64,000 nucleotides of DNA from Sorangium aterium. GTDB taxonomy: Bacteria; Myxococcota_A; Polyangia; Polyangiales; Polyangiaceae. This document shows, piece after piece, positions 1 through 64,000 of this stretch. The notes under the pieces are model-generated. The model was not told where the DNA came from and did not search any database. It saw only the letters and a list, made by a program, of their open reading frames with translations. The stretch is taken from assembly GCF_028368935.1 (NCBI RefSeq), contig NZ_JAQNDK010000007.1, forward strand, positions 62,001 to 126,000, read 5' to 3'. Made by a program: the position numbers and the translations under genes. Each line of letters opens with the position of its first letter. Position 1 is the stretch's first letter.

Positions 1-73
1 GGCAGCGACGAGGCCTCCGTCCGGCCCCGGGGCGGCGCCCTCCTCGGTTGACCCTGCGCGCCGCGCGCCCGCT

Positions 74-1009
74 CTAGGCCAGCTCGACGCCGAGCAGCCA
101 CAGCATGAGTGCCTTCTGCACGTGCAGCCGGTTCTCGGCCTGATCCCACACGCGCGAGCGCGGCCCTTCCAGCGTCTCGTCGTCGATCTCCTCGCCGCGG
201 TGCGCCGGCAGGCAGTGAAGCACGATGGAGTGCTGCGCGGCCTTCGCCATCACCTTGGCGTCCACGGTCCAGCCGGCGAACGCGGTGCGGCGCTTCTCCG
301 CCTCGGCCTCGTGTCCCATGCTCGCCCACACGTCCGTGTTCACCACGTCCGCGCGCGCCGCGCCCTCGCGCGGATCGTGCGTGATCGTGACGTGGCCCGT
401 CTTCCGCGCGCGCTCGACCTCGTCCGCGGGCGGCATGTACCCCTCGGGCCCCGCGAGCACGAGGTGGAAATCGAAGAGCTGCGCCGCCTCGAGCCACGAG
501 CGCGCCATGTTGCTCGCGCAGTCGCCGAGGAACGCGATGCGCCGGCCGGCGACGCCGGTCCTGTCCCCGCTCGCCGCGAGCGCCTCCTGGATCGTGAAGA
601 TGTCGCTGAGCACCTGCACCGGGTGGCCGTCGTCCGAGAGCGCGTTGATCACCGGCACGCTCGCCTCCGCCATCTCGAGCAGGCGCGCGGTCGACGACGT
701 GCGGAACGCGATCGCGTCGCAGTACCGGGCGAGCACGCGCGCCGTGTCGCGGATCGGCTCGCCGCGGGCGAGCTGGCTGCCCTGGGTGCTCAGCACGACC
801 GGCTGGGCGCCGAGCTGCGCGATGCCGACCTCGAACGACACGCGCGTGCGCGTGCTCGCCTTCTCCAGGACGACCGCGATGGCTCGGCCGGCGAGGATCG
901 TCGTGCGCCGCCCCTTCGGCTCCTCCTTCAGGCGAGCGGCGAGCCTGAGCACCCGGTGCGCTTCGGCCAGGGTCGTGTCCGTGATCTTGAGGTAATCGCG
1001 CTTCGCCAT
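74..1009 (-). CDS. argF: Ornithine carbamoyltransferase
   Basis: A 311-aa cytoplasmic enzyme that transfers carbamoyl from carbamoyl phosphate to ornithine, giving citrulline in arginine synthesis. The carbamoyl-phosphate loop STRTR is at about residues 52-56, and the HCLP signature that marks ornithine carbamoyltransferases is near residue 270. The C-terminal DQAENRLHVQKALM segment is typical. The frame stays open upstream, but that extension is Arg/Ser-rich shadow sequence. The ATG at 1009 (MAKRDYLK) gives the normal family length. It lies about 145 bp downstream of rtcA on the same strand, so read-through is possible, but no functional link is evident. Confidence 0.95.
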   Translation of the reverse strand: MAKRDYLKITDTTLAEAHRVLRLAARLKEEPKGRRTTILAGRAIAVVLEKASTRTRVSFEVGIAQLGAQPVVLSTQGSQLARGEPIRDTARVLARYCDAIAFRTSSTARLLEMAEASVPVINALSDDGHPVQVLSDIFTIQEALAASGDRTGVAGRRIAFLGDCASNMARSWLEAAQLFDFHLVLAGPEGYMPPADEVERARKTGHVTITHDPREGAARADVVNTDVWASMGHEAEAEKRRTAFAGWTVDAKVMAKAAQHSIVLHCLPAHRGEEIDDETLEGPRSRVWDQAENRLHVQKALMLWLLGVELA

Positions 1010-1154
1010 TGTCCCGCCTTCCGCGTCGCCGCCGTCCGGGCGCGCCGCCCTGCCGCGGGGCAGCCCGCGACGCAGGGCGCGCCGTACGCTCGTCGTGATG
1101 TGGCACAACCGGGACGCCGCCGTCAATCGGCCGTGGATCCGCCGTGGACCGCGC

Positions 1155-2174
1155 TCAGCGCCAGATCTCGATCTGCCACGCCGCGTCCGAGATCTGCTCG
1201 ACCGACGCGCGGATCCCGAGGAGATCTCGGAGCAGCCCGAGGTGGGTTGTCGTGTGGGATGACGGGCGCACCGTCCGGAAGGCGCCGCGGCCCGCGAGGG
1301 CGATCGGCAAGAGCAGCTGATCGGCCAGGTGCTCGCCCACGGGGACGCCCGCGGCAAGGTAGTCGCGCGCCTCCTCGGCGGCCTTCGTGGCGACGGACTC
1401 CGCGCGCACGCCCTTCGCGCCGAACCCGGTGAAGACCTCGGTCACGTGCTCGCTCTCGACGGCGATGGTGATCACGTTGCCTGGGCCGTTCCCGCCCTTC
1501 AGCACGCTGGGCTTGAAGCAGCCCGCCTCCCAGCCGAGCACCGCCGCCGCCGCGTCGAGCTCGCGCACCGCGATGGCGCCCGGGAGGTTCGACACCGTCG
1601 CGACCGCCCGCCGGCCGCGGATCTCCCCGCGCTCGAGGAGCTCGAGCGGTGCGAGCGCCGGCGCCGGCGCGATCGAGACGCGGGCCAGCCCGCCGCCGGC
1701 CGGGTAGAAGCCGGGCGTCACGAGCGTCGCGGTGACGTCCGGCCCCATCCTCCGCACGAGCGGCAGGTAGGCGAGATCCAGGAAGTCGAACGGCGGCGCC
1801 AGGGGGTTGTGCGTGCCGCCCTCGAGCGTGAGCGCCGACGGCGCGGGCGCGCGGAGCAGCGCGGGCAGGACGGTCTGCAGCACGAGCGTCGTGCTCCCCG
1901 CGCTCCCGACATGGAACGTGTGCTCTCCGGGGACGATCGCGGTCGGTCGAAACACGATCTCCTGAGACCCGAGCGCGGCGCCCGACACCTCGGCGCGGCC
2001 GATCTGGGCCGCGGCCCGGACCGAGGTCAGGTGTTGCCGCATCAGGCCCGGGCGCGCGCGGCCCTTGCGGATCGAGGTGATACGGACGGGCGTCTGCGTG
2101 ATCAGCGAGAGGCCGAGCGTCGTGCGGAGGATCTGGCCCCCTCCCTCTCCGATGGATCCATCGATGGTCAGCAT
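1155..2174 (-). CDS. rtcA: RNA 3'-terminal phosphate cyclase RtcA
   Basis: A 339-aa protein that converts RNA 3'-phosphate ends to 2',3'-cyclic phosphates using ATP. It starts with the family signature IDGSIGEGGGQILRT, contains the GGTHNPLAPPFD block, and ends with an SSHTTTHLG segment whose His is the expected AMP acceptor near residue 309. Length matches the family. The ATG at 2174 has a GGGGAGAG Shine-Dalgarno sequence. It follows rtcB with a 52-bp gap and is probably co-transcribed from the sigma-54 site upstream of rtcB. Confidence 0.95.
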   Translation of the reverse strand: MLTIDGSIGEGGGQILRTTLGLSLITQTPVRITSIRKGRARPGLMRQHLTSVRAAAQIGRAEVSGAALGSQEIVFRPTAIVPGEHTFHVGSAGSTTLVLQTVLPALLRAPAPSALTLEGGTHNPLAPPFDFLDLAYLPLVRRMGPDVTATLVTPGFYPAGGGLARVSIAPAPALAPLELLERGEIRGRRAVATVSNLPGAIAVRELDAAAAVLGWEAGCFKPSVLKGGNGPGNVITIAVESEHVTEVFTGFGAKGVRAESVATKAAEEARDYLAAGVPVGEHLADQLLLPIALAGRGAFRTVRPSSHTTTHLGLLRDLLGIRASVEQISDAAWQIEIWR

Positions 2175-2226
2175 GGCGATCGGCTCTCCCCTGGATGAGC
2201 GATATCACGGCGCCGGGACGCGCGGC

Positions 2227-3453
2227 TCACCCCTTCACGCAGACGACCTGCCGCAGGGTGTGGACGATCTCGACGAGATCCTTCTGCGCCCTCATCACGT
2301 CGTCGATCGGCTTGTAAGCCGCCGGCGTCTCGTCGATCACGTCCTCGTCCTTGCGGCACTCGACGCCTGCGGTCGCGGCCTCGTGGTCCGCGACGGAGAA
2401 GCGGCGGCGCGCCTCGCCCCGTGACATGACGCGGCCCGCGCCGTGGCTCGAGCTGCAGAAGCTCTCCGGGTTGCCGAGCCCGCGGACGATGAACGACCGC
2501 GCGCCCATGCTGCCCGGGATGATCCCGAGATCGCCCGCCTGCGCGCGGACGGCGCCCTTGCGGGTCACGAGGACGTCCTTCCCGTAGTGGTGCTCGCGCG
2601 CCACGTAGTTGTGGTGGCAGTTCACTGCCGCCACGGTCGCGTCGAAGGGCGGCAGCTCGCCCGAGCCGCGGAGCGCCTCGACCACCTGCGCCATCATCAG
2701 CTCGCGGTTCACCGCCGCGAAGTCCTGCGCCCACGACACCGCCTGCATGTAATCGTGGAAGTGCCTCGTCCCGTCCGGCAGGTACGCGAGGTCGCTGTCG
2801 GGCAGGTGGATGAAGAAGCGCCTCATCTCCTGCTTGGCGAGCTCGATGAAGTAGCTCCCCACCCGGTTGCCGACGCCGCGCGACCCGCTGTGCAGCATGA
2901 CCCAGACGCGGTCCTCCTCGTCGAGGCAGAGCTCGATGAAGTGGTTGCCGGTCCCGAGCGTGCCGAGGTGCTCGATGGCATGGCCGCGCCCGATGCGCGG
3001 GTGCTTCTCGACGATCTGCCGGTACCGCGGCTCGAGCTCGGCCCACGCCGCGACCTGGGCGGGGGGCGGCGAGCGCCACGCGCCGCGGTCGTTCTTCCCG
3101 CCGTTGTCGGTGCGGCCGTGCGGCACGGCGCCCTCGATGGCCGTCCGGAGCCCGCGCAGCGCGTCCGGCAGCTGCGACGCGGAGAGGCTCGTGCGCGCCG
3201 CCATCATCCCGCAGCCGATGTCGACGCCCACCGCCGCCGGGATGACCGCGCCGCTCGTCGCGACCACGCTCCCCACGGTCGCGCCGATGCCCTGGTGCGC
3301 GTCGGGCATCACGGCGATCCACTTGTGGATGAACGGTAGCGCGGCGAGGTTCTTGAGCTGCGCCTCCGCGGCGGTCTCGAACGGCACGCCGACCGTCCAC
3401 GCCTTGATGGGCACGCCCGAGTCCGTGGGGATGACGTTGTAGCTTCGCTCCAT
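2227..3453 (-). CDS. rtcB: RNA-splicing ligase RtcB
   Basis: A 408-aa GTP- and metal-dependent ligase joining RNA 2',3'-cyclic phosphate or 3'-phosphate ends to 5'-OH ends. Visible motifs are MPDAHQGIGATVGS and the metal-binding VDIGCGM near the N-terminus, HLGTLGTGNHFIEL and HSGSRGVGN in the middle, and a late SSSHGAGR block with the conserved guanylylation-site His. The ATG at 3453 is preceded by GGAGA at good spacing. It is the first gene of rtcBA and diverges from rtcR. Confidence 0.97.
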   Translation of the reverse strand: MERSYNVIPTDSGVPIKAWTVGVPFETAAEAQLKNLAALPFIHKWIAVMPDAHQGIGATVGSVVATSGAVIPAAVGVDIGCGMMAARTSLSASQLPDALRGLRTAIEGAVPHGRTDNGGKNDRGAWRSPPPAQVAAWAELEPRYRQIVEKHPRIGRGHAIEHLGTLGTGNHFIELCLDEEDRVWVMLHSGSRGVGNRVGSYFIELAKQEMRRFFIHLPDSDLAYLPDGTRHFHDYMQAVSWAQDFAAVNRELMMAQVVEALRGSGELPPFDATVAAVNCHHNYVAREHHYGKDVLVTRKGAVRAQAGDLGIIPGSMGARSFIVRGLGNPESFCSSSHGAGRVMSRGEARRRFSVADHEAATAGVECRKDEDVIDETPAAYKPIDDVMRAQKDLVEIVHTLRQVVCVKG

Positions 3454-3520
3454 GGCAAGATCTCCGGTGAGGGGTCGAGCCGTCCGGCTCGCGCCGCGAC
3501 GCTCGTTCTCGGTGGGGTCC

Positions 3521-3552
3521 GTCGGTCTTCGTCGGTCTCCGTCGGTCCGTCG
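3521..3552 (-). repeat. Three short direct repeats in the rtcB leader
   Basis: Three 10-bp copies of GTCGGTCYNC-like sequence lie head to tail at 3521-3530, 3531-3540 and 3541-3550 (plus-strand view). They sit between the predicted sigma-54 start point and the rtcB ATG, so they would be transcribed in the 5' leader. A regulatory role is only a guess. Confidence 0.45.
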
Positions 3553-3563
3553 TTCCTGCGCAT

Positions 3564-3579
3564 CGCACGGCGCGTGCCA
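3564..3579 (-). promoter_or_regulatory. Sigma-54 (-24/-12) promoter for rtcBA
   Basis: Read on the minus strand this is TGGCACG-CGCC-GTGCG. The consensus is TGGCACG-N4-TTGCW, so the -24 box is perfect, the GG-to-GC spacing is correct, and the -12 element keeps the invariant GC. Transcription would start near 3552, about 100 nt before the rtcB ATG. The divergent neighbour is RtcR, a sigma-54 activator known to control rtcBA in E. coli, which supports the call. Confidence 0.85.
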
Positions 3580-3653
3580 CTCGAAATCCAGGCGATCGCG
3601 GGCCCCTGGCCCTGCGGATTAGACCTGTGTATAAGACAGTTAGAGAATCTTCT

Positions 3654-5309
3654 ATGACACGCAAGACCACCGTGGTCCTCGGCATGCTCGGCCCGACGCT
3701 GGACACCGGAAAGACGCCGGAGCGCTGGTCGCGCTGGCGCCCGAGCGTGGCGCTCTGCCAGCACGAGGACCTGATCGTCGACCGGTTCGAGCTGCTCTAC
3801 CAGCGCCGCTTCGAGGGCCTGGCCGAGACGGTGATGGGCGACGTGCGGCACGCCTCGCCGGAGACGGACATCCGCGCTCACGTGGTCGAGGTGGACGATC
3901 CGTGGGACTTCGAGGCGGTGTACGGCGCGCTCCACGACTTCGCGAGGGCGTACCCGTTCGCGCCGGACCGGGAGGACTACCTCGTCCACATCACGACGGG
4001 CACGCACGTCGCGCAGATCTGCCTGTTCTTGCTCACGGAGTCGCGGTACTTCCCGGGTCGGCTCATCCAGACGTCGCCGCCGAAGCGCGACCGTGAGGAG
4101 CTCGCGGCCGGGTCGTTCACGATCATCGATCTCGACCTCTCGAAGTACGACCGCATCGCGTCGCGCTTCCAGAAGGAGCAGCGCGAGGGGGTGTCGTTCC
4201 TGAAGAGCGGCATCGACACGCGCAACGCGGCGTACAACCGGCTGATCGAGCGGATCGAGCACGTGGCGATCGCGTCGCGCGCGCCCATCCTGCTGATGGG
4301 CCCGACGGGGGCGGGGAAATCGCAGCTCGCGCGGAAGATCTACGACCTCAAGAAGGGGCGCCGGCAGGTGGGCGGTGACTTCGTGGATCTGAACTGCGCG
4401 ACGATCCGAGGCGACGGGGCGATGTCGGCGCTGTTCGGGCACACGAAGGGGTCGTTCACGGGGGCGCTCCAGGACCGCCCGGGGCTCCTGCGCAAGGCGC
4501 ACGAGGGGGTGCTGTTCCTCGACGAGATCGGCGAGCTCGGCGCGGACGAGCAGGCGATGCTGCTGCGGGCGATCGAGGAGAAGGCGTTCTTGCCGGTCGG
4601 CTCGGACAGGGAGGTGAGGAGCGAGTTCCAGCTGCTCGCCGGCACGAACCGGGATCTCGCGCTGGAGGTGGCGGCGGGGCGCTTCCGGGAGGACCTCCTG
4701 GCGAGGATCAACCTGTGGACCTTCCGGCTCCCGGGCCTCCGGGAGCGGGTCGAGGACATCGAGCCGAACCTCGATTACGAGCTCGACGCCTCGGCGCGGC
4801 TGCTCGGCGTGCGGATCACGATGAGCCGCGACGCGCGCGCGCGGTTCCTCGCGTTCGCGACGTCGCGAGAGGCGGTGTGGCCGGGCAACTTCCGCGACTT
4901 CAACGCGGCCGTGACGCGGATGGCGACGCTCGCGCCCGGGGGGAGGATCAGCGTGCCGATCGTGGACGAGGAGATCGGGCGCCTCGTGGAGGCCTGGCGG
5001 CGAGCGCCGGCGGCGGGCGGGCGAGCGCTCGCCGCGGGCGGCGCGGCGGGGGAGGGGAGCGACGGGGACGATCTCGTGGTCGCGGCGCTCGGCGCGCGCC
5101 GGGCGGCGGCGCTCGACCCGTTCGACCGGGTGCAGCTCGCCGAGGTGCTGCGGGTGCTGAAGGGCGCGCGGTCGCTGTCGGAGGCGGGACGGGCGCTGTT
5201 CGCGGCGTCGCGGGCGAAGAAGAAGAGCGTCAACGACGCGGACCGTCTGCGGAAGTACCTGGCGCGGTTCGACATCGACTGGAGCGAGGTGGTGGCGGAG
5301 GGCGGGTAG
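3654..5309 (+). CDS. rtcR: Sigma-54-dependent activator RtcR
   Basis: A 551-aa regulator of the divergent rtcBA operon. The N-terminal ~180 residues match the RtcR sensor region, described in the literature as CARF-like and responding to RNA ends. The AAA+ domain follows, with Walker A GPTGAGKS, a sigma-54 contact loop reading GSFTGA (Ser for the usual Ala), and Walker B VLFLDEIGELG. A C-terminal DNA-binding segment ends FDIDW. The ATG at 3654 (MTRKTTVVLGML) fits family N-termini better than the GTG at 3627. No regulatory RNA or other RNA-end-processing gene adjoins it. Confidence 0.93.
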   Translation: MTRKTTVVLGMLGPTLDTGKTPERWSRWRPSVALCQHEDLIVDRFELLYQRRFEGLAETVMGDVRHASPETDIRAHVVEVDDPWDFEAVYGALHDFARAYPFAPDREDYLVHITTGTHVAQICLFLLTESRYFPGRLIQTSPPKRDREELAAGSFTIIDLDLSKYDRIASRFQKEQREGVSFLKSGIDTRNAAYNRLIERIEHVAIASRAPILLMGPTGAGKSQLARKIYDLKKGRRQVGGDFVDLNCATIRGDGAMSALFGHTKGSFTGALQDRPGLLRKAHEGVLFLDEIGELGADEQAMLLRAIEEKAFLPVGSDREVRSEFQLLAGTNRDLALEVAAGRFREDLLARINLWTFRLPGLRERVEDIEPNLDYELDASARLLGVRITMSRDARARFLAFATSREAVWPGNFRDFNAAVTRMATLAPGGRISVPIVDEEIGRLVEAWRRAPAAGGRALAAGGAAGEGSDGDDLVVAALGARRAAALDPFDRVQLAEVLRVLKGARSLSEAGRALFAASRAKKKSVNDADRLRKYLARFDIDWSEVVAEGG

Positions 5310-5337
5310 ATCCCTGACGTACAGGAGCAGGTGGCTG

Positions 5338-6813
5338 TCACTTCGTCGTCTTCAGCATCGACCACTGGACGTCGCCGAGGCTCACGAGCTGGTCGTGGAG
5401 CAACCGCGGGGGCCCATAGACGGCGACGCCGATCTGGGCGTCAAAGTACCGCGCCGCGGCGCGCTGCAGCTGCTCGGCGCTGAGGGCGCGCACCCGGCGC
5501 TCCAGCGTCGCCAGGTGGTCGAGCGGCAGCGCATTCAAATAGAGGTCCGCGAGAGCCCCGGCCAGACCCGGAGTCGACGACACGGCAGCGGCCGTCTGGC
5601 CGAGGTAGCGCATCTTCGCCGCCTCGAGCTCGGCCAGCGTCACCGGAGAGCTCTTGATCCGCTCGATCTCCGTCAGGATCTTCTCCAGGCTCTCACCTGC
5701 GCGATCGAGATCGGCGCTGAGCTCGATCAGGAATTTGCCAGCGGTCCTGCGTTGATAACACGCGGCGTGCACCCCATAGCTGATTCCCGTGTCGTGCCGG
5801 AGCGCGGCTGCAGAGCGCGACACGGTGAGCCCGCCGATCAGCATGGCGATGAGATCGAAAGCGAGGGCGTCCGGGTCTGACAAGCCGGCGCATGGCAAAG
5901 CGACGACCAGGCTGGCGTCGGACGCGTCGGCCGCGATCGCGCCGATCTGGATGTTCCGGTCGCCGCGGGGGACGACCGCCGGCGGCGCTGGCTCAGCCGG
6001 CACCTGACCCTGCGCAGGGGACCATGCGCCGAAGTGGCGGCGCGCGAGCGTGAAGACCGCATCGGCTTGCACGGCGCCCACGGCGATGAGGGCGCTGTCG
6101 CGCGGGCCGTATTGCCGCGAGTAGAAGCTCCTCACCTGATGCCCGGAAAAAAACCTGAGATTGCGCCCAAAGGTCTTGAATGGCAGCGCCAGAGGGTGAT
6201 CGGGGCCATACAGCCCCTCGAGGGCGAGCTCGTTCAGCTGGGAAGAGATGCCGAGGGAGCGGCTGAACAGCTGCTGGGACTGCGCGACGCGCGCGCTCTC
6301 GAGCGAGTCGGCCTCGAAGACGGGGTGCTGGACGAGCCGCGCCAGAAGCCACGCTGCCTTCTCGACGCCAGACGCCAGCGTCGTGATCGCGATCGCGGTT
6401 CCGGCGGAGCCCACGCTCCACCCGGGGGGCTCACCGCTGATGCGGAGCTGGCGCAGGACCTCGCCGTTCTCCAGCCGTGTCCCCTCGTTCAACATCCGGG
6501 CCGTGAGCTCCGCGAGCCCGGCGTTGCGCGGCGCTCCATCGTCGCGCGCCGCGCGGTTGACGTAGACCAGCGTCACGAGCGGCAGCTCGGGCTGCTCGAC
6601 GACGAGCGTCGTCATGCCGTTCTCGAGCTCGGTCGAGCGGACGTCGTGGACCCGCAGCGCTGGCTCAGCCGCGGGCGGCGGCGCGTTCGCGCGGAACTCG
6701 GCGTCCGGGGTCGGCGTGAGCGGGAGCAGGGGAGGAGGCAGCTCCACCCGCGAGCCGCAGCCTGCGAGCGCTGCCCCGAAGAGCGCTGCCCACCCCATGC
6801 TTGCTCGTCTCAT
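5338..6813 (-). CDS. M16-family peptidase-like lipoprotein, non-catalytic
   Basis: A 491-aa member of the M16 (insulinase/mitochondrial processing peptidase) family. It starts with a lipoprotein signal ending LAGC. The position that should carry HxxEH reads GLAELTARML, so both zinc-binding histidines are missing and it is probably a non-catalytic partner. It begins 9 bp after the catalytic paralogue ends. This pairing of an active and an inactive half is common in bacterial M16 operons and suggests a heterodimer on the cell envelope. Confidence 0.85.
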   Translation of the reverse strand: MRRASMGWAALFGAALAGCGSRVELPPPLLPLTPTPDAEFRANAPPPAAEPALRVHDVRSTELENGMTTLVVEQPELPLVTLVYVNRAARDDGAPRNAGLAELTARMLNEGTRLENGEVLRQLRISGEPPGWSVGSAGTAIAITTLASGVEKAAWLLARLVQHPVFEADSLESARVAQSQQLFSRSLGISSQLNELALEGLYGPDHPLALPFKTFGRNLRFFSGHQVRSFYSRQYGPRDSALIAVGAVQADAVFTLARRHFGAWSPAQGQVPAEPAPPAVVPRGDRNIQIGAIAADASDASLVVALPCAGLSDPDALAFDLIAMLIGGLTVSRSAAALRHDTGISYGVHAACYQRRTAGKFLIELSADLDRAGESLEKILTEIERIKSSPVTLAELEAAKMRYLGQTAAAVSSTPGLAGALADLYLNALPLDHLATLERRVRALSAEQLQRAAARYFDAQIGVAVYGPPRLLHDQLVSLGDVQWSMLKTTK

Positions 6814-6822
6814 GCGGACACC

Positions 6823-8262
6823 TCAGCGCGCGTCGACGGTCAACTTGCCCTCAGGGGACGCGACATCCTCGGGCTCCACGCGGACGAGGCGGGCGACGAG
6901 GCGCCGATCCGGCGTGAAGTAGCGGCGCAGGCGCAGCATGTCGTCGGGGGTGACGCCGCCGATCTCAGCGATCCGCCGTGCCACGTTGAAAGGCCGCGAC
7001 GTGGAGCGCAGCGACTGCAGGTGTCGGAACGCGCGCGACAGCGGCTTGTCATGCGAGATGAGCTCGCGGACGATCGCGGTCTGTTTCACCTCCGGCAGCA
7101 CGGCTCCCCAGTCCATGCCCCACATCTGGTGGATTTCCCGCTCGATCGCCGCCTCGACGCCGTCGTGGGTCGCGTGCTTCGTCAGGGCCGCCGAGACGGA
7201 GAACACCGATCCCAGGTCCAGGTCGTCGATGTCCGTATCGACGTGCGACAGGGTCCCCTGATCATCGACGAGGCGCGCCCGGAGCGACTGCGCCAGCGCG
7301 TCGGCGACGAGCCCCGCCGCGACCCGCTCGCGCGACGCGGCGGGCGGTGCCGCCCAGCACACCTCGATCTGCTCACGATAGACCGCATTCTCGAAGGTCA
7401 CTCGCCGCGCCGCGGCGAAGGCGGGCGGGGCCGTCCTCCGGCGCACGAACGGCGCCTTCGGATTGACCACCGGGCCGAAGTACCGCTCCACGAGGGCGCG
7501 GGTCGCCTGTGGATCGATGTCGCCGACCAGGATCAGGCGCGCGTTGCTCGGACGGTAGCCTTGCTGGAAGAACCACTGCGCGTGCCGGAGCTCGATCGCC
7601 TCGAGATCGTCGAGAGGGAGCTCTGCGCCCGAGTAAGGGTGGTCCTGCCCGAAGATGGCGCGCAAGGTGTGGCGCCGGAACATCCCGTCGATGCCATCGC
7701 TCTCCAGGAGCTCGTTGCGCACGATCTTCTGCTCGAGCGCGAGCGCCTGTTCGTCGAAGCGCTCGAGCGTGAATGCCATGCGCTCGCTCTCGATCCACAG
7801 CGCGAGGGGGAGCGCGGCCGCTGGCACGAGCGCGTAGTAGGCGGTGTAGTCGGGGCCCGTGACCCCGTTCATGCGGTGCACCCCTGCTCGCTCGAGCAGG
7901 CTCAGCGCCTCGAGCGGCTTCATGTGACGCGAGCCCCGGTACGTCATGTGCTCGACGAGGTGCGCCAGCTGGTCATAGCCCCGCGGATCATCTCGGCTGC
8001 CGATCTCGTACGCGACGACGACGGCCACCGTCGGCTGCCTGTGATCTTCCTCCAGGAGCACCTCGAGGCCGTTGCTCAGGCGGAAGTGGGCGGCGCTCTG
8101 CACCAGGCCCTCGATACCTCCCGCCACCGGGCCGGCGCCCGGGGCTCCCGAGGGGTCCGCCGCTGCCGCGAGGGGCGTGGCGACCGCCAAGAGCCCCGCC
8201 ACCAGCCCGGCCGTCCTCGCTCGTCCCGGCGCCCGCAGTGTCGGCTCTTTCTTGGCGTTCAA
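6823..8262 (-). CDS. M16-family zinc metallopeptidase
   Basis: A 479-aa secreted or periplasmic zinc peptidase with an N-terminal hydrophobic signal (about residues 17-35) ending in Ala-rich sequence. The inverted zinc motif HLVEH is at residues 101-105, and the third ligand Glu lies within EQKIVRNELLES some 75 residues later. A C-terminal M16 half follows. It is the first gene of a two-gene operon with the inactive paralogue. The natural substrate cannot be told from sequence. Confidence 0.9.
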   Translation of the reverse strand: MNAKKEPTLRAPGRARTAGLVAGLLAVATPLAAAADPSGAPGAGPVAGGIEGLVQSAAHFRLSNGLEVLLEEDHRQPTVAVVVAYEIGSRDDPRGYDQLAHLVEHMTYRGSRHMKPLEALSLLERAGVHRMNGVTGPDYTAYYALVPAAALPLALWIESERMAFTLERFDEQALALEQKIVRNELLESDGIDGMFRRHTLRAIFGQDHPYSGAELPLDDLEAIELRHAQWFFQQGYRPSNARLILVGDIDPQATRALVERYFGPVVNPKAPFVRRRTAPPAFAAARRVTFENAVYREQIEVCWAAPPAASRERVAAGLVADALAQSLRARLVDDQGTLSHVDTDIDDLDLGSVFSVSAALTKHATHDGVEAAIEREIHQMWGMDWGAVLPEVKQTAIVRELISHDKPLSRAFRHLQSLRSTSRPFNVARRIAEIGGVTPDDMLRLRRYFTPDRRLVARLVRVEPEDVASPEGKLTVDAR

Positions 8263-8667
8263 TGGTTCACCCCTCGCGTGCTGCCTCTTGGCGCATGGAC
8301 GCTGGAACCGTCGTCGCTGTCAAGCGCGCCGTATCGGGCGGTATCACCGGAGCGCCCCCTGACGGCACCGCTCGTCGCTCGCCTGGCGTCGCGCGTGCTG
8401 GCTTGTGTGGGAGCGCCCGACGCGGATGCCGTCCGTCGCGAGGTCCTGCCGTCCCGCTGTCGCCGCGGAGAACACCTCTGGATATTTACCGTTTCAGTTG
8501 ACAATTCTGCCACCCAGAGCATTGTCCTGAGCTGCTGCGAGCCGTGGTGCAGCGAACTTGTATTTACCGGTTCATCTTATCGGCGTGGATCGATGACGGA
8601 GGTCACCTCCGCTGTTGATCGTGGCGCCGAACTGCCCCAGAGTGCCCGGCGCTGGAGGTCAGTTTCG
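8263..8667. other. Divergent intergenic region with paired AT-rich repeats
   Basis: About 400 bp between the M16 operon (leftward) and the SGNH lipoprotein gene (rightward). No gene is seen. TATTTACCGTTTCA at 8483-8496 and TATTTACCGGTTCA at 8561-8574 are near-identical direct repeats 78 bp apart in locally AT-richer DNA, with TTGACA at 8498-8503. They may be promoter or operator sequence. Confidence 0.4.
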
Positions 8668-9993
8668 ATGGCTTTGCGTTCATTTCACCAGTCACCTTTC
8701 CTGGTTCTTACGCTGGGGGCGGTAATCCTCCTGTCGGCCTGCTCGGATGACGACGGCGGCGGCTCGTCAGCGAGCTCCGGGGGCACGGGCGGCTCGTCGG
8801 CGAGCTCCGGGAGCTCCGGGAGCACCACCGCGCAGGGCACGGGCGGCGCGGGCGGTGGTACGGGCGGCGTCGGGGATACGGGTGGCGGTGATACGGGTGG
8901 CGGCGGCGGTGACACGGGCGGTGGCGGCGCCGGCGGGGGTACGGACGCGCAGGGGATCGTGCCCAATCCCATCATCTCTCGCGGCAAGCCGGCCTTCGCC
9001 TCGGCGGGGACGGCGTCGGTGATCAACGACGGCAAGTACAGGTCGGCAGGGACCTGGATCGCGGGCAAGCCCACCTCGGCCGCGCCTGCCTGGGTCGCCA
9101 TCCAGGTCGGCACCGGGTACGAGCGGCTGCTCCTGAGCTGGACGGCCTCGTACAACTACAACTACACGGACGTGCAATACGGGGCGCCGGGCGCCTACCG
9201 CGTGGAGACGTCGAGCGACTCCACGAACGGCTCGGACGGCACCTGGACCAAGGTTGCGGAGGTGACCGACAACCCGGTCCGCACGCGTGCCCACAGCTTC
9301 GACTTCGGCGGCAAGAGCTGGGTCCGGCTCGTCGTGACCGCGGCCCCCGCGATGACCGACGACACCGGCGTGCAGCTCGACGAGATCGACGTGCACGACA
9401 TCTCGAAGGGCGCGGAGGACACGTGGTTCTTCCTCGGCGACAGCATCACGGCGTTCGCCTACGACCGCGACACGCCGGCCACGCAGCCGAGCTTCGCCGA
9501 GAACGTGCACGCGGCGCACCCGGCCCACTATCCGGCGATGATCAACGGCGGCATCGGGAGCGAGCTCACGAAGAGCAGCGACAAGCCCAGCGCGCTGGAT
9601 CGCATCGATGACGTCCTGGAGCTGAACCCCGACTTCCACTACTTCGCCATCGGTTACGGCACCAACGACTCCTGGGGCCAGACCGACCCGAGCACCTTCA
9701 AGGCGAACCTTCAGCAGATCATCGACAAGATCGAGGCAGCGGGCCGTGTCCCGGTGCTCGCGCACATCCCGTTCTCGCCGGACGGCAACCACGACGCGGT
9801 CCCGGTGTTCAACCAGGCGATCGACGAGCTGACGCAGGCGAACGGCCTCCCTCCTGGGCCGGATCTGTATACGTGGTTCAAGGACCACCCCGACCGGTTC
9901 ACCGACAAGGTGCACCCGGATCCCGCCGGGCGGGTGGCCATGAACAAGCTCTGGGCCGACGCCGTGGACGGCCTCTACCCGGCCCAGCGGTAG
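8668..9993 (+). CDS. SGNH/GDSL-hydrolase lipoprotein
   Basis: A 441-aa lipoprotein: signal peptide ending LLSAC, a ~65-residue Gly/Ser/Thr-rich linker, a beta-sandwich-like domain (about 95-245) resembling discoidin/F5-8C carbohydrate-binding modules, then an SGNH hydrolase domain. Block I is FLGDSIT (nucleophile Ser 259), block III is GYGTND, and block V is DKVHPD with Asp 413 and His 416. It probably deacetylates or de-esterifies a polysaccharide at the cell surface. The ATG at 8668 has GGAGG nine bases upstream. An in-frame ATG at 8593 would place extra residues before the signal peptide and is less likely. Confidence 0.88.
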   Translation: MALRSFHQSPFLVLTLGAVILLSACSDDDGGGSSASSGGTGGSSASSGSSGSTTAQGTGGAGGGTGGVGDTGGGDTGGGGGDTGGGGAGGGTDAQGIVPNPIISRGKPAFASAGTASVINDGKYRSAGTWIAGKPTSAAPAWVAIQVGTGYERLLLSWTASYNYNYTDVQYGAPGAYRVETSSDSTNGSDGTWTKVAEVTDNPVRTRAHSFDFGGKSWVRLVVTAAPAMTDDTGVQLDEIDVHDISKGAEDTWFFLGDSITAFAYDRDTPATQPSFAENVHAAHPAHYPAMINGGIGSELTKSSDKPSALDRIDDVLELNPDFHYFAIGYGTNDSWGQTDPSTFKANLQQIIDKIEAAGRVPVLAHIPFSPDGNHDAVPVFNQAIDELTQANGLPPGPDLYTWFKDHPDRFTDKVHPDPAGRVAMNKLWADAVDGLYPAQR

Positions 9994-10030
9994 CGCGACC
10001 AGACGCCGGGCGACACGCGACACCCGACAC

Positions 10031-10060
10031 GCGACCACGCGACCACGCGACCACGCGACC
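10031..10060. repeat. 8-bp tandem repeat GCGACCAC
   Basis: Three perfect copies of GCGACCAC plus six bases of a fourth, in the spacer after the SGNH gene. A related GCGACCC microsatellite occurs at 40364-40389. Confidence 0.7.
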
Positions 10061-10200
10061 GAGCGCGCTCGCGGCGCCGGCGCGAGCCTTGACTCCACGC
10101 GGCCGCGGGGGCTAGCTCGAGCTGGCGCACGAACGGCAGGCCCGGGGAGCGGTGCCCTCGGGTGGGCTCGGCCGGCCCGCGCCCTCCAGGGGGGTCTCCG

Positions 10201-10746
10201 ATGAAGCTCATTCCCAAGAAGCTCATGGTCCTGGTCGTCGCCCTCGCGGCCCTCTTCACCTTCGCCGCCGCCGCCCCGGTCAGGGCCGACGACTGGGCCC
10301 TGACGGGCACCGGCGTCCGCGTCAAGACGATCGCGTTCATCGACATCGACGTCTACGAGATCAGCCATTTCATGAAGCAGACGCCGGCGTCGCGATCGAA
10401 GCAGGCGGTGATCGACGCCGACGTCCCGAAGAAGTTCGTCTGGAAGATGCTGCGCGACGTGGACAAGGAGAAGATCCACGACGCGTTGACAGGCGCCTTC
10501 GCGATGAACGGGTACAAGGATCAGGCCAAGATCAAGGCGTTCGTGGGCGCGTTCCAGGGAGAGCTGAAGGAAGGGGCGCGCATCACCATCCAGTACGACC
10601 CGGAGAAGAAGACCACGACCGTCGCGGTCGGAGGCAGCAGCGCGAGCGTCGCCGGCGTGGACTTCATGAAGGCCGTGTGGAGCATCTGGCTCGGGAAGAT
10701 CGATCAACCGAACCTGGGCGATCAGCTCATCGGCCGGCTGAAATAG
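10201..10746 (+). CDS. Secreted chalcone isomerase-like protein
   Basis: A 181-aa protein with a clear signal peptide (hydrophobic stretch to residue ~26, cleavage after VRA). The mature part resembles the chalcone-isomerase-like fold family found in many proteobacterial periplasmic proteins: GTGVRVKTIAFIDIDVYEISHFM near the start and VAGVDFMKAVWSIWLGK near the end. In bacteria this family mostly lacks a proven enzyme activity, so a lipid-binding or unknown role is as likely as isomerisation. The ATG at 10201 follows an AGGGGGG ribosome-binding site. Confidence 0.75.
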   Translation: MKLIPKKLMVLVVALAALFTFAAAAPVRADDWALTGTGVRVKTIAFIDIDVYEISHFMKQTPASRSKQAVIDADVPKKFVWKMLRDVDKEKIHDALTGAFAMNGYKDQAKIKAFVGAFQGELKEGARITIQYDPEKKTTTVAVGGSSASVAGVDFMKAVWSIWLGKIDQPNLGDQLIGRLK

Positions 10747-10765
10747 CGGGCGCCGGAGCGGAGCC

Positions 10766-11365
10766 GTGATGGACGACGATCGGGACGAGCGAGAAGACGA
10801 GGACACGAAGCGGGACATCGCGCCCTACGTGCCGCGCCGCCCCGTGATGGCGGTCATCGGCAACGGCCTCGCGGTGGACGCGGCGACCGAGGTTGTGTGC
10901 GTCGAGCTCGGGCGGCGCGCCGTGGAGGCGGGGTTCCGGCTGGTCACCGGGGGGCTGGGGGGCGTCATGGCGGCCGTGTCGCGCGGCGGGCGCGCGGCGG
11001 CGACGTGGCGTGACGGCGATATCCTGGGGATCCTGCCAGGGTACGAGGCGTCGGCGGCCAACCCGTACGTGGACATCGTCGTCCCGACCGGCATGCAGAT
11101 CGGGCGCAACATCCTGGTCGTCGCCGCGGCCGACGTGGTCGTGGTCGTCGGCGGAGGCGCGGGCACGCTGAGCGAGGTCGCCGTCGCCTGGCAGCTCGGC
11201 AAGCCGCTGCTCGCGCTCGCGACGAGCGGCGGCTGGGCGAGGCAGCTCGCCGGGGGGCGCGTGGACGACCGGCGCTCGGATCGGATCGTGTCGGCCGCGA
11301 GCGCGGAAGAGGCGGTGGCGACGGCGTGGGAGATGGCGGGCCGCGGCCGCGGCCGGGGGGCGTGA
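10766..11365 (+). CDS. TIGR00725 / LOG-like nucleotide-binding protein
   Basis: A 199-aa Rossmann-type protein. Its core VMAVIGNG, LVTGGLGGVMAAVSRG, ILPGYEASAANPYVDIVVPTGMQIGRN and VVVVGGGAGTLSEVAVAWQLGKPLLAL matches the TIGR00725 branch of the LOG/SLOG superfamily. The GGxGGxM and PGGxGT-like (GGGAGTLSE) motifs are the expected ligand site. Plain LOG proteins release cytokinin-like bases from nucleotides. For this branch the substrate is unknown. It starts 19 bp after the preceding gene, at GTG 10766 or ATG 10769. Confidence 0.8.
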   Translation: MMDDDRDEREDEDTKRDIAPYVPRRPVMAVIGNGLAVDAATEVVCVELGRRAVEAGFRLVTGGLGGVMAAVSRGGRAAATWRDGDILGILPGYEASAANPYVDIVVPTGMQIGRNILVVAAADVVVVVGGGAGTLSEVAVAWQLGKPLLALATSGGWARQLAGGRVDDRRSDRIVSAASAEEAVATAWEMAGRGRGRGA

Positions 11366-11428
11366 CAGGGCGCCGCGCGGCGTCCGCGGGAGCCGGCCGC
11401 GAGGCCACCCGTGCTAGCCTCCGCGCCG

Positions 11429-13207
11429 ATGTCGGAAGCGGAAGAGGAGGAGATCCAGCGGCTGAAAGCCCGCGTCGGGACGACCCTCCACGGAAAATGG
11501 CGGATTGACGCGCTGATCGGGGCGGGGGGGATGGCGGCCGTCTACGCGGCCACGCATCACGTGGGGCACCGCGTGGCCATCAAGATCCTGCACCCGGAGG
11601 GCGCGGTGTCTCGCGAGCTCCGCGCCCGCTTCGAGCAGGAGGCGCTCGCCGCCGCGCGGCTCGGGCACCCGGCCGCGGTGCAGGTCCACGACATCGACGT
11701 GACCGAGCGGGGAGAGCCGTTCCTTGTCATGGAGCTGCTCGACGGAGAGAGCCTCCGCGAGCGCGTGTTGCGGCTCGGTACGATCTCATTGACCGAGCTC
11801 CTGGCCCACATGGACACGCTGCTCGAGGTCATCAAGGCGGCGCACGACGCCGGGATCGTCCATCGGGACATCAAGCCGGACAACCTGTTCGTGACCCGCG
11901 ATGGGCGGCTCAAGGTGCTCGATTTCGGGATCGCGCGCATGAAGCAGGGCGGCTCGGGGCTGAAGACGCGGACGGGCGCGGTGCTGGGCACGACAAGCTA
12001 CATGGCGCCCGAGCAGATCCTGGGGAGGAACGTGGACGGGCGGGCCGACCTCTACGCGGTGGGCGCGACGATGTTCACCGTCCTCGCGAACCGTCGAGTC
12101 CACGACGACGACGGGCTCACCGAGGGAGAGCTCCTCGTGAAGAGGGGCACGACGCCGGCTCCTTCGCTGTTGACGGTGGCGCCGGGCGTGGATCCGCGGG
12201 TCGCGCGCGTCGTGGACCGGGCGCTCGCCTTTCAGGTCGAGCGGCGCTACCCGGACGCGCAAACGATGCTCGCCGACGTGCGCGCCCTGCGCCGGGGCGA
12301 GGAGCCTCCCTTCGCGACGGGGGAGCAGGCCAGGATGGACGAGCGCACGCGCGCGTACGGCCGGGCCATCCCCGACGGGCCGCCGGCGGGGGCGCATTAT
12401 CCGAGCGCGAGCCCGCCGGCCGGGGTGATGCCGGCGGCGGTGGCTGCCTCGACGGGGGCTCCTCCGGGCCAGCCTTATTCGGGGGCGGCGGGGGCGGGGG
12501 CAGCGCCCCGGGGGCGGGGGCAGCGCGCACCGGGAGCGACGCAGATCGCGGTCGTCGGCGGGGTGGCGGTGCTGCTCTTCTGCGTGGGAGTCGGGATGGT
12601 GCTGCTGCTGTGGCCCTCCCGCGACCCGGGCGCCGGCGACGCTGGCGACAGCGGCGCGCCGGTGTCGCTCCAGGATGTCGCGCAGGCCCGGAGCGCTGCG
12701 GTGCTCGCGGTCGACCCCGCCGGCTGTCCGCCGGGCGTGCCTTGCACTTGCCCGGGCGGCAGTCCGGGAAAGGCGCCGGCGAGCTGCCTGCTCACGTGCG
12801 GCGACGCGCCCGGCTGCAGGCCGAGCTGCTCCGATCGAGAGAGCTGCGCGAGCCACTGCGCCGGCGACTGCCAGTCTTCCTGTGCGAAAAGCAAGGTGTG
12901 CAGCACGACGTGCGCAGACGGCTGCTCCACCGACTGCCGCAACGCGGAGACGTGCCAGGTGACCTGCGGCGCGGGGTGCTCGATCACCTGCGAGGACGTC
13001 AACAAGTGCGCTCACGTCGTGGGCGACGGGAGCGTCGTGAGGTGCAATCGGGTCGGAGGGTGCCAGGTGATGTGCATGGGCTCGTGCGCGGTGTCTTGCT
13101 CCAATACCGGGGGAGGATGCCCGGTGACCTGCGTTGGGCAGGGGCCCGCGGTGAAGTGCGGCGATGGCCGCAAGGCGTGCGGGGACGGCTGCGCGCTGCC
13201 GCGGTGA
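11429..13207 (+). CDS. Transmembrane Ser/Thr protein kinase with Cys-rich ectodomain
   Basis: A 592-aa Hanks-type kinase. The cytoplasmic kinase has GAGGMAAVY (glycine loop), VAIK (ATP Lys), HRDIKPDN at about 145-152, DFGIAR at about 165, and APEQ. A Pro/Ala-rich linker leads to one membrane helix (about 371-393). Beyond it, about 150 extracytoplasmic residues contain roughly 40 cysteines in short Cx2-4C spacings with no obvious ligand-binding family. The ATG at 11429 (MSEAEEEE) is preferred over 11411. The ectodomain suggests a disulfide-rich sensor. Confidence 0.9.
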   Translation: MSEAEEEEIQRLKARVGTTLHGKWRIDALIGAGGMAAVYAATHHVGHRVAIKILHPEGAVSRELRARFEQEALAAARLGHPAAVQVHDIDVTERGEPFLVMELLDGESLRERVLRLGTISLTELLAHMDTLLEVIKAAHDAGIVHRDIKPDNLFVTRDGRLKVLDFGIARMKQGGSGLKTRTGAVLGTTSYMAPEQILGRNVDGRADLYAVGATMFTVLANRRVHDDDGLTEGELLVKRGTTPAPSLLTVAPGVDPRVARVVDRALAFQVERRYPDAQTMLADVRALRRGEEPPFATGEQARMDERTRAYGRAIPDGPPAGAHYPSASPPAGVMPAAVAASTGAPPGQPYSGAAGAGAAPRGRGQRAPGATQIAVVGGVAVLLFCVGVGMVLLLWPSRDPGAGDAGDSGAPVSLQDVAQARSAAVLAVDPAGCPPGVPCTCPGGSPGKAPASCLLTCGDAPGCRPSCSDRESCASHCAGDCQSSCAKSKVCSTTCADGCSTDCRNAETCQVTCGAGCSITCEDVNKCAHVVGDGSVVRCNRVGGCQVMCMGSCAVSCSNTGGGCPVTCVGQGPAVKCGDGRKACGDGCALPR

Positions 13208-13332
13208 GATGAGGCTGGCCGGGCGTTCGCCGGGGGACGAGCGTGGGACCGCGGTGAGCCGTCCAGGGGCCGACGCTCGGGCGTGCCCGTGTCCACACGT
13301 CGATGTACGTGCCTGCGAGCCCTCGCCGCGCC

Positions 13333-14112
13333 TCAGAGCCGGGCCTTGCGCAGCGCGAGCAGCCAGTCGTTGAGCTCTCCGTGGTTGGGCGGCTCCTCCG
13401 GCAGCACGGCGTGATCGCGGGCCGCCTCGAGGGTCGTGAAGGCCCGGGCGATCTGCTCGGCCCAGCGCTCGGCGACGTCGGGAGCGAGCGGCGCCTGCTC
13501 GCCGGCGCGCTTGGCCTCGATCAACTCGCGCGCGGCGCTGAAGCCGTAGAGATCGAGGAGCGTGGTGACATCGGTTACGATCTCGCCCGTCCGGAGGGCG
13601 TGGGCGCCGGTCAACGTGGTCCTGAGGACATAGAGGAGCTTCTTCGCCGACGAGCGGCCTCCCGCCTCCCAAGCGCGGAGCTGGCTCGTGGCGAAGCCGA
13701 TGTAGTGGCGGAAGATCCGGCGCGAGAGCGCGGCGGCGACGAGCGGGCGAAGCGAGGCCAGGTCGGGATCGACGTGGAGCTGGAGGGGGCCGAGGATCCG
13801 CTCGATGTAGTTGCCGTTGCCCTGGAGGACTCCGATGAGGACCGGGTGGAGCTCGTTCGAGGTGTAGTCGATCTCGACGCCGTCGATGACCTGCATCCGC
13901 TCGGGGCTCGCGTTGCTGCGGTGGAGGCCGAGCAGCTTCTCGGTCGGCTCGACGTGGACCGCCTTGAGGTCGAGGTCGCTGTCCGGCGAGGGGAAGCCGT
14001 ACGCGTGGGCGCCGCTCAGGGCGATGACGAGGTGCGAACGCTTGGCCTCTTCCTCGGCGATGACGCGCGCCGCGACCTCCTGCTGCTTTGCTTCGAGCAC
14101 CTGGGGGTTCAT
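13333..14112 (-). CDS. RlaP-type nucleotidyltransferase (short paralogue)
   Basis: A 259-aa DNA-polymerase-beta-superfamily nucleotidyltransferase of the type named RlaP (RNA-repair-associated, PF10127). The active-site block reads SGAHAYGFPSPDSDLDLKAV, giving the G-S/A-x-A-Y/W-G and DxD signature; a helical region follows. Its ATG overlaps the stop of the longer upstream paralogue by 4 bp (ATGA), so translation is coupled. In other genomes RlaP genes accompany RNA ligases and Pnkp-type repair enzymes, and this genome carries rtcBA 10 kb away. Confidence 0.82.
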   Translation of the reverse strand: MNPQVLEAKQQEVAARVIAEEEAKRSHLVIALSGAHAYGFPSPDSDLDLKAVHVEPTEKLLGLHRSNASPERMQVIDGVEIDYTSNELHPVLIGVLQGNGNYIERILGPLQLHVDPDLASLRPLVAAALSRRIFRHYIGFATSQLRAWEAGGRSSAKKLLYVLRTTLTGAHALRTGEIVTDVTTLLDLYGFSAARELIEAKRAGEQAPLAPDVAERWAEQIARAFTTLEAARDHAVLPEEPPNHGELNDWLLALRKARL

Positions 14113-15431
14113 CCGTCGTCCTTTCTCTCCTCGTTTCCGGGCGTGGGGGCCGCGTCTCCGCCGTCCCAGGTTGCGTCTCCGTCGTCCCAGGTTGCGACCG
14201 GCGCGGGGGGAGCGTCCTTGCCGAGGGGGCCGGGCTCCGTCGCGAGGTGCCGGCGGGCGATCTCCTCGCGGACCCGCCGGAGGAGCACGTCGGCCCGGGG
14301 CACGTCGGGGTGCGGCGGCAGCTTGGTGGCGAGTCGCGCAGCCTCGAGGTCGGGCGTCATCGACTCGGCGAGCTCGATGGTGCGATCGAGCGGCCAGGCG
14401 CCGCTCTTGATGGCGAGGAGCGTCTCGCGCAGGTCTCCCTGCACCACGAGATCGACCTCGCCGTCGCGCAGCCAGCGGATGGCGGTCGCGATCAGGCGCA
14501 CCAGGTTGTAGGCGTTCTTGGGGCGGAGGTCGCGGGCGGGATCGAGCGAGGCCCTGCCCGCGCGCGCGAAGGCCACGAGCGAGGCGAAGTCGCGGGCGGG
14601 CAGGAGGCCCTGGTCGTGGAGGGAGCGATAGAGCTGCTTGATGTACTCCTTCGCCTGGAGCTCCCGGTCAACCTGGGTCGGCGCGGCGCGCGGGCTGACG
14701 GCGGCGAGCTTGCGGGCGACCTCGGCGAGCGCCAGCGAGGGGTCGTCGGCGAGCCACTCGAGCACCCGTTCCCGGTGCTCGGCGAGGCGGTGCGCCTGCG
14801 AGAGCCGCTTCAGCTGGGAGAGCGCGTAGCGGCCGAAGCTGCCGTAGATGGCCGAGGAGACGAACGCACCACGCGCCTCGAGGAGCCACGCGCCGATGTC
14901 GTCGCGCGCCTCTGCGGTCCGGACGAAGAGCAGCTCGAGGGTGTTGGGGTCGGCGCGCAGGGCCTGGCGGATCGCCTTCTCGATCTCCCAATAGGAGGAG
15001 CTGCCGTCGGTGCTCACGAGGTCCCTGGGCGGCTCGGCGAGGCCTGTGGTCCAGGGGAAGGGGAGAGCGAAGACGCCGCGCCTGTCGGTGTCGGAGCCCT
15101 CGTTCGCGAGCCCCCACGCGCGCGAGCCCACGACGGCCTCGAGGACCACGGTGGGCCGGAGGGCGTCCCAGGCGGCGCTCCGCCGCTCGGCATGCCGCAC
15201 CTGGCCGGCCTTACGCGGGACGAGCTCGTCGCGGTTGTAGCGGACCACGCCGACGCCGACGAGCATGACGTCGAGCTCCGCGCCGGCCGAGCCGACGACA
15301 CGCCCGATGGCGCCCTGCGGGACACGTCGATCGCCGAGGAGGCGGTCGACCCGGGTTGTCACCTCGGTGCCATGGGGCAGAGGGACGGCGAGCGGGTCGA
15401 GGTGGGTGAGGCCGCGCAGGCGGAGCTCCAT
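14109..15431 (-). CDS. RlaP-type nucleotidyltransferase (long paralogue)
   Basis: A 440-aa member of the same PF10127-like family as its neighbour. A ~95-residue N-terminal extension precedes the catalytic block VVGSRAWGLANEGSDTDRRGVF. LVSTDGSSSYWEIEKAIRQAL and NPNTLELLF-type sequence (here DPNTLELLFV) follow, as in RlaP. The last ~30 residues are low-complexity, ATWDDGDATWDGGDA, encoded by two copies of the local CCCAGGTTGC repeat. It is the first gene of a coupled two-gene operon. Its likely role is nucleotide addition or sensing during RNA repair; the substrate is not known. Confidence 0.82.
   Translation of the reverse strand: MELRLRGLTHLDPLAVPLPHGTEVTTRVDRLLGDRRVPQGAIGRVVGSAGAELDVMLVGVGVVRYNRDELVPRKAGQVRHAERRSAAWDALRPTVVLEAVVGSRAWGLANEGSDTDRRGVFALPFPWTTGLAEPPRDLVSTDGSSSYWEIEKAIRQALRADPNTLELLFVRTAEARDDIGAWLLEARGAFVSSAIYGSFGRYALSQLKRLSQAHRLAEHRERVLEWLADDPSLALAEVARKLAAVSPRAAPTQVDRELQAKEYIKQLYRSLHDQGLLPARDFASLVAFARAGRASLDPARDLRPKNAYNLVRLIATAIRWLRDGEVDLVVQGDLRETLLAIKSGAWPLDRTIELAESMTPDLEAARLATKLPPHPDVPRADVLLRRVREEIARRHLATEPGPLGKDAPPAPVATWDDGDATWDGGDAAPTPGNEERKDDG
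14156..14203. repeat. Intragenic copies of the CCCAGGTTG repeat
   Basis: Two GTCCCAGGTTGCG units about 21 bp apart (near 14164 and 14185) inside the 3' end of the long RlaP gene, encoding the ATWDDGD/ATWDGGD tail. The core is shared with the intergenic repeats at 15.46, 17.07-17.12 and 21.1-21.3 kb. Confidence 0.65.
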
Positions 15432-15463
15432 GAGCGGACGCTATCATGACGAGGGCCCGACCC

Positions 15464-15529
15464 AGGTTGGGGGCGACCGACCGACCGACGGATCCGAGGT
15501 TGGGGGCGACCGACCGACCGACGGATCCG
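15464..15529. repeat. 33-bp perfect tandem duplication
   Basis: Two identical 33-bp units (15464-15496 and 15497-15529), each starting AGGTTGGGGGCGACC and ending GGATCCG, just upstream of the long RlaP gene. More degenerate related sequence with GACCCAG and CAGGTTGG continues to about 15660. Confidence 0.85.
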
Positions 15530-15688
15530 ACCCCGATGGATCCGACCAAGGTAGGGGCGACCGGCGAGCTCACCGGGTCCGACCCAGAATGGCGGTGGGT
15601 CAGGTTGGCAGACCGAGGTTGGCATCCCCACCTGCATGGGACTAACAGCAACCCAGGTCAGGCTGGAGTAGGCAACGGCTCCAGCTCA

Positions 15689-15716
15689 GGTGGCGGACCG
15701 CCAGGCGGCCGCCACC
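15689..15716. repeat. Small inverted repeat upstream of the RAYT gene
   Basis: GGTGGCGG (15689-15696) and CCGCCACC (15709-15716) form an 8-bp stem with a 12-nt loop about 70 bp before the transposase ATG. It could be a REP-like end hairpin. Confidence 0.4.
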
Positions 15717-15788
15717 CACGAAGCTTGGTCGAGCAGCGAAATGATTGACGAAAACCCGTGGCACAAAGCTTGTCATGGTGCACCTGTC

Positions 15789-16709
15789 ATGAGCCAGCCC
15801 CGCGAGATCGCTGCCGGAGCCACCTACCTCATCACCCGTCGCGTCCTGCGCCGGCACCTGCTCTTCCGCCCGGACGCGGCAATCACCCGGCTCCTCGTCT
15901 ACGTCCTCGCGGTGTCGACCCGCCGTTACGGCATCGAGGTCCATGCGCTCTGCGCCATGTCAACGCATCTGCACCTGGTCGTGACAGACACGAGGGGCGT
16001 CCTGCCGCGGTTCTTGCAATTCTTCCATCGCATCGTCGCGCTCGGCACGAAGGTGCTTCGCGGGTGGGAAGGCCCCGTGTGGGACCACGAGGCCACGAGC
16101 GTGGTGCGGCTGCTGACGCGCGCGGCGGTGGTGGAGAAGATTGCTTACGTCATGGCGAATCCCGTCGCCGCTGGCCTGGTGCAGCATGCTCGCGAGTGGC
16201 CAGGCGCCAAGGTGGATGTGGACGAGCTCGGTCGCGGCGTGCTGCGCGCGGCACGGCCTTCGGTGTATCTCGACCCGGAAAACCCCCAGTGGCCCGAGGA
16301 GGTGACCGTCTCGCTCGCGCTTCCGCCAGCCATCGGGCAGGACAGCGCGGAGAGCTTTCGCCAGGATGTCTCTGCCGAGCTCGAGCGACAGGAAGCGCGG
16401 GCCCGCGCGGAGGTGCAGCGACGAGGACTTCGCTTCTTGGGCGCCGAGAGGGCCAGCAGGGTGTCCCCTTACGAGCGCGTGACGAGCTTCGAGCCGCTGC
16501 GCGACGGCAATCCGACGTTTGCGGTTGGTCGCAATCAGGGGGACGCGTGGCGAATCGCAGGTGCCGCTGTGCGTGCGTTTCGCGCGTCGTACCGTGCGGC
16601 ACTCGAACGATGGTGTGCCGGCGTGCGCAGCGCTGTATTCCCCGCGGGGACGTGGTGGATGCGCACGTTTCACGGCGCCAGCGTGGCCGACGTCGTGCTC
16701 ACGGTGTAG
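15789..16709 (+). CDS. RAYT-type (IS200-like Y1) transposase
   Basis: A 306-aa HUH/Y1 single-strand transposase. The HUH motif is MSTHLHLVV, and the nucleophilic Tyr lies in EKIAYVMANPVAAGLV, matching the YxxxNP arrangement of REP-associated tyrosine transposases. A ~150-residue C-terminal extension beyond the Y1 domain is typical of longer single-copy RAYTs. The frame is open upstream, but the ATG at 15789 (MSQPREIAAG) gives the normal N-terminus. Repeats with a shared core lie on both sides, so it may handle them. No terminal gene partner (tnpB) is present. Confidence 0.85.
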   Translation: MSQPREIAAGATYLITRRVLRRHLLFRPDAAITRLLVYVLAVSTRRYGIEVHALCAMSTHLHLVVTDTRGVLPRFLQFFHRIVALGTKVLRGWEGPVWDHEATSVVRLLTRAAVVEKIAYVMANPVAAGLVQHAREWPGAKVDVDELGRGVLRAARPSVYLDPENPQWPEEVTVSLALPPAIGQDSAESFRQDVSAELERQEARARAEVQRRGLRFLGAERASRVSPYERVTSFEPLRDGNPTFAVGRNQGDAWRIAGAAVRAFRASYRAALERWCAGVRSAVFPAGTWWMRTFHGASVADVVLTV

Positions 16710-17047
16710 AGCCTTAGCAGCGGCGCGGCAGGGAGGCGGGCAGGACGGGCAAGGGCATCCGCGCCTTGTCGTGGGGCGCGTCCGTCTGGGGCCGGCGGTG
16801 CAGCTGGCAGATCGTTGTGCGGTGGTGTACGCAATGGGATGTGCAGGGGCGATGTCGTCCCGAATGCGTAGGAGCGGGTCCGGAGGGGTTGCGATCGGCG
16901 TTATGTGAACGAGCGGGAAATTTCGTGCCGGAAGACGAGCGTAGCGAATAGCCCAGCTTGGCATCAAGCTTGTCTAGCCGGGGATCGAGCGTGCCGTGAG
17001 ATAGCGTTCCGCTCAGCTGAAACTGCGACGGTGCCGCAGCTCAACCC
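16710..17047. other. Gene-free spacer with a palindrome after the RAYT gene
   Basis: No credible gene. AGCTTG-gcat-CAAGCT (16955-16970) is a perfect 6-bp stem with a 4-nt loop. The 15-mer at 16960-16974 matches 15760-15774 upstream of the RAYT gene at 13 of 15 positions, exactly 1200 bp away in the same orientation; these may mark element boundaries. Confidence 0.45.
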
Positions 17048-17130
17048 CGGTCCGGCGGGTTGGGTAGGGCCGCAACCTGGGTCGGATCGGGTCGCCGCGC
17101 CAGGTCGCCTCAACCTGGGTCGGTCGCCGT
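17048..17130. repeat. Inverted-orientation CCCAGGTTG repeats
   Basis: Two AACCTGGGTCGG units (near 17078 and 17111) separated by GGTCGC-rich sequence: the reverse complement of the core found at 15.46 and 21.1-21.3 kb. The array ends at the stop codon of the glycoside hydrolase gene. Confidence 0.7.
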
Positions 17131-18671
17131 CACCGCTCGACCAGCAGCACCGGGCTGCCCGAGAGGGCGAGCGTCACCTTGCCGCCGCTCGCGTCGGCGG
17201 AGGTCTTCGCGCCGTCCCATGCATGGACCTCGAACCCCGTTGCCGTCGCTAGCTCGGCGCTCGCGGACGCCTCCTCCGTGCTGCTCGCCGTCACGGCCCA
17301 GAGGGCGATCCGGCGCTTGCCGTCCTTCGTGAACACGGCGCCCCGAGCGCCCCCCGGCAGCGCGAGTTCCCTTGTCGTACGGTCATCGTAGGACGCGCCG
17401 AAGAGCACCTCGTTGAGGGTGGTGTACGCCTTGCCGAGGTCGGTCTTGGTCGCCTGATCCACGCTGGCGAGGGCGCCGACATCGTTGTAGAGCCCCATGT
17501 GCGCGAACACGTCGTCGCTCCCGTCCTCGCCGTTCGATAGAATGAACCAGTCGACGCCGCCGATGCCGTGCGCCTGCGCCATGATCATCATCTTGATGAG
17601 GTAATTCCGCGCGTACTCCGGGCTCCCCACCTCCGGGTACTCCGGCGTCGGAGCGAGCGGCGCGCCGTTCTCCGAGACATTCCACCTCTGCACTTCCGCC
17701 CCACCGTCGGCGAGCGTCGCGGCGAACGCATCTTTCGACGCGAGGAAATCGTCGACGGACGCATCCGAGCTCTTCGGGCTGAAGATCGGGTAATAGTGAA
17801 AATCGAGCACGTCGATGTAGGCGCCGCCCTTCTCCGGGTAATCTGGCGTGACCGCGCCGCCGTCGGGGTTGTCGGTGTAGCGCAGGATCGCCGAGAGGAA
17901 CGAGGGGTATCCGATGCCCCCCGTCGCGATCCGCGCATCCGGATCTGCCTTGCGCGCGGCCTCCTTCGTGACGCGCAGCATTCGTATATAATCAAATATG
18001 GATCCGTTGAACCGGGGGAGATCGGCGGCCTTCGGCGGTTCGGTCTTCCATGTCTCGGTGACGCGCCAGTCGGCCACCCAATCGGGCTCGTTCCATACGT
18101 GCCACAGCTTGACCCAGGGCTTGTAGGTGTCGACGGTCCGATACACGTAAGAGGCCCACGCGTTGCCCTGATTCACCGTTCCGTCGGCCGAGAAGATCGG
18201 CTCGTAGAGGCTCTTTGGGGTATAGTACTCGTTCTGCCAGTCCTCCGCGTCGGCCGGCGCCACCGTCAGATCGACCGACTCGGAGCCGATGAGAAATCCG
18301 ATGTGATCCCCCATGCCCAGGGACGCATATGATTGAATGTCCCCGACCTCGATCTCATATCCCCACCTCGCAAAATGGGCGGCGGGCAGCTTGATGCGGA
18401 GGCTGCGGGCCCCCGCGAGCGCTGCGAGCGTGGCCTCCTTGTCGTCGCCCCAGTCCGCGTTGCGATGGCCGAGGTTGGCGCCATAGCGAAATGCGGGAGG
18501 GAGCCCGCCATTTCCGCCGTTCCCGCCGCTTCCTCCGTCCCCCCCGCTTCCGCCTTCCCCGGAGCTGATGCCGCCGCCGCCCGACGAGTCGTATCCCGGC
18601 GAGTCGTCCCCCGAACCACATGCAACGACAGCTGAAGCGCACAGCAGAACGGACCATCGACGCATGAACAT
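17130..18671 (-). CDS. Glycoside hydrolase (clan A-like) lipoprotein
   Basis: A 513-aa lipoprotein: signal ending VVACG, a Ser/Gly-rich linker (about 20-57), then a TIM-barrel-type hydrolase. WHVWNEPD places the likely acid/base Glu at residue 195, and NVSENGAP places the nucleophile Glu at about 334, the two-Glu layout of clan GH-A retaining enzymes such as GH39/GH5. A small beta domain closes the protein. The start may be the ATG at 18671 or 18665. It probably acts on extracellular plant or bacterial polysaccharide; the exact family needs a profile search. Confidence 0.78.
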   Translation of the reverse strand: MFMRRWSVLLCASAVVACGSGDDSPGYDSSGGGGISSGEGGSGGDGGSGGNGGNGGLPPAFRYGANLGHRNADWGDDKEATLAALAGARSLRIKLPAAHFARWGYEIEVGDIQSYASLGMGDHIGFLIGSESVDLTVAPADAEDWQNEYYTPKSLYEPIFSADGTVNQGNAWASYVYRTVDTYKPWVKLWHVWNEPDWVADWRVTETWKTEPPKAADLPRFNGSIFDYIRMLRVTKEAARKADPDARIATGGIGYPSFLSAILRYTDNPDGGAVTPDYPEKGGAYIDVLDFHYYPIFSPKSSDASVDDFLASKDAFAATLADGGAEVQRWNVSENGAPLAPTPEYPEVGSPEYARNYLIKMMIMAQAHGIGGVDWFILSNGEDGSDDVFAHMGLYNDVGALASVDQATKTDLGKAYTTLNEVLFGASYDDRTTRELALPGGARGAVFTKDGKRRIALWAVTASSTEEASASAELATATGFEVHAWDGAKTSADASGGKVTLALSGSPVLLVER

Positions 18672-19063
18672 TCCTCCTCCAGGCAGATCCCGGGAGGCCA
18701 GCGTAAGGGAGTTTCGCGTCCAATTTCAGGAAATTTGCGAATCAGATTGCGCTGCGCTCACCCTGGGGTCGTTCGCCCGTTCGGCAGCGACGGGCACGCC
18801 GAGGCCGAGGAGGCGCTCTCGCTGCCGGTCTCAGGGGGCGAGGCGCAAGAGCGCGAGGTGCTCGCCCGTCCGGCTCGCGCCGCGGCGTAGGTCGGCGATC
18901 CTGGCTGACGCAAGCGCGTCTCCCACCAAGCGCGCAGCGCATCGGTGACGCTTTGCTCGATCGCGCAGGAGGTTGCGCGTGCTTGCCTTCTGGCTCGCTC
19001 CTCGGAATGGCTGGGGTGAACGAGCCTGTCGTCTACACGCTCGCCATCGGTGTTCCCGCCTGA
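18672..19063. other. Gene-free spacer
   Basis: About 390 bp between two leftward genes. Its right part is Arg-rich shadow sequence. A short AT-richer patch lies at about 18720-18750, where a promoter for the glycoside hydrolase gene might be. No other signal is seen. Confidence 0.5.
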
Positions 19064-19957
19064 TCAGGCCTCGACCGGCGCGAGCAGCGCTGCCCGGTGG
19101 CGCGCGAGGTAGCTCCGCACGTCCTCCGCGGGCTTGCCGGTGAGCTCCTCCACCGCCCTCGTGGTCACATCCAGCGTTCCGCGGGCGATCGCCTCGTCGA
19201 AGGAGGTGAGCAGCGTGGCCATAGCCGCGGGGATCCCGGCCTTCTGCATGCCTTGCTCCAGCGCGTCACCCGGCACGGGGACGTAGTCGATCGACTTGCC
19301 TGTGACGGCCGAGGCGATCTGCGCGAGCTCGCGCTGGGACACGGCCGCAGGTCCAGTGATATCGAGCACGCGCTTGCCGTCGAAATCGGCGGCCAACGCC
19401 GCGGCCGCGGCGCGGGCGCAGTCCTCGCGCGTCACATACCCGGCCTTGCCGTCGCCGGCCGCAGCGACGAGCTGGCCCGTCGCCAGCGCGCGCCTCAGCG
19501 AGGCCACGAGGAAGTCCGTATAGAGGTTGTTGCGCAGGACGGTCGCGCCGAGCCCGCTCTCCGCGAGGGCGTCCTCGGTGGCCTGGTGGTCGGGCGCGAT
19601 CGTGATCGGCGAGCCCGGCCCGGGGTTGGTCAGCGACGTGTAGACCACGTGCCGCACACCCGCCTTCGCGGCGGCCTCGAGCGCGCTCCGGTGCTGCGCG
19701 ATGCGCCGGCCCGGGCGGTCCAGCGCGTCGGTGCTGATGAGCAAGAGACGCGCCGCTCCCGCGAACGCCTCCGCGAGCGAGGCGGGAGCATCGAAGTCTG
19801 CGCGCCGCACCTCGACGCCGCGGGCGCGGAGCTCGCCGAGCTTCTCCGGGTGCCGGGTCGTGACGAGGAGCGGCCCTGCGCCCTGCGCGAGCAAGAGATC
19901 GACGACGCGCCGCCCGAGCTGGCCGTTGGCGCCGGTGACGAGGAGAGTCTGAGACAT
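19064..19957 (-). CDS. NmrA-like NAD(P)H-binding oxidoreductase (QOR2-like)
   Basis: A 297-aa atypical short-chain dehydrogenase. The N-terminal VTGANGQLGRRVV is the nucleotide-binding GxxGxxG. RHPEKL, LLLISTDAL, and GVRHVVYTSLTNP follow the pattern of quinone oxidoreductase 2 (YtfG/QorB). The ATG at 19957 (MSQTLLVTGA) is chosen over the upstream open frame. It is divergent from a LysR regulator with a shared 90-bp spacer, so that regulator probably controls it in response to a quinone or electrophile. Confidence 0.85.
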   Translation of the reverse strand: MSQTLLVTGANGQLGRRVVDLLLAQGAGPLLVTTRHPEKLGELRARGVEVRRADFDAPASLAEAFAGAARLLLISTDALDRPGRRIAQHRSALEAAAKAGVRHVVYTSLTNPGPGSPITIAPDHQATEDALAESGLGATVLRNNLYTDFLVASLRRALATGQLVAAAGDGKAGYVTREDCARAAAAALAADFDGKRVLDITGPAAVSQRELAQIASAVTGKSIDYVPVPGDALEQGMQKAGIPAAMATLLTSFDEAIARGTLDVTTRAVEELTGKPAEDVRSYLARHRAALLAPVEA

Positions 19958-20018
19958 GATGAGAGCTCCCTGTGACGAGGTTGAGCGGATGTTTGCCTCT
20001 GTCTCGAATCTGGTGCAA

Positions 20019-20042
20019 CACACAGATTTTGGCTACTGTGTG
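20019..20042. promoter_or_regulatory. Likely LysR operator between the divergent pair
   Basis: CACACAG (20019-20025) and CTGTGTG (20036-20042) form a perfect 7-bp inverted repeat with a 10-bp spacer, just before the LysR start. It has the dyad form expected of a LysR autoregulatory binding site in the shared promoter. Confidence 0.65.
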
Positions 20043-20047
20043 CCGAA

Positions 20048-20968
20048 ATGGGAACAATGGATCTGAACCACCTCTCCGTCTTCGCGGCGGTCGCCGAGAC
20101 GGCGAGCTTCACGGAGGCGGCGCGCCGGCTCGGGGTGCCCAAGTCGACGGTCAGCCGGGGCGTCGCGTCGCTGGAGGCTTCGCTCGGCGTGCGTCTCTTG
20201 CAGCGGACGACGCGCAGCGTGGCGCTGACGACGGCCGGGCAGGCGCTGGTGGACCGCCTCGGCTCGCGGCTCAAGGCGCTGACGGAGGCGATCGAGGGGC
20301 TCCCGGAGCTCGAGGACGAGCCGTCGGGCACGCTGCGGCTCACGGCGACGGCGGACTTCGCAACCGAGGTGCTGGCGGAGATCCTCGCCGCCTTCTGCCG
20401 CCGCTACCCGCGCATCACGGTCGAGATGCACCTGTCGACGCAGCCGGTGGATCTGGTGAAAGAGGGGTACGACGTTGCGTTCCGGTTCTTCGCGAAGAAG
20501 CCGCGAGACTCGACGCTGGTCGCGCGCAAGGTGGGCGAGCTGCACCTGCAATTCTACGCCTCGCCCGCGTACCTGGCCGCGCGGGGGACGCCGAGGACGC
20601 TGGACGATCTCGCGGGGCACGATTGCGTGGCGCTCATCAAGACGAGCCCGTTCGGGCGAGACGAGGTGTCGCGCGCCCGCGCGCGGCTTCGTGTCCGGTG
20701 GCTCGCGAACGACGGGTTCTTCGCGCGCGAGGTGGTGCGCAACGGCGGTGGGATCGGCCTGCTCCCGACCTTCCTCGTTCAGCAGGACGTGCTCGCTGGA
20801 GCGCTCGTCCGCGTGCTGCCGCGCTGGACGGCGCCGACGGGCGGCGTCTTCCTCGTGTTCCCGAGCGGCCAGCACTTGCCGAGGAAGACCGTCGCGCTGC
20901 GTGATCACGTGGTCGAGGCGCTGCGGATGCAGCTCAAGGCGCGCGCGGGCCGCGTCGGCGAAGGCTAG
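20048..20968 (+). CDS. LysR-family transcriptional regulator
   Basis: A 306-aa regulator. The N-terminal winged helix-turn-helix (MDLNHLSVFAAVAETASFTEAARRLG, KSTVSRGVASLEASLG) is followed by a type-2 periplasmic-binding-like effector domain from about residue 90. Start is either ATG 20048 or 20057. The second begins at the canonical MDLNHL. It diverges from the NmrA-like oxidoreductase, the usual layout for a LysR gene and its target. Confidence 0.92.
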   Translation: MGTMDLNHLSVFAAVAETASFTEAARRLGVPKSTVSRGVASLEASLGVRLLQRTTRSVALTTAGQALVDRLGSRLKALTEAIEGLPELEDEPSGTLRLTATADFATEVLAEILAAFCRRYPRITVEMHLSTQPVDLVKEGYDVAFRFFAKKPRDSTLVARKVGELHLQFYASPAYLAARGTPRTLDDLAGHDCVALIKTSPFGRDEVSRARARLRVRWLANDGFFAREVVRNGGGIGLLPTFLVQQDVLAGALVRVLPRWTAPTGGVFLVFPSGQHLPRKTVALRDHVVEALRMQLKARAGRVGEG

Positions 20969-21114
20969 CCGTTCCATCGGGGGTGGATCCGGCCGAGCGT
21001 CGCCCAGACCATCGTCTCGCTCGGGATCGAGCTTGCTGAGATTACGACACTATCCGACCCACAGGCGGGCCTGAGGCACTGTATCGGGCGCACGCTGCGC
21101 GAGGCGACCCGAGG

Positions 21115-21345
21115 CGGGCGCCCCGACCCAGGTTGAGGTTGCCCGACCCAGGTTGAGGTTGCCGCCCCGACTCAGGTTGAGGTCGCCGGATTGAGGTTGC
21201 CGCCCGACCCCGCCGCCCCAGGTTGCCCGACCCAGGTTGAGGTTGCCGCGCCGACTCAGGTTGAGGTCGCCGGATTGAGGTCGCCGCCCGACCCCGCCGC
21301 CCCGACCCAGGTTGAGGTCGAACCCAGGTTGAGGTCGCCCGCCCT
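21115..21345. repeat. Dense CCCAGGTTGAGGTCGCC repeat array
   Basis: At least eight units around CGACCCAGGTTGAGGT(C/T)GCC lie in 230 bp. Within the unit CGACC and GGTCG can pair around an 8-nt loop, giving a short hairpin. A larger 52-bp duplication (21168-21219 and 21252-21303) differs at one base. No ORF fits. The core matches repeats at 15.46 and 17.1 kb and in the long RlaP gene. Confidence 0.88.
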
Positions 21346-21401
21346 GCGCACGCGCCTGGCACGGGTCTCGCAATGGACTATCTCCGGAAGGAGGGCCCCG
21401 C

Positions 21402-22046
21402 ATGGATTACGACCGCTTCGTCGAGGAGGTGCAGCGCCGCGCCGGCTTCGAGGGCCGCGACGAGGCCGAGCGTGCGATCGCCGTGACAGCACGGACGCTC
21501 GGCGAGCGGCTGCTTGCGGAGGAGGCGGCCCCGATCGCCGGTAGGCTGCCGGGTCCGGTCGCCGCAGCAGTGCGGGGCGCCACGTACCAGGGCGATTTCG
21601 ATCGCGACGAGCTCTACGACCGCATCGCCCGCCGCGAGGGCGCGCCGCGCGGCTTTGGCATGGAGCACGCCCAGGCCGTGTGCCAGGTCATCGGCGAGGC
21701 GCTACCCGAGGCCGAGCGCCTGCGGCTCGAGCGGCACCTGCCGGACTGGGCGGACCTCTTCGCGCCTCGCTCGGCCGGAGCGCCCCCGCCGCGGCCGGCG
21801 CACGCGGCGTCTCCACCCGAGATCGGCCAGGGCTCGACGCTCGCAACGGGGCGGCCCGGCAGCCGCCACCCCTTGAGCGAGGCGCGCCCCGAGACGGCCC
21901 ATGCGGAGTCGGTCGCCCGATCGGACGATCCCCACGCGGATACCAGGCTGTCGAGCAGCCCGGGGCTGACGCAGGAGCGCCTCCGAGAGACGCTGGCTGA
22001 CGGGCGCCCCGGCCCCGAGCACCCCGTCAGCGAGGCGCAGCGCTGA
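21402..22046 (+). CDS. DUF2267 protein
   Basis: A 214-aa soluble protein. Residues 1-120 carry the DUF2267 pattern: MDYDRFVEEVQRRAG, ERAIAVTARTLGERL, DRDELYDRIARREG. The tail has two copies of a TLA-GRPG-HP-SEA motif (about 143-158 and 193-211) also found in related proteins of unknown role. The start has a strong GGAAGGAGGG site. Function is unknown. It directly follows the repeat array, which may include its promoter. Confidence 0.85.
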   Translation: MDYDRFVEEVQRRAGFEGRDEAERAIAVTARTLGERLLAEEAAPIAGRLPGPVAAAVRGATYQGDFDRDELYDRIARREGAPRGFGMEHAQAVCQVIGEALPEAERLRLERHLPDWADLFAPRSAGAPPPRPAHAASPPEIGQGSTLATGRPGSRHPLSEARPETAHAESVARSDDPHADTRLSSSPGLTQERLRETLADGRPGPEHPVSEAQR

Positions 22047-22296
22047 GCAGCGAACCGCAGCGCCGATGGCCCCACCCGGCGCGGACCCTCCGGCGCCTGC
22101 TTGACAGCGGCCGTGCTCCCGCGAACACTTCGCCTCACGGGCCTCTCCGAGCCCGGCACCTCGCTCGCCGCCGGCACGGCTCCGCGAGGGGCGAAGAGGG
22201 CGCTGCCCTTCGGCGGTCTCCGCTCGTGATGCTGCCGCTCTTCCGTCGGTGCCGGCCGACAAGGACCGATCTCGGCAGATCACCTGGACAGGGCCG

Positions 22297-22596
22297 ATGG
22301 GGAACCGCCACCACCACAAGAAGCTGCGCGCCGACGTCCGCGCCAGGATGTCCCGGACCGGCGAGAGCTACCAGAAGGCGCTCGCGCAGATCCTCGACGA
22401 GCGTTCCACGCCGAAGGCGGCGCGGAACGTCGATCTCGTGCCGATCGATTACTTCGGCGCGCCCGCCGCGCTCGCGACCTTCGAGATCGCGGGGCGGCTC
22501 GCGTGTCTCGTCGTCTCGAGCCGTCATCGCCTGATGCCGTTCCCCCAGAGCCCCCTCGTCGCCCTGGCGATGCGTGGGCCTCGGGCCATCCATTGA
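22297..22596 (+). CDS. Small basic conserved-looking protein
   Basis: A 99-aa ORF starting MGNRHHHKKLRADVRARM, then RTGESYQKALAQILDERS. This basic N-terminal helix pair resembles short proteins found in actinobacteria and myxobacteria that are thought to bind nucleic acid. I do not recognise the rest. A GTG at 22249 gives a longer version. The C-terminal ~30 residues may be read-through into the spacer before the PhyH gene. Confidence 0.5.
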   Translation: MGNRHHHKKLRADVRARMSRTGESYQKALAQILDERSTPKAARNVDLVPIDYFGAPAALATFEIAGRLACLVVSSRHRLMPFPQSPLVALAMRGPRAIH

Positions 22597-22628
22597 GTGA
22601 TCTCCGCGATCCCGAGTGTCGCGAGGTC

Positions 22629-23357
22629 ATGATGAGCACGTCAACGAGAGATCGAATCAATGCCTTTCGCGCGCAAGGCCTCTTCATCGCGCGCGCTTTC
22701 CTCGACATCGCCGAGCGCGCCGAGCTCCGCCGCGCGTGCGACGCCGCGCTCCTCCGCACACGAGCGCTCTCCCGGGAGACCGGTCACTCGACCCCCAGGA
22801 TATCGCTCCTCACGGACGGCACGACCTGCTTTCAGGACGATCCCTGCGCGCTGGAGCTCATCTCCACGTTCGTCGGCTCCCGGCGCGTCTGCGAGCTGCT
22901 CGCCGGCCTCTCGCGTCCGGGAGAGGAAGACACCCCGCGCCTGAAGGACGCGCATTACTACCACGAGCAGACAAGGCGCGACTGGGACGGGGACTGGCAC
23001 CGAGACAGCCAGTTCGGCCAATCCGATCCAGAGATCGAGCGCGCGATCGTCGCGACGACGACATCGGTCCACTTCAGGGTGGCGCTGGAAGACGACGATC
23101 GGCTCGAGATCGTCCCCGGGTCCCACGCCCGCTGGGACACGCCGGACGAGCTCCGGATCCGCAGGGGCGCCGATCGGACCGCGCTGGACATGCCGAACGC
23201 CGCGCGCGTCGCCTTGCGCGCCGGAGACGCATGCATCTTCCACGCGTGGTCGATCCACCGCGCGACTTACCGTCGAGCTCCTCCACGTCGCACGATCGAC
23301 GCCCTTTACACCTTCGCTCGTCCGAGAGTACGTCAGTGGACCCCGCCGGCGACGTGA
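22629..23357 (+). CDS. Phytanoyl-CoA dioxygenase (PhyH) family protein
   Basis: A 242-aa Fe(II)/2-oxoglutarate oxygenase. The HxD iron ligands are in DWHRDSQF, the distal His in FHAWSIHRATYRR, and the following Arg would bind 2-oxoglutarate. The start ATGATG at 22629/22632 follows GCGAGG. PhyH relatives in bacteria hydroxylate diverse metabolites including natural products. There is no pathway neighbour here that would name the substrate. Confidence 0.85.
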   Translation: MMSTSTRDRINAFRAQGLFIARAFLDIAERAELRRACDAALLRTRALSRETGHSTPRISLLTDGTTCFQDDPCALELISTFVGSRRVCELLAGLSRPGEEDTPRLKDAHYYHEQTRRDWDGDWHRDSQFGQSDPEIERAIVATTTSVHFRVALEDDDRLEIVPGSHARWDTPDELRIRRGADRTALDMPNAARVALRAGDACIFHAWSIHRATYRRAPPRRTIDALYTFARPRVRQWTPPAT

Positions 23358-23480
23358 GGCGCGGCCGTCCGCCGCCCGGCCATCGCGGCGCCCGCCCTCT
23401 CGCCTTCTGAGCCCGGACCCGACCTCGGCTCGGGCGGACGTCGCTCGCCCTCGGCCTCGCTTCGCCGCGCCGCCGTCCGG

Positions 23481-24467
23481 TCACCCGCCGTCGATCTTCT
23501 CCGCGAACACCGCCGCGAGCTTCTTCGATCTCCGCCCCATCACGGCCTCCCGCACCCGCTCCACGAGCGGCGCGTCGTGCCGGTGCAGCGCGAGCGCGCT
23601 CAGCGCCGCGATCGCGTGCACCTCCGCCCCCTCCTCGACGAGCGCCACGAGCGCGTCGTTCGCCGCGTCCGTGCGCAGCAGCGCCATCCCGAGCAGCACG
23701 CTGTCGCGCGGCCAGCGAGCCGCGCCCGCGCGCGCCGCCCCGGCGAGCTCGGCCTGCAAGATCGGCAGCGCCTCGGGCAGGCGCGATTCACCCAGCGCGA
23801 GCGCCGCCGCCTCCGCGGCGCCGTCGTCGCCTTGCTGCAGCACCTTCGCAACGAAGCCGAGGTACCGCCCCGGGAGCAGCCGCAGGAGCCCCCTGTAGCA
23901 GGCGCCGAGCACGTCCGGCTCCGGATCGCCGGAGAGCGCCTTCACGTGGAGCGCCGCCGCCGCCGCGTCGAGGCCGGAGTTGCCGAGCGCCGCAGCGGCC
24001 TCCGCGCGCGTGACCGGCTCGCGATCGGCGAGCAGCGGCGCGACCTCGAGCAGCGCCTCGCGGTGGCCGACGTGGACAAGCGCGTGGGCGCACAGCCCGC
24101 GCAGCCCAGCGGCCGTGTCGATCGGCTGCCCGAACGCCGGCTCGAGCTGCACGTGGCGCAGCCCCGCCAGGTAGGTGTCCGGCTCGTGCGCGTCGAACGC
24201 GAGCAGCGCCTCGACGATGCGGTTCTTGCCGGAGCAGCCCTTGTCGCTCTTGAGCGGCTCCTCGAGCAGCCGCGGGAACGCCCCCACCAGATCCGGCACG
24301 AGCTCCCGCAGCGCGAGGCGCCCCGCCATTGCCGCGGCCTCGCCGACCAGGTACCCGTTCCGGTCCGCGACGAGGCGGCGCAGCTCGGCCGCCGCCTGCG
24401 CGGGCGGCGCCTCCGCGAGGGCCGCGATCCTCGCGCGCTTCTCATCGAACGAGCGGGGGGCTGGCAC
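23481..24467 (-). CDS. HEAT-repeat protein
   Basis: A 328-aa all-helical protein with repeated Ala/Leu-rich helix pairs (for example VTRAEAAAALGNSG and DDGAAEAAALALGESRLPEALP) typical of HEAT or PBS-lyase-like repeats. No catalytic motif is visible. It is divergent from, and only 49 bp away from, the channel gene, so the two may share regulation. It probably acts as a protein-binding scaffold. Confidence 0.8.
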   Translation of the reverse strand: MPAPRSFDEKRARIAALAEAPPAQAAAELRRLVADRNGYLVGEAAAMAGRLALRELVPDLVGAFPRLLEEPLKSDKGCSGKNRIVEALLAFDAHEPDTYLAGLRHVQLEPAFGQPIDTAAGLRGLCAHALVHVGHREALLEVAPLLADREPVTRAEAAAALGNSGLDAAAAALHVKALSGDPEPDVLGACYRGLLRLLPGRYLGFVAKVLQQGDDGAAEAAALALGESRLPEALPILQAELAGAARAGAARWPRDSVLLGMALLRTDAANDALVALVEEGAEVHAIAALSALALHRHDAPLVERVREAVMGRRSKKLAAVFAEKIDGG

Positions 24468-24516
24468 CCGGGGAGCTTACAGCAGCCGCGCGCGAGGTCG
24501 CCTATCCTTGCCGCCC

Positions 24517-27267
24517 ATGGCGCCCCGCCTGCCCCTGCTCCACCGCCTCGCCGGCGGGCTGGAGACCCGCCCCGTCAAGGCCGCGATCTCGCTCCTGATC
24601 CTCGTCTCGGTCCTGCCCATCCAGGGCCTCGACGAGCAGCTCCGCCCGTATTTCCTGGCGATCTTCGGCGTCGAGCTCCTCTTCCGGGCCGTCCTCCTCC
24701 GCCAGCGCGGGGACGGGCGGTCGCGCCTCGACGTGCTCCTCTTCGCCTTCGACATCATCGCGTGGATCAGCTTCCTGCCGCTCGAGCGGATCCTCGACGC
24801 GCACGCCGCCCACGCCCTCCCCATGCTGCGGCTCTCGCGGCTCTTCCTGCTCCTGCGCTTCACGCGCGAGATCGCGATCGACCTCTACGCGATCATGACG
24901 CGGCGCGAGCTGCTCGAGCAGTTCGGGCTCGTCACGCTGGCCGTCTGGGGGCTCGCGTTCGGCGCCTCCGTGCTGCTCAGCCACCTCGCGATCACGCACG
25001 ACTACGATGGCAGCGGCCCGACCCCGGACACCACCTTCGTCGACCGGATCTGGTGGTCTTTCCGGCAGATCGAGAGCGCCGACAACCTCGTCGAGAACCT
25101 CCGGGTGCACCCCGTCGTGGCCGTCGTCTCGCTCGGCCTCACCATGGTGGGCGTCTTCATCACGTCGTTCATCATCGGCATCGGCGCCAACGTGGTCGAT
25201 CAGGTCGTGCGCGCGGCGCGGCGGCGGCCGGTCCGCTACGCGGGCCACGCGCTCGTGATCGGCCCGGTGCACGAGGCGGAGATGCTGGTGCAGGAGTTCG
25301 TCCGGCTGTACGAGCGCCACCGCGCGCTCCGGAGCATCCGGCTCTCGGAGCTCTGGCAGTGGCTCATCCGCCGCGGGCCCCCGCCGACCCGCCACGCGCT
25401 CCCGCGGATGGCGCTCCTCGGCACCGAGGACGACCCGCCTGCCTACCTCTACGCGCCGGGGATGCGCTGGGTGAGCTACCGCCAGGGGGACAGCGCGCAG
25501 CCGGAGGCGCTCGAGCTCGTGGGCGCCGCCGAGGCGAAGCGGGCGCTGATCCTCGCGCGGCCCGACGCGGGGCCCGACGCCGACGCCCTGACGGCCATGG
25601 CGCTCTCCTCGTTCCGGGCGCAGAACCCGCACGGCCATGTGTTCGTCGAGGTGCAGGAGAGCAAGAACCGCGACCTCATCCAGGCGGTGGGCGGGCCCGG
25701 GACACATCCGCTCGACATGCAGCGGTTCCTCGGCTTCTTCCTCTGCCAGCACCTGCTCACGCCGGGCGTGGAGTCCCTCTACACCGACCTCATGACCGCG
25801 GACGGCTCGGAGTTCTACACGCACATCTTCCTGGGCGACGAGGCGGCCTGCGCCGTCGGCAAGCTCGGCGAGGCGCCGAAGCACGAGCTCTCGTTCTCGG
25901 ACATGGCGCGCGCTGCCTACGAGAAGCAGGTGATCCTCGCGGGCGTGTTCCTCGGGAACGAGGCGGCGGTGCCGAAGCGCGAGGAGGGCAAGCTCGTGTC
26001 GGTCGAGGGGCTCGTGCCGTGGCTGAATCCGCTGCTCGATCCGCCCGAGGGATCGCCGGCGTGGGCGCTCGGCGCGCGGGCGGGCCGGGTGCCGGCGCAG
26101 CGGCTCCGGGGGCTCATCGGCGTATCGGCGACGTATGCGCCGCTCCTGGACTACGGGCGAGAGCTCTACAGGGGGCGGGGGATCGAGCGCGCCGCGGCGT
26201 CGGGCGGCGCGACGGCGGCGCAGGCGTGGGCGGCGAAGCTCTCGCTGCACCTCAACGAGATCGAGCGGGTGCTCATCGTCGGGTACAGCGCCGCGCTGCC
26301 CTCGCTGCTGCACGCGCTCGCGCGGTTCGTGCCGGGCATCGAGGTGACGCTGGTCCTCGGGGAGCGCGGGGACGAGCGGATGCCGCTCGCCGACCGGCTC
26401 GCCTCGCTCGGCGTGACGCCCGGCCCGGGCGGCGCGCCGCCGGGCTCGGACGGGGCGATGCTCTCGCTCCCGCGCGGGGGCAGCGCGACGGTGTACACGC
26501 AGCACGGGCACGACCTCGCCTCGCTCGCGGTGCGCTGCGCGGCGCGCGGCGCGCCGCTCTCCGCGGCGGTGTTCCTGAGCGAGCCCGAGGGGCTCGATCG
26601 CGACGCGCGCACGGCGATGCGGGTCATCCGGTTCGCGCGGGCGCTGGCGAGCCGGGAGCTCGCGCACGGCAGGGGGCTGCATGTGCTCGCGGAGTTCTCC
26701 TCGGTGGCGAAGGGCGAGCACGTCCGGAGCCTCCTTGCCCCCGACAAGTGCGGCTTCGCCGTGCGGGTCAGCCTCGTCAGCACCGAGCGCATCAAGAACT
26801 ACTTCATGGTCCACAGCGCCTTCGTGCCGGGAGTAACGGCTCTTTACGATGAGCTCCTCGGCGAGGGCGGGCAGGACCTCGTCCGCATCGAGGCGCCGCC
26901 GCCCGGCGGGGCGGGGCAGGCGGGCGAGGAGCTCCGCTTCGACGAGATCCGGACGGCGCTCGCGCCCCGGGGCGCGATCCCTATCGCGCTGGAGGTCGAG
27001 GAGCCGAAGGAGGACCAGCTCGGGGGCGTGAGCCTCGTCGCGCAGCCGGGCGAGCCCCGGGGCGCGAGCCATGTAACGCAGCCGGGCGAGCGCAGGGTCG
27101 TGCACCTGAACCCGGCGCCGGAGAGGGCCTTCAAGACCGCGCGCATCCGCGTCGTGTACGCGCTCGCCCGGCGCGAGGATCTCGTGATCCAGGGCGCGCA
27201 GCGGCCGAGGCGGGGCGACGGCGGTGAGGCCGCGCTCGGCGAGGAGTCACCGCGGATCAGCGCCTGA
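24517..27267 (+). CDS. 6-TM ion channel with large RCK/CASTOR-POLLUX-like regulatory domain
   Basis: A 916-aa membrane protein. Six hydrophobic segments lie within residues ~20-230, including an Arg-containing S4-like helix (LRLSRLFLLLRFTREIAIDL) and S5/S6 helices bracketing a pore loop with WWSFRQIESADN. The long cytoplasmic part holds repeated Rossmann-like units (VRYAGHALVIG; VLIVGYSAALPSLL) like those of CASTOR/POLLUX channels and RCK gating domains. The usual TVGYG filter is absent. Start ATG 24517 excludes a long shadow extension. It is divergent from the HEAT gene. Confidence 0.7.
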   Translation: MAPRLPLLHRLAGGLETRPVKAAISLLILVSVLPIQGLDEQLRPYFLAIFGVELLFRAVLLRQRGDGRSRLDVLLFAFDIIAWISFLPLERILDAHAAHALPMLRLSRLFLLLRFTREIAIDLYAIMTRRELLEQFGLVTLAVWGLAFGASVLLSHLAITHDYDGSGPTPDTTFVDRIWWSFRQIESADNLVENLRVHPVVAVVSLGLTMVGVFITSFIIGIGANVVDQVVRAARRRPVRYAGHALVIGPVHEAEMLVQEFVRLYERHRALRSIRLSELWQWLIRRGPPPTRHALPRMALLGTEDDPPAYLYAPGMRWVSYRQGDSAQPEALELVGAAEAKRALILARPDAGPDADALTAMALSSFRAQNPHGHVFVEVQESKNRDLIQAVGGPGTHPLDMQRFLGFFLCQHLLTPGVESLYTDLMTADGSEFYTHIFLGDEAACAVGKLGEAPKHELSFSDMARAAYEKQVILAGVFLGNEAAVPKREEGKLVSVEGLVPWLNPLLDPPEGSPAWALGARAGRVPAQRLRGLIGVSATYAPLLDYGRELYRGRGIERAAASGGATAAQAWAAKLSLHLNEIERVLIVGYSAALPSLLHALARFVPGIEVTLVLGERGDERMPLADRLASLGVTPGPGGAPPGSDGAMLSLPRGGSATVYTQHGHDLASLAVRCAARGAPLSAAVFLSEPEGLDRDARTAMRVIRFARALASRELAHGRGLHVLAEFSSVAKGEHVRSLLAPDKCGFAVRVSLVSTERIKNYFMVHSAFVPGVTALYDELLGEGGQDLVRIEAPPPGGAGQAGEELRFDEIRTALAPRGAIPIALEVEEPKEDQLGGVSLVAQPGEPRGASHVTQPGERRVVHLNPAPERAFKTARIRVVYALARREDLVIQGAQRPRRGDGGEAALGEESPRISA

Positions 27268-27346
27268 TTGCCTCGCCGCCGCGCCTCTTTTTCGCGCCTC
27301 GCCCGAAGTCGCGCGATCTTCGCGGCGAGATCTGTATCCTGGAGCC

Positions 27347-28219
27347 GTGCCCGAGCGCCCGGACCTGGAGTACGTCGTCCCGATCCTCGCGCGCGAGCTC
27401 GCCGGCGCGACCGTGTCGGCGGCGCGGGCCGAGAACGCGGTGGTGCTGCACGTCCTGCTCGCGGAGCGCCTCGACGCGCTCTTGCCGGGCGCGGAGATCC
27501 GGCGCGTGGCGCGGCGGGCGCACGCCGTGGTCTTCGAGCTCGAAGGGGCGCGCGCGCTCGATCTCGTGATCTCCCCGATGCTGGCAGGGCGGTTCTCGAT
27601 CACGCGCCCAGGAGAGACGCGGATCCCGACCGATCTCGCGTTCTCGCTGACCCTCGGGGACGGCCGCGAGCTCAGGGTCCGAGACGACGTGCAGATGAGC
27701 AAGGTCCACGTGCTCGCGCGGGGCGATTTCGACAAGATCCCCGGGCTCCAGCGCGTCGGCCTCGACGTCCTCGATCCTCGTGTGTTCACGCAGGAGGCGT
27801 TCCGCGCCGCCGCGCGCGGGCGGCGCGACCTCGCCAAGGACTTCTTGATGGACGGGACGGCGCTCGACTCCATGGGAGACTCGTACGCCGACGAGGTGCT
27901 CTTCGAGGCAAGGATCCACCCGAAGGCGACCGTCCAGAGCCTCTCCGAGGAGGAGACCGACCGCCTGCACACGGCGATCGCTCATGTCCTCGGCGACGCG
28001 ACCCGGACGATCGCTCGGCGCGCGCCGGCGCTGGACGAGAGGCTGCGCGACTTCCTCAAGGTCCGCGGGCGTCCGGGCCAGCCGTGCCCGCGCTGCGGCG
28101 ACAAGCTCCGTCGCGCGAGCGTCCACGGGCACGACGCGATCTACTGTCCGGCCTGCCAGCCCGAGGCGCGGAGGACCGCAGCGGGCGATCCGCGCCGCGC
28201 CAGGCGGGAGCCGGGCTGA
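27347..28219 (+). CDS. Fpg/Nei-family DNA glycosylase
   Basis: A 290-aa base-excision-repair glycosylase/AP-lyase. GTG 27347 gives PERPDLEY after the initiator, supplying the Pro-Glu N-terminus that acts as nucleophile. The H2TH region includes DFLMDGTALDSMGDSYADEVLFEARIHP. The C-terminal zinc finger is CPRCGDKL...YCPACQ. The conserved Gly-Asn of the H2TH loop (GIGN-Y) reads Gly-Asp-Ser here. It is 79 bp downstream of the channel gene. Substrate preference between oxidised purines and pyrimidines cannot be told. Confidence 0.88.
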   Translation: MPERPDLEYVVPILARELAGATVSAARAENAVVLHVLLAERLDALLPGAEIRRVARRAHAVVFELEGARALDLVISPMLAGRFSITRPGETRIPTDLAFSLTLGDGRELRVRDDVQMSKVHVLARGDFDKIPGLQRVGLDVLDPRVFTQEAFRAAARGRRDLAKDFLMDGTALDSMGDSYADEVLFEARIHPKATVQSLSEEETDRLHTAIAHVLGDATRTIARRAPALDERLRDFLKVRGRPGQPCPRCGDKLRRASVHGHDAIYCPACQPEARRTAAGDPRRARREPG

Positions 28220-28653
28220 GGCGAGGCCGGCTGCGGCGCCGGCCTGGGCACCTCGCCTGTCGCTGTCACCGCGACACGACGGGTCGACGCGGGAAAGCGC
28301 CGTTGCCACGTCGAGCTGCGTCGTGTGGTGTTGCGCTGGCGACCCGGCGCCACAGCGCTTCCGGCAGCGGCTCCGGCGGCGCGAGCCCCGCGCCCTCGGC
28401 CCTGCACGGGATGCTCACGCCCTGACAGCCACACTGGTTCTGGCCGCCGTCGGTGATATTTCCCTCTGTGCCGCTCACTCCGCGCCTCTTCTTCGGCGCC
28501 TCTGTGGTGCATTTTTCTTCTCACTGCATCGATGCATTTTTCTTCTCACTGCATCGACGTATCGCGCGCCGGCGCAAATCGAACCTTCGTGCGAGACGCG
28601 GTGACACCGAGCGGCGTTCTGAGCTACGCTGAGCGCCCCGCAGGAACCGCAGC
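28220..28653. other. Gene-free spacer with a 25-bp tandem duplication
   Basis: No gene is seen between the glycosylase and the LamG lipoprotein. The right part contains the tandem repeat annotated separately and an AT-richer stretch where the lipoprotein promoter probably lies. Confidence 0.5.
28508..28557. repeat. 25-bp perfect direct repeat, two copies
   Basis: Two identical units beginning TGCATTTTTCTTCTC and ending TGCATCGA at 28508-28532 and 28533-28557. The AT-rich pyrimidine run contrasts with the surrounding GC-rich DNA. Confidence 0.9.
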
Positions 28654-29622
28654 ATGCTTTGCAAATCCCATCTATCTGCACATCGCCTGGCCGGCGTTGC
28701 CGTGCTTCTCTTGTCGTTGCCGGGCTGCGCCCTCGAAACGAGAGGCACAGGCGGGTCAGGTGAATTCGAAGCTCAACCCGGAGGACCTGGCGGCGCTCCG
28801 GCGGAAGAACCCGGCGGAGCCACCGCAGGACAGCCTGACGGCGCTCCCGTCGAACAGCCGGGCGGCGCTCCCGCCGAACAGCCGGGCGGCGCTCCGGCGG
28901 AAGGACCTGGCGGGGATCCGGCAGAAGAACCCGGCGGCCCTCAGGTCGAAGAACCCGGCGGGGATCCGGCAGAAGAACCCGGCGGAACTCAGGGCGAAGA
29001 GCCCGGTGGCGCTCCCCGGCCGCTGTGCGGGGCGGCAGAGCCATCGCTGATCGCGTGCTTCGCGTTCGAGGGGAACCCCGACGACGCCTCGCAGCATCAC
29101 TTCACGCCAGAGAAGGTGCGCAGCCTGGAGTACGTGCCTGGCCGGGCCGGCCAGGCGCTCTCGTTGACGATGGGGAGCAAACTCTACTTCCACCACGACG
29201 CCGCGTGGACCGCGTCCGCGATGACCATCGATGTCTGGATCAACCCCGCCTCGCTGCCGGAGAAGCGGCGATACACCGTGATCGACAGCGGCGGGAAGCC
29301 TTCGCTCTTCCTGATGCCGGGCGGACAGATCCGCTGCACCATGGGCGTCGAGCGGAACGTGGCTTACCCCATCGTTCCCGGGCAGTGGACGCACATCGCC
29401 TGTCTCTCCGATGGCCAGACGCAGAGCCTCTACGTGAACGGCGTCGAGGTCGACAGGAGCCCCTCTGGCCCGGTGATCGCCTCCGGCGAACAGCCCGTCC
29501 ACATCGGCTCGGACGAGCCGTCGGGGGAAGACGAGTTCAACGGGCTGCTCGACAGCCTCCGCATCTTCGGCCGGACGCTCACGCCCAAGGAGATCTGCGC
29601 GGCTGCCGGCGGCGGCTGCTGA
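28654..29622 (+). CDS. LamG-like lipoprotein with Pro/Gly/Glu repeat linker
   Basis: A 322-aa lipoprotein. Signal peptide ends SLPGC. About 80 residues of PGGAPAEE/PGGDPAEE pentad-type repeats form an extended stalk encoded by degenerate 15-24-bp units. The C-terminal ~190 residues resemble a concanavalin-A/LamG sandwich: IACFAFEGN, AMTIDVWINPASLP, PGQWTHIACLSDG, QSLYVNGVEVDRS, and GLLDSLRIFGRTLTPKEI. It probably binds sugars or surfaces. The ATG at 28654 has AGGAA seven bases upstream. Confidence 0.8.
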   Translation: MLCKSHLSAHRLAGVAVLLLSLPGCALETRGTGGSGEFEAQPGGPGGAPAEEPGGATAGQPDGAPVEQPGGAPAEQPGGAPAEGPGGDPAEEPGGPQVEEPGGDPAEEPGGTQGEEPGGAPRPLCGAAEPSLIACFAFEGNPDDASQHHFTPEKVRSLEYVPGRAGQALSLTMGSKLYFHHDAAWTASAMTIDVWINPASLPEKRRYTVIDSGGKPSLFLMPGGQIRCTMGVERNVAYPIVPGQWTHIACLSDGQTQSLYVNGVEVDRSPSGPVIASGEQPVHIGSDEPSGEDEFNGLLDSLRIFGRTLTPKEICAAAGGGC

Positions 29623-29820
29623 TCTGGCGCGCACCGAACGGGGGGCTCTGGCCCGCGGGTCGGCTCATGGCCGTCGCCGCGGGCCGGCTTCGTGGCCGTC
29701 GCCGCAGATCGGCGGGCGAGCCCCGGCGCGACCGGCCACGGCTGCCCGAAGGAGGCGCGCTCTCGGCGCGCGGAAGGGAAAGCGGAGGGAGGGAAGAGAG
29801 CGAGAGAGGAGAGGAACGCC

Positions 29821-30228
29821 TCAGAAGGGGGCGTCGCGGAGCGTCTCCTTGTACTTCGTCTTGTACAGATCGTGACAGGCCTTGCAGCTCGCCTTGGCAC
29901 CGTCGATGTCGCCCTTCTTGGCCTTCTCGATGCCCTCGTTCGAGATCGCGGCCCACTTGTCCATGCCCTTCGGCGGCCTCGCCGCCACGTACTTCAGCGC
30001 CTCCGCGATCTTCGCGCCGTCGCCGCTCGTCGTCGCCGACTGCATCACCGACTTCATCCAGCCCTGCATCGGACAGGCCTTCTGTCCTTTTGCACCGCAG
30101 CCGAAATCCTTCTTCTCGGCGACGGAAGCGGGGAGGTCTGAGGTCCCGCCGGCGGCCCACGCGGCTCCAGCAAAGCCAATGCCGACGCTCATCAACACGG
30201 CACTCATCAGCTTCTTGCTCATCGACAT
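29821..30228 (-). CDS. Periplasmic cytochrome-c-like protein with C-terminal CxxCH
   Basis: A 135-aa exported protein. Signal peptide (MSKKLMSAVLMSVGIGFAGAAWA) is followed by a helical domain ending in SCKACHDLYKTKYK, a single CxxCH haem site near the C-terminus as in cytochrome-c'-like bundles. The ATG at 30228 is chosen because AGGAGA sits seven bases upstream. Two extra cysteines (FGCGAKGQKACPM) could form a disulfide. It is probably an electron-transfer or gas-binding haem protein. Confidence 0.78.
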   Translation of the reverse strand: MSMSKKLMSAVLMSVGIGFAGAAWAAGGTSDLPASVAEKKDFGCGAKGQKACPMQGWMKSVMQSATTSGDGAKIAEALKYVAARPPKGMDKWAAISNEGIEKAKKGDIDGAKASCKACHDLYKTKYKETLRDAPF

Positions 30229-31066
30229 CCGACGTCTCCTGTGGGTAAGGGCAAGCGCAGCGAGAGACATTGCAGTTCCGCGGGTGGAAGTCAACAGCCA
30301 CCTTGGTCGCCGAGCCGGCTCGCGAACGCCGCGGAGTCCGAGACGGCGTCGGGGGACAAAAACTTCATCACAAACACCGCCGAGGCGAAGATAACGTCAG
30401 GAGAGAAAAACTTCATTCATGATGTCCGCCCAGCGCTGTCTCCGTCCTCGCTCGCGCCGCGCGGACGCCCTGGCGCGACGCGAGGAGCGGAGGTGCCGGC
30501 CCGCCGGCGCGCGCCTCGGGGTCGCCCCTCCGGGCGCGCGCCGCCTCCGCGCCGGAGGAGCGCGCCCACCCCCGGGCACCGTCGGCCGGGGGGGGCGATT
30601 CCGCGAGCGAAGGACGCGTCGAGCATCGCCTCACCGGGTGGGCTTGGCTCTCTCTCCCTGGTGCTCGACATGACGCGATTACGCAGGTTCATCGACATGG
30701 CATGATGCGCTCTTCGATGCCTTTCAGATGCCTTGAACCGAGCCCGCCGAACACGGCACCCGGCGGCGCCCTCTCCGGCGCCGGAGCCGTTCGCCCGTCA
30801 CGGACGCCCTCCTCGTCGACGGCTTACCTGCGCTCGGTGCACCACCCGGACGGCCTGCACACACGCTCGTGTCCGTCGAGATACCCTCGTTCGCACCGGC
30901 GGGCTGCCGGCGCGCGGAGCTCGGTCCTCCCCGGGCGCCCCGGGGGGTTCTTCGTGAGACTCCAGCCCTGACGCGTCGCATCGCGCGTTCGATTCGATCG
31001 CGGCCGCCGTGGAGGTGAGTCGCCATACCATCCCGGGCCTGTATCCAGACCAGGAGGGCGGCGCGC
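30229..31066. other. Long gene-free region with an imperfect 22-bp repeat
   Basis: About 840 bp between the cytochrome gene and the kinase gene. ORFs here are Arg/Pro-rich shadows. CGTC-rich segments ending AAAAACTTCAT at 30347-30368 and 30395-30416 are imperfect 22-bp direct repeats exactly 48 bp apart. No RNA gene is recognised. Confidence 0.45.
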
Positions 31067-34000
31067 GTGATATCGCTGGATTCACGGCCGTTGATGCGCG
31101 TCGGAGAGATCGTCGACGAGCGGTTCCAGATCGAGGGCCTCGCGGGCTCGGGCGGGATGGGGCACGTCTACCGGGCGCGCGACCGGCGAAGCGGCGACAC
31201 GGTGGCTCTCAAGGTGATTCGCCGCGCCGACAAGGGCGAGCTGAGCCGCTTCTCCTACGAGGTGGAGGCGCTCTCGGCGCTGCGCGTCCCCGGCGTCGTC
31301 CGGTACATCGCGCACGGCGTCGCGGCGGGCGGCAAGCCGTATCTGGTGATGGAGTGGCTCGCCGGGGAGACGCTCGCCGAGCGCATCGCGCGGCGAGCGC
31401 TCACCCCCGCCGAGAGCGTCGACGTCGTCGCGCGCATCGCGGAGACGCTCGGCGCCCTCCACGGGCAGGGCGTCGTGCACCGCGACCTCAAGCCGAGCAA
31501 CCTGCTGCTCGTCGAGGGGCGGCTCGATCGCGCGATGGTGCTCGACTTCGGGATCGCGCGCTTCCGGATCGACCAGCAGCTCACCCTGCCGGGCACCGTC
31601 CTCGGGACCCCGGAGTACATGGCGCCCGAGCAGGCGCGCGGCGAGCGGCGCGTCGACGCCCGCGCCGACGTGTTCGCGCTCGGCTGCGTGCTCTTCAAGT
31701 GCCTCACCGGGCGCGCCGCCTTCCAGGGCGCCGGGGCGCTCGCCGTGCTGGTCAAGGTGCTCCTCGACGAGCCCCCACGCCTCCGCGAGGTCCGCCCCGA
31801 CCTGCCGGACGAGCTCGACGCCCTCGTCGCCAGGATGCTCGCGAAGCAGCCAGACGGGCGACCCCGCGACGGCGCGGCCGTCGCCGAGGAGCTCCGCGCG
31901 ATCGACCTCAGCCGCGCCGGCGCGGCGGACGGCGCCCACCCTGCCGCGCCGGCGCCGGTCCTGGAGCTTACGAGCAGCGAGCGGCGCGTCACGTGCCTCG
32001 TGCTCGCGCACGAGCGCTCGGCGCCCGAGGAAGTGACGCGCTCGCAGGAGGAGGAGCAGGCGCGGGCGACGGGCCGCGCCGAGGAGCTCTACGCGCTCGC
32101 CGAGCGCTACCAGGGCCAGATCGAGCTCATCGACGCGAGATCGCCGCTGCTCGTGCTGACGAGCGCCGAGGCGGCCACCGATCTCGCCGCGCAGGCCGCG
32201 CGCTGCGCGCTCTCGCTGCGCGGGCTGCTCGGCGGGGCGCAGGTCTCGCTCGTGACCGGCCGGGCCGAGCTCACGTCGCGCATCCCGATGGGCGAGCTCA
32301 TCGACCGGGCCGTCCAGCTCCTGCCGTCGCGCGGCGAGCCGGGCGCGGTCGCCGCGGTCCGCATCGACGAGGTGACGGCGGGGCTGCTGGGCGGCCGGTT
32401 CGAGACGAGCAGCGAGGGCGGCGCGCGCTTCCTCCACGGGGCCCGGGACGACCTCAAGGTGACGTCGGCGCCGGCGTTGCTCGGCAAGCCGATGGCGTGC
32501 TTCGGGCGAGAGCGGGAGCTCGGCGTGCTCGGCGCCGAGCTCGAGCGGAGCATCGACGAGTCGACCTCGGGCGTGCTGCTGGTGGTCGCTGCGGCCGGCA
32601 TGGGCAAATCGCGGCTGCGGCAGGAGTTCCTCGAGAAGGTGTCGTCGCGCAACGCACGGGCGGCCGACGGCGCGCGCGACGGAGGCGGCGCCGACCTGGC
32701 GGACGGCGCCCGCGTGGAGGTGTGGGTCGGCCAGGGCGATCCGATGAGCTCGGGCTCGGCGTTCGGGCTGCTGTCGCGCGCGCTGCGGAGCGCGATGGGC
32801 ATCGTCGACGGCGAGCCGCTGGAGGAGCGGCGGCGCAAGGTGAGGGCGCGGGTCGAGCGCCACCCCGAGCTCGACGTCGGGCGCGTCAGCGCCTTCCTTG
32901 GCGAGCTCCTGGGCGCGCCGTTCCCGGACGACGACATCCGGGTCGGCGCGGCGCGGCGCAACCGGCAGCTGATGGGCGATCAGCTGCGGCTGTCGTGGGA
33001 GGAGTTCATCCGGGCCGAGTGCGCGAGGCAGCCGGTGCTGCTGATCCTCGAGGACCTGCAGTGGGGCGACCTGCCCACCCTGACGATGGTCGAGGCGGCG
33101 CTCCGGAGCCTCCGGGATCTGCCGTTCCTGGTGCTCGGGCTGGCTCGACCCGAGGTGCACGAGGCCTTTCCGGGGCTGTCTCAGGGGCGCTTCGGCAACC
33201 AGATGATGCTGCCGCCGCTCACGCGCCGGGCGAGCGAGCGGCTGGTGCGCGCCGCGCTGGGCGACGAGGCGAGCGCGGAGCTCGTGGCCACGCTGGTGGA
33301 CCGGGCCGACGGCAACCCGTTCTACCTGGAGGAGCAGGTCCGCGCGGTGGCGGCCGGCCACGGCGCGGACCTGCCGGAGACGGTGCTGGCGATGGTGCAG
33401 GCGCGCATCGAGGCGCTCGACGCCGAGGCGCGGCGCGTGCTGCGGGCGGCGAGCGTGTTCGGCCAGGCGTTCTGGCCGAGCGCGGTGAGCGCGCTGCTCG
33501 GGGGCGCCGAGGTGACGCGCTGGCTCTCGGAGCTGGAGCGCCGTGAGGTGGTCCACCGGCGCGGCCCCGGGCGGCTGCGGGGCGAGGTCGAGTACCGCTT
33601 CCGGCACGCGCTGGTGCGGGAGGCGGCGTACGGGATGCTGACCGAGGCCGACCGGCGGCTGGGCCACGCGCTGGCGGGCGCCTGGCTGGAGGGCGCGGGC
33701 GAGCCCGACGCGATGGCGCTCGCGGAGCACTTCGAGCGCGGCGCGGTGCCCGCGCGGGCCGCGGCGGCGTACCTGCGCGCGGCGCAGCACGCCCTGGAGG
33801 GCAACGATCTCGGCGCCGCGATCGCGCGGGCCGAGCGCGGGCTCGAGTGTGCGCCGGAGCCCGCGGTGGTGGGGGCGCTCCGGCTGGTCCAGGCCGAGGC
33901 GCATGTGTGGCGGGGCGATCTCGCGCTCGCCGAGCAGCGGGGGACCGACGCGGCGCGGCACCTCGCGCCCGGCTCGGCGCCATGGTTCGCGGCCGTCACG

Positions 34001-35059
34001 CAGGCCGTCGCGGCCGCGAGCAAGCTGGGCGGCTTCGACCGCGTGGAGCGGTGGATGGGCGAGGCGGTCGTCATGGCGGCCTCGCAAGGCGCGGAGAGCG
34101 CGAAGAGCACCTGTCTCTCCATGGGCGCCTCGACGCTGGCCTTCACCGGGCGGCTCGCGGTCGTCGACGCGCTCATCGCGGAGGTCGAGCGCGCCATGGG
34201 CGACGGGGCGTCGACAGGCGCCGGCACGGGGGCCGAGGTGGTTGCGGGGCTGCACCAGGCGCGCGCTTTCCGCGCCATGAGCGGGGGCGATCCCGGCGCC
34301 TGCGTCACCGGCCTGGAGGCCGCGCTCGTGGCGTACGAGCAGGTCGGCGACCGGCGCAACGCGTGCATCACCCGCGCGAACCTGGGCTATTCCTACGGGG
34401 AGCTCGGCGATTTCGGCGGCGCCGAGGCGGCGCTCCGCTCCGTGCTGGAGGCCACGGAGCGGATGGGTCTGCACGAGGTGGCGGCGGCGGCGCAGGCCAG
34501 CCTCGGGCAGGTCCTCGCCTACGGCGGCAAGCTCGCCGAGGCGCGCGCCGTCGAGGAGGCGGCCCTCGCATCGAGCCAGCGGCTGGGCGACCCGCGCGCC
34601 GAGGTGGTGTCGCGCTCGTACCTCGCGAAGATCGCCCTGCTCGCCGGCGATTTCGCGGGCGCGGAGCGCGAGGCGCGCCTCGCCGAGGCGCTGGACAGCG
34701 CGTCGCCGTTCCGCGTCGCGGCCACGGCGATCCGCGCCCGGGCGCTGATCGGGCTGGGGCGCGCCGTCGAGGCGCTCGCGGCCGCCGGCGAGGCCCTGGC
34801 AGCGCTCGAGTCGCTCGGCGGGATCGAGGAGGGTGAGTCGATGATCCGGCTGGTCCACGCGGAGGCGTTCTCTGCGGTCGGCGACGCGGACAGGGCCGCT
34901 GTCGCCATTTCATCGGCGCGCGACAAGCTGCTCGACCGGGCCGCCAGCGTCCGCGATCCCGAGTGGCGCAGGCGCTTTCTCTCCCACGTCCCGGACAACG
35001 CCCGCACACTGGAGCTGGCGGCGCAGTGGGTCGGAATGGGTCCGAACTGTCGGAACTGA
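31067..35059 (+). CDS. Ser/Thr kinase-AAA ATPase-TPR regulator
   Basis: A 1330-aa multidomain signalling protein. The kinase (about 15-285) has GSGGMGHVY, VALKVI, HRDLKPSN, DFGIAR and APEQ. Residues ~300-470 resemble the degenerate cyclase-like domain often placed before such ATPases. The STAND/AAA_16-type ATPase follows, with Walker A AAGMGKSRL and Walker B LLILEDLQWGD. The last ~450 residues are TPR-like helices. There is no membrane segment. This layout is frequent in myxobacteria. Start is GTG 31067 or ATG 31094 (MRVGEIVDERF). Confidence 0.9.
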   Translation: MISLDSRPLMRVGEIVDERFQIEGLAGSGGMGHVYRARDRRSGDTVALKVIRRADKGELSRFSYEVEALSALRVPGVVRYIAHGVAAGGKPYLVMEWLAGETLAERIARRALTPAESVDVVARIAETLGALHGQGVVHRDLKPSNLLLVEGRLDRAMVLDFGIARFRIDQQLTLPGTVLGTPEYMAPEQARGERRVDARADVFALGCVLFKCLTGRAAFQGAGALAVLVKVLLDEPPRLREVRPDLPDELDALVARMLAKQPDGRPRDGAAVAEELRAIDLSRAGAADGAHPAAPAPVLELTSSERRVTCLVLAHERSAPEEVTRSQEEEQARATGRAEELYALAERYQGQIELIDARSPLLVLTSAEAATDLAAQAARCALSLRGLLGGAQVSLVTGRAELTSRIPMGELIDRAVQLLPSRGEPGAVAAVRIDEVTAGLLGGRFETSSEGGARFLHGARDDLKVTSAPALLGKPMACFGRERELGVLGAELERSIDESTSGVLLVVAAAGMGKSRLRQEFLEKVSSRNARAADGARDGGGADLADGARVEVWVGQGDPMSSGSAFGLLSRALRSAMGIVDGEPLEERRRKVRARVERHPELDVGRVSAFLGELLGAPFPDDDIRVGAARRNRQLMGDQLRLSWEEFIRAECARQPVLLILEDLQWGDLPTLTMVEAALRSLRDLPFLVLGLARPEVHEAFPGLSQGRFGNQMMLPPLTRRASERLVRAALGDEASAELVATLVDRADGNPFYLEEQVRAVAAGHGADLPETVLAMVQARIEALDAEARRVLRAASVFGQAFWPSAVSALLGGAEVTRWLSELERREVVHRRGPGRLRGEVEYRFRHALVREAAYGMLTEADRRLGHALAGAWLEGAGEPDAMALAEHFERGAVPARAAAAYLRAAQHALEGNDLGAAIARAERGLECAPEPAVVGALRLVQAEAHVWRGDLALAEQRGTDAARHLAPGSAPWFAAVTQAVAAASKLGGFDRVERWMGEAVVMAASQGAESAKSTCLSMGASTLAFTGRLAVVDALIAEVERAMGDGASTGAGTGAEVVAGLHQARAFRAMSGGDPGACVTGLEAALVAYEQVGDRRNACITRANLGYSYGELGDFGGAEAALRSVLEATERMGLHEVAAAAQASLGQVLAYGGKLAEARAVEEAALASSQRLGDPRAEVVSRSYLAKIALLAGDFAGAEREARLAEALDSASPFRVAATAIRARALIGLGRAVEALAAAGEALAALESLGGIEEGESMIRLVHAEAFSAVGDADRAAVAISSARDKLLDRAASVRDPEWRRRFLSHVPDNARTLELAAQWVGMGPNCRN

Positions 35060-35070
35060 GCGTAGCTGAA

Positions 35071-35160
35071 CGGAATCTGGCGTAATCTGGCGTAACCGGG
35101 CGTAACCGGGCGTAACCGGGCGTAACCGGGCGTAATCTGGCGTAATCTGGCGTAACTACG
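35071..35160. repeat. 10-bp tandem array with symmetric variants
   Basis: Nine 10-bp units just after the kinase stop: a variant ending ATCTGG, one CGTAATCTGG, four CGTAACCGGG, two CGTAATCTGG, then a degenerate last copy. The two variant types are arranged nearly as a mirror around the central four. It lies in the spacer before the ANALS lipoprotein gene. Confidence 0.95.
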
Positions 35161-35348
35161 CGCCGTTTTGCTACGGGCGAATCTGCATCGAGCGTCAATT
35201 TAAGAGCTGACAGCCGCGGTGAATCACCGTACTCTAGCCTAGACGTGGAGAGTTCCCGGCTGTCGTTGTGCTGAACGACGCACCGGAGGGCGTGCTGCGA
35301 TCGGGGAGCGTGGGTGCTCCCCTTGGCTCGCTACCGAGGTCTCATCAC

Positions 35349-36194
35349 GTGAAAATCAAGGCTGTACTTGGATGCGCAGGTGTCCTTTTCGTGGCTACTG
35401 GCTGCATGGCGCCCGAGCTGGAGCTCGAAGCGCATGCTGAAGAGACAGAGGAGCTCGACACGAGCGCTGACGCGCTCGCGAGCGGCAATGCGCTGAGCGC
35501 CAATGCGCTGACGGCCAATGCGCTGAGCGCCAATGCGTTGAGCGCCAACGCGCTCAGCGCGAACGCGTTGGCCCCGGAGGCGGCCTCTGCGCTCACGGAT
35601 CCTGGCGAGCGGGGCGACCTCTTTCGGACGCTCGTGAAGTACACGGTCAGCTGCGCCCTCAAGGAGTCCCAGTCGTTCCGTTTCTCCTGGACCGACCGCG
35701 CGGGCGCGACCCACAAGGAGGTTTATCCCGGACATCTCGGCCTCGCGCCCCGGTGGGACCGGCGCCCGCTCGATAAGGAGGGCAAGCAGATGGTCTCCGC
35801 GTGCCTCGCCGCCCACACGAACCGTTATGGCGTCTCGGTCCTTGTCTCGATGCGCTCCCGACAGACCCCGCTCTGCCACGAGGTCGAGGACGATGAGCTC
35901 GACGAGTACCCTCATGTCGAAGGGGCCTTCTGGGGGAACCTCTTCACGAAGACGCCGTACCTGCGCGCCTGCTACAACACCGCGAACGTCGATGTCTCGC
36001 GCTCGGCGAAGCGCGACTGCGCCGCCGGGCACGTCAATGCGGACGGGGAGATCGAGGGCTGCGGGATGATCGAGATCGTCGGGAGCTGCAAGGAGTCCTG
36101 CGGCAAGCTCGACCGCTCCGGGGAGTATTACAAAAGCTGCGATGATCCCGAGCTGGGCAAGACGCGCTACATCATCACCACCGCGCTGCGGTGA
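35349..36194 (+). CDS. Lipoprotein with ANALS pentapeptide repeats
   Basis: A 281-aa predicted lipoprotein starting at GTG 35349 (VKIKAVLGCAG) with lipobox ATGC. After an acidic stretch, seven ANALS/ANALT-type pentads (about residues 42-73) form a low-complexity segment. The remaining ~200 residues contain about ten cysteines and no family I recognise. The longer frame from 35268 would bury the signal peptide. Its role is unknown; export to the envelope is likely. Confidence 0.7.
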   Translation: MKIKAVLGCAGVLFVATGCMAPELELEAHAEETEELDTSADALASGNALSANALTANALSANALSANALSANALAPEAASALTDPGERGDLFRTLVKYTVSCALKESQSFRFSWTDRAGATHKEVYPGHLGLAPRWDRRPLDKEGKQMVSACLAAHTNRYGVSVLVSMRSRQTPLCHEVEDDELDEYPHVEGAFWGNLFTKTPYLRACYNTANVDVSRSAKRDCAAGHVNADGEIEGCGMIEIVGSCKESCGKLDRSGEYYKSCDDPELGKTRYIITTALR

Positions 36195-36334
36195 CTCTCG
36201 CCATCCTGAGCAGAGGGGCCGCCGGTCATCTTCTCCCGCAGCAGCCCTGATCGGAGCCGAGCGAGCGCTCCTCCCTCCTTGGCCTCCTTGGCCTCCTTGG
36301 CGCGGGCGGCGTCGTCGGGCGAAGATGCGCGGCC

Positions 36335-37237
36335 ATGGAGATGCATCAGGTCCGGTATTTCCTTGCGGTGACCGAGACCCGCAGTTTCACGCGCGCGGCC
36401 GAGCGGTGCGCGGTCTCGCAGCCCGCGCTCACGGCCGCCATCAAGAAGCTCGAGGAGGAGCTGGGCGGGCCGCTCGTCCTGCGCGAGCGCGGCGGCGCCA
36501 AGCTCACGGCGCTGGGGCAGCGCGTGCTGCCGCGGCTCCAGCGGCTGCGGGACGAGATGCAGGCCGTCCAGGTGATCGCGGACAACCACCGGCGCCTCAA
36601 GCAGGTGCCGCTCCGGGTGGGCATCCTCTGCACCATCGGGCCGGCGCGGCTCGCCGGCTCGCTGGCGGCGTTCCGCGCGGAGGCGCCGGGGGTGGAGCTG
36701 GAGATCGCGGTGGCCGTGCAGGGCGAGCTCCTGCGGCGGCTGGAGGAGGCCGAGGTCGACGTCATCGTCTCGAACCTCGGTGACGCCGTTCCGGACTGGT
36801 GCGTGGTGGCGCCCCTCTACGAGGAGCGCTACGTCGTGGTCCTCCCGCCCGGCCATCGCCTGGCCGCGCGCGAGGGCCTGCGGCTCGAGGATCTGGACGG
36901 CGAGCCCTACCTCGATCGGCTCGCCTGCGAGATGCGCGAGCAGGTGACGGGCGCGTGCGCCGCGCGGCGCGTGGACCTGTACGCGGCGTACCGGACCGAT
37001 CGAGAGGACTGGGTCCAGAGCCTGGTGCACGCGGGGCTGGGTTTTGCGTTCATGCCCGAGCACTCGGTGCTGGTGACGGGCGCGTCGCAGCGCCCGCTCG
37101 TCGACCCGGCCCTCCGGCGCACCGTCGCGCTTGTGCGCTCGGGCGATCGCACGCTGGCGCCGGGCTTGCAGCTCTTCTGGGACGCGCTGCTCTCGCGCGC
37201 TGCCCGGGCGCGGCCGGTCACCCCTTCGCGGCGATGA
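36335..37237 (+). CDS. LysR-family transcriptional regulator
   Basis: A 300-aa regulator. The helix-turn-helix MHQVRYFLAVTETRSFTRAAERCAVSQPALTAAIKKLEEELG is followed by an effector domain with LRVGILCTIGPARLAGSL and VVLPPGHRLA, close to CynR/OxyR-like proteins. It converges on, and overlaps by 20 bp, the monooxygenase gene. Its target is not evident. Confidence 0.92.
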   Translation: MEMHQVRYFLAVTETRSFTRAAERCAVSQPALTAAIKKLEEELGGPLVLRERGGAKLTALGQRVLPRLQRLRDEMQAVQVIADNHRRLKQVPLRVGILCTIGPARLAGSLAAFRAEAPGVELEIAVAVQGELLRRLEEAEVDVIVSNLGDAVPDWCVVAPLYEERYVVVLPPGHRLAAREGLRLEDLDGEPYLDRLACEMREQVTGACAARRVDLYAAYRTDREDWVQSLVHAGLGFAFMPEHSVLVTGASQRPLVDPALRRTVALVRSGDRTLAPGLQLFWDALLSRAARARPVTPSRR

Positions 37238-37535
37238 TGTCCACGTGCTCGATGACGGGCGGTGTGGCGAGCAGCTCCGGCGCCTTTGCCATGAGCGCGG
37301 CCGCGATGCGGCCCGCGAGGTGCTCCTTGCGCCCCACCTCGTCCGCGAAGGTATCGAAGATGCCGAACGTCGACGGCCCGATGCGCAGCGCGAACCAGTG
37401 AACCGTCCGCGGCTCCTCGGCGGCGAGGCCGACGGCGGAGCGGAGGAGGGCCTCGACCTCGGCCTCCTTGCCGGGCTTGGCCTCGATGCGGGCCAGGAGG
37501 GAGAGGGTCACGGCGGTCGGGGAAGCAGCGGTCAT
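37218..37535 (-). CDS. Antibiotic biosynthesis monooxygenase (ABM/YgiN) family protein
   Basis: A 105-aa ferredoxin-like-fold protein: VTLSLLARIEAKPGKEAEVEALLRS, then EPRTVHWFALRIGPSTFGIFDTFADE. This is the ABM dimeric alpha-beta barrel pattern. The ATG at 37535 has GAAGAGGAGG upstream. Family members include quinone monooxygenases. It overlaps tail-to-tail with the LysR gene. Confidence 0.85.
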   Translation of the reverse strand: MTAASPTAVTLSLLARIEAKPGKEAEVEALLRSAVGLAAEEPRTVHWFALRIGPSTFGIFDTFADEVGRKEHLAGRIAAALMAKAPELLATPPVIEHVDIIAAKG

Positions 37536-37937
37536 GGGATCCTCCTCTTCGGCGGCGCACGGCGCGCCGCGCTTCGGTGAGTAGAGTTGTAACGACGCGC
37601 GTCCGGGCGACCATTCGTTGTTCTGAATGGATCCATCAGCGCCGTGGATGGGCGCTTTCCGAGCTCCCGCGGCGGCCACCCCCTGCTGGACTGCCGCCGA
37701 GCGAGTCCCGACCAGTGTGGCGCAGTACTCAGTTTCGAGAATAGCGGCGAATCGGGAACGATCGACGGACGACCGCGGTGCAGCGGGCCGAGGTGCTGGG
37801 TTATCTGGGGCTCTGCGCGCTGGAGCCGGGCAAGCACCGGGAGGCCGCCGAGCACCTCGGGCAGGACGCCGTCCTGAATCGCGCGCTCCTCGACAGGTTC
37901 ACGCGTGCGTTCAACCGGGCGGCCGAACGCGTCGGGA
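37536..37937. other. Decayed spacer with possible TPR-protein remnant
   Basis: No intact gene. One frame at about 37778-37900 reads AEVLGYLGLCALEPGKHREAAEHL, which looks like a single TPR unit of a larger lost protein. It runs into unrelated sequence, so it is at best a remnant. Confidence 0.3.
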
Positions 37938-38084
37938 GGATCCACGTGGCGGCGTCTGCTCGATCGCCTTGGCGAGGACGGCATCTCAAACCCCGAGGCC
38001 CTTCTCTTCTGGGGAGCCATCGACGATCCGACGTTCGAGCGCCCCGCTCAACCCGCTCTCGAACAGCGTCAGGGTATCGAGTGA
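37938..38084 (+). pseudogene. Possible antitoxin remnant upstream of vapC
   Basis: One frame reads WRRLLDRLGEDGISNPEAL, then AIDDPTFERP and QRQGIE before a TGA that overlaps the vapC GTG (GTGA). This overlap is typical of toxin-antitoxin pairs, but the frame has no good start codon and the N-terminus is missing, so it is called a remnant. Confidence 0.35.
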
Positions 38085-38490
38085 GGTACCTCCTCGACAC
38101 CAACACGGTGATTGGGATCCTGCGCGCGAAGCACATTGGAATGCTCACTCGTTATGTGGCGGTGGCGCGCGCCTCCGTCTGTACGTGCAGCGTGATAAAG
38201 GCCGAACTGTTTTAAGGAGCGCTCAAGAGCGCGAAAGTCACGCAAAACCGCTCCGCTCCGCACAGGATGGTTTTCTGCGAGAGCTCGTCTCGTTCGATTT
38301 TGACGATCTCGCAGCCGAACACGATGCGCGCATCCGCTCCGATCTCGAAGGCGATGGTCAACCTATCGGGAGCATGGACCTTCTCATCGCCTCCATCGCG
38401 CTCGCGAATGGGCTGATCCTCGTCACCCATAATGTTCGGGAGTTCTCGCGCGTGAAAGGCCTGCCGCTCGAAGACTGGGAATCGTCGTGA
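38081..38490 (+). pseudogene. VapC-like PIN-domain toxin, inactivated
   Basis: The frame starts at GTG 38081 with RYLLDTNTVIGILRAKHIG and runs through a VIKAELF segment, then hits TAA at about 38213 where related proteins have Tyr-Gly-Ala-Leu-Lys; the bases after the stop still encode GALKSAK. Further on the reading frame shifts, and the rest of a PIN domain resumes: LRELVSFDFDDLAAEHDARI, MDLLIASIALANGLILVTHN and EFSRVKGL, to the stop at 38490. The acidic PIN residues (D in LLDTN, E in KAEL, D in EHDARIRSDLE and MDLLIA) remain recognisable. One nonsense change and one frameshift make it non-functional unless suppressed. Confidence 0.8.
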
Positions 38491-38864
38491 CCGACGCGCC
38501 CGCAGGGCGGAGTGTTCCGGCATCGAGGGCGCGGGGCAGGCGCCATCCTCCGCCTCCCGCCTTCACCCCGCGACGCCCGCCCGTCCCGCTTCGGCTTGCT
38601 GCGTTGCCAGCACGACAAGACAGGCGATGAGTCTCTCGGCCAGTTCCCCTGGCGTGAATCATCGATCGATGGGGGAGCGGCTCCACGGACCTTCGGCTCG
38701 CTGGAGCGATGTCGTGACACGGGCATCGATCCCGGCATGATGCCGTCTCGGGCGGAGACGGCATGACCCTGCGATCCGCGCTCGGAGATTTCGGCTCGAC
38801 GGCGCCGGGGTCGAGGTTATCGTGCGACCCCGCAGCGCAATCGGGCCGACCCGCGGAGGGGAAG
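38491..38864. other. Gene-free spacer
   Basis: About 370 bp between the vapC remnant and the MbtH-like gene. Open frames here lack domain content. A GGAGGGGA ribosome-binding site for the next gene lies at its right end. Confidence 0.5.
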
Positions 38865-39104
38865 ATGAACCAGGAAGAGCGGCAGGACGCAGCCACCTAT
38901 CGCGTCGTCGTCGATCACGAGAAGCAGTACACCGTCTGCCCTGTCGAGCGCGCGATCCCGCGCGGGTCGCGGGAGGCCGGCAAGCAGGGATCCATCATGG
39001 AGTGCCTCGCTTATATCGAGCAGGCATGGGAGCGCCTGCGCGCCCCTGCGGAGGGATGCGCCCCGGCAGAGGTCGCCCGAGCGCGCGCGGAGTGGCTATC
39101 CTGA
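38865..39104 (+). CDS. Divergent MbtH-like protein
   Basis: A 79-aa protein. YRVVVDHEKQYTVCP, VERAIPRG, and EAGKQGSIMECLAYIEQAWERL align with MbtH proteins, the small partners that activate adenylation domains of nonribosomal peptide synthetases. It lacks two of the conserved tryptophans (WP reads CP and GW reads GS); only the last Trp remains. The usual MRP-SLR end is replaced. There is no synthetase in this window. The ATG at 38865 has a GGAGGGGA site upstream. Confidence 0.7.
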   Translation: MNQEERQDAATYRVVVDHEKQYTVCPVERAIPRGSREAGKQGSIMECLAYIEQAWERLRAPAEGCAPAEVARARAEWLS

Positions 39105-39217
39105 CGCCGCCATGAGGCAAGGATGGCGGCGACGACGAGGTGGAGCGGGCGCGAGGGCGTCCCTCCGCTCATGTCGACCGAGGCGCCGGGATCCCTCCAC
39201 GCGGGCGTGGATCTGCG

Positions 39218-40072
39218 TCACGGCGCGATGAGCCCGCTCTGCGTCTCGAGCGGATCGATCCCCCGCAGCACCGCGGCGCCGTGCGGTCCGGCGCGGCGAC
39301 AGGCTTCCTCGACCGAGAGGCCGTGGGCGAGATAGAAGGTGAGCGCCCCGGCGAAGCTGTCGCCTGCGCCGTACTCGCCGAGGACGCGGTCCGGTGCGGG
39401 CGGCGCGTCGACCAGCGCGGCGCCCCCCGGGCGGAGGACGCGGACGGGGCGCGGCCCGTCGGTGAGCACCAGCGCGCCGGGGCAGGGGTCGTACGCGTCG
39501 AGCGGGGCGTTCTCGCGCGGATCGGAGGCGCTGCCGATGACCACGTCGGGCGCGATCGCCGCCGCCCGGAGCGCCGCGCCCCGGCGGGCCGTCACCACGA
39601 GGCGGCGCGCCGCCCGGGCGAGGCGCAGGCTCTCGGGGTCGGCGCCGGTGAAGTAGACGGCGTCGCAGCCGGCGAGGATCGACCACGGGAGCGGATCGGT
39701 CGCGGCGGGCTGGAGCGGGGCCCCGGTGACGATGATGGTGCGACGGCCCTCGGCGTCCACGACGACGACCACGCGCGGGTGGTCCACGGCGCGCGCGGCC
39801 GCGTGGACCTGCACGCGCCCCGGCGCGACGCGGATGCGCTCCTCGACGGCGCGCGCCGCCGCGTCGTGCCCGAGCGCGGTGAAGAGGTGGATCTCGGCGT
39901 CGCTCCGGCAGAGCTGAGCGAAGGCGAGGCCGCCGCCCCCGCCGGGCAGGAAGCGCGCGTCGAGCAGGTGAACGATGTCGCCCGGCTGAGGGACGCCCTC
40001 GGTGCGGCCGAGCGTCACGTGCTCGACGTGCCCCACGACGGCGATGCGCGGCGCTGCCATGCCGCTCGACAT
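39218..40072 (-). CDS. PfkB-family sugar kinase
   Basis: A 284-aa ribokinase-like kinase. The N-terminal IAVVGHVEHVTLGR, central GGGGGLAFAQL, and the C-terminal GEYGAGDSFAGAL (anion hole and catalytic Asp) define the PfkB family. Start is ATG 40072 or 40060. The frame continues far upstream but as shadow sequence. The sugar substrate is not evident. A strong inverted repeat lies about 75 bp upstream of its start. Confidence 0.85.
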   Translation of the reverse strand: MSSGMAAPRIAVVGHVEHVTLGRTEGVPQPGDIVHLLDARFLPGGGGGLAFAQLCRSDAEIHLFTALGHDAAARAVEERIRVAPGRVQVHAAARAVDHPRVVVVVDAEGRRTIIVTGAPLQPAATDPLPWSILAGCDAVYFTGADPESLRLARAARRLVVTARRGAALRAAAIAPDVVIGSASDPRENAPLDAYDPCPGALVLTDGPRPVRVLRPGGAALVDAPPAPDRVLGEYGAGDSFAGALTFYLAHGLSVEEACRRAGPHGAAVLRGIDPLETQSGLIAP

Positions 40073-40147
40073 AGCACGGCGGTGACGCGCCGCGCGAGCG
40101 CCTCCTGGTCGTCGCCCGGCCGGGGCATGCGCGCCTCCCCAGCCCCC

Positions 40148-40201
40148 CGCGCCGCCGGCCATGCCCTGCGGCGCCCCTCGCCGGGCATGGCCGGCGGCGC
40201 G
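40148..40201. repeat. 19-bp perfect inverted repeat
   Basis: A 19-bp arm at 40148-40166 starting CGCGCCGCCGGCC is matched exactly by its complement at 40183-40201, with a 16-nt loop. It lies upstream of the leftward PfkB gene and of the rightward M23 gene. There is no T-run on either side, so it is not a classic terminator; it could be an RNA structure or a mobile repeat. Confidence 0.85.
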
Positions 40202-40552
40202 CGCGGGAAAAGAGGATCGGTGTCTGTCAGAAGACGGGCGGCCGCGGCGTAGGAACGGGGGTGGCCGGAGAGCCACACCTGATCCGCGTCGCAGCGCGCT
40301 CCTGCGCGCCGGTGCCAGCCGCCGTCGCGCGCTGGCGAACGGAGACGCACGCGCGACGGCCGCGCGACCCGCGACCCGCGACCCGCGACGGAGCGCTGGC
40401 CGAAGGGCTTCGTCTGCCCAGCTTCTCATCAACGATCCATGTCCAGAGGAGATCAACACCGTGCTTACTCACGCATTCGACAGATCCATCCGGTACCCTG
40501 CGCCACGCCCCGCCGCCGCGCTCGTCGCGGGCCGCGGGAGGACGGGCGCATC
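40202..40552. other. Gene-free spacer before the M23 gene
   Basis: About 350 bp with no gene. It contains a GCGACCC microsatellite (three units plus five bases, 40364-40389), related to the one at 10031. Confidence 0.5.
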
Positions 40553-43500
40553 ATGAGGAGGCTTTGCAAAGGCGCGCTCCTCGCGGCGCTCGCGCTCGGG
40601 AGCACCATCGCGAGCGCAGGAGACGCGCGGGCTATAGAGGGCGCCACCGCCTTCTGGAGCAACGCCGTCGAGGTCCAGGTGTCGGGCGGCGCCCTCACCC
40701 GCGGTCCGGGCTGGGGCTGGAGCGCCGGCGCCTCGTCGGTCCAGCAGATCGAGGCGGGCGACGGGTTCGTCGAGTTCTCCACGAACGAGGCGAACCGGAC
40801 CAAGATCGCCGGGCTGAGCCACGGCGATGAGAGCCCGTCGTTCTGGGACATCGATTACGGGGTGCTCCTTCGCGCCGACGGGGGCGTGGAGATCCTCGAG
40901 CAGGGGTACGGAAAGGGCTACTTCGGGACCTACCAGGCCGGCGACGTCTTCCGCGTCGAGGTGTTCGAGGGCCAGGTGCGTTATCGCAAGAACGGGGTCG
41001 TATTCTATACGAGCCACACGGGGCCCACCTACCCGCTCGCGCTCGACGCCAGCCTGCACGACGAGGGCGCGACCGTCACCAGCGCCCAGGTCACGAGCTG
41101 CGCGGCCGGCGACGAGAGCTGCATGCCGCCGGGGTTCTGGAAGAACGTCCGCTACGCCCCGGCGAACGGGACCTTGCTGACGCGCAGCCCCGGCTGGGGC
41201 TGGCACGCCGGGGCCTCATCGGTCCAGCAGATCGAGGCCGGCGATGGGTTCGTGGAGTTCTCCACGAACGAGGCGAGCCTCGAGAAGATGGCGGGCCTCG
41301 GCAACGGCGACGTCGATCAGGGCTTCGGGGACATCGACTATGCGGTCTTTCTGCGCGCCGATGGAGGCCTGGAGATCGTCGAGCAGGGGGTTGGGAAAGG
41401 CTACTTCGGGACGTACCAGGCCGGCGACGTCTTCCGCGTGGAGGCGTTCAGCGGCCAGGTGCGTTACCGCAAGAACGGGCTCGTGTTCTACACGAGCGCC
41501 ACGGCGCCCACCTACCCGCTCGGGCTCGACACCAGCCTGAACCACGAGGGCGCGACCATCACCAGCGCCCAGGTCGCGAGCTGCGCGGCCGGGGACACGA
41601 GCTGCATGCCGCCGGGGCTGTGGAGGAACGTCCGCTACGTCACCGCCAACGGAGGCGCGCTGACGCGAAGCGCCGGCTGGGGCTGGCACGCCGGCGCCTC
41701 ATCGGCCGAGCAGATCGAGGCGGGCGACGGGTTCGTGGAGTTCTCCACGAACGAGGCAAACCTCGAGAAGATGGCCGGCCTCAATCACGGCGACGCCGAT
41801 CAGGGCTTCGGGGACATCGATTACGCGATCTACCTGCGCGCCGATGGAGGCCTGGAGATCGTCGAGCAGGGGGTTGGACAGGGGTACTTCGGGATGTACC
41901 AGCCGGGCGACGTCTTCCGCGTCGAGGTGTTCAACGGTCATGTGCGTTACCGGCAGAACGGGATGGTGTTCCACACGAGCAACACGGCGCCCACCTACCC
42001 GCTCGGGCTCGACACCAGCCTGAACCACGAGGGCGCGACCGTCACCGGGGCCCAGATCATGAGCTGCGCGGCCGGGGACGAGGCCTGCATGCCGCCGCAG
42101 GAGTGGAAGAACGTCCGCTACGCCACGGCGAACGGAAGCCTGCTGACCCGCGACGCCGGCTGGGGCTGGCACGCCGGGGCCTCGTCGGCCGAGCAGATCG
42201 AGGCGGGCGGCGGCTACGTCGAGTTCTCCACGAACGAGGCGGACCTCCAGAAGATGGCGGGCCTCGGCCACGGCGACACGGACCAGGGCTTCGGAGACAT
42301 CGATTACGCGATCTACCTGCGCGACGACGGGGGCCTGGAGGTCTACGAGCAGGGCGTTGGACAGGGATACTTCGGGCCCTACGAGGTCGGGGACGTCTTC
42401 CGCGTCGAGGTGTTCAATGGCCAGGTGCGCTACCGCAAGAACGGGATGGTGTTCCACACGAGCACCACGGCGCCCACCTACCCGCTCGGGCTCGACACCA
42501 GCCTGAACCACGAGGGCGCGACCGTCGCCGGCGCCCAGGTCGTGAGCTGCGCGGCCGGGGACACGAGCTGCATGCCCCCCGGGCTATGGCAGAACGTCCG
42601 CTATGCCACCGCCAACGGAGGCGTGCTGACACGAAGCGCCGGCTGGGGCTGGCACGCCGGGGCCTCGTCGGCCGAGCAGATCGAGGCGGGCGACGGCTAC
42701 GTGGAGTTCTCCACGAACGAGGCGAGCCTCCAGAAGATGGCGGGCCTGAGCCACGGCGATGTCGATCAGGGCTTCGGGGACATCGATTACGCGATCTACC
42801 TGCGCGCCGATGGAGGCCTGGAGATCTACGAGCAGGGCGTTGGACAGGGGTACTTCGGGACCTACCAGGCCGGCGACGTCTTCCGTATCGAGGTGTTCAA
42901 TGGCCAGGTGCGGTACCGCAAGAACGGGCTGGCGTTCCATACGAGCCTGACGGCGCCCACCTATCCGCTCAGGCTCGATACCAGCCTGAACGACGGGGGC
43001 GCGACCGTTACCGGTGCCCAGGTCGTGAGCTGCGCGGCCGGGGACACGAGCTGCATGCCGCCGGGGTTCTGGAAGAACGTCCGCCATGCGCCGGCGAGCG
43101 GGGGCTCGCTGACGCGCGCCGCCGGCTGGGGCTGGCATGCCGGGGCCTCGTCGGTCCAGCAGATCGCGTCGGACGATGGCTACGTGGAGTTCTCCACGAA
43201 CGAGACGAACCGGTACAAGATGGCGGGCCTTGGCCACGGCGACGCCGATCAGGGGTACGGAGACATCGATTATGCGATCTACCTGCGCGGCGACGGGGGA
43301 CTGGAGGTCGTGGAGAACGGCTACGGACAGGGCTACTTCGGGACCTACCAGGCGGGCGACGTCTTCCGCGTCGACGTGCAGAGCGGCCAGGTCCGCTACC
43401 TGAAGAACGGGGCCGTGTTCCACACGAGCAGCGCAACGCCCACCTACCCGCTCGAGCTGGACACCAGCCTGTTCGATGAGGGCGCGACCATCACGAACGC

Positions 43501-44356
43501 GTCGATCTCGGGCGCCGGCGGCGGGGGGGACCCGACCACCGGCTGCGGCGAGGTGGGGCCCGGCGACGAGCTCAGCGACACGAAGGTGCCCACGTTCTGC
43601 AATCACCCCACCACGATGCCGAACGGGGACGCGCCGCCCATGGGGCAGTACTTCGGCCATACGTGCACCTCGGTCGTGCTCCAGACCGTCTATTACACGC
43701 ACACGTCCGGCAACCACAGCGGGCTCGACTTCTCCGTCCCGGCGCGCAGCCCCTTGTACTCGGTCGGCTATGGAAAGGTCATGTGCGCCGGGCCAGACGC
43801 CTGCGTGGGCAGGTACCCCACCGCCCGGGGCGCGCCCGCCCAGATCGATCTGACGATCCGCTATGGCTCGGTCTACGTCATCTACGGGCACGCCGCGTCG
43901 ACCCTCGTCGCGGAGGGCGATCTCGTCGTCCCGGGGCAGGAGATCGGCGAGTCGTCGGACTGGCCGAACAACGATCACCTGCACTTCGAGGTCCGCCGCG
44001 TCGCCGACAACAAGGCGCCGAACCCGGTGCCGTTCTTCTCGCCGGACATCCGGGGCTATCTCGAGGGCACCGTCACCGACGCGCACTTCTGCACGGGGCA
44101 CTTCGATGATCAAGCGGACGTGGGGTTCACGTCGACTACCCAGCTCGATGAGCGGCCGTGCACGGACGCGAACGACGGGACGACCGGCCCGATCCGCTGC
44201 CAGGAGGTGTGCGACTACAGCCCTGCGGACTGCGAGGTAAAAACCTACCCCAACGGGCGCAGGGAGGTGCACGAGTACTGCAGCGGTTTCAGCTGCGGCG
44301 GCGGCACCTATGCCTGCGGGCTCCGCCGGAATACGGCCGCCCAGGCGTGCCCGTGA
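40553..44356 (+). CDS. Secreted M23 peptidase with six tandem 161-aa domains
   Basis: A 1267-aa exported protein. Signal peptide (MRRLCKGALLAALALGSTIASAGDA) is followed by six copies of a domain with GWGW(H/S)AGASS, QIEAGDGFVEFSTNEA, DIDYAIYLRADGGLEI and FGTYQAGDVFRVEV, plausibly a SPRY-like or sugar-binding beta sandwich. The C-terminal LytM/M23 domain has GNHSGLDFS (His and Asp zinc ligands) and NNDHLHFEV (HxH), then a Cys-rich end. It is probably a peptidoglycan or protein endopeptidase targeted by the repeats. The ATG at 40553 begins the signal peptide. Confidence 0.88.
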   Translation: MRRLCKGALLAALALGSTIASAGDARAIEGATAFWSNAVEVQVSGGALTRGPGWGWSAGASSVQQIEAGDGFVEFSTNEANRTKIAGLSHGDESPSFWDIDYGVLLRADGGVEILEQGYGKGYFGTYQAGDVFRVEVFEGQVRYRKNGVVFYTSHTGPTYPLALDASLHDEGATVTSAQVTSCAAGDESCMPPGFWKNVRYAPANGTLLTRSPGWGWHAGASSVQQIEAGDGFVEFSTNEASLEKMAGLGNGDVDQGFGDIDYAVFLRADGGLEIVEQGVGKGYFGTYQAGDVFRVEAFSGQVRYRKNGLVFYTSATAPTYPLGLDTSLNHEGATITSAQVASCAAGDTSCMPPGLWRNVRYVTANGGALTRSAGWGWHAGASSAEQIEAGDGFVEFSTNEANLEKMAGLNHGDADQGFGDIDYAIYLRADGGLEIVEQGVGQGYFGMYQPGDVFRVEVFNGHVRYRQNGMVFHTSNTAPTYPLGLDTSLNHEGATVTGAQIMSCAAGDEACMPPQEWKNVRYATANGSLLTRDAGWGWHAGASSAEQIEAGGGYVEFSTNEADLQKMAGLGHGDTDQGFGDIDYAIYLRDDGGLEVYEQGVGQGYFGPYEVGDVFRVEVFNGQVRYRKNGMVFHTSTTAPTYPLGLDTSLNHEGATVAGAQVVSCAAGDTSCMPPGLWQNVRYATANGGVLTRSAGWGWHAGASSAEQIEAGDGYVEFSTNEASLQKMAGLSHGDVDQGFGDIDYAIYLRADGGLEIYEQGVGQGYFGTYQAGDVFRIEVFNGQVRYRKNGLAFHTSLTAPTYPLRLDTSLNDGGATVTGAQVVSCAAGDTSCMPPGFWKNVRHAPASGGSLTRAAGWGWHAGASSVQQIASDDGYVEFSTNETNRYKMAGLGHGDADQGYGDIDYAIYLRGDGGLEVVENGYGQGYFGTYQAGDVFRVDVQSGQVRYLKNGAVFHTSSATPTYPLELDTSLFDEGATITNASISGAGGGGDPTTGCGEVGPGDELSDTKVPTFCNHPTTMPNGDAPPMGQYFGHTCTSVVLQTVYYTHTSGNHSGLDFSVPARSPLYSVGYGKVMCAGPDACVGRYPTARGAPAQIDLTIRYGSVYVIYGHAASTLVAEGDLVVPGQEIGESSDWPNNDHLHFEVRRVADNKAPNPVPFFSPDIRGYLEGTVTDAHFCTGHFDDQADVGFTSTTQLDERPCTDANDGTTGPIRCQEVCDYSPADCEVKTYPNGRREVHEYCSGFSCGGGTYACGLRRNTAAQACP
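40652..43549 (+). repeat. Six 483-bp coding repeats with exact period
   Basis: Unit starts fall at 40652, 41135, 41618, 42101, 42584 and 43067. The marker CTGGGGCTGG recurs at 40711, 41194, 41677, 42160, 42643 and 43126, exactly 483 bp apart each time, so no unit has gained or lost a codon overall. Units 2-5 are the most alike. Confidence 0.95.
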
Positions 44357-44537
44357 CGCCCGCGCCGTGACGCCGCCCATCATCGGCGTGCGCCGTTGAG
44401 CCGAGCTCGCCGGCGCCGCCGCCGCGCCTGACATCGACATCCATCCCCGCCATGGCGCCGCCACCCCTGAGGTGGAGCTCTCCTCGGATTCTCCCGTCGT
44501 TTCGCGTCGGCATGGGGTGTGCTCGAGGCCGAGCGTC

Positions 44538-44645
44538 ATGCCGACGCTCGAGCACAACGCCCTCGTCGAGATGTTCCGCGAGGACCTCTCCGGCGACGAG
44601 GCGTCAGCGGCAGAAATGTCTATTGTTTCAATGGGTTCCGACTGA
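44538..44645 (+). pseudogene. Truncated 5' end of a chromosomal gene at the island border
   Basis: The frame from ATG 44538 reads MPTLEHNALVEMFRED, which resembles the conserved N-terminus of a family common in Sorangium-type genomes (MPxLEHEALVELFRNRP...). After about 15 residues similarity ends, and a stop comes at 44645. The break coincides with the edge of the integrase-bearing region, suggesting that an inserted element cut the gene. Confidence 0.45.
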
Positions 44646-46303
44646 CGCTCGGCCGAGTCGTCATCCGGCGTGGCCCAACGCGGGCCCAACGAACCGCCTG
44701 TGAAGGCGCCAGCGTCCGCCGTGGCGGGGGCGGGGACGTCGCCCGGGGGCGCCGTCTGACCGGGCGGCGCGCCGGAGGCGGAAGCTTCGGCGCTCGCCGA
44801 GCCCGTGTCTGCTCCAGCGGACGCGGGTTGGCCTCCCCCTACCGAGCCGCCCTTTCCTCTCAGCTCGGGGATGGCCTCATCCAGAGGGGCAAAGTCGCCC
44901 AGTCCAAGCTCGGCGATCTTGCGCGCGGCGCGCTTGTAGTGGTGGATCTGGCCGCTCGACTTGTGTCCGGTTCGGTCGGAGATCCACGTCTCCGTGCGAC
45001 CATTCGCGAGCTTGATGGTAATGAAGGTCGCTCGAGTGTCGTGCAATCGGATGTTCAGTCTCGACTCCGTGGTCTCGAACAGCTCGGGTCGATCGACTCC
45101 CGCGCGTTGGAGGTGATCTCTGAAGCGTTCCGCCCCGTGACAACCCGGCAAGGGGTCCCCCTTTGGCCCGACGAAGACACGCCGATTGTCCGGCCAGAGC
45201 TCGCGATAAGCGCGAAGCGCGCGCACCACATCAGGCGATAGTGCCCAGGCGCGGGGGTCATCGGTCTTGTTCTCATCGAGAACAACGGCTCCCCGGTCAA
45301 GGTCGACGTCCGACCATTCGAGAGTTCCGGCCTCGTCGGCTCGCATGCCCTCGCGCGTGAGGAAGCCATAGTAGACCCGGAAGCACAGCGGGACCATCTG
45401 ACTCCTCATGAGGCGTTGATCCTCGTCAGGGTACAAGTAGCCCTTTGCCTTATTATTTTCTATCTTCGGAATCCACCCGCGCGGCAGCGGGTTGTGCGCA
45501 ATGATGCGCGCCGGATAGGCAGCCAGTGACAATAGCCGATGGATGACGATCGCAATATTCCGGCGCGATCCGGGCTCCAGGTGCGCCGGCAGCCGTGACA
45601 TCGCGTGGTCGGCATGGTCGAGTGTGAAGCGCACGAGGGGAACGGGGCCTAGCACGTCGAGCACGTGACCCAGCCTCTGCTCATATTTATCGGCTGTCCG
45701 AATCGCCTTCACATGGTCCGGATACTGATCGGCAAGCTTTCCAGAAAGAACCCGCTCAGCGAACTCGGCGAAGGTGGTTTCCCCGGAGGCACGGGCGCGC
45801 GCTTCGCCCCTGCACAGGTGGTTGATCGCGAGCCGGACGTCACGGAGCGCGCTGCCCTCGCGCGCGGCAGCCTGCTCCAGCAGCGGCAGGCCGAGCACGA
45901 TCTGTCCGGCAGCGAGCAGGTGCCTGCTGAGATCGGCCAACACTTCCAGCCGCGCGTTGGCGTCGTGCTCGGTCCGGCACGTCGGCAGGCTGAACGTGCG
46001 TCGCCCCGCCTCGCCGAGGCTCAGACGCGCGGTCCACGTGTTCCTGCGCAACCGGACTGACCCGGAGCCGTTGGCGCGCTTGTCGCCTGCCGCTGATGGC
46101 GCGGTGCCCTGCGGGCGCTCTGGAGAGCTCGACGCTCCCGGTAAGCTCGCACCGGGCGCAGCTCCCGCCTCCGGCGGCGAGGGGCGCCCGCCAGGGCGGC
46201 TCGCCCGTGCGCGGCGCTCGGTCGATCCGGCTGAAGGAACGGACGAAGTAGCGACTGCCGGCGAGCGCTTGGCGCGCGCCCGCCGCTGCGGTACGTCGGT
46301 CAT
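44600..46303 (-). CDS. Tyrosine recombinase (site-specific integrase), no own stop codon
   Basis: The catalytic region is clear. An Arg in the GMRADEAGTLEW segment is followed by RLHDTRATFITIKLANG, the HxxR box. Next come DRTGHKSSGQIHHYKR with the second His and the nucleophilic Tyr. The N-terminal part has an arm-type region and a core-binding domain. Start ATG 46303 (MTDVPQ) has GGAG eight bases upstream. The frame has no stop at the element edge: it runs on antisense through the truncated gene and M23 gene to 42584. The 3' limit given is the approximate edge of recognisable sequence. Confidence 0.8.
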
Positions 46304-46374
46304 GGGTCGGTCTCCGGGAAAGCGGGGGTCGATCAAGGGCCCGTCCGGCGTTGGTAGCGCCGAGCGGGCCCGCT

Positions 46375-46902
46375 CTACTTCAGCGCCAGCCTAGCACGCC
46401 TCGCATCTGCGTGACGGGAGCTCGCTCGGCCGGTAGGCGGCTGCGGAACAGGTTCGAGCCCGGCAGAGGCCAGCACGGCGGCAACCCGAGTGTTCTCATC
46501 GGCCTCGGCGGTGCGACGCGACGCCGGCTTACTGGCCAGCGCCGTCAGGTACGCAACGAACGACTCGCGCTGGACCAAGCGCAACTTGCCGAGTTTGGTG
46601 ATCAGCAGGGGAAAGCCCGGCGCGCGGATCGTGTCGAGGAAGACGCGCGCCGGGATGCCGGTGACCGCCTCGACGTTCTTCTGCGAGAGCATCTCCGGCT
46701 GCGGCACCGTGATCGTGAGCCCGTCCAGCGGGATCGTGAGCGTCGCGGTTGCCGTCGCCATCGCTGGCTGGTCGCTCACCTTCGGGCTGGACCATCCGCC
46801 GGCGGGAGTCTCCAGGCTCTTTCTGTCGATGGCGCGCGTGCCGTTACCAGCCTGACGAAGAGCAAGCGGTGCCGATACACGCGCGAGAGCCGCTCGTGTC
46901 AT
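46375..46902 (-). CDS. Excisionase-like DNA-binding protein
   Basis: A 175-aa protein. Its centre (LSQKNVEAVTGIPARVFLDTIRAPGFPLLITKLGKLRLVQRESFVAYL) fits a MerR/excisionase-type winged helix with the usual Tyr/Phe-containing wing. It sits 71 bp upstream of the integrase on the same strand, the normal place for a directionality factor. The ATG at 46902 has GGAGG six bases upstream. The frame is open further back to 47325 but lacks coding character. Confidence 0.7.
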   Translation of the reverse strand: MTRAALARVSAPLALRQAGNGTRAIDRKSLETPAGGWSSPKVSDQPAMATATATLTIPLDGLTITVPQPEMLSQKNVEAVTGIPARVFLDTIRAPGFPLLITKLGKLRLVQRESFVAYLTALASKPASRRTAEADENTRVAAVLASAGLEPVPQPPTGRASSRHADARRARLALK

Positions 46903-47422
46903 GCCATACCTCCATCTGTGTTGGGTTCGTGCGCGACCGAGACCGCCGCTTCTGGAAGGAGCACGAAACGGTAATTCCGTGTCACCGGTAATTCGACACG
47001 AGTTGCTTGGAGACCTGCCTGGGGAAAACACCCTGTCGCATCGCGGGGTTGGGTGTTCTGGAAAGCCCTGCCGAGGGGCCGAAATGGGGGGTGCGAAGGA
47101 CTCGATTTGGTAATTCGCGCGCTCTGGCGACGCCGCGCGTGGAGGCGACGTAGAGCCACCCATCGGGCCTTGTCCACCCCGGGCGAGCGCGACGCCGTCG
47201 CAGAGATCGAGGCGGACGTCGGCGAACGTTGCGCCGTCGGCCTCGTCCATCGGGCCGAGCGCGGCGCCGTACCGGCGCCGTGGCAGCACTCCTTGACGCA
47301 CCTGGAGCTGCACGACGTCGCCCATGCGCCAGCGTCGCCTGCTCCCTGAATTGGGATCGGCGAGCGGGCGCGGTAGGCACGCACGGGAGAGGTACGCGGC
47401 GAAAGTCCAACGCGACGCCGTT
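46903..47422. other. Promoter-like spacer with GGTAATT motifs
   Basis: No firm gene. GGTAATTC occurs twice near 46970-46992 around a CGTGTCACC centre and again at 47109. A leftward ORF from 47325 (MGDVVQLQVRQGVLPRR) might encode a small protein but decays into this region. Confidence 0.4.
47103..47115 (+). repeat. CGATTTGGTAATT motif, copy 1
   Basis: An exact 13-bp match, in opposite orientation, lies at 48461-48473. The pair brackets the 161-aa hypothetical gene. It could be an operator or partition-type site of the element. Confidence 0.5.
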
Positions 47423-47908
47423 TCATGTGCTCGACTCGCGCGCTTCCCGCCGGGCAGCGCTGCACCGCAGACCAGCATGCCGATCGCTCGGACGTGGGCT
47501 TGAGACCGCGGGCGTCCCGCGCTCCGCCGCCTCCCACGCGGCTCGCAGGCTGCTTTCAAGTTTTCCTCCCCCCTCCATCGGCGGTCCCATTCGCTTCAGC
47601 GCCTCCAGGCGCACAGCCTCCAGCCTCGACCGGCGCGGCGCCGTCGCCCGGCGCTTCTCCACGAGCTCACCGAGCACCTGCGCCGCGCGCTCCCACTGCT
47701 CCGCCGCCCCCGGCGCGTGCGCGATCCTTCGCACGGCGTTCCAGGGCGCTTCAAGCTGATCACACAGGTTGCCGATCTCGGGGTGCAGCCGTGCGATCGC
47801 GCGCAGGTGGCACCGGGTCTGCTTGTTCATCTGGAAACACTCTTCCAGGACGTGGCTCGGCGCGCGGACCACTCCGCACGCGAGCTCGTACCAGCGCCGC
47901 GAGCTCAT
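47423..47908 (-). CDS. Hypothetical island protein, 161 aa
   Basis: I do not recognise the family. The sequence MSSRRWYELACGVVRAPSHV then NKQTRCHLRAIARLHPEIGNLCDQL and EQWERAAQVLGELVEKRR is predicted helical. Third codon positions are strongly G/C, as expected of a real gene in this genome. The last ~50 residues are low complexity. It lies between the integrase module and the defence operon, with an AT-rich upstream patch (about 47955-47990) that may be its promoter. Confidence 0.5.
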   Translation of the reverse strand: MSSRRWYELACGVVRAPSHVLEECFQMNKQTRCHLRAIARLHPEIGNLCDQLEAPWNAVRRIAHAPGAAEQWERAAQVLGELVEKRRATAPRRSRLEAVRLEALKRMGPPMEGGGKLESSLRAAWEAAERGTPAVSSPRPSDRHAGLRCSAARREARESST

Positions 47909-48662
47909 GCGTCTACAAAAGCACCGAACCAGAAACCTGCCAGAGCGAAGCCTTCATTTTCCGTTCAACTTTAAAGAGCGTTAAAGCACAGTACAAGAGT
48001 CGGCTCCTGGCGAGGGCGACGGCATTAAAGTCTTATGTAGCGTGCGACCAAGAGGACGCCGGTTCTCACGTGGCACCGTGACCTGACTGGCGTTCGCAGG
48101 GGCCCGAACACGTGACCTCGGTGTGCGGGGTGACCCCTCCCGGCGATCCCACGGCCCGGCCGTCGAGCGGGGCCAGCTCGCTCGGCGTCGCGGCCGCGAG
48201 CCGCGCCGGCGTCCACCTGGGCGAGCTCCGCCTTGCGCCAGCCTCCCGCCTGGACGAGCTCCGCGGCCCCTTGCGCCGAGTTCGCGCCCCGCGGCATGCT
48301 CGGCTCCATGCCCAGGCCGCCCCGGCGTCCGCCTGGACGAGCTTGCGCCGCGCCCTTCGGGCCGCCCCGCGGTCGTGCCCGCCGCGCGCCGCCCTTGCAT
48401 ACGTATGCGACAAAACGGAGGTCGGCGGCTCGCCGGAGCCCCTCAGCCGACTCCGCGCAAAATTACCAAATCGGACCCCCTTCGCGCCCCCCAAATCGGC
48501 CCCTCGGCAGCTCCCCCGAAGCGGTCTAACTGCGCGTCACCAGAGCGGTTTCCACACCTGACCAGATCCCGGTAACTCGCGACGAGATACCGGGTCGTCA
48601 GAATTACCATTTCGAGCCTCCTCACGGGCTCTCGTTCAGGCTCTGGTCGGCCGGACGATTCG
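47909..48662. other. Plasmid-like region without a firm gene
   Basis: Competing ORFs on both strands are Arg/Ala-rich and none has domain content. An AT-rich patch lies at 47945-48045. AATTACCAAATCG at 48461-48473 and GAATTACCATTTCGAG near 48600 are inverted forms of the GGTAATT motif seen at 46970-47115. Confidence 0.4.
48461..48473 (-). repeat. CGATTTGGTAATT motif, copy 2
   Basis: Reverse-complement copy of 47103-47115. Context on both sides (GCGC two bases after the motif) is also partly shared. Confidence 0.5.
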
Positions 48663-49151
48663 GTGCCGCTTCCGGCGGTGCCCTCGACGCCCACGTATGA
48701 GGCAGCGCCGGCGACCCCTCCCCGACCTGAAGCTGCCCCGGCTACGCCTCCGGCGAGCAACCCGCGCCAGGTGCTCGTCGCGCCCCCCACGCATACCATC
48801 GCCGCCACCCATGCGGCGGGCGACCTCGCGACCGCGCAGATCGCTGCGTGCACTGTCTCGGAGCTCCTCAGCGCCACGCAGGTGCCCGCACTCGTCGCGC
48901 CCGTTGTAGACCTCGCTAGTCTCGACTCGGGCACTTTTTGTTCGGGCACTTTTTGTCGGCCGGGCGTTGCGGAACAGCCTGGATCTGAAGGCCCTGCGCA
49001 CTTTCACGCGGGTCGCCGGAGACGCCGCGGCCCCCCGAAACCCTGCGGATGCATGGGAAGCCCTGCAAAACAAGGGCGGGCGCGATGCACGAAAAGTGCC
49101 CAAGTCGAGACTAGGGCGCCGGCGCCGACACGAGACGCATCGGCCTCGTGA
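48663..49151 (+). CDS. Possible small island protein (weak)
   Basis: A 162-aa frame whose middle part, ATHAAGDLATAQIAACTVSELL, then VPALVAPVVDLASLDS, reads like a short helical protein. After about residue 90 it runs through the inverted repeats and becomes low complexity. It may be a shorter, frame-broken gene or not a gene at all. No family is recognised. Confidence 0.25.
   Translation: MPLPAVPSTPTYEAAPATPPRPEAAPATPPASNPRQVLVAPPTHTIAATHAAGDLATAQIAACTVSELLSATQVPALVAPVVDLASLDSGTFCSGTFCRPGVAEQPGSEGPAHFHAGRRRRRGPPKPCGCMGSPAKQGRARCTKSAQVETRAPAPTRDASAS
48917..49114. repeat. Long inverted repeat with GGGCACTTTTTGT iterons
   Basis: A 28-bp arm at 48917-48944 (CTAGTCTCGACTCGGGCACT...) is matched by its complement at 49087-49114 with only a few mismatches. 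The 15-mer TCGGGCACTTTTTGT is repeated in tandem at 48928-48942 and 48943-48957. The arrangement looks like an operator or plasmid-type iteron site. Confidence 0.8.
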
Positions 49152-49190
49152 GCCAGCGACAGCGACTTCGCCGTCTTCGTGTGGCTCACG
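49147..49190. repeat. 9-bp perfect inverted repeat
   Basis: CGTGAGCCA (49147-49155) and TGGCTCACG (49182-49190) with a 26-nt spacer, between the iteron region and the defence operon. It could be a regulator site or an end of the upstream module. Confidence 0.5.
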
Positions 49191-49297
49191 GGGGTTGCTC
49201 TCCGCCGCTGTCTGACGCCTGGCCCCAACAGCCTGCGTGGTCGTCCATCGGCTTGGTCAGGGCCGAGGATGGGCCTCCGTGCCGCTCTCGCTCTGTT

Positions 49298-49303
49298 GTA
49301 TAA
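49298..49303 (+). promoter_or_regulatory. -10-like element before the defence operon
   Basis: TGTTGTATAACG contains TATAAC, a good -10 box in otherwise GC-rich DNA, 12 bp before the GTG of the first ORF. No convincing -35 is visible, and the leader would be very short. Confidence 0.35.
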
Positions 49304-49314
49304 CGTCGGCCCCC

Positions 49315-49551
49315 GTGACCCACCGCCTTCTCAAGCACAAGCCCGGCCCCCTTGCCGGGGAGACCGGCCCCTCCGCCACCCTGGACGGGGCGGTCTTCCT
49401 CGCCGAGGCGCAGAGGGTGTGCGCCGCACTCGCGGAGGATCTGCGTGTGCGCACGGACGGCTCCCCGGGCGTCACGCGACGCCTGTGGGTACGCTCGAAC
49501 GACGAGGCGGGGCGGAGGACGAAGGCAGCGGAGAGCGAGGGGGAGGCGTAG
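49315..49551 (+). CDS. Small first ORF of the nucleosidase-ATPase-HNH operon
   Basis: A 78-aa frame from GTG 49315: VTHRLLKHKPGPLAGETGPS, then DGAVFLAEAQRVCAALAEDLR, ending Lys/Glu-rich. It stops three bases before the ATG of the next gene, so translation is probably coupled. No family is recognised. It could be a regulatory or inhibitory subunit, or a leader peptide. Confidence 0.5.
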   Translation: MTHRLLKHKPGPLAGETGPSATLDGAVFLAEAQRVCAALAEDLRVRTDGSPGVTRRLWVRSNDEAGRRTKAAESEGEA

Positions 49552-49554
49552 AGG

Positions 49555-52500
49555 ATGGTGAGGTTCGATGTTCTAGTGTGCACGGCGGCACTCGACGAAC
49601 TGGAGGCGGTCCTCCGGGTGTTCGACGAGCCCCCGGAGACCTGGGAGGAGGCGCGGCTCCCGAACGGTTTTCGCTACCACCACTGCGCGATGAGGCGCCC
49701 CGCTGGAGAGCCGGTGCGGGTCGCCGCCGCGTGGGTTGGCTCCGACGGCGCCCAGCAATCCTCGGCCCGCTTGCAAGTTCTGATCGAGCACACGAGGCCG
49801 CGCGCGCTGGCGATCTGCGGGATCTGCGCCGGTCACCGCGGCGCCGTCGCGCTCGGCGATGTCATCGTGGCCGATCGTGTTTACCGCTACGACCCCAGCG
49901 CCCCAGACGAGGGCCACTCGCTGGATTCGTACGCACTGCCTGCCAATTGGGCGATGGACGCGCGGTATGTCGCCCGCCGGTTCGACGCCGAGGGCCGGTG
50001 GTCGCGGCGCCGGCCTCAAACCCAGGCGAGCCAGCGTAGATGGCTCGCGCGCGCTCTCCACGCACACGAGAGCGAAGGCGGTCCGGCCCCGGCGGCCCAT
50101 CCCGACCGCAAGCTCTCGTGCCCCGACTGGCTGGAGGTCATCCGGTGGCTGGAGCAGAACGGTGACATCGAGAAGCACGCCGGAGCGCTGGCGCTCACCG
50201 ACCGCGGCCGGGCCACTCTGCTCGAGGAGCAGACGCTCTACCCGGACGGCCACCCCGGCGAGCCACCCCTGCGCGTGCATTTCGGCGTGCTGGCGACAGT
50301 CTCTTCGTACCGCGCCGGCTCTGACATCTTCGACCGCCTGCGCGCCATCGATCGCAAGACGCTCGGTCTCGACGTGGAAGCCGCCGCATTCTGTGATGTG
50401 GCCCATCGGCTCGACGTGCCCATCATGGTGGCGAAGGCCGTCGGCGACTTCGCCGACTTCAAGAGCGAACCGAGGTTCCACTCCTTCGCCGCGGCTGTAT
50501 CAGCAGAGTTCGCGCTTGATTACATGCTCCAGGCTCCTTTGCCCGAGGCCGCACAACCGAAGCCGACGACAGTCTCCGACCCACTCGCCGACGTATGGTC
50601 GCACCTCGATGGACGCTCGCGGAATGTTCTGGCAGCGCTCGCGGCGAGCGCGGGGGCAACCACGATCAGCACCGTTGCGTGGATCGCGCGCCTCGACGAG
50701 AGCGTTGCTGAAAGCGTCGTGCTCACAGCTGCCACCAAGATTGCGCAGGTACAGCTGGCACCCACGAACGCACGCTCCGTGCGCTTACTCGATCCCTGGC
50801 GAGATTTCGTGCGTCGCCAGCCAGAGGGACAGCAGGCGCTGAAGCAACACGCGGAGTATGTCGAGGCAGCGCTGCAAAAGTACGCTGACCCGATCCAGTG
50901 GCGTGAGCTGGAGCAGGACGTACCGGAGGTGCTGGCTGCCGTCGACAACGCAAGGGCCGCAGGTGATAATTGGGGGGCCTACCGGCTGTTCATGAGGGTC
51001 TTCGATCATCAGTATCGGCGCGGCCGGTACAGGGACACCGTGGACGGCATCACGCAGTTGCTCGCGCACCTCCCGCCCGAGAGCGAGGAGGCTATCGAGG
51101 CGCAGAACGGCATCTCGCGCGGGCTCCTCGTGCTCGGCGAAGCGGAGAACGCCGGCGCCGCGTCCCGTCGCGCCTTAGCGCTCGCCGTAGCGCGAGGCAA
51201 CCGAAACCTCCAGAGTCAGTCGCTGTTGTACCTCGCTCGCTACCACTACGCTTGCGGCGAGTTCGATGTCGCCGCCAGGTACCACGAGGAAGGGCTCAAG
51301 CTCGTGGAAGAGCCACATGGCACATGGCTACGCGCCAAGCACCTCGGCGAGCTGGCGATGTGCGAGCTACGGCGAGACGACATTTCTGGCGCACGGGAGC
51401 GCGTCGAGCGCGCGCTCGATGATGTGCAACTTCGCGCTCCCGATGATCTCCCCGGGCGCGCGTCGCTCCTCGCCAACCTCGGTATGTGCTTGCTCAAGAC
51501 CGGGAATCCCTCCGGCGCTCTCGAGCGACTGCAAGATGCGCTGAGCCTCGAGGAGCGCCTCGGGCGCATCGCCGGGCAGGCCGCGGTGCTGCGCGCGATG
51601 GGGAGCTGCGATGTCCCCTTCGACCAGACCCAGCGTGGTATCGAGCGCATCGAGCGTGCCCTGGTCCTTCACGAGCAGATTGGGGCCCTCCCGGCCCAGG
51701 TTCTAGACTTGATGCAACTCGGCGAGTGTCATGCAGCACTCGACGACATGCGACAGGCCTGCGACTCCTGGCAGCGCTCGATCGACTGTGCGCGCCGCAT
51801 TTCGCTCCCCGACGCGCACCCCGATGTCCTCGCTGTGACGAGCATGCTCACGGGCACGGGTACGTACGTCACGCGCGCAACGATCCAGGGCGTGCGCTCG
51901 ATCGATGCGCTCACGTGGGAGATTCCCGTTACCGCAGGCCCGGGCTGGCATGTGCTGATCGGCGACAACGGCGCTGGCAAAAGCTCGTTCCTGCGATCCC
52001 TCGCCCTCGCCCTGGTGAGCGAGACCGAGGCCCACGCCCTTCGCCAAGACTGGAATGAGTGGCTTTGTCGAGGCAGCGCCGAGGGCTCGGTGTACATCGC
52101 CCTGTCCCGGAACTTTCCAGATCCCGGCCGCGCCTCTGTCACCTTCGACGTCGCCCTCAAGCTTTCTCGCCACGCCGACCAGGTCAAGCTGGAGGATACC
52201 TCCCCCAACGATCTCGGTCGCCGCCTCCGCGACGGCACCTCCCCCGGCCTGTTCAGCGCCGCCTACGGCCCCTTCCGCCGTTTCTCCGGCGGCGATTCCG
52301 ATTACGAGAAGCTCTTCGCCTCGCTCCCCCGCCTGGCTCGCCACCTCTCACTCTTCGACGAGCGCCCCGCGCTCACCGAAAGCATCGCCTGGCTCAAGCT
52401 GCTCGACCACAAACAGCTTGAGAAGAACCCCGAGGGGGACATCCTCGATTCTCTCAAGGCCTTCATCAACCAGCCCGACTTCCTCCCCCACGGCACCAAG

Positions 52501-53121
52501 CTTACCAAGGTCTCGTCCACCGCGGTCACCTTTACCGACGGCAATGGCTATACGGTCGGCATCGAACAGCTCAGCGATGGGCACCGCTCGATCCTGAGCC
52601 TGACGCTGGAGCTGCTGCGACAGCTCACGGTGACCTACGGCGCCCAGCAGATCTTCTATCCCGGCGATCCGACGAGGGTGCGCGCGCCCGGCGTCGTGCT
52701 CATCGACGAGGTGGACGTGCACCTGCACCCGACCTGGCAACGCGCGGTCGGAATCTGGTTCACGAAGCACTTCCCGAGGATCCAGTTCATCGTCACGAGC
52801 CACAGCCCGCTCGTGTGTCAAGCTGCCGAGGTAGGGACGGTGTTCCTCCTTCCGAAGCCGGGCACCACCGGCGGCCGGATGCTCCAGGGAACCGAGCTTG
52901 ATCGGCTGCGCTACGGCAATGTGCTCGACGCCTACGGCACGGGCGTCTTCGGGCAGGGCGTGACACGCTCCGACAGCGCCAAGCAGATGCTCGAACGACT
53001 CGCCGAGCTGAACGACGCCGAGTTGGAGCGCGACCTTACGGCCGAGGAGTTCGACGAGCAGGCGCGCCTGCGCGCGACGTTCCCAACCACCGCGCACGTC
53101 CGCTCCAGGGGGGAGCGTTAA
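49555..53121 (+). CDS. Nucleosidase-TPR-ATPase fusion, PtuA-like defence ATPase
   Basis: A 1188-aa protein with three parts. Residues 1-325 resemble the PNP/MTA-SAH nucleosidase superfamily: ALAICGICAGHRGAVALGDV, VIVADRVYRYD and LDVEAAAFCDVAHRLDVPIM, ending AKAVGDFADF. A winged-helix-like insert (about 190-230, DWLEVIRWLEQNGDIEKHAG, LTDRGRATL) interrupts it. Residues ~330-780 are helical TPR-type repeats. Residues ~785-1160 are an SMC/OLD-like ATPase with Walker A IGDNGAGKSS, signature LSDGHRSIL, Walker B VVLIDEVDVHLHP, and the TSHSPLV switch. The HNH gene starts 4 bp later. ATPase plus HNH is the Septu/retron-associated PtuAB pairing; the fused nucleosidase and TPR regions are unusual. Confidence 0.85.
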   Translation: MVRFDVLVCTAALDELEAVLRVFDEPPETWEEARLPNGFRYHHCAMRRPAGEPVRVAAAWVGSDGAQQSSARLQVLIEHTRPRALAICGICAGHRGAVALGDVIVADRVYRYDPSAPDEGHSLDSYALPANWAMDARYVARRFDAEGRWSRRRPQTQASQRRWLARALHAHESEGGPAPAAHPDRKLSCPDWLEVIRWLEQNGDIEKHAGALALTDRGRATLLEEQTLYPDGHPGEPPLRVHFGVLATVSSYRAGSDIFDRLRAIDRKTLGLDVEAAAFCDVAHRLDVPIMVAKAVGDFADFKSEPRFHSFAAAVSAEFALDYMLQAPLPEAAQPKPTTVSDPLADVWSHLDGRSRNVLAALAASAGATTISTVAWIARLDESVAESVVLTAATKIAQVQLAPTNARSVRLLDPWRDFVRRQPEGQQALKQHAEYVEAALQKYADPIQWRELEQDVPEVLAAVDNARAAGDNWGAYRLFMRVFDHQYRRGRYRDTVDGITQLLAHLPPESEEAIEAQNGISRGLLVLGEAENAGAASRRALALAVARGNRNLQSQSLLYLARYHYACGEFDVAARYHEEGLKLVEEPHGTWLRAKHLGELAMCELRRDDISGARERVERALDDVQLRAPDDLPGRASLLANLGMCLLKTGNPSGALERLQDALSLEERLGRIAGQAAVLRAMGSCDVPFDQTQRGIERIERALVLHEQIGALPAQVLDLMQLGECHAALDDMRQACDSWQRSIDCARRISLPDAHPDVLAVTSMLTGTGTYVTRATIQGVRSIDALTWEIPVTAGPGWHVLIGDNGAGKSSFLRSLALALVSETEAHALRQDWNEWLCRGSAEGSVYIALSRNFPDPGRASVTFDVALKLSRHADQVKLEDTSPNDLGRRLRDGTSPGLFSAAYGPFRRFSGGDSDYEKLFASLPRLARHLSLFDERPALTESIAWLKLLDHKQLEKNPEGDILDSLKAFINQPDFLPHGTKLTKVSSTAVTFTDGNGYTVGIEQLSDGHRSILSLTLELLRQLTVTYGAQQIFYPGDPTRVRAPGVVLIDEVDVHLHPTWQRAVGIWFTKHFPRIQFIVTSHSPLVCQAAEVGTVFLLPKPGTTGGRMLQGTELDRLRYGNVLDAYGTGVFGQGVTRSDSAKQMLERLAELNDAELERDLTAEEFDEQARLRATFPTTAHVRSRGER

Positions 53122-53125
53122 GGCG

Positions 53126-53935
53126 ATGCTCCACGTCCCGCCCGTGACCCTGCCCACTACCCCTGCAGCCGCGCTACTGAGCCTGCAAGCGGATATCGAC
53201 GCACTGCCGACCTTCGCCGAACGCGTGGCGGCCGCCAAGACCCGCTTCTCCTCGAAGAACAGGAAGGGCGACACTACCTTCGACGCGATCAAGGAGGTGC
53301 TGACCGCGATGTGCGCCGGCCGCTGCCGCTGTATGTACTGCGAGGACTCTGCCGCTGACGAGGTGGAGCACTTCCGCCCGAAGGATCTCTACCCGGAGGT
53401 CGTCTTCGCCTGGATCAACTATCTCTACGCCTGCGGCCCCTGCAACGGACCGAAGAACAACAGGTTCCAGGTGCTCTCCGCGAAGTCCAGGACCATCGTT
53501 GACGTGACCCGTCCCCTCAAGGCGCCCGTGACTGAGCCCGAGCCGGGCGATCCGGTGCTGATCGATCCTCGCCGCGAGGATCCGCTCACGCTCATGCGCC
53601 TCGACATCCGCGGGACCTTCCTCTTCCGCCCCATCCCCTCGAAGGGAACGCACGAGTATGAGCGCGCGAACTACACCATCAACATCCTCCACCTGAACGA
53701 GCGCGACCACCTCCCTGGCGCCCGCAAGGACGCCTACGAGGCCTACTGCGCGCTGCTCCACCGCTACGTGCTGAAGAAGAAGGCATCCGCCTCTGCCGAG
53801 TACCTCGCCCGTACGGAGAGCGCGCTCCGGCGGACGCACCACCCGACGGTATGGGCCGAGATGAAGCGGCAGCGGGACGAGATCCCGGAGCTGCGGGCGC
53901 TGTTTAGGGAGGCGCCGGAGGCGATGCAGTGGTGA
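53126..53935 (+). CDS. HNH endonuclease, PtuB-like
   Basis: A 269-aa nuclease. The metal and active-site block reads CRCMYCEDSAADEVEHFRPK, then FAWINYLYACGPCNGPKNN: a CxxC/CxxC zinc knuckle with the H-N catalytic residues of the TIGR02646-like HNH family used by PtuB. The C-terminal half is helical and basic. It starts 4 bp after the ATPase stop with a GGGGGAG site upstream, so the two are made together. By analogy with Septu, the ATPase would hold the nuclease in check until infection is sensed. Confidence 0.87.
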   Translation: MLHVPPVTLPTTPAAALLSLQADIDALPTFAERVAAAKTRFSSKNRKGDTTFDAIKEVLTAMCAGRCRCMYCEDSAADEVEHFRPKDLYPEVVFAWINYLYACGPCNGPKNNRFQVLSAKSRTIVDVTRPLKAPVTEPEPGDPVLIDPRREDPLTLMRLDIRGTFLFRPIPSKGTHEYERANYTINILHLNERDHLPGARKDAYEAYCALLHRYVLKKKASASAEYLARTESALRRTHHPTVWAEMKRQRDEIPELRALFREAPEAMQW

Positions 53936-54307
53936 GGACCTCGACGGATCCATGGGCGTGCGGCCTGCCCGAGCGCGAAGGAAGTCCAATGCTTCGGCGA
54001 CGTCAATCCCCAGCTGCGGAATTTGTCCTGGATTGACAGAACATTCGTCTATGCGACCCGACCCTCCTGAAAGAGACAGCGCTATAACATCGTCGGGCGG
54101 TCCGTTCCGTCCTGTCGGCCAAGTCCGACAAGTTCGCGGGATCCGAGGTGTTCGCCCGATTCGTGGTCTTAGACATGGTGGGCCAGTGCTTCCTGCGACA
54201 AGTTTGAGGTGGTCGGCACTAACTCGCGAAGAGTTCTTTGCGCCGTGAGTGCAAGGCCGAACAGCGAGTCAGGTAAGGGGCGAGCATGGTCACGAGCGCG
54301 ACGACCC
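53936..54307. other. Gene-free spacer after the defence operon
   Basis: About 370 bp of intermediate GC with no ORF I can support. It marks the shift from GC-rich defence genes to the low-GC gene that follows. Confidence 0.5.
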
Positions 54308-55060
54308 ATGACGGAGCTTGACTGCACCAGCATCGACACGGCTTTGCCTTCGGTTGCTGGCCTCATGCGAATGTCCACTATGACATTGGCTCAGAAACTT
54401 CTCTCGTACTCTCCACGAGAGTACGAGGACGACTGCAATAGTTCAGACAGCGATTCGCTTGACGTTCTTTGGTGGCGAATCTTCCGATGCCTCCAGAAGC
54501 CCGTTCCCGAGTCCATCATGTGGTTTCATGCGACCCGTGTCCGTCCCGGAACGTCATTCGCCGACGGCATCCGCCCGCTAAACGAGCGTCTTGGCGACCT
54601 GGAAGAAATTGTGAAACAATGTGCCAAAGATCTCGGGCTCAATATTGGCGGTCACGCACCAGATGAGTATTGGACTCATTCGGGAGGTATTCAATTTTCC
54701 TTAAAGACATCCGACCGTATGCACTGGGGACCGTACGCCTTTCTCATGCGGGAGGTGATACTGCCTGGGACTAGCGATGTGCATGATTATCTAAGTGCAC
54801 CGGAGATCGTTGAGGATATCGCTCGGCGTGACTACGGCCCAAGCTGGCAGAAGGTGCTCGATAGATTTCGCAGCATGACCGTCCCCTGTATCGTCCATTT
54901 TCGTGACTGGAAGCGTCGCGATGATGCTGCAGCTTTCGCTCTGCGATACTGCCATAAGCGAATCCACGAACGAGATAACGATGCCATTTTGCATACGTGC
55001 TACGACGCCGCGGGAGTTCCAGTTTCGCCAAGTGCTATCGTTCGTGTCGAGTACTTGTGA
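54308..55060 (+). CDS. Low-GC hypothetical protein, probably acquired
   Basis: About 250 aa, with starts possible at 54308 (MTELDC) or 54365 (MRMSTMTLAQ). The most protein-like part reads WFHATRVRPGTSFADGIRPL, then HWGPYAFLMREVILPG, VHDYLSAPEIVEDIARRDYG and MTVPCIVHFRDW. I do not recognise the family; the WFHATR...GI start vaguely recalls ADP-ribosyltransferase-type openings but catalytic residues are not evident. Base use is far from the local norm: 25 of 60 bases are G or C at 54661-54720. Its place beside the defence operon suggests cargo of the island. Confidence 0.65.
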   Translation: MTELDCTSIDTALPSVAGLMRMSTMTLAQKLLSYSPREYEDDCNSSDSDSLDVLWWRIFRCLQKPVPESIMWFHATRVRPGTSFADGIRPLNERLGDLEEIVKQCAKDLGLNIGGHAPDEYWTHSGGIQFSLKTSDRMHWGPYAFLMREVILPGTSDVHDYLSAPEIVEDIARRDYGPSWQKVLDRFRSMTVPCIVHFRDWKRRDDAAAFALRYCHKRIHERDNDAILHTCYDAAGVPVSPSAIVRVEYL

Positions 55061-55066
55061 GAAGAA

Positions 55067-55273
55067 CTAGTGCTCTGACACGATTCTGTTGAACCAGTCG
55101 GATCCGAAAATCCGCTCGGCGTCGCGGACGGTGAAGGTCCAGTCGATCTTGCGACGAGCCTGGTCCGCGGCTGTATTCCACTGCCGGACGCGGCTGCGTA
55201 GCTCGGTGTCGGTGATCATCGCGTCCCGCGTCCGACCGGTGAAGATCGCGGCCCCATGATCGGCAGCGTTCAC
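55067..55273 (-). pseudogene. C-terminal fragment of a transposase
   Basis: 68 codons ending TDTELRSRVRQWNTAADQAR, then KIDWTFTVRDAERIFGSDWF. The I-D-W-x-F-T-x-x-D/Q-A-R ending is typical of the C-terminus of IS630/ISAzo13-type transposases. There is no catalytic domain upstream, so it is a truncated remnant. Confidence 0.45.
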
Positions 55274-55350
55274 CGTTCACCGCCGGCACCCACGCCGATC
55301 TGGGCCGCGCTCGCCTCCGCGGCGTAGACGTTACGCCCGCCGAAAAGTCG

Positions 55351-55380
55351 AAGGCCCGAGGGCTGCCACCCTCGGGCCTT
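55351..55380. terminator. Strong GC hairpin, bidirectional terminator-like
   Basis: AAGGCCCGAGGG (55351-55362) and CCCTCGGGCCTT (55369-55380) form a perfect 12-bp stem with a 6-nt loop. Read leftward it is followed by CGACTTTTCGG, a short T-run, so it best fits a leftward terminator or the end structure of a mobile element. Confidence 0.7.
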
Positions 55381-55460
55381 CTGGAGCTCCGCGTTGCCGG
55401 AGTGCCCCACCTTCATCACAAGCCGGGCTCCAGGTCCAGAAAGCGGCGTCATGGAGCCCG

Positions 55461-55919
55461 TTGCCTTCATCCGTCTATCGCCTCGCCCACTGCGCCCGCT
55501 GCCGCATCCAGCTTCGCCTCTGCCGTCGCTGCGATCGCGGCCAGCGCCTCTGCCCCGACTGCGGCCCGCTCCGGCGTCGTGAGTCGCTCCGCCGCGCCGG
55601 CGTGGCCTACCAGACCCGGCCTCGCGCTCGCCGCCTCCATGCCGCTCGCCAGGCCCGGTATCGGGACCGGCAGCGGGACAAGTTCTCCGCGCAGAAAGTG
55701 ACGCATCACGGGGTGACACAAGCCGCGGTCGCGTCGATGTCTCAGCTCGCGCCGGAGATCACCCCCGGCCGAAAGGACAACGATGACGATTGGAGCCGAG
55801 ATGTCGGCCGCTGCTCGCTCTGCGGAGCGCGGCTTCCGCCCTGGGCCCTGCGCGAGCGGCGCGCTCGGTCAGCTGTTCACCGACGCGCTCCCCGCGTCCC
55901 ACGAAGCCCTCCGCGGTGA
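55461..55919 (+). CDS. Cys-rich zinc-binding ORF associated with IS21-type elements
   Basis: A ~150-aa protein whose N-terminal half reads [20 protein letters not shown] then LCPDCGPL, followed by [20 protein letters not shown] and RYRDRQ. This CxxC...CRRCDRGQR...CxxC pattern occurs in small ORFs placed before istA in proteobacterial IS21/IS66-type elements. It ends 12 bp before istA. The start is uncertain (TTG 55461 shown). Its role is unknown; DNA binding is plausible. Confidence 0.6.
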
Positions 55920-55931
55920 CGGGAGGCGGCG

Positions 55932-57419
55932 GTGATCGCGAAAGAGAAGGAGGCCGAGGTTCTGCGCCTCTACCGCGGCGAGAAGTGGCCCGTGGGCACC
56001 ATTGCCGCCCAGCTCGGGCTGCACCACACCACCGTGCAGCGCGTGCTCGGGCAAGCGGGCGTCGATCCGAAGGTCGTCCCGCCGCGCCCGTCGATGGTCG
56101 ACCCGTTCGTGCCTTTCATCGTCGAGCAGCTCGGCAAGTATCCCTCGCTGCGCTCCAGTCGCCTCTTCGGCATGCTCAAGGAGCGGGGCTATCCGGGCGG
56201 TCCCGATCATCTGCGCCGGGTGATCGGCCGTCTTCGCCCCAAGAAGCCCGCAGAGGCATTCCAGCGGCTGCGCACGCTGCCCGGCGAGCAAGCGCAGGTC
56301 GACTGGGCGCACTTCGGCAAGCTGGCCGTCGGCCGGGCGCTGCGCCCGCTCTGGGCCTTCGTCATGGTGCTCAGCTACTCGCGGCGGATCTTCCTGCGCT
56401 TCTTCCCGAGCGCGGCGATGCCCTTCTTCGTGCGCGGGCACGTCGAGGCGTTCGCCGACATCGACGGTGTCCCGCGCGTGCTGCTCTACGACAACCTCAA
56501 GAGCGCTGTCGTGGAGCGTCACGGCGACGCGATCCGGTTCCACCCCATGCTCCTGGCTCTGTCGGCGCATTACCGCTTCGAGCCGCGCCCTGTCGCCGTC
56601 GCCCGCGGCAACGAGAAGGGCCGTGTCGAGCGCGCCATCCGCTACGTCCGCGAGGCGTTCTTCGAGGCCCGGACCTACGCCGATCTCGACGACCTCAACC
56701 GACAAGCGACCGAGTGGACCAGCTCCGCAGCGCTCGATCGCTCCTGGGTCGAGGACCGCGCCCGCACCGTGCGTCAGGCCTTCGACGACGAGCGCAGTGT
56801 GCTGCTCGGGCCCCCCGACACGCCGTTTCCAGCCCACGAGCGCGTCGAGGTCCAGGTCGGAAAGACCCCCTACGCGCGTTTCGATCTCAACGACTACTCG
56901 GTTCCCCACGACCGGACGAGCCGCACGCTGGTCGTCCTCGCCGACCTCGCGCAGCTGCGCATCGCCGACGGCAACGAGATTGTCGCGACCCATGTCCGCT
57001 CGTGGGACCGCGGCCAGCAGATCGAGCAGCCCGTGCACATCGAGCGCCTGGTCGACGAGAAGCGCCGCGCCCGCGAGCATCGCGGCCTCGATCGCCTCGC
57101 CCGCGCCGCCCGCAGCAGCCAGGCATTCCTGCGCATCCTCGCCGAGCGCGGAGACAACGTCGGCAGCGCCATCGCCCGGCTTCTACACCTGCTCGACGCC
57201 GTCGGCGCCGCCGAGCTCGAAGAGGCGCTCGTCGAGGTGATCGAGCGCGACACCATCCACGTTGGCGCCGTGCGCCAGGTGATCGACCGCCGCCGCTCCG
57301 AGCGCCACCTGCCGCCTCCGGTCTCGATCCCCGTCACGCGCGGCCAGCACGCCGCCCTCGTCGTCACGCCGCATTCGCTCGCCACTTACGAGGCCCTGAA
57401 GAAAGACCCGACGCCATGA
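55932..57419 (+). CDS. istA: IS21-family transposase IstA
   Basis: A 495-aa DDE transposase. It has an N-terminal helix-turn-helix ([23 protein letters not shown]). The catalytic Asp lies in AQVDWAHFG, the second in [11 protein letters not shown], and the Glu in [11 protein letters not shown]. Start is GTG 55932, and it overlaps istB by 4 bp (ATGA), the normal istAB layout. It appears intact. Confidence 0.92.
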
Positions 57420-58039
57420 CCGATCTAACGCCCACCGAGACGAAGGCCCGCCTGAAGGGCCTCGGCCTGTTTGGTCTGCTCGCGTGCTGGGAGGAGCTCG
57501 CCGACAAGCCCTGGCTTCGCGAGGTGCTCGCCATCGAGGAGCGCGAGCGCCACAAGCGCAGCCTCGAACGCCGCATCAAAAACTCCCGCGTAGCCGCCTT
57601 CAAGCCCATGGCCGACTTCGACTGGTCCTGGCCCAAGAAAATCGACCGCGGGGCCGTCGACGACCTCTTCGCTCCCGGCTTCATCACCGCCGGCCACAAC
57701 GCCGTGCTCGTCGGCCCCAACGGCGTCGGCAAGACCATGATCTTGAAGAACGTCGCCCACCAGGCCGTCGTCCGCGGCCACACGGTCCGCTTCTCGACCG
57801 CGAGCGACATGCTTGCCGACCTCGCCGCGTAGGAGTCCTCGGCCGCGCTCGCGCGCCGGCTGCACCGCTACACGGTTCCCGCCCTTCTTTGCATCGATGA
57901 AGTCGACTATCTCTCCTACGATGGCCGCTACGCCGACCTGCTGTTCGAGGTCGTCACTCGTCGCTACGACGCGCAGAAGCCGATCCTGCTCAGCACGAAC
58001 AAGGCATTCTCCGACTGGGGCCAGGTCTTCCCGCAGTAA
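57416..58039 (+). pseudogene. istB: IS21 helper ATPase IstB, broken twice
   Basis: The frame starts [20 protein letters not shown] and has Walker [14 protein letters not shown] at 57830-57832 interrupts it where Gln would be expected (LAA[14 protein letters not shown]). The same frame then continues through Walker [14 protein letters not shown] to WGQVFPQ and a TAA at 58037-58039. That second stop is created by the IS66-type end inserted at 58036. The usual C-terminal ~40 residues are missing here and should lie beyond the IS66 element. Confidence 0.9.
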
Positions 58040-58205
58040 GCGCCCGGCCATCGCCATGGGCACGCCCCCTTGCGGCTCTCGCCGGGGTCGACGATGCTGG
58101 GCGCGGGGCGGCGTCGGCCCACGCCTCGGCCCGGGCACAGGCGGTCCTGAAAGACGGCCCGGCGAGGCGGTCTCCGCCTGCGTCGCCGACCGAGGCTTGC
58201 GTTGT

Positions 58206-59216
58206 TCAGGTCGCGTCGGCGTCGCCGGCGACCGGAGCGGCGCGCGGCGATTTCGCCCATGCGTCGGGCAGCAGTTCGTCGAGCCGACCGCGTGGCCAGC
58301 CCGCCTGCAACTTGCCGATCACGTCCGTCGCCCAGGCGAGCGGGTTGACTCCGTGCATCCGACACGAGCCGAAGATCGTATAGCCAATGGCCAGGCGCTC
58401 AGCCCCCTTGTCCGAGCCCGCAAACAAATAGTTCTTTCTTCCCAGCGCCACACGCCTTAGCTGCCGTTCCACTTCGCCGTTGTCGATCTCGAAGTGGCCA
58501 TCCGTGAAGCAGCGCCGCCACGTAGCCTCCTGGTTGATGGCGTACTGGGTAGCGATGCAGAGCGGCGTGCCTGGTACGAGCCGAAGGTGCAGCTCGTGAA
58601 TCCACTGATAGAGCTCGTCCACAACGGGGAGCGACCGCTCCTGCCGGCGCGTCAGGCGCGCCTCCGTGGACAGCGCCTCCTCCTTGCAAGCTGCCTCGAT
58701 TCGGTAGATGGCCTTGAAGTACGAGAGCGCCACCGCGGCCCGCGTGTCGCCGCCCTTGGCCGCCTTCTCGAACTTGGCGCGGATGTGCATCCCGCAACCG
58801 AGCCGACGCTCCTCGGGCACGATCATCTCGCCGTCTTCGCCTCCGCGCAGCATCGCGCCATAGCCCGCGTATCCATCACCCTGCAAGTAGCCGGTGAAGC
58901 CCTGCAGCAGCGCGGCTGGATGCTTCGCCTTCCAGTCCGGTGCGTACAGGAACGCCACGAGACCCGCCCCGACGAAGGCCCAGATGTGGCCTCGCTTCAC
59001 CCCCGCCGGATGATCGCGGTCGAGCACCCGCATCCCCGTGTCGTCGGCGCGCAGGTAGAACGAGCCCAGCACCCGCTCCTCGATCCGCTCAGCCACCGGA
59101 GCGAGCACGTCGAGCGCGAAGGCCGACCAGTCGCCCAGGGTCGACGGGGACAGCGACACGCCGAAGCGAGCGTATTGCTGCGACTGCCGATACAGCGGCA
59201 TCGCGTCCTCGAACTT
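58206..59216 (-). pseudogene. tnpC: IS66 TnpC, C-terminal part
   Basis: Encodes KFEDAMPLYRQSQQYARFGV onwards: LRADDTGMRVLD, LQGDGYAGYGAM, and the late DGHFEIDNGEVERQLRRVALGRKNYLFAGSDKG block of IS66 transposases. The N-terminal part lies at 62932-63585. The two were one gene of about 554 codons before the 3.7-kb element inserted between them. Confidence 0.93.
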
Positions 59217-59222
59217 CTCGAC
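59217..59222. repeat. Target-site duplication, left copy
   Basis: CTCGAC, immediately outside the left end of the 3.7-kb element. It matches 62932-62937. Both correspond to a single Val-Glu codon pair region of tnpC. Confidence 0.9.
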
Positions 59223-59358
59223 TGTTACCGAGCAGGCTGCTTGATGGCCGGAAGATCCGGCTCCGTGATGGCCATCGTCGACCCGGATCTCCGCTCACCG
59301 CGATTGCAGCGAGGCGAGGCACCGGGGTGACTGCGGTGGTCGCAGAGCGCCGGTGCGT

Positions 59359-59616
59359 TCAGTCGGTGTGGAGGGGGAGGCGGTCATCGCCGTCGAGGAC
59401 GGCGTGGTAGCGAGCGAGAGCGTGGTCGAGCCGATCGAGGTAGTGGAGCACGACGTCGACGGCGTAGAGGCGAGGGCAAAGCGGATCCGGGTCGCTCGGG
59501 TAGGGCGCGGTGAGCGCGTCGCGGGCGAGCGCGAGGGAAACGACGAGGGCGGCGACTGCGCTGCCCTCGACGTCACCGCGCCGCGTGTCCCCCTCGGCCA
59601 GGGGGGCGGGGTTCAT
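59359..59616 (-). CDS. Small third ORF of the 3.7-kb element
   Basis: An 85-aa protein starting MNPAPLAEGDTRR and ending with a helical segment YAVDVVLHYLDRLDHALARYHAVL. Its ATG overlaps the ATPase stop by 4 bp, so it is translated with it and is a real part of the module. Function is unknown. Confidence 0.65.
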   Translation of the reverse strand: MNPAPLAEGDTRRGDVEGSAVAALVVSLALARDALTAPYPSDPDPLCPRLYAVDVVLHYLDRLDHALARYHAVLDGDDRLPLHTD

Positions 59617-60428
59617 CCGGGCTCCTCTGCGTCCAGTTGCAGGATGCGGCTGAAGACATCGCGCTCGACGAGCTTGCGCTTCTTGCGCGCAGCGGCTCGA
59701 AGAGCGGCCGTGGCGAGTCGGTCGGTGTCGCGCAGGCTGCCGGCGGCCGCCTCGTGCAGCATCGCGATCGCGTCGGTGGTGAAGAGCTCTTTCGCGCAGC
59801 CGACTCGGTTGAGACGTACACGCAGATAGTCGGCCGTATCGTCCGGCGTGAGCGGATCGATGGTCAATCGGTAATGGAGGCGCGAATACAGGGAGCGATT
59901 GCGGCGCACGCGGAGCCGCTCGCCGAGCTCGGGCAAGCCAAGCAACACGAGCGAAAGCAATGCGCGGCTATCCCAGGCGTAATTAAGGAGTATGTGAAGA
60001 TGATCGAGTGTATCCTGATGAAGTAGATGGGCCTCATCGAGGACGAAGACCGGAAATACTCGTTCCTTCGCGAGTTCCTCGACGTGCGTGCTGACCGCGT
60101 AGAAGACGTCTCCAGCGGTGCTGCAGCGCGCGAGACCGAGCGCCAGACAGAGCTGGCGATAGAAGTCCCGGCGTCCAAGCGTCACGTTGGCGCAGTAGGT
60201 CAAGCGAAACGTCTGCGGCGAAAGGGCATGACGGAGCGCGCGGAGGAGACACGTCTTGCCAACGCCTGGGTCACCAGCGAGGAGCACGCTCTTTCTGGCG
60301 TGCACCGCTTCGATGAGCATCTCGAGTATCGCCTGCTTGGACGGAGGGAGCCAGAGCTCGCCGTCTTCGACCTCCTTTGAAAATGGCTCTGCGGTGAAGC
60401 TGAAGTAGCTACAAAAGTCCATGGTCAT
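59613..60428 (-). CDS. ExeA/TniB-like AAA ATPase of the transposon
   Basis: A 271-aa ATPase. It starts CSYFSFTAEPFSKEV, has Walker A LLAGDPGVGKTCLL at about residues 50-60 and Walker B VFPVFVLDEAHLL at about 125-137, followed by arginine-rich sensor segments. This is the ExeA-type family that also contains transposition helpers such as TniB and TnsC. It overlaps the transposase gene by 4 bp and probably selects or activates target DNA. Confidence 0.88.
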   Translation of the reverse strand: MTMDFCSYFSFTAEPFSKEVEDGELWLPPSKQAILEMLIEAVHARKSVLLAGDPGVGKTCLLRALRHALSPQTFRLTYCANVTLGRRDFYRQLCLALGLARCSTAGDVFYAVSTHVEELAKERVFPVFVLDEAHLLHQDTLDHLHILLNYAWDSRALLSLVLLGLPELGERLRVRRNRSLYSRLHYRLTIDPLTPDDTADYLRVRLNRVGCAKELFTTDAIAMLHEAAAGSLRDTDRLATAALRAAARKKRKLVERDVFSRILQLDAEEPG

Positions 60429-61774
60429 TCCTCCTCGCCATCGCGGGGCGTTCGTCCGAGAGCCTTGTCCAGAAGCGTTTTCGGCGGGTCGAAGGGCACC
60501 CGCGCCTCGTGCGCGACATCAAGGTTGCAGGCCGGCCGCGGGCGACGGGCGTTCTTCACCGGATCGACCCGGTGCAGGGCGAAGCGTTTGCCCTCGTGTT
60601 CGATCCAGGGCGGCTCGTTCGGCGTGACGAGGCACCGCGACACCGTGACGAGGTGGCCGGCGAGGAAGCCGAGATCGGTCTCCCAATCCTCTCCATCCAT
60701 CGAGAGCGTGCTGTCGCGTCGGACGCGCCGACGGGCCTGGGTCGTGAGCGCGTCGCGGAGCTTCCGCTCGTCGAGGTTGTCGGTGACGTGGGGATACCCC
60801 TCGTACACCTGCGCGGGGGATTTGCCGAAGAGCGCCGCGTGCGGTGTGCGGTGGTAGTGCTCGTCGACCCAGGCGTAGAGCCGGACGTTGAGGTCGTGCA
60901 GCGAGCCGAGCGCTCCGGTGAAGTCCACGCACCTCTCTCGCAACGTCCTCCAGAAGCGCTCCATCTTGCCGCGCGCGGGGGCGTCGTACGGACGGGCGTG
61001 GATCAGGGTAGTGCCGAGTCGCTCACACGCCAGGTGCAAGGTGTGCCCGCGGTAGGTCGAGCCGTTATCCAGGTAGAGGGCGTCGGGAGCGCCATGTTTG
61101 CGCAGTGCTCGGATGAAGAGCGCCAGCATGTCGACCTCCCGCTCGGCGCTCATCGCCTCGATCGCGAGGATGTACCGGGAGGCGTCGTCGAGCAGCGCGT
61201 GGATCCGCACCGGCGCCACGCTGCCGCCAACGAGGATCGGTGACACATGACACACGTCGCCGTGCCACAGAGCGCCGGGGTGCTCGGCCTGCCAGCGCAA
61301 CCGCACCTTGCCGCCCGTGCGATCGCGCAGCGCGACGCGATCAAGGCGGTGTTCGGCGTACAGGCGTCGCACCGTGGTGGCGGAGATGGCCTCCTTGTCG
61401 ATCCGGCCCGCCGCGATCAGCGTGTCGAGGATGAGCGAGACCGAGGCGCTCGGGTGCTCTTCTCGAATGTCGAGCAGCATCTGCCGTTGCTCGGGGGTGA
61501 GCTCGCGCGCCCGTCCCTTGTCCTTGCGGGGCTTGGGACGCAAGCCTTCGAGACCTTCGGTCTTGTACGCGTAGTACCAACGCTCGAGCGTGGGGACCGA
61601 GTAAGTGCGCGGAGAATGGGCGCGCGGTGGGCGAAACCGCTGTTTGCTCAGGTCGGCGAGCGCTTCGGCGAGCTCTCCCCGGTCGAGCTCGCGGTGCATG
61701 AGCGAGCCGATGATCTCACTGCGATAGAGCGCTACCGCTTCCGCGTGGTCCTTCGGCTTGAGGGGGTCTTGCAC
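60425..61774 (-). CDS. DDE (rve) transposase of the 3.7-kb element
   Basis: A 449-aa transposase with N-terminal helix-turn-helix regions (SVPTLERWYYAYKTEGLEGL), then an integrase core. The catalytic residues lie in ALWHGDVCHV (Asp), ALYLDNGSTYRG (Asp) and ARGKMERFWRTLRE (Glu). A C-terminal Mu-type region follows. Start GTG 61774 has GGAAAGGA upstream; the longer frame to 61831 lacks a good site. It appears intact. Confidence 0.88.
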   Translation of the reverse strand: MQDPLKPKDHAEAVALYRSEIIGSLMHRELDRGELAEALADLSKQRFRPPRAHSPRTYSVPTLERWYYAYKTEGLEGLRPKPRKDKGRARELTPEQRQMLLDIREEHPSASVSLILDTLIAAGRIDKEAISATTVRRLYAEHRLDRVALRDRTGGKVRLRWQAEHPGALWHGDVCHVSPILVGGSVAPVRIHALLDDASRYILAIEAMSAEREVDMLALFIRALRKHGAPDALYLDNGSTYRGHTLHLACERLGTTLIHARPYDAPARGKMERFWRTLRERCVDFTGALGSLHDLNVRLYAWVDEHYHRTPHAALFGKSPAQVYEGYPHVTDNLDERKLRDALTTQARRRVRRDSTLSMDGEDWETDLGFLAGHLVTVSRCLVTPNEPPWIEHEGKRFALHRVDPVKNARRPRPACNLDVAHEARVPFDPPKTLLDKALGRTPRDGEEE

Positions 61775-61900
61775 GTCGTGTCCTTTCCGGACCGGTGACA
61801 CCGCACCGGCCGCACAGCCATCCAAGCGCAAGGCGCTCCGCCGACCGAGGATCCAGCCGGGTGGAGCCCGACATGAGCCCGAGAAGCGGGCCGCTCGCCA

Positions 61901-62509
61901 TCACGCAGCTCGCGCGGCGCCGGCCATGACGGCGGCCTCGAGGACCTCGGCCGCAAAAGGCGCCATCGCGACGAGCGTCATCGCGGCCCGCTCGGCCCGC
62001 TGCCGCAGCGAAGCAGCAAGGGGACTGGGGCGGACTGACGGAAAGAGGCGCCCCTGGTCGATGGCGCGTAACCAGCGCCGCACGGTCGCCCAGCTGTCGG
62101 CATCGAAGCTGGCAGACCAGGGGCTGACACGCCGCCGCACCTCGATGAGCGCTGCACTGGCGATGCCGACGAGCAGCAGGGCCAGACCGATCGCCGTCGC
62201 GGCGAAGTGCCGTCGCGGTGCGACGCCCCGCGGTACGACCGTGATCGTCGCGCCGCAGCGGCGGCATCGATAACGGCGCACCTCGATCGTGACGAGCCCG
62301 CCGCGCTCGCCGGCAGCCAGCGGCCCGCGTACCTGCCGGGACCGCGAGCCGTGACCCCACAGCCCCAACCCGCCCCCCAGCGGGCAAGCCGCGGCACCGC
62401 AACGCGGGCAGCGGGCTGGCCGCGCGCGATCTACGGTGGGCGGTGAAGCGAGCCAGCCTTTGACATCGAGGTCCAGATGGACGATCTGTTGAGGGCTCCG
62501 CTCTTTCAA
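61901..62509 (-). CDS. DUF6431-like zinc-finger protein, element-borne
   Basis: A ~202-aa protein. Two zinc-binding pairs (ARCPRCGAAACP and RRYRCRRCGATITVVPRGV) and the GHGSRSRQVRGP segment between them match the DUF6431 pattern. A hydrophobic helix (AIGLALLLVGIASAALIEVRRRV) and a helical C-terminus follow. It is the first gene of the element, 126 bp upstream of the transposase. A TTG start at 62509 is shown, but the start is unsure. It may bind the element ends. Confidence 0.65.
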   Translation of the reverse strand: MKERSPQQIVHLDLDVKGWLASPPTVDRARPARCPRCGAAACPLGGGLGLWGHGSRSRQVRGPLAAGERGGLVTIEVRRYRCRRCGATITVVPRGVAPRRHFAATAIGLALLLVGIASAALIEVRRRVSPWSASFDADSWATVRRWLRAIDQGRLFPSVRPSPLAASLRQRAERAAMTLVAMAPFAAEVLEAAVMAGAARAA

Positions 62510-62931
62510 GCGATTCGGAGCACGACGGGAGGGGGCACGCGGCCAAACGAGCTCCTCCCGTCGCCTATTTTGTGGCCCGCGCCGCGCCGATGCTCCGCTC
62601 CTGTCGCTGACCTACCCCGTTCGTGACGCGGACGGGCGAGGAGTCGTGCTGGTAATTTTCGGGAGACGAAGGGAATGCGCGCTCCCTCTTTTCCTGTGCA
62701 CCCGCATTCGACCGACGCGATCGTGCTCAGGAGGAGCTACGCTGAGAATTTGATCGAACGCGGCGCAATGCATCGCCGGAGAAGGTCCTGGCAGCTTGCT
62801 GCCCCCGGACAACGTCGCCATCGACCATGATCCGCCTCGGCGATGGTGCGCTGCGGTGAGCCGGCCGCCCCGCCATCAAAGAGCTGGCTCGACAAGCGCA
62901 TCATCGGCATCAACGACGGTGCTCAGTAACA
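62510..62931. other. Right end of the 3.7-kb element
   Basis: About 420 bp with no ORF I support. It contains an AT-richer patch (about 62645-62700) and ends with the inverted repeat TGTTACTGAGC read inward. Confidence 0.6.
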
Positions 62932-62937
62932 CTCGAC
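62932..62937. repeat. Target-site duplication, right copy
   Basis: CTCGAC immediately outside the right end of the 3.7-kb element; identical to 59217-59222. Confidence 0.9.
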
Positions 62938-63585
62938 AAGGATGCTGGCGAGCAGCCCCGGTCCCGGACGGCCTCGATCCATCACCTTCTCGCTATCGGC
63001 CGTCGTGACGCCCTGCTCCGGGCAGCGCGGGCAGGCGAGCTTCTCCCGCTGCTCCTCGATGATCTTGAACTGCGCCGGAACGAACTCGAGCACTTCGCTC
63101 GTACGATGGCCGATGCACTGCTTGTCCGCGCCGCACTGCGGGCACGTCCGCTCAGCCTGGGGGACGGGCACCACACGCGTCTCACGCGGCAGGTGCTCGG
63201 GAAGCGGCGCGCGCCCGCCCCGTCCTCGCGGCGGCTTCGGCGGCTCAGGGGGCTGCGGCACCAGCCCCTGCTCCGGCTGCGGCGGAGCGTCCGCGCCGAG
63301 CTCCGAGCCCGCCGCCCCCGGCGGCGCTTCCGCCCCGAGCTCGGCGAACATCAGCATCAGCTGCTCGGTGGAGACCTGCTGGCTCTTGCGGCCGTACAGG
63401 TCGCGCAGCGCGCTCGCGAGCCTCGCCGAGAGCGCGGTGTTCTTGTCACGCAGCTGGACCAGCAGCCCGAGCACCAGCTCGATGAGCTCCGGGATCTGCC
63501 CGGCGGCCGCCAGCTGCTCGAGCTTGCGCCGCACGTCCGCCAGATCGGCCGGCAGTTGTGCCTGGGACTGAAGAGGACTGGTCAC
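62932..63585 (-). pseudogene. tnpC: IS66 TnpC, N-terminal part
   Basis: GTG 63585 overlaps the tnpB stop (GTGA). It encodes VTSPLQSQAQLPADLADVRR, then a coiled helical region (LLVQLRDKNTALSARLASAL), a Pro-rich linker, and the IS66 zinc block RTCPQCGADKQCIGHRTSEV. It ends ASILVE at the insertion point, after which six bases of duplicated target lead into foreign sequence. Joining to 59216 restores ASILVEKFEDAMPLYRQ. Confidence 0.92.
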
Positions 63586-64000
63586 GTGGCGCGCGAGATA
63601 GCTATCCCGCGCGCATCCATCAAGCTTTGCTTCGACGGAGCAATTTTTCTCACGCCAGGCCGCCAACGCTTGCGCCGTACGGCCTGGGACAGGTCGAGCC
63701 CTTCGAGCATCAGCGACAGCTCGGCCGCCTCGACCTCGACGTGGGTGGTCCCCTTGGGCAGGTCGCGGGCGAGATGGAATCGTCCGCGGGCCAATTTTTT
63801 CGCCACGATCATGTAGCCAGTTCGGTCCCAGAACAAAACGCGCATCTGGTCACCTCGCCGATTCCTGAACACGAACAGATGCCCACAGAGTGGGTCGGCT
63901 CCGAAGCGCTGGGAGACCAAGGCCGACAGCCCATCAAAGCTCTTGCGCAGGTCCGTGGGCTCGGCGGCGACGTACACGCGCACCGACGGCGGCAGCGTCA
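63582..64000 (-). CDS. tnpB: IS66 accessory protein TnpB (partial at window end)
   Basis: Reads SVRVYVAAEPTDLRKSFDGL, then LCGHLFVFRNRRGDQMRVLFWDRTGYMIVAKKLARGRF: the IS66 TnpB/ORF2 family. The frame still encodes TLPPSVRVYV at the window edge, so the true start is just beyond 64000. It overlaps tnpC as usual. Confidence 0.93.
   Translation of the reverse strand, partial: TLPPSVRVYVAAEPTDLRKSFDGLSALVSQRFGADPLCGHLFVFRNRRGDQMRVLFWDRTGYMIVAKKLARGRFHLARDLPKGTTHVEVEAAELSLMLEGLDLSQAVRRKRWRPGVRKIAPSKQSLMDARGIAISRAT

Follow-up and report, generated by a model that had tools for sequence, protein, structure and literature searches.

A type I Septu operon of Sorangium aterium with PtuA fused to a nucleosidase domain and a TPR arm

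Introduction

What might be the function of a bacterial gene that joins a nucleosidase, a TPR region and an ATPase in one reading frame and is followed by a gene for an HNH nuclease? Such a gene pair lies in a 64,000-nucleotide stretch of DNA (the window) from the soil myxobacterium Sorangium aterium, and a preliminary description had read it as a possible new defence system. PNP effectors are listed in CBASS, Detocs, pAgo, DRT8 and NLR-like systems, and Septu is absent from that list (PMC10952713 Table 1). In Septu EcB88 both Walker A/B and HNH are needed, and PtuAB cleaves tRNA-Tyr there (PMC13096335); PtuA and PtuB form a 6:2 complex (PMC12948488).

Results

Gene layout

In this study we show that the 1188-aa ORF joins three parts, a nucleosidase, a TPR arm and a complete PtuA. 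The fusion gene (49555..53121, plus strand) is a single open frame preceded by an SD-like GGGGGAGG; its codon-position GC bias is continuous, with GC3 between 0.72 and 0.88 and a coding-type pattern that is unbroken across the domains. The gene for the PtuB HNH nuclease (53126..53935, plus strand, 269 aa) follows after 4 bp and has an SD-like GGGGGAG ahead of its ATG. Both ORFs and the 3-bp and 4-bp spacings given earlier are borne out by the sequence. The tight operon had been counted as three genes, of which the fusion and the HNH gene stand and the first, a 78-aa ORF (49315..49551, plus strand), does not. This ORF lies 3 bp upstream of the fusion and in frame with it, hence one TAG and one AGG codon stand between them. 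It starts with GTG, no Shine-Dalgarno sequence is visible ahead of it, homologues above chance level were not found in 30 relatives, and profile searches gave no family match. It is probably a leader or non-coding DNA rather than a gene, and probably not a component of the system, with a small doubt left by its GC3 of 0.90, the one feature in its favour.

An error of assembly or sequencing that joined two genes would also produce a fusion seen in one genome only. We regard this as very improbable, as against it stand an unbroken frame of 3.6 kb whose codon bias is uniform, clean domain boundaries and the position of the window within a large contig (the assembly has 7 contigs).

The Septu core

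The PtuA part is a complete ABC-type ATPase (aa 771-1183; 51865..53103, plus strand) that matches the PADLOC PtuA1 profile PDLC00269 with an E-value of 1.7e-138 over positions 2-436 of 446. Its motifs are present: Walker A at 803-811, the signature at 1006-1010, Walker B at 1047-1054 and the H-loop histidine H1083. The adjacent downstream gene product matches the PtuB1 profile PDLC00340 over its full length (E 2.2e-108, positions 1-268 of 268), and alignment with solved PtuB chains places its H82, N98 and the cysteine pairs 69/72 and 103/106. The two proteins match full-length profiles (E 1e-138 and 1e-108), hence the core is an ordinary type I Septu and the novelty is N-terminal. It has the same complete PtuA and HNH PtuB, the same gene order and all motifs, and differs by 770 additional N-terminal residues (PNP-TPR). 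The earlier equation of an SMC/OLD-like ATPase plus a PtuB-like HNH protein with Septu was therefore correct, whereas "new defence system" gives way to a Septu core of type I to which a module derived from STAND proteins has been added at the N-terminus.

We assign the core to type I rather than to retron Septu because the retron PtuA and PtuB models NF041760/NF041761 score far under their equivalog cut-offs, no reverse transcriptase domain occurs in the flanking ORFs scanned and no Rfam family was found in 44-56 kb of the window. The PtuAB of type I-A retrons (Ec78/Ec83) are relatives with solved structures; those systems contain a reverse transcriptase and msr, unlike the surroundings of the fusion operon, where none was found. 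No TOPRIM match was found after the ABC ATPase, where an OLD nuclease would have this domain; the PtuA profile covers the C-terminus. In stand-alone PtuAs from a Methylobacterium and a Hymenobacter plasmid the counterpart of Y771 is residue 2, and the PtuA part of the fusion begins, at a clean junction, at the same point as those proteins.

The nucleosidase domain

The N-terminal third (MTAN-like nucleosidase domain, aa 3-325; 49561..50529, plus strand) matches PNP_UDP_1 (PF01048) with an E-value of 4e-12 and a score of 46 bits, above the cutoff of 25. Its AlphaFold model (pLDDT 86) resembles MTA/SAH nucleosidases with TM scores of 0.7-0.8 on target length and an E-value of about 1e-14; the full-length multi-domain alignment, in which TPR and partial rows were misaligned, had been left out of structure prediction. 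In alignments the catalytic residues E15, E275 and D298 are kept across the PNP family and are intact in the fusion. E275 aligns with the glutamate of the MEG/MEA motif and D298 with the aspartate of the SD motif of MTA/SAH nucleosidases, and beside E275 the fusion has V274 where methionine is usual. The preliminary description had spoken of a nucleoside-phosphorylase-like domain and made its reading depend on a nucleosidase fold. The region does score and fold as such, but its likeness is to nucleosidases that act by hydrolysis and to the ATP-nucleosidases of defence systems rather than to phosphorylases.

Matches to PDC-M60C (E 1.8e-22) and to a PN-superfamily effector (E 1.4e-23) place the domain in the effector clade of CBASS, Detocs-like and NLR-like proteins. 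Its relatives are found in four settings: as the PNP, joined to a receiver, of a Detocs-like operon that a Klebsiella plasmid carries (PDC-M60A/B/C), in a Cap15-PNP protein within a CBASS operon, in a PNP-EAD1 protein adjoining a GTPase-associated system, and at the N-terminus of giant STAND-like proteins (PNP-WD40 and PNP-AAA-TPR) of the same genome and genus. PDC-M60 we take to be Detocs, with which its domain content agrees. The Cap15-linked relative, from a Mesorhizobium ciceri plasmid (L022:6545-7984), carries a Cap15 cyclic-dinucleotide receptor domain fused to the PNP. To the N-termini of the STAND/NLR-like proteins of the genus the domain is 40-44% identical. It thus combines the PNP fold, the conserved E/E/D residues and the effector-clade homology of a PNP ATP-nucleosidase effector of the Cap17/DtcC-like kind. 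Detocs DtcC and Cap17-type PNPs of CBASS have a homologous domain with the same E/E/D residues; they are joined to receiver or CD-binding domains, whereas the fusion PNP is joined to TPR and PtuA at a locus without kinase or cyclase genes. The fusion contains no receiver domain, and DtcA/DtcB-like phosphorelay genes are absent from the neighbouring ORFs.

A further difference from Detocs-like PNPs is a mostly helical insert at approximately aa 145-240 (49987..50274, plus strand), delimited by alignment and secondary structure. It is common to NLR-, EAD1- and Cap15-linked PNPs and absent in two Detocs-like PNPs. The insert could mark a functional subclass, and some insert-bearing PNPs may use a substrate other than ATP.

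Instead of depleting ATP as an effector, the PNP might serve as a signal generator or as a ligand sensor, with the release of a base or the binding of a nucleotide gating PtuAB. Two homologous PNPs of giant proteins (L031:10104-11114 and L032:9591-10601) are missing the equivalents of E275 and/or D298; they are possible pseudo-enzymes that may only bind. We consider such a role quite unlikely for the fusion, in which the catalytic triad is intact, and according to the table of PMC10952713 (Table 1, citing Rousset 2023) the CBASS, Detocs and NLR-type PNP effectors degrade (d)ATP.

With the PNP active-site residues and the PtuA/PtuB motifs all present, the two effector arms proposed earlier exist as potential catalytic arms. 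The window genome encodes another PNP protein of 1885 aa (L025:3819-9473; G000:C3:about 1340818-1346475), with a PNP at the N-terminus, a WD40 array and, at the C-terminus, a TIR-like domain that matches the ThsB1 profile with an E-value of 4e-64, hence two effector-type domains on one chain. As PNP and TIR are paired there in the same genome, it is a precedent for two catalytic arms per chain.

The TPR arm

Between the nucleosidase and PtuA lies a linker or helical region with a TPR superhelix (aa 338-766; 50566..51852, plus strand). This part is 31% identical (E 1e-44) to a 1749-aa metallophosphatase-NB-ARC-TPR STAND protein (L034), and the alignment is collinear, end to end, with the C-terminus of that protein, its last ~430 residues (1316-1741). 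The match ends four residues ahead of the PtuA start. The TPR middle region of the preliminary description was confirmed by a TPR_12 match (E 6.5e-13; TPRs at about 450-765) and by a structure model with helical hairpins over most of aa 456-765 at a pLDDT of about 75-97. For residues about 338-430 the same model gives no confident fold, with pLDDT mostly <60; a wHTH-like reading of this segment is a suggestion, and as an established domain it was rejected for want of a confident structure.

The middle third is, judged by homology, a STAND sensor arm. Like STAND/NLR-like proteins the fusion has an effector domain plus a repeat sensor (PNP plus TPR). The PNP-NTPase proteins of the genus that end in TPR or WD40 repeats have an N-terminal PNP too, and the TPR arm of the fusion resembles a STAND C-terminus. 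In contrast to these proteins there is no STAND NTPase (NB-ARC/NACHT) in the fusion, where the PNP ends at about 325 and the TPR arm begins at about 338; the PtuA ABC ATPase sits at the opposite end, and the HNH partner is present in trans. We propose that the N-terminal half represents an NLR-like STAND protein of bacteria reduced to its effector and sensor, without its NTPase.

Distribution of the fusion

We surveyed 97 order-level relatives, 379 genomes of the phylum and 12 close relatives, and further sets centred on Cyanobacteriota (386), Planctomycetota (392) and Actinomycetota (396); all these sets partly overlap. In these about 1,700 other genomes no second fusion was found, where the large surveys scored the top few candidates per genome and could miss a divergent fusion; the window genome alone has it. 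None of the best 80 matches in 84,980 species genomes is a fused PtuA, and no N-terminal PNP-TPR extension occurs in the about 90 close relatives of PtuA that were inspected. Seven apparent long N-terminal extensions (69-379 aa) among those best 80 matches look non-coding and are followed by a normal Met start. A Corallococcus match (L119) from query residue 723 lies behind an in-frame stop, and the gene upstream encodes an unrelated hydrolase. Searches of phages (with the PNP segment) and of viral contigs (with the fusion and the PNP) gave no fusion either, and we found no paper that pairs PtuA with a nucleosidase or with TPR. An identical fusion already catalogued as a Septu subtype, which would have spoken against the preliminary reading, was thus not encountered in the genomes searched. 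A quick tree puts the PtuA part inside the stand-alone PtuAs of myxobacteria (SH-aLRT 88%, short of the starred level), hence the fusion is derived and, as far as seen, unique. Since it occurs in a single genome it may be recent, untested or non-functional. The operon is real; for a singleton in the collections searched "system" is too strong a word.

The main rival explanation starts from an ordinary Septu operon that came to lie in frame after a PNP-TPR gene, itself decaying or unrelated. PtuA and PtuB would then be the only working parts, and the N-terminal half would stay passive or be removed, through an internal start at M762 or by proteolysis. The singleton status would fit this, as would the nearest relatives, which are stand-alone PtuA and PtuB at 53-59% identity, and an internal ATG 9 codons ahead of the PtuA start. 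However, no Shine-Dalgarno sequence is evident at this ATG, the active site of the PNP is intact, as are the TPR helices, coding bias extends throughout and no decay is visible. We judge a passive N-terminal half rather unlikely.

Mobile elements around the operon

To the left of the operon lies a recurrent 4.2-kb tyrosine-recombinase element (44441..48645, minus strand; ORF 44877-46336, PF00589). It recurs elsewhere in the same genome at 86% and in genome G004 at 95%, and its right edge always corresponds to 48645. To the right there is an IS21-like transposase gene (55932..57419, plus strand), with repeated DNA beginning near 55207. The operon is therefore situated between mobile elements, and the neighbouring ORFs encode an integrase or transposases or are without matches. 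It had been placed in a mobile island beside an integrase: it does adjoin the integrase element but lies outside it, beyond the right edge.

The site of the operon is used by other immune-type genes too. The copies of the element were located at L168:1848-6059 and L169:2137-6115. Adjoining the other copy in the window genome is a TIR-TPR gene (L169:6695-9091), which in turn adjoins a gene (L169:10594-17397) for a 2268-aa RHS/SpvB/FG-GAP protein with a WHH (HNH-type) nuclease at its end. A 279-bp block (48641-48919 of the window) overlaps the element edge by 5 bp and is repeated without the integrase element at 82-84% identity (L172:10396-10674, L173:10329-10607, L174:9369-9647); it is possibly a target or att region. 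The left edge of the element carries a repeat of about 140 bp (window 44447-44586) with >15 copies across the genus, mostly 80-93% identical. Also nearby are a 283-aa ORF downstream of ptuB (54209-55060; a lower GC3 of 0.57, no Pfam or PADLOC match) and, at 40439-44356, a 1305-aa protein with several GWGWHAGASS...VEFSTNE repeat units and a C-terminal M23 peptidase.

Discussion

By its architecture the operon is a new Septu variant. For the putative function of the added half we tentatively favour a type I Septu whose ptuA is fused in frame to the PNP and sensor of a STAND protein, and which would act as an abortive defence with two arms. ATP reportedly binds PtuA and inhibits PtuAB (Li et al. 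2024). In the resting state, ATP-bound PtuA would accordingly keep the PtuAB assembly inactive. Upon infection the TPR arm would bind a phage product or a host component altered by the phage. PtuA, which is hexameric in known Septu, would take the place of the STAND NTPase as oligomerising core; once oligomerised it would gather the nucleosidase domains and so switch them on. These might split (d)ATP into adenine and ribose triphosphate. Falling ATP would starve the phage and at the same time lift the ATP block on PtuA, and PtuB, freed by PtuA, would cut DNA or tRNA, so that the infected cell stops growing.

As an ATP-destroying domain would be tethered to a PtuA inhibited by ATP, the protein would be self-licensing. 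The most far-reaching form of the proposal, a self-licensing NLR-Septu hybrid with dual effectors in which one sensing event drains ATP, the drain fires the nuclease and PtuA replaces the STAND NTPase, appears unlikely to be right.

In conclusion, a natural fusion of an NLR effector and sensor to PtuA would connect two families of immune systems; it suggests that an ABC ATPase of the PtuA type can stand in for the NTPase of STAND proteins. The fusion makes the trigger of Septu testable, and likewise falling ATP as the signal that releases PtuAB. The combination of both arms suggests a form of defence that drains ATP while cutting nucleic acid.
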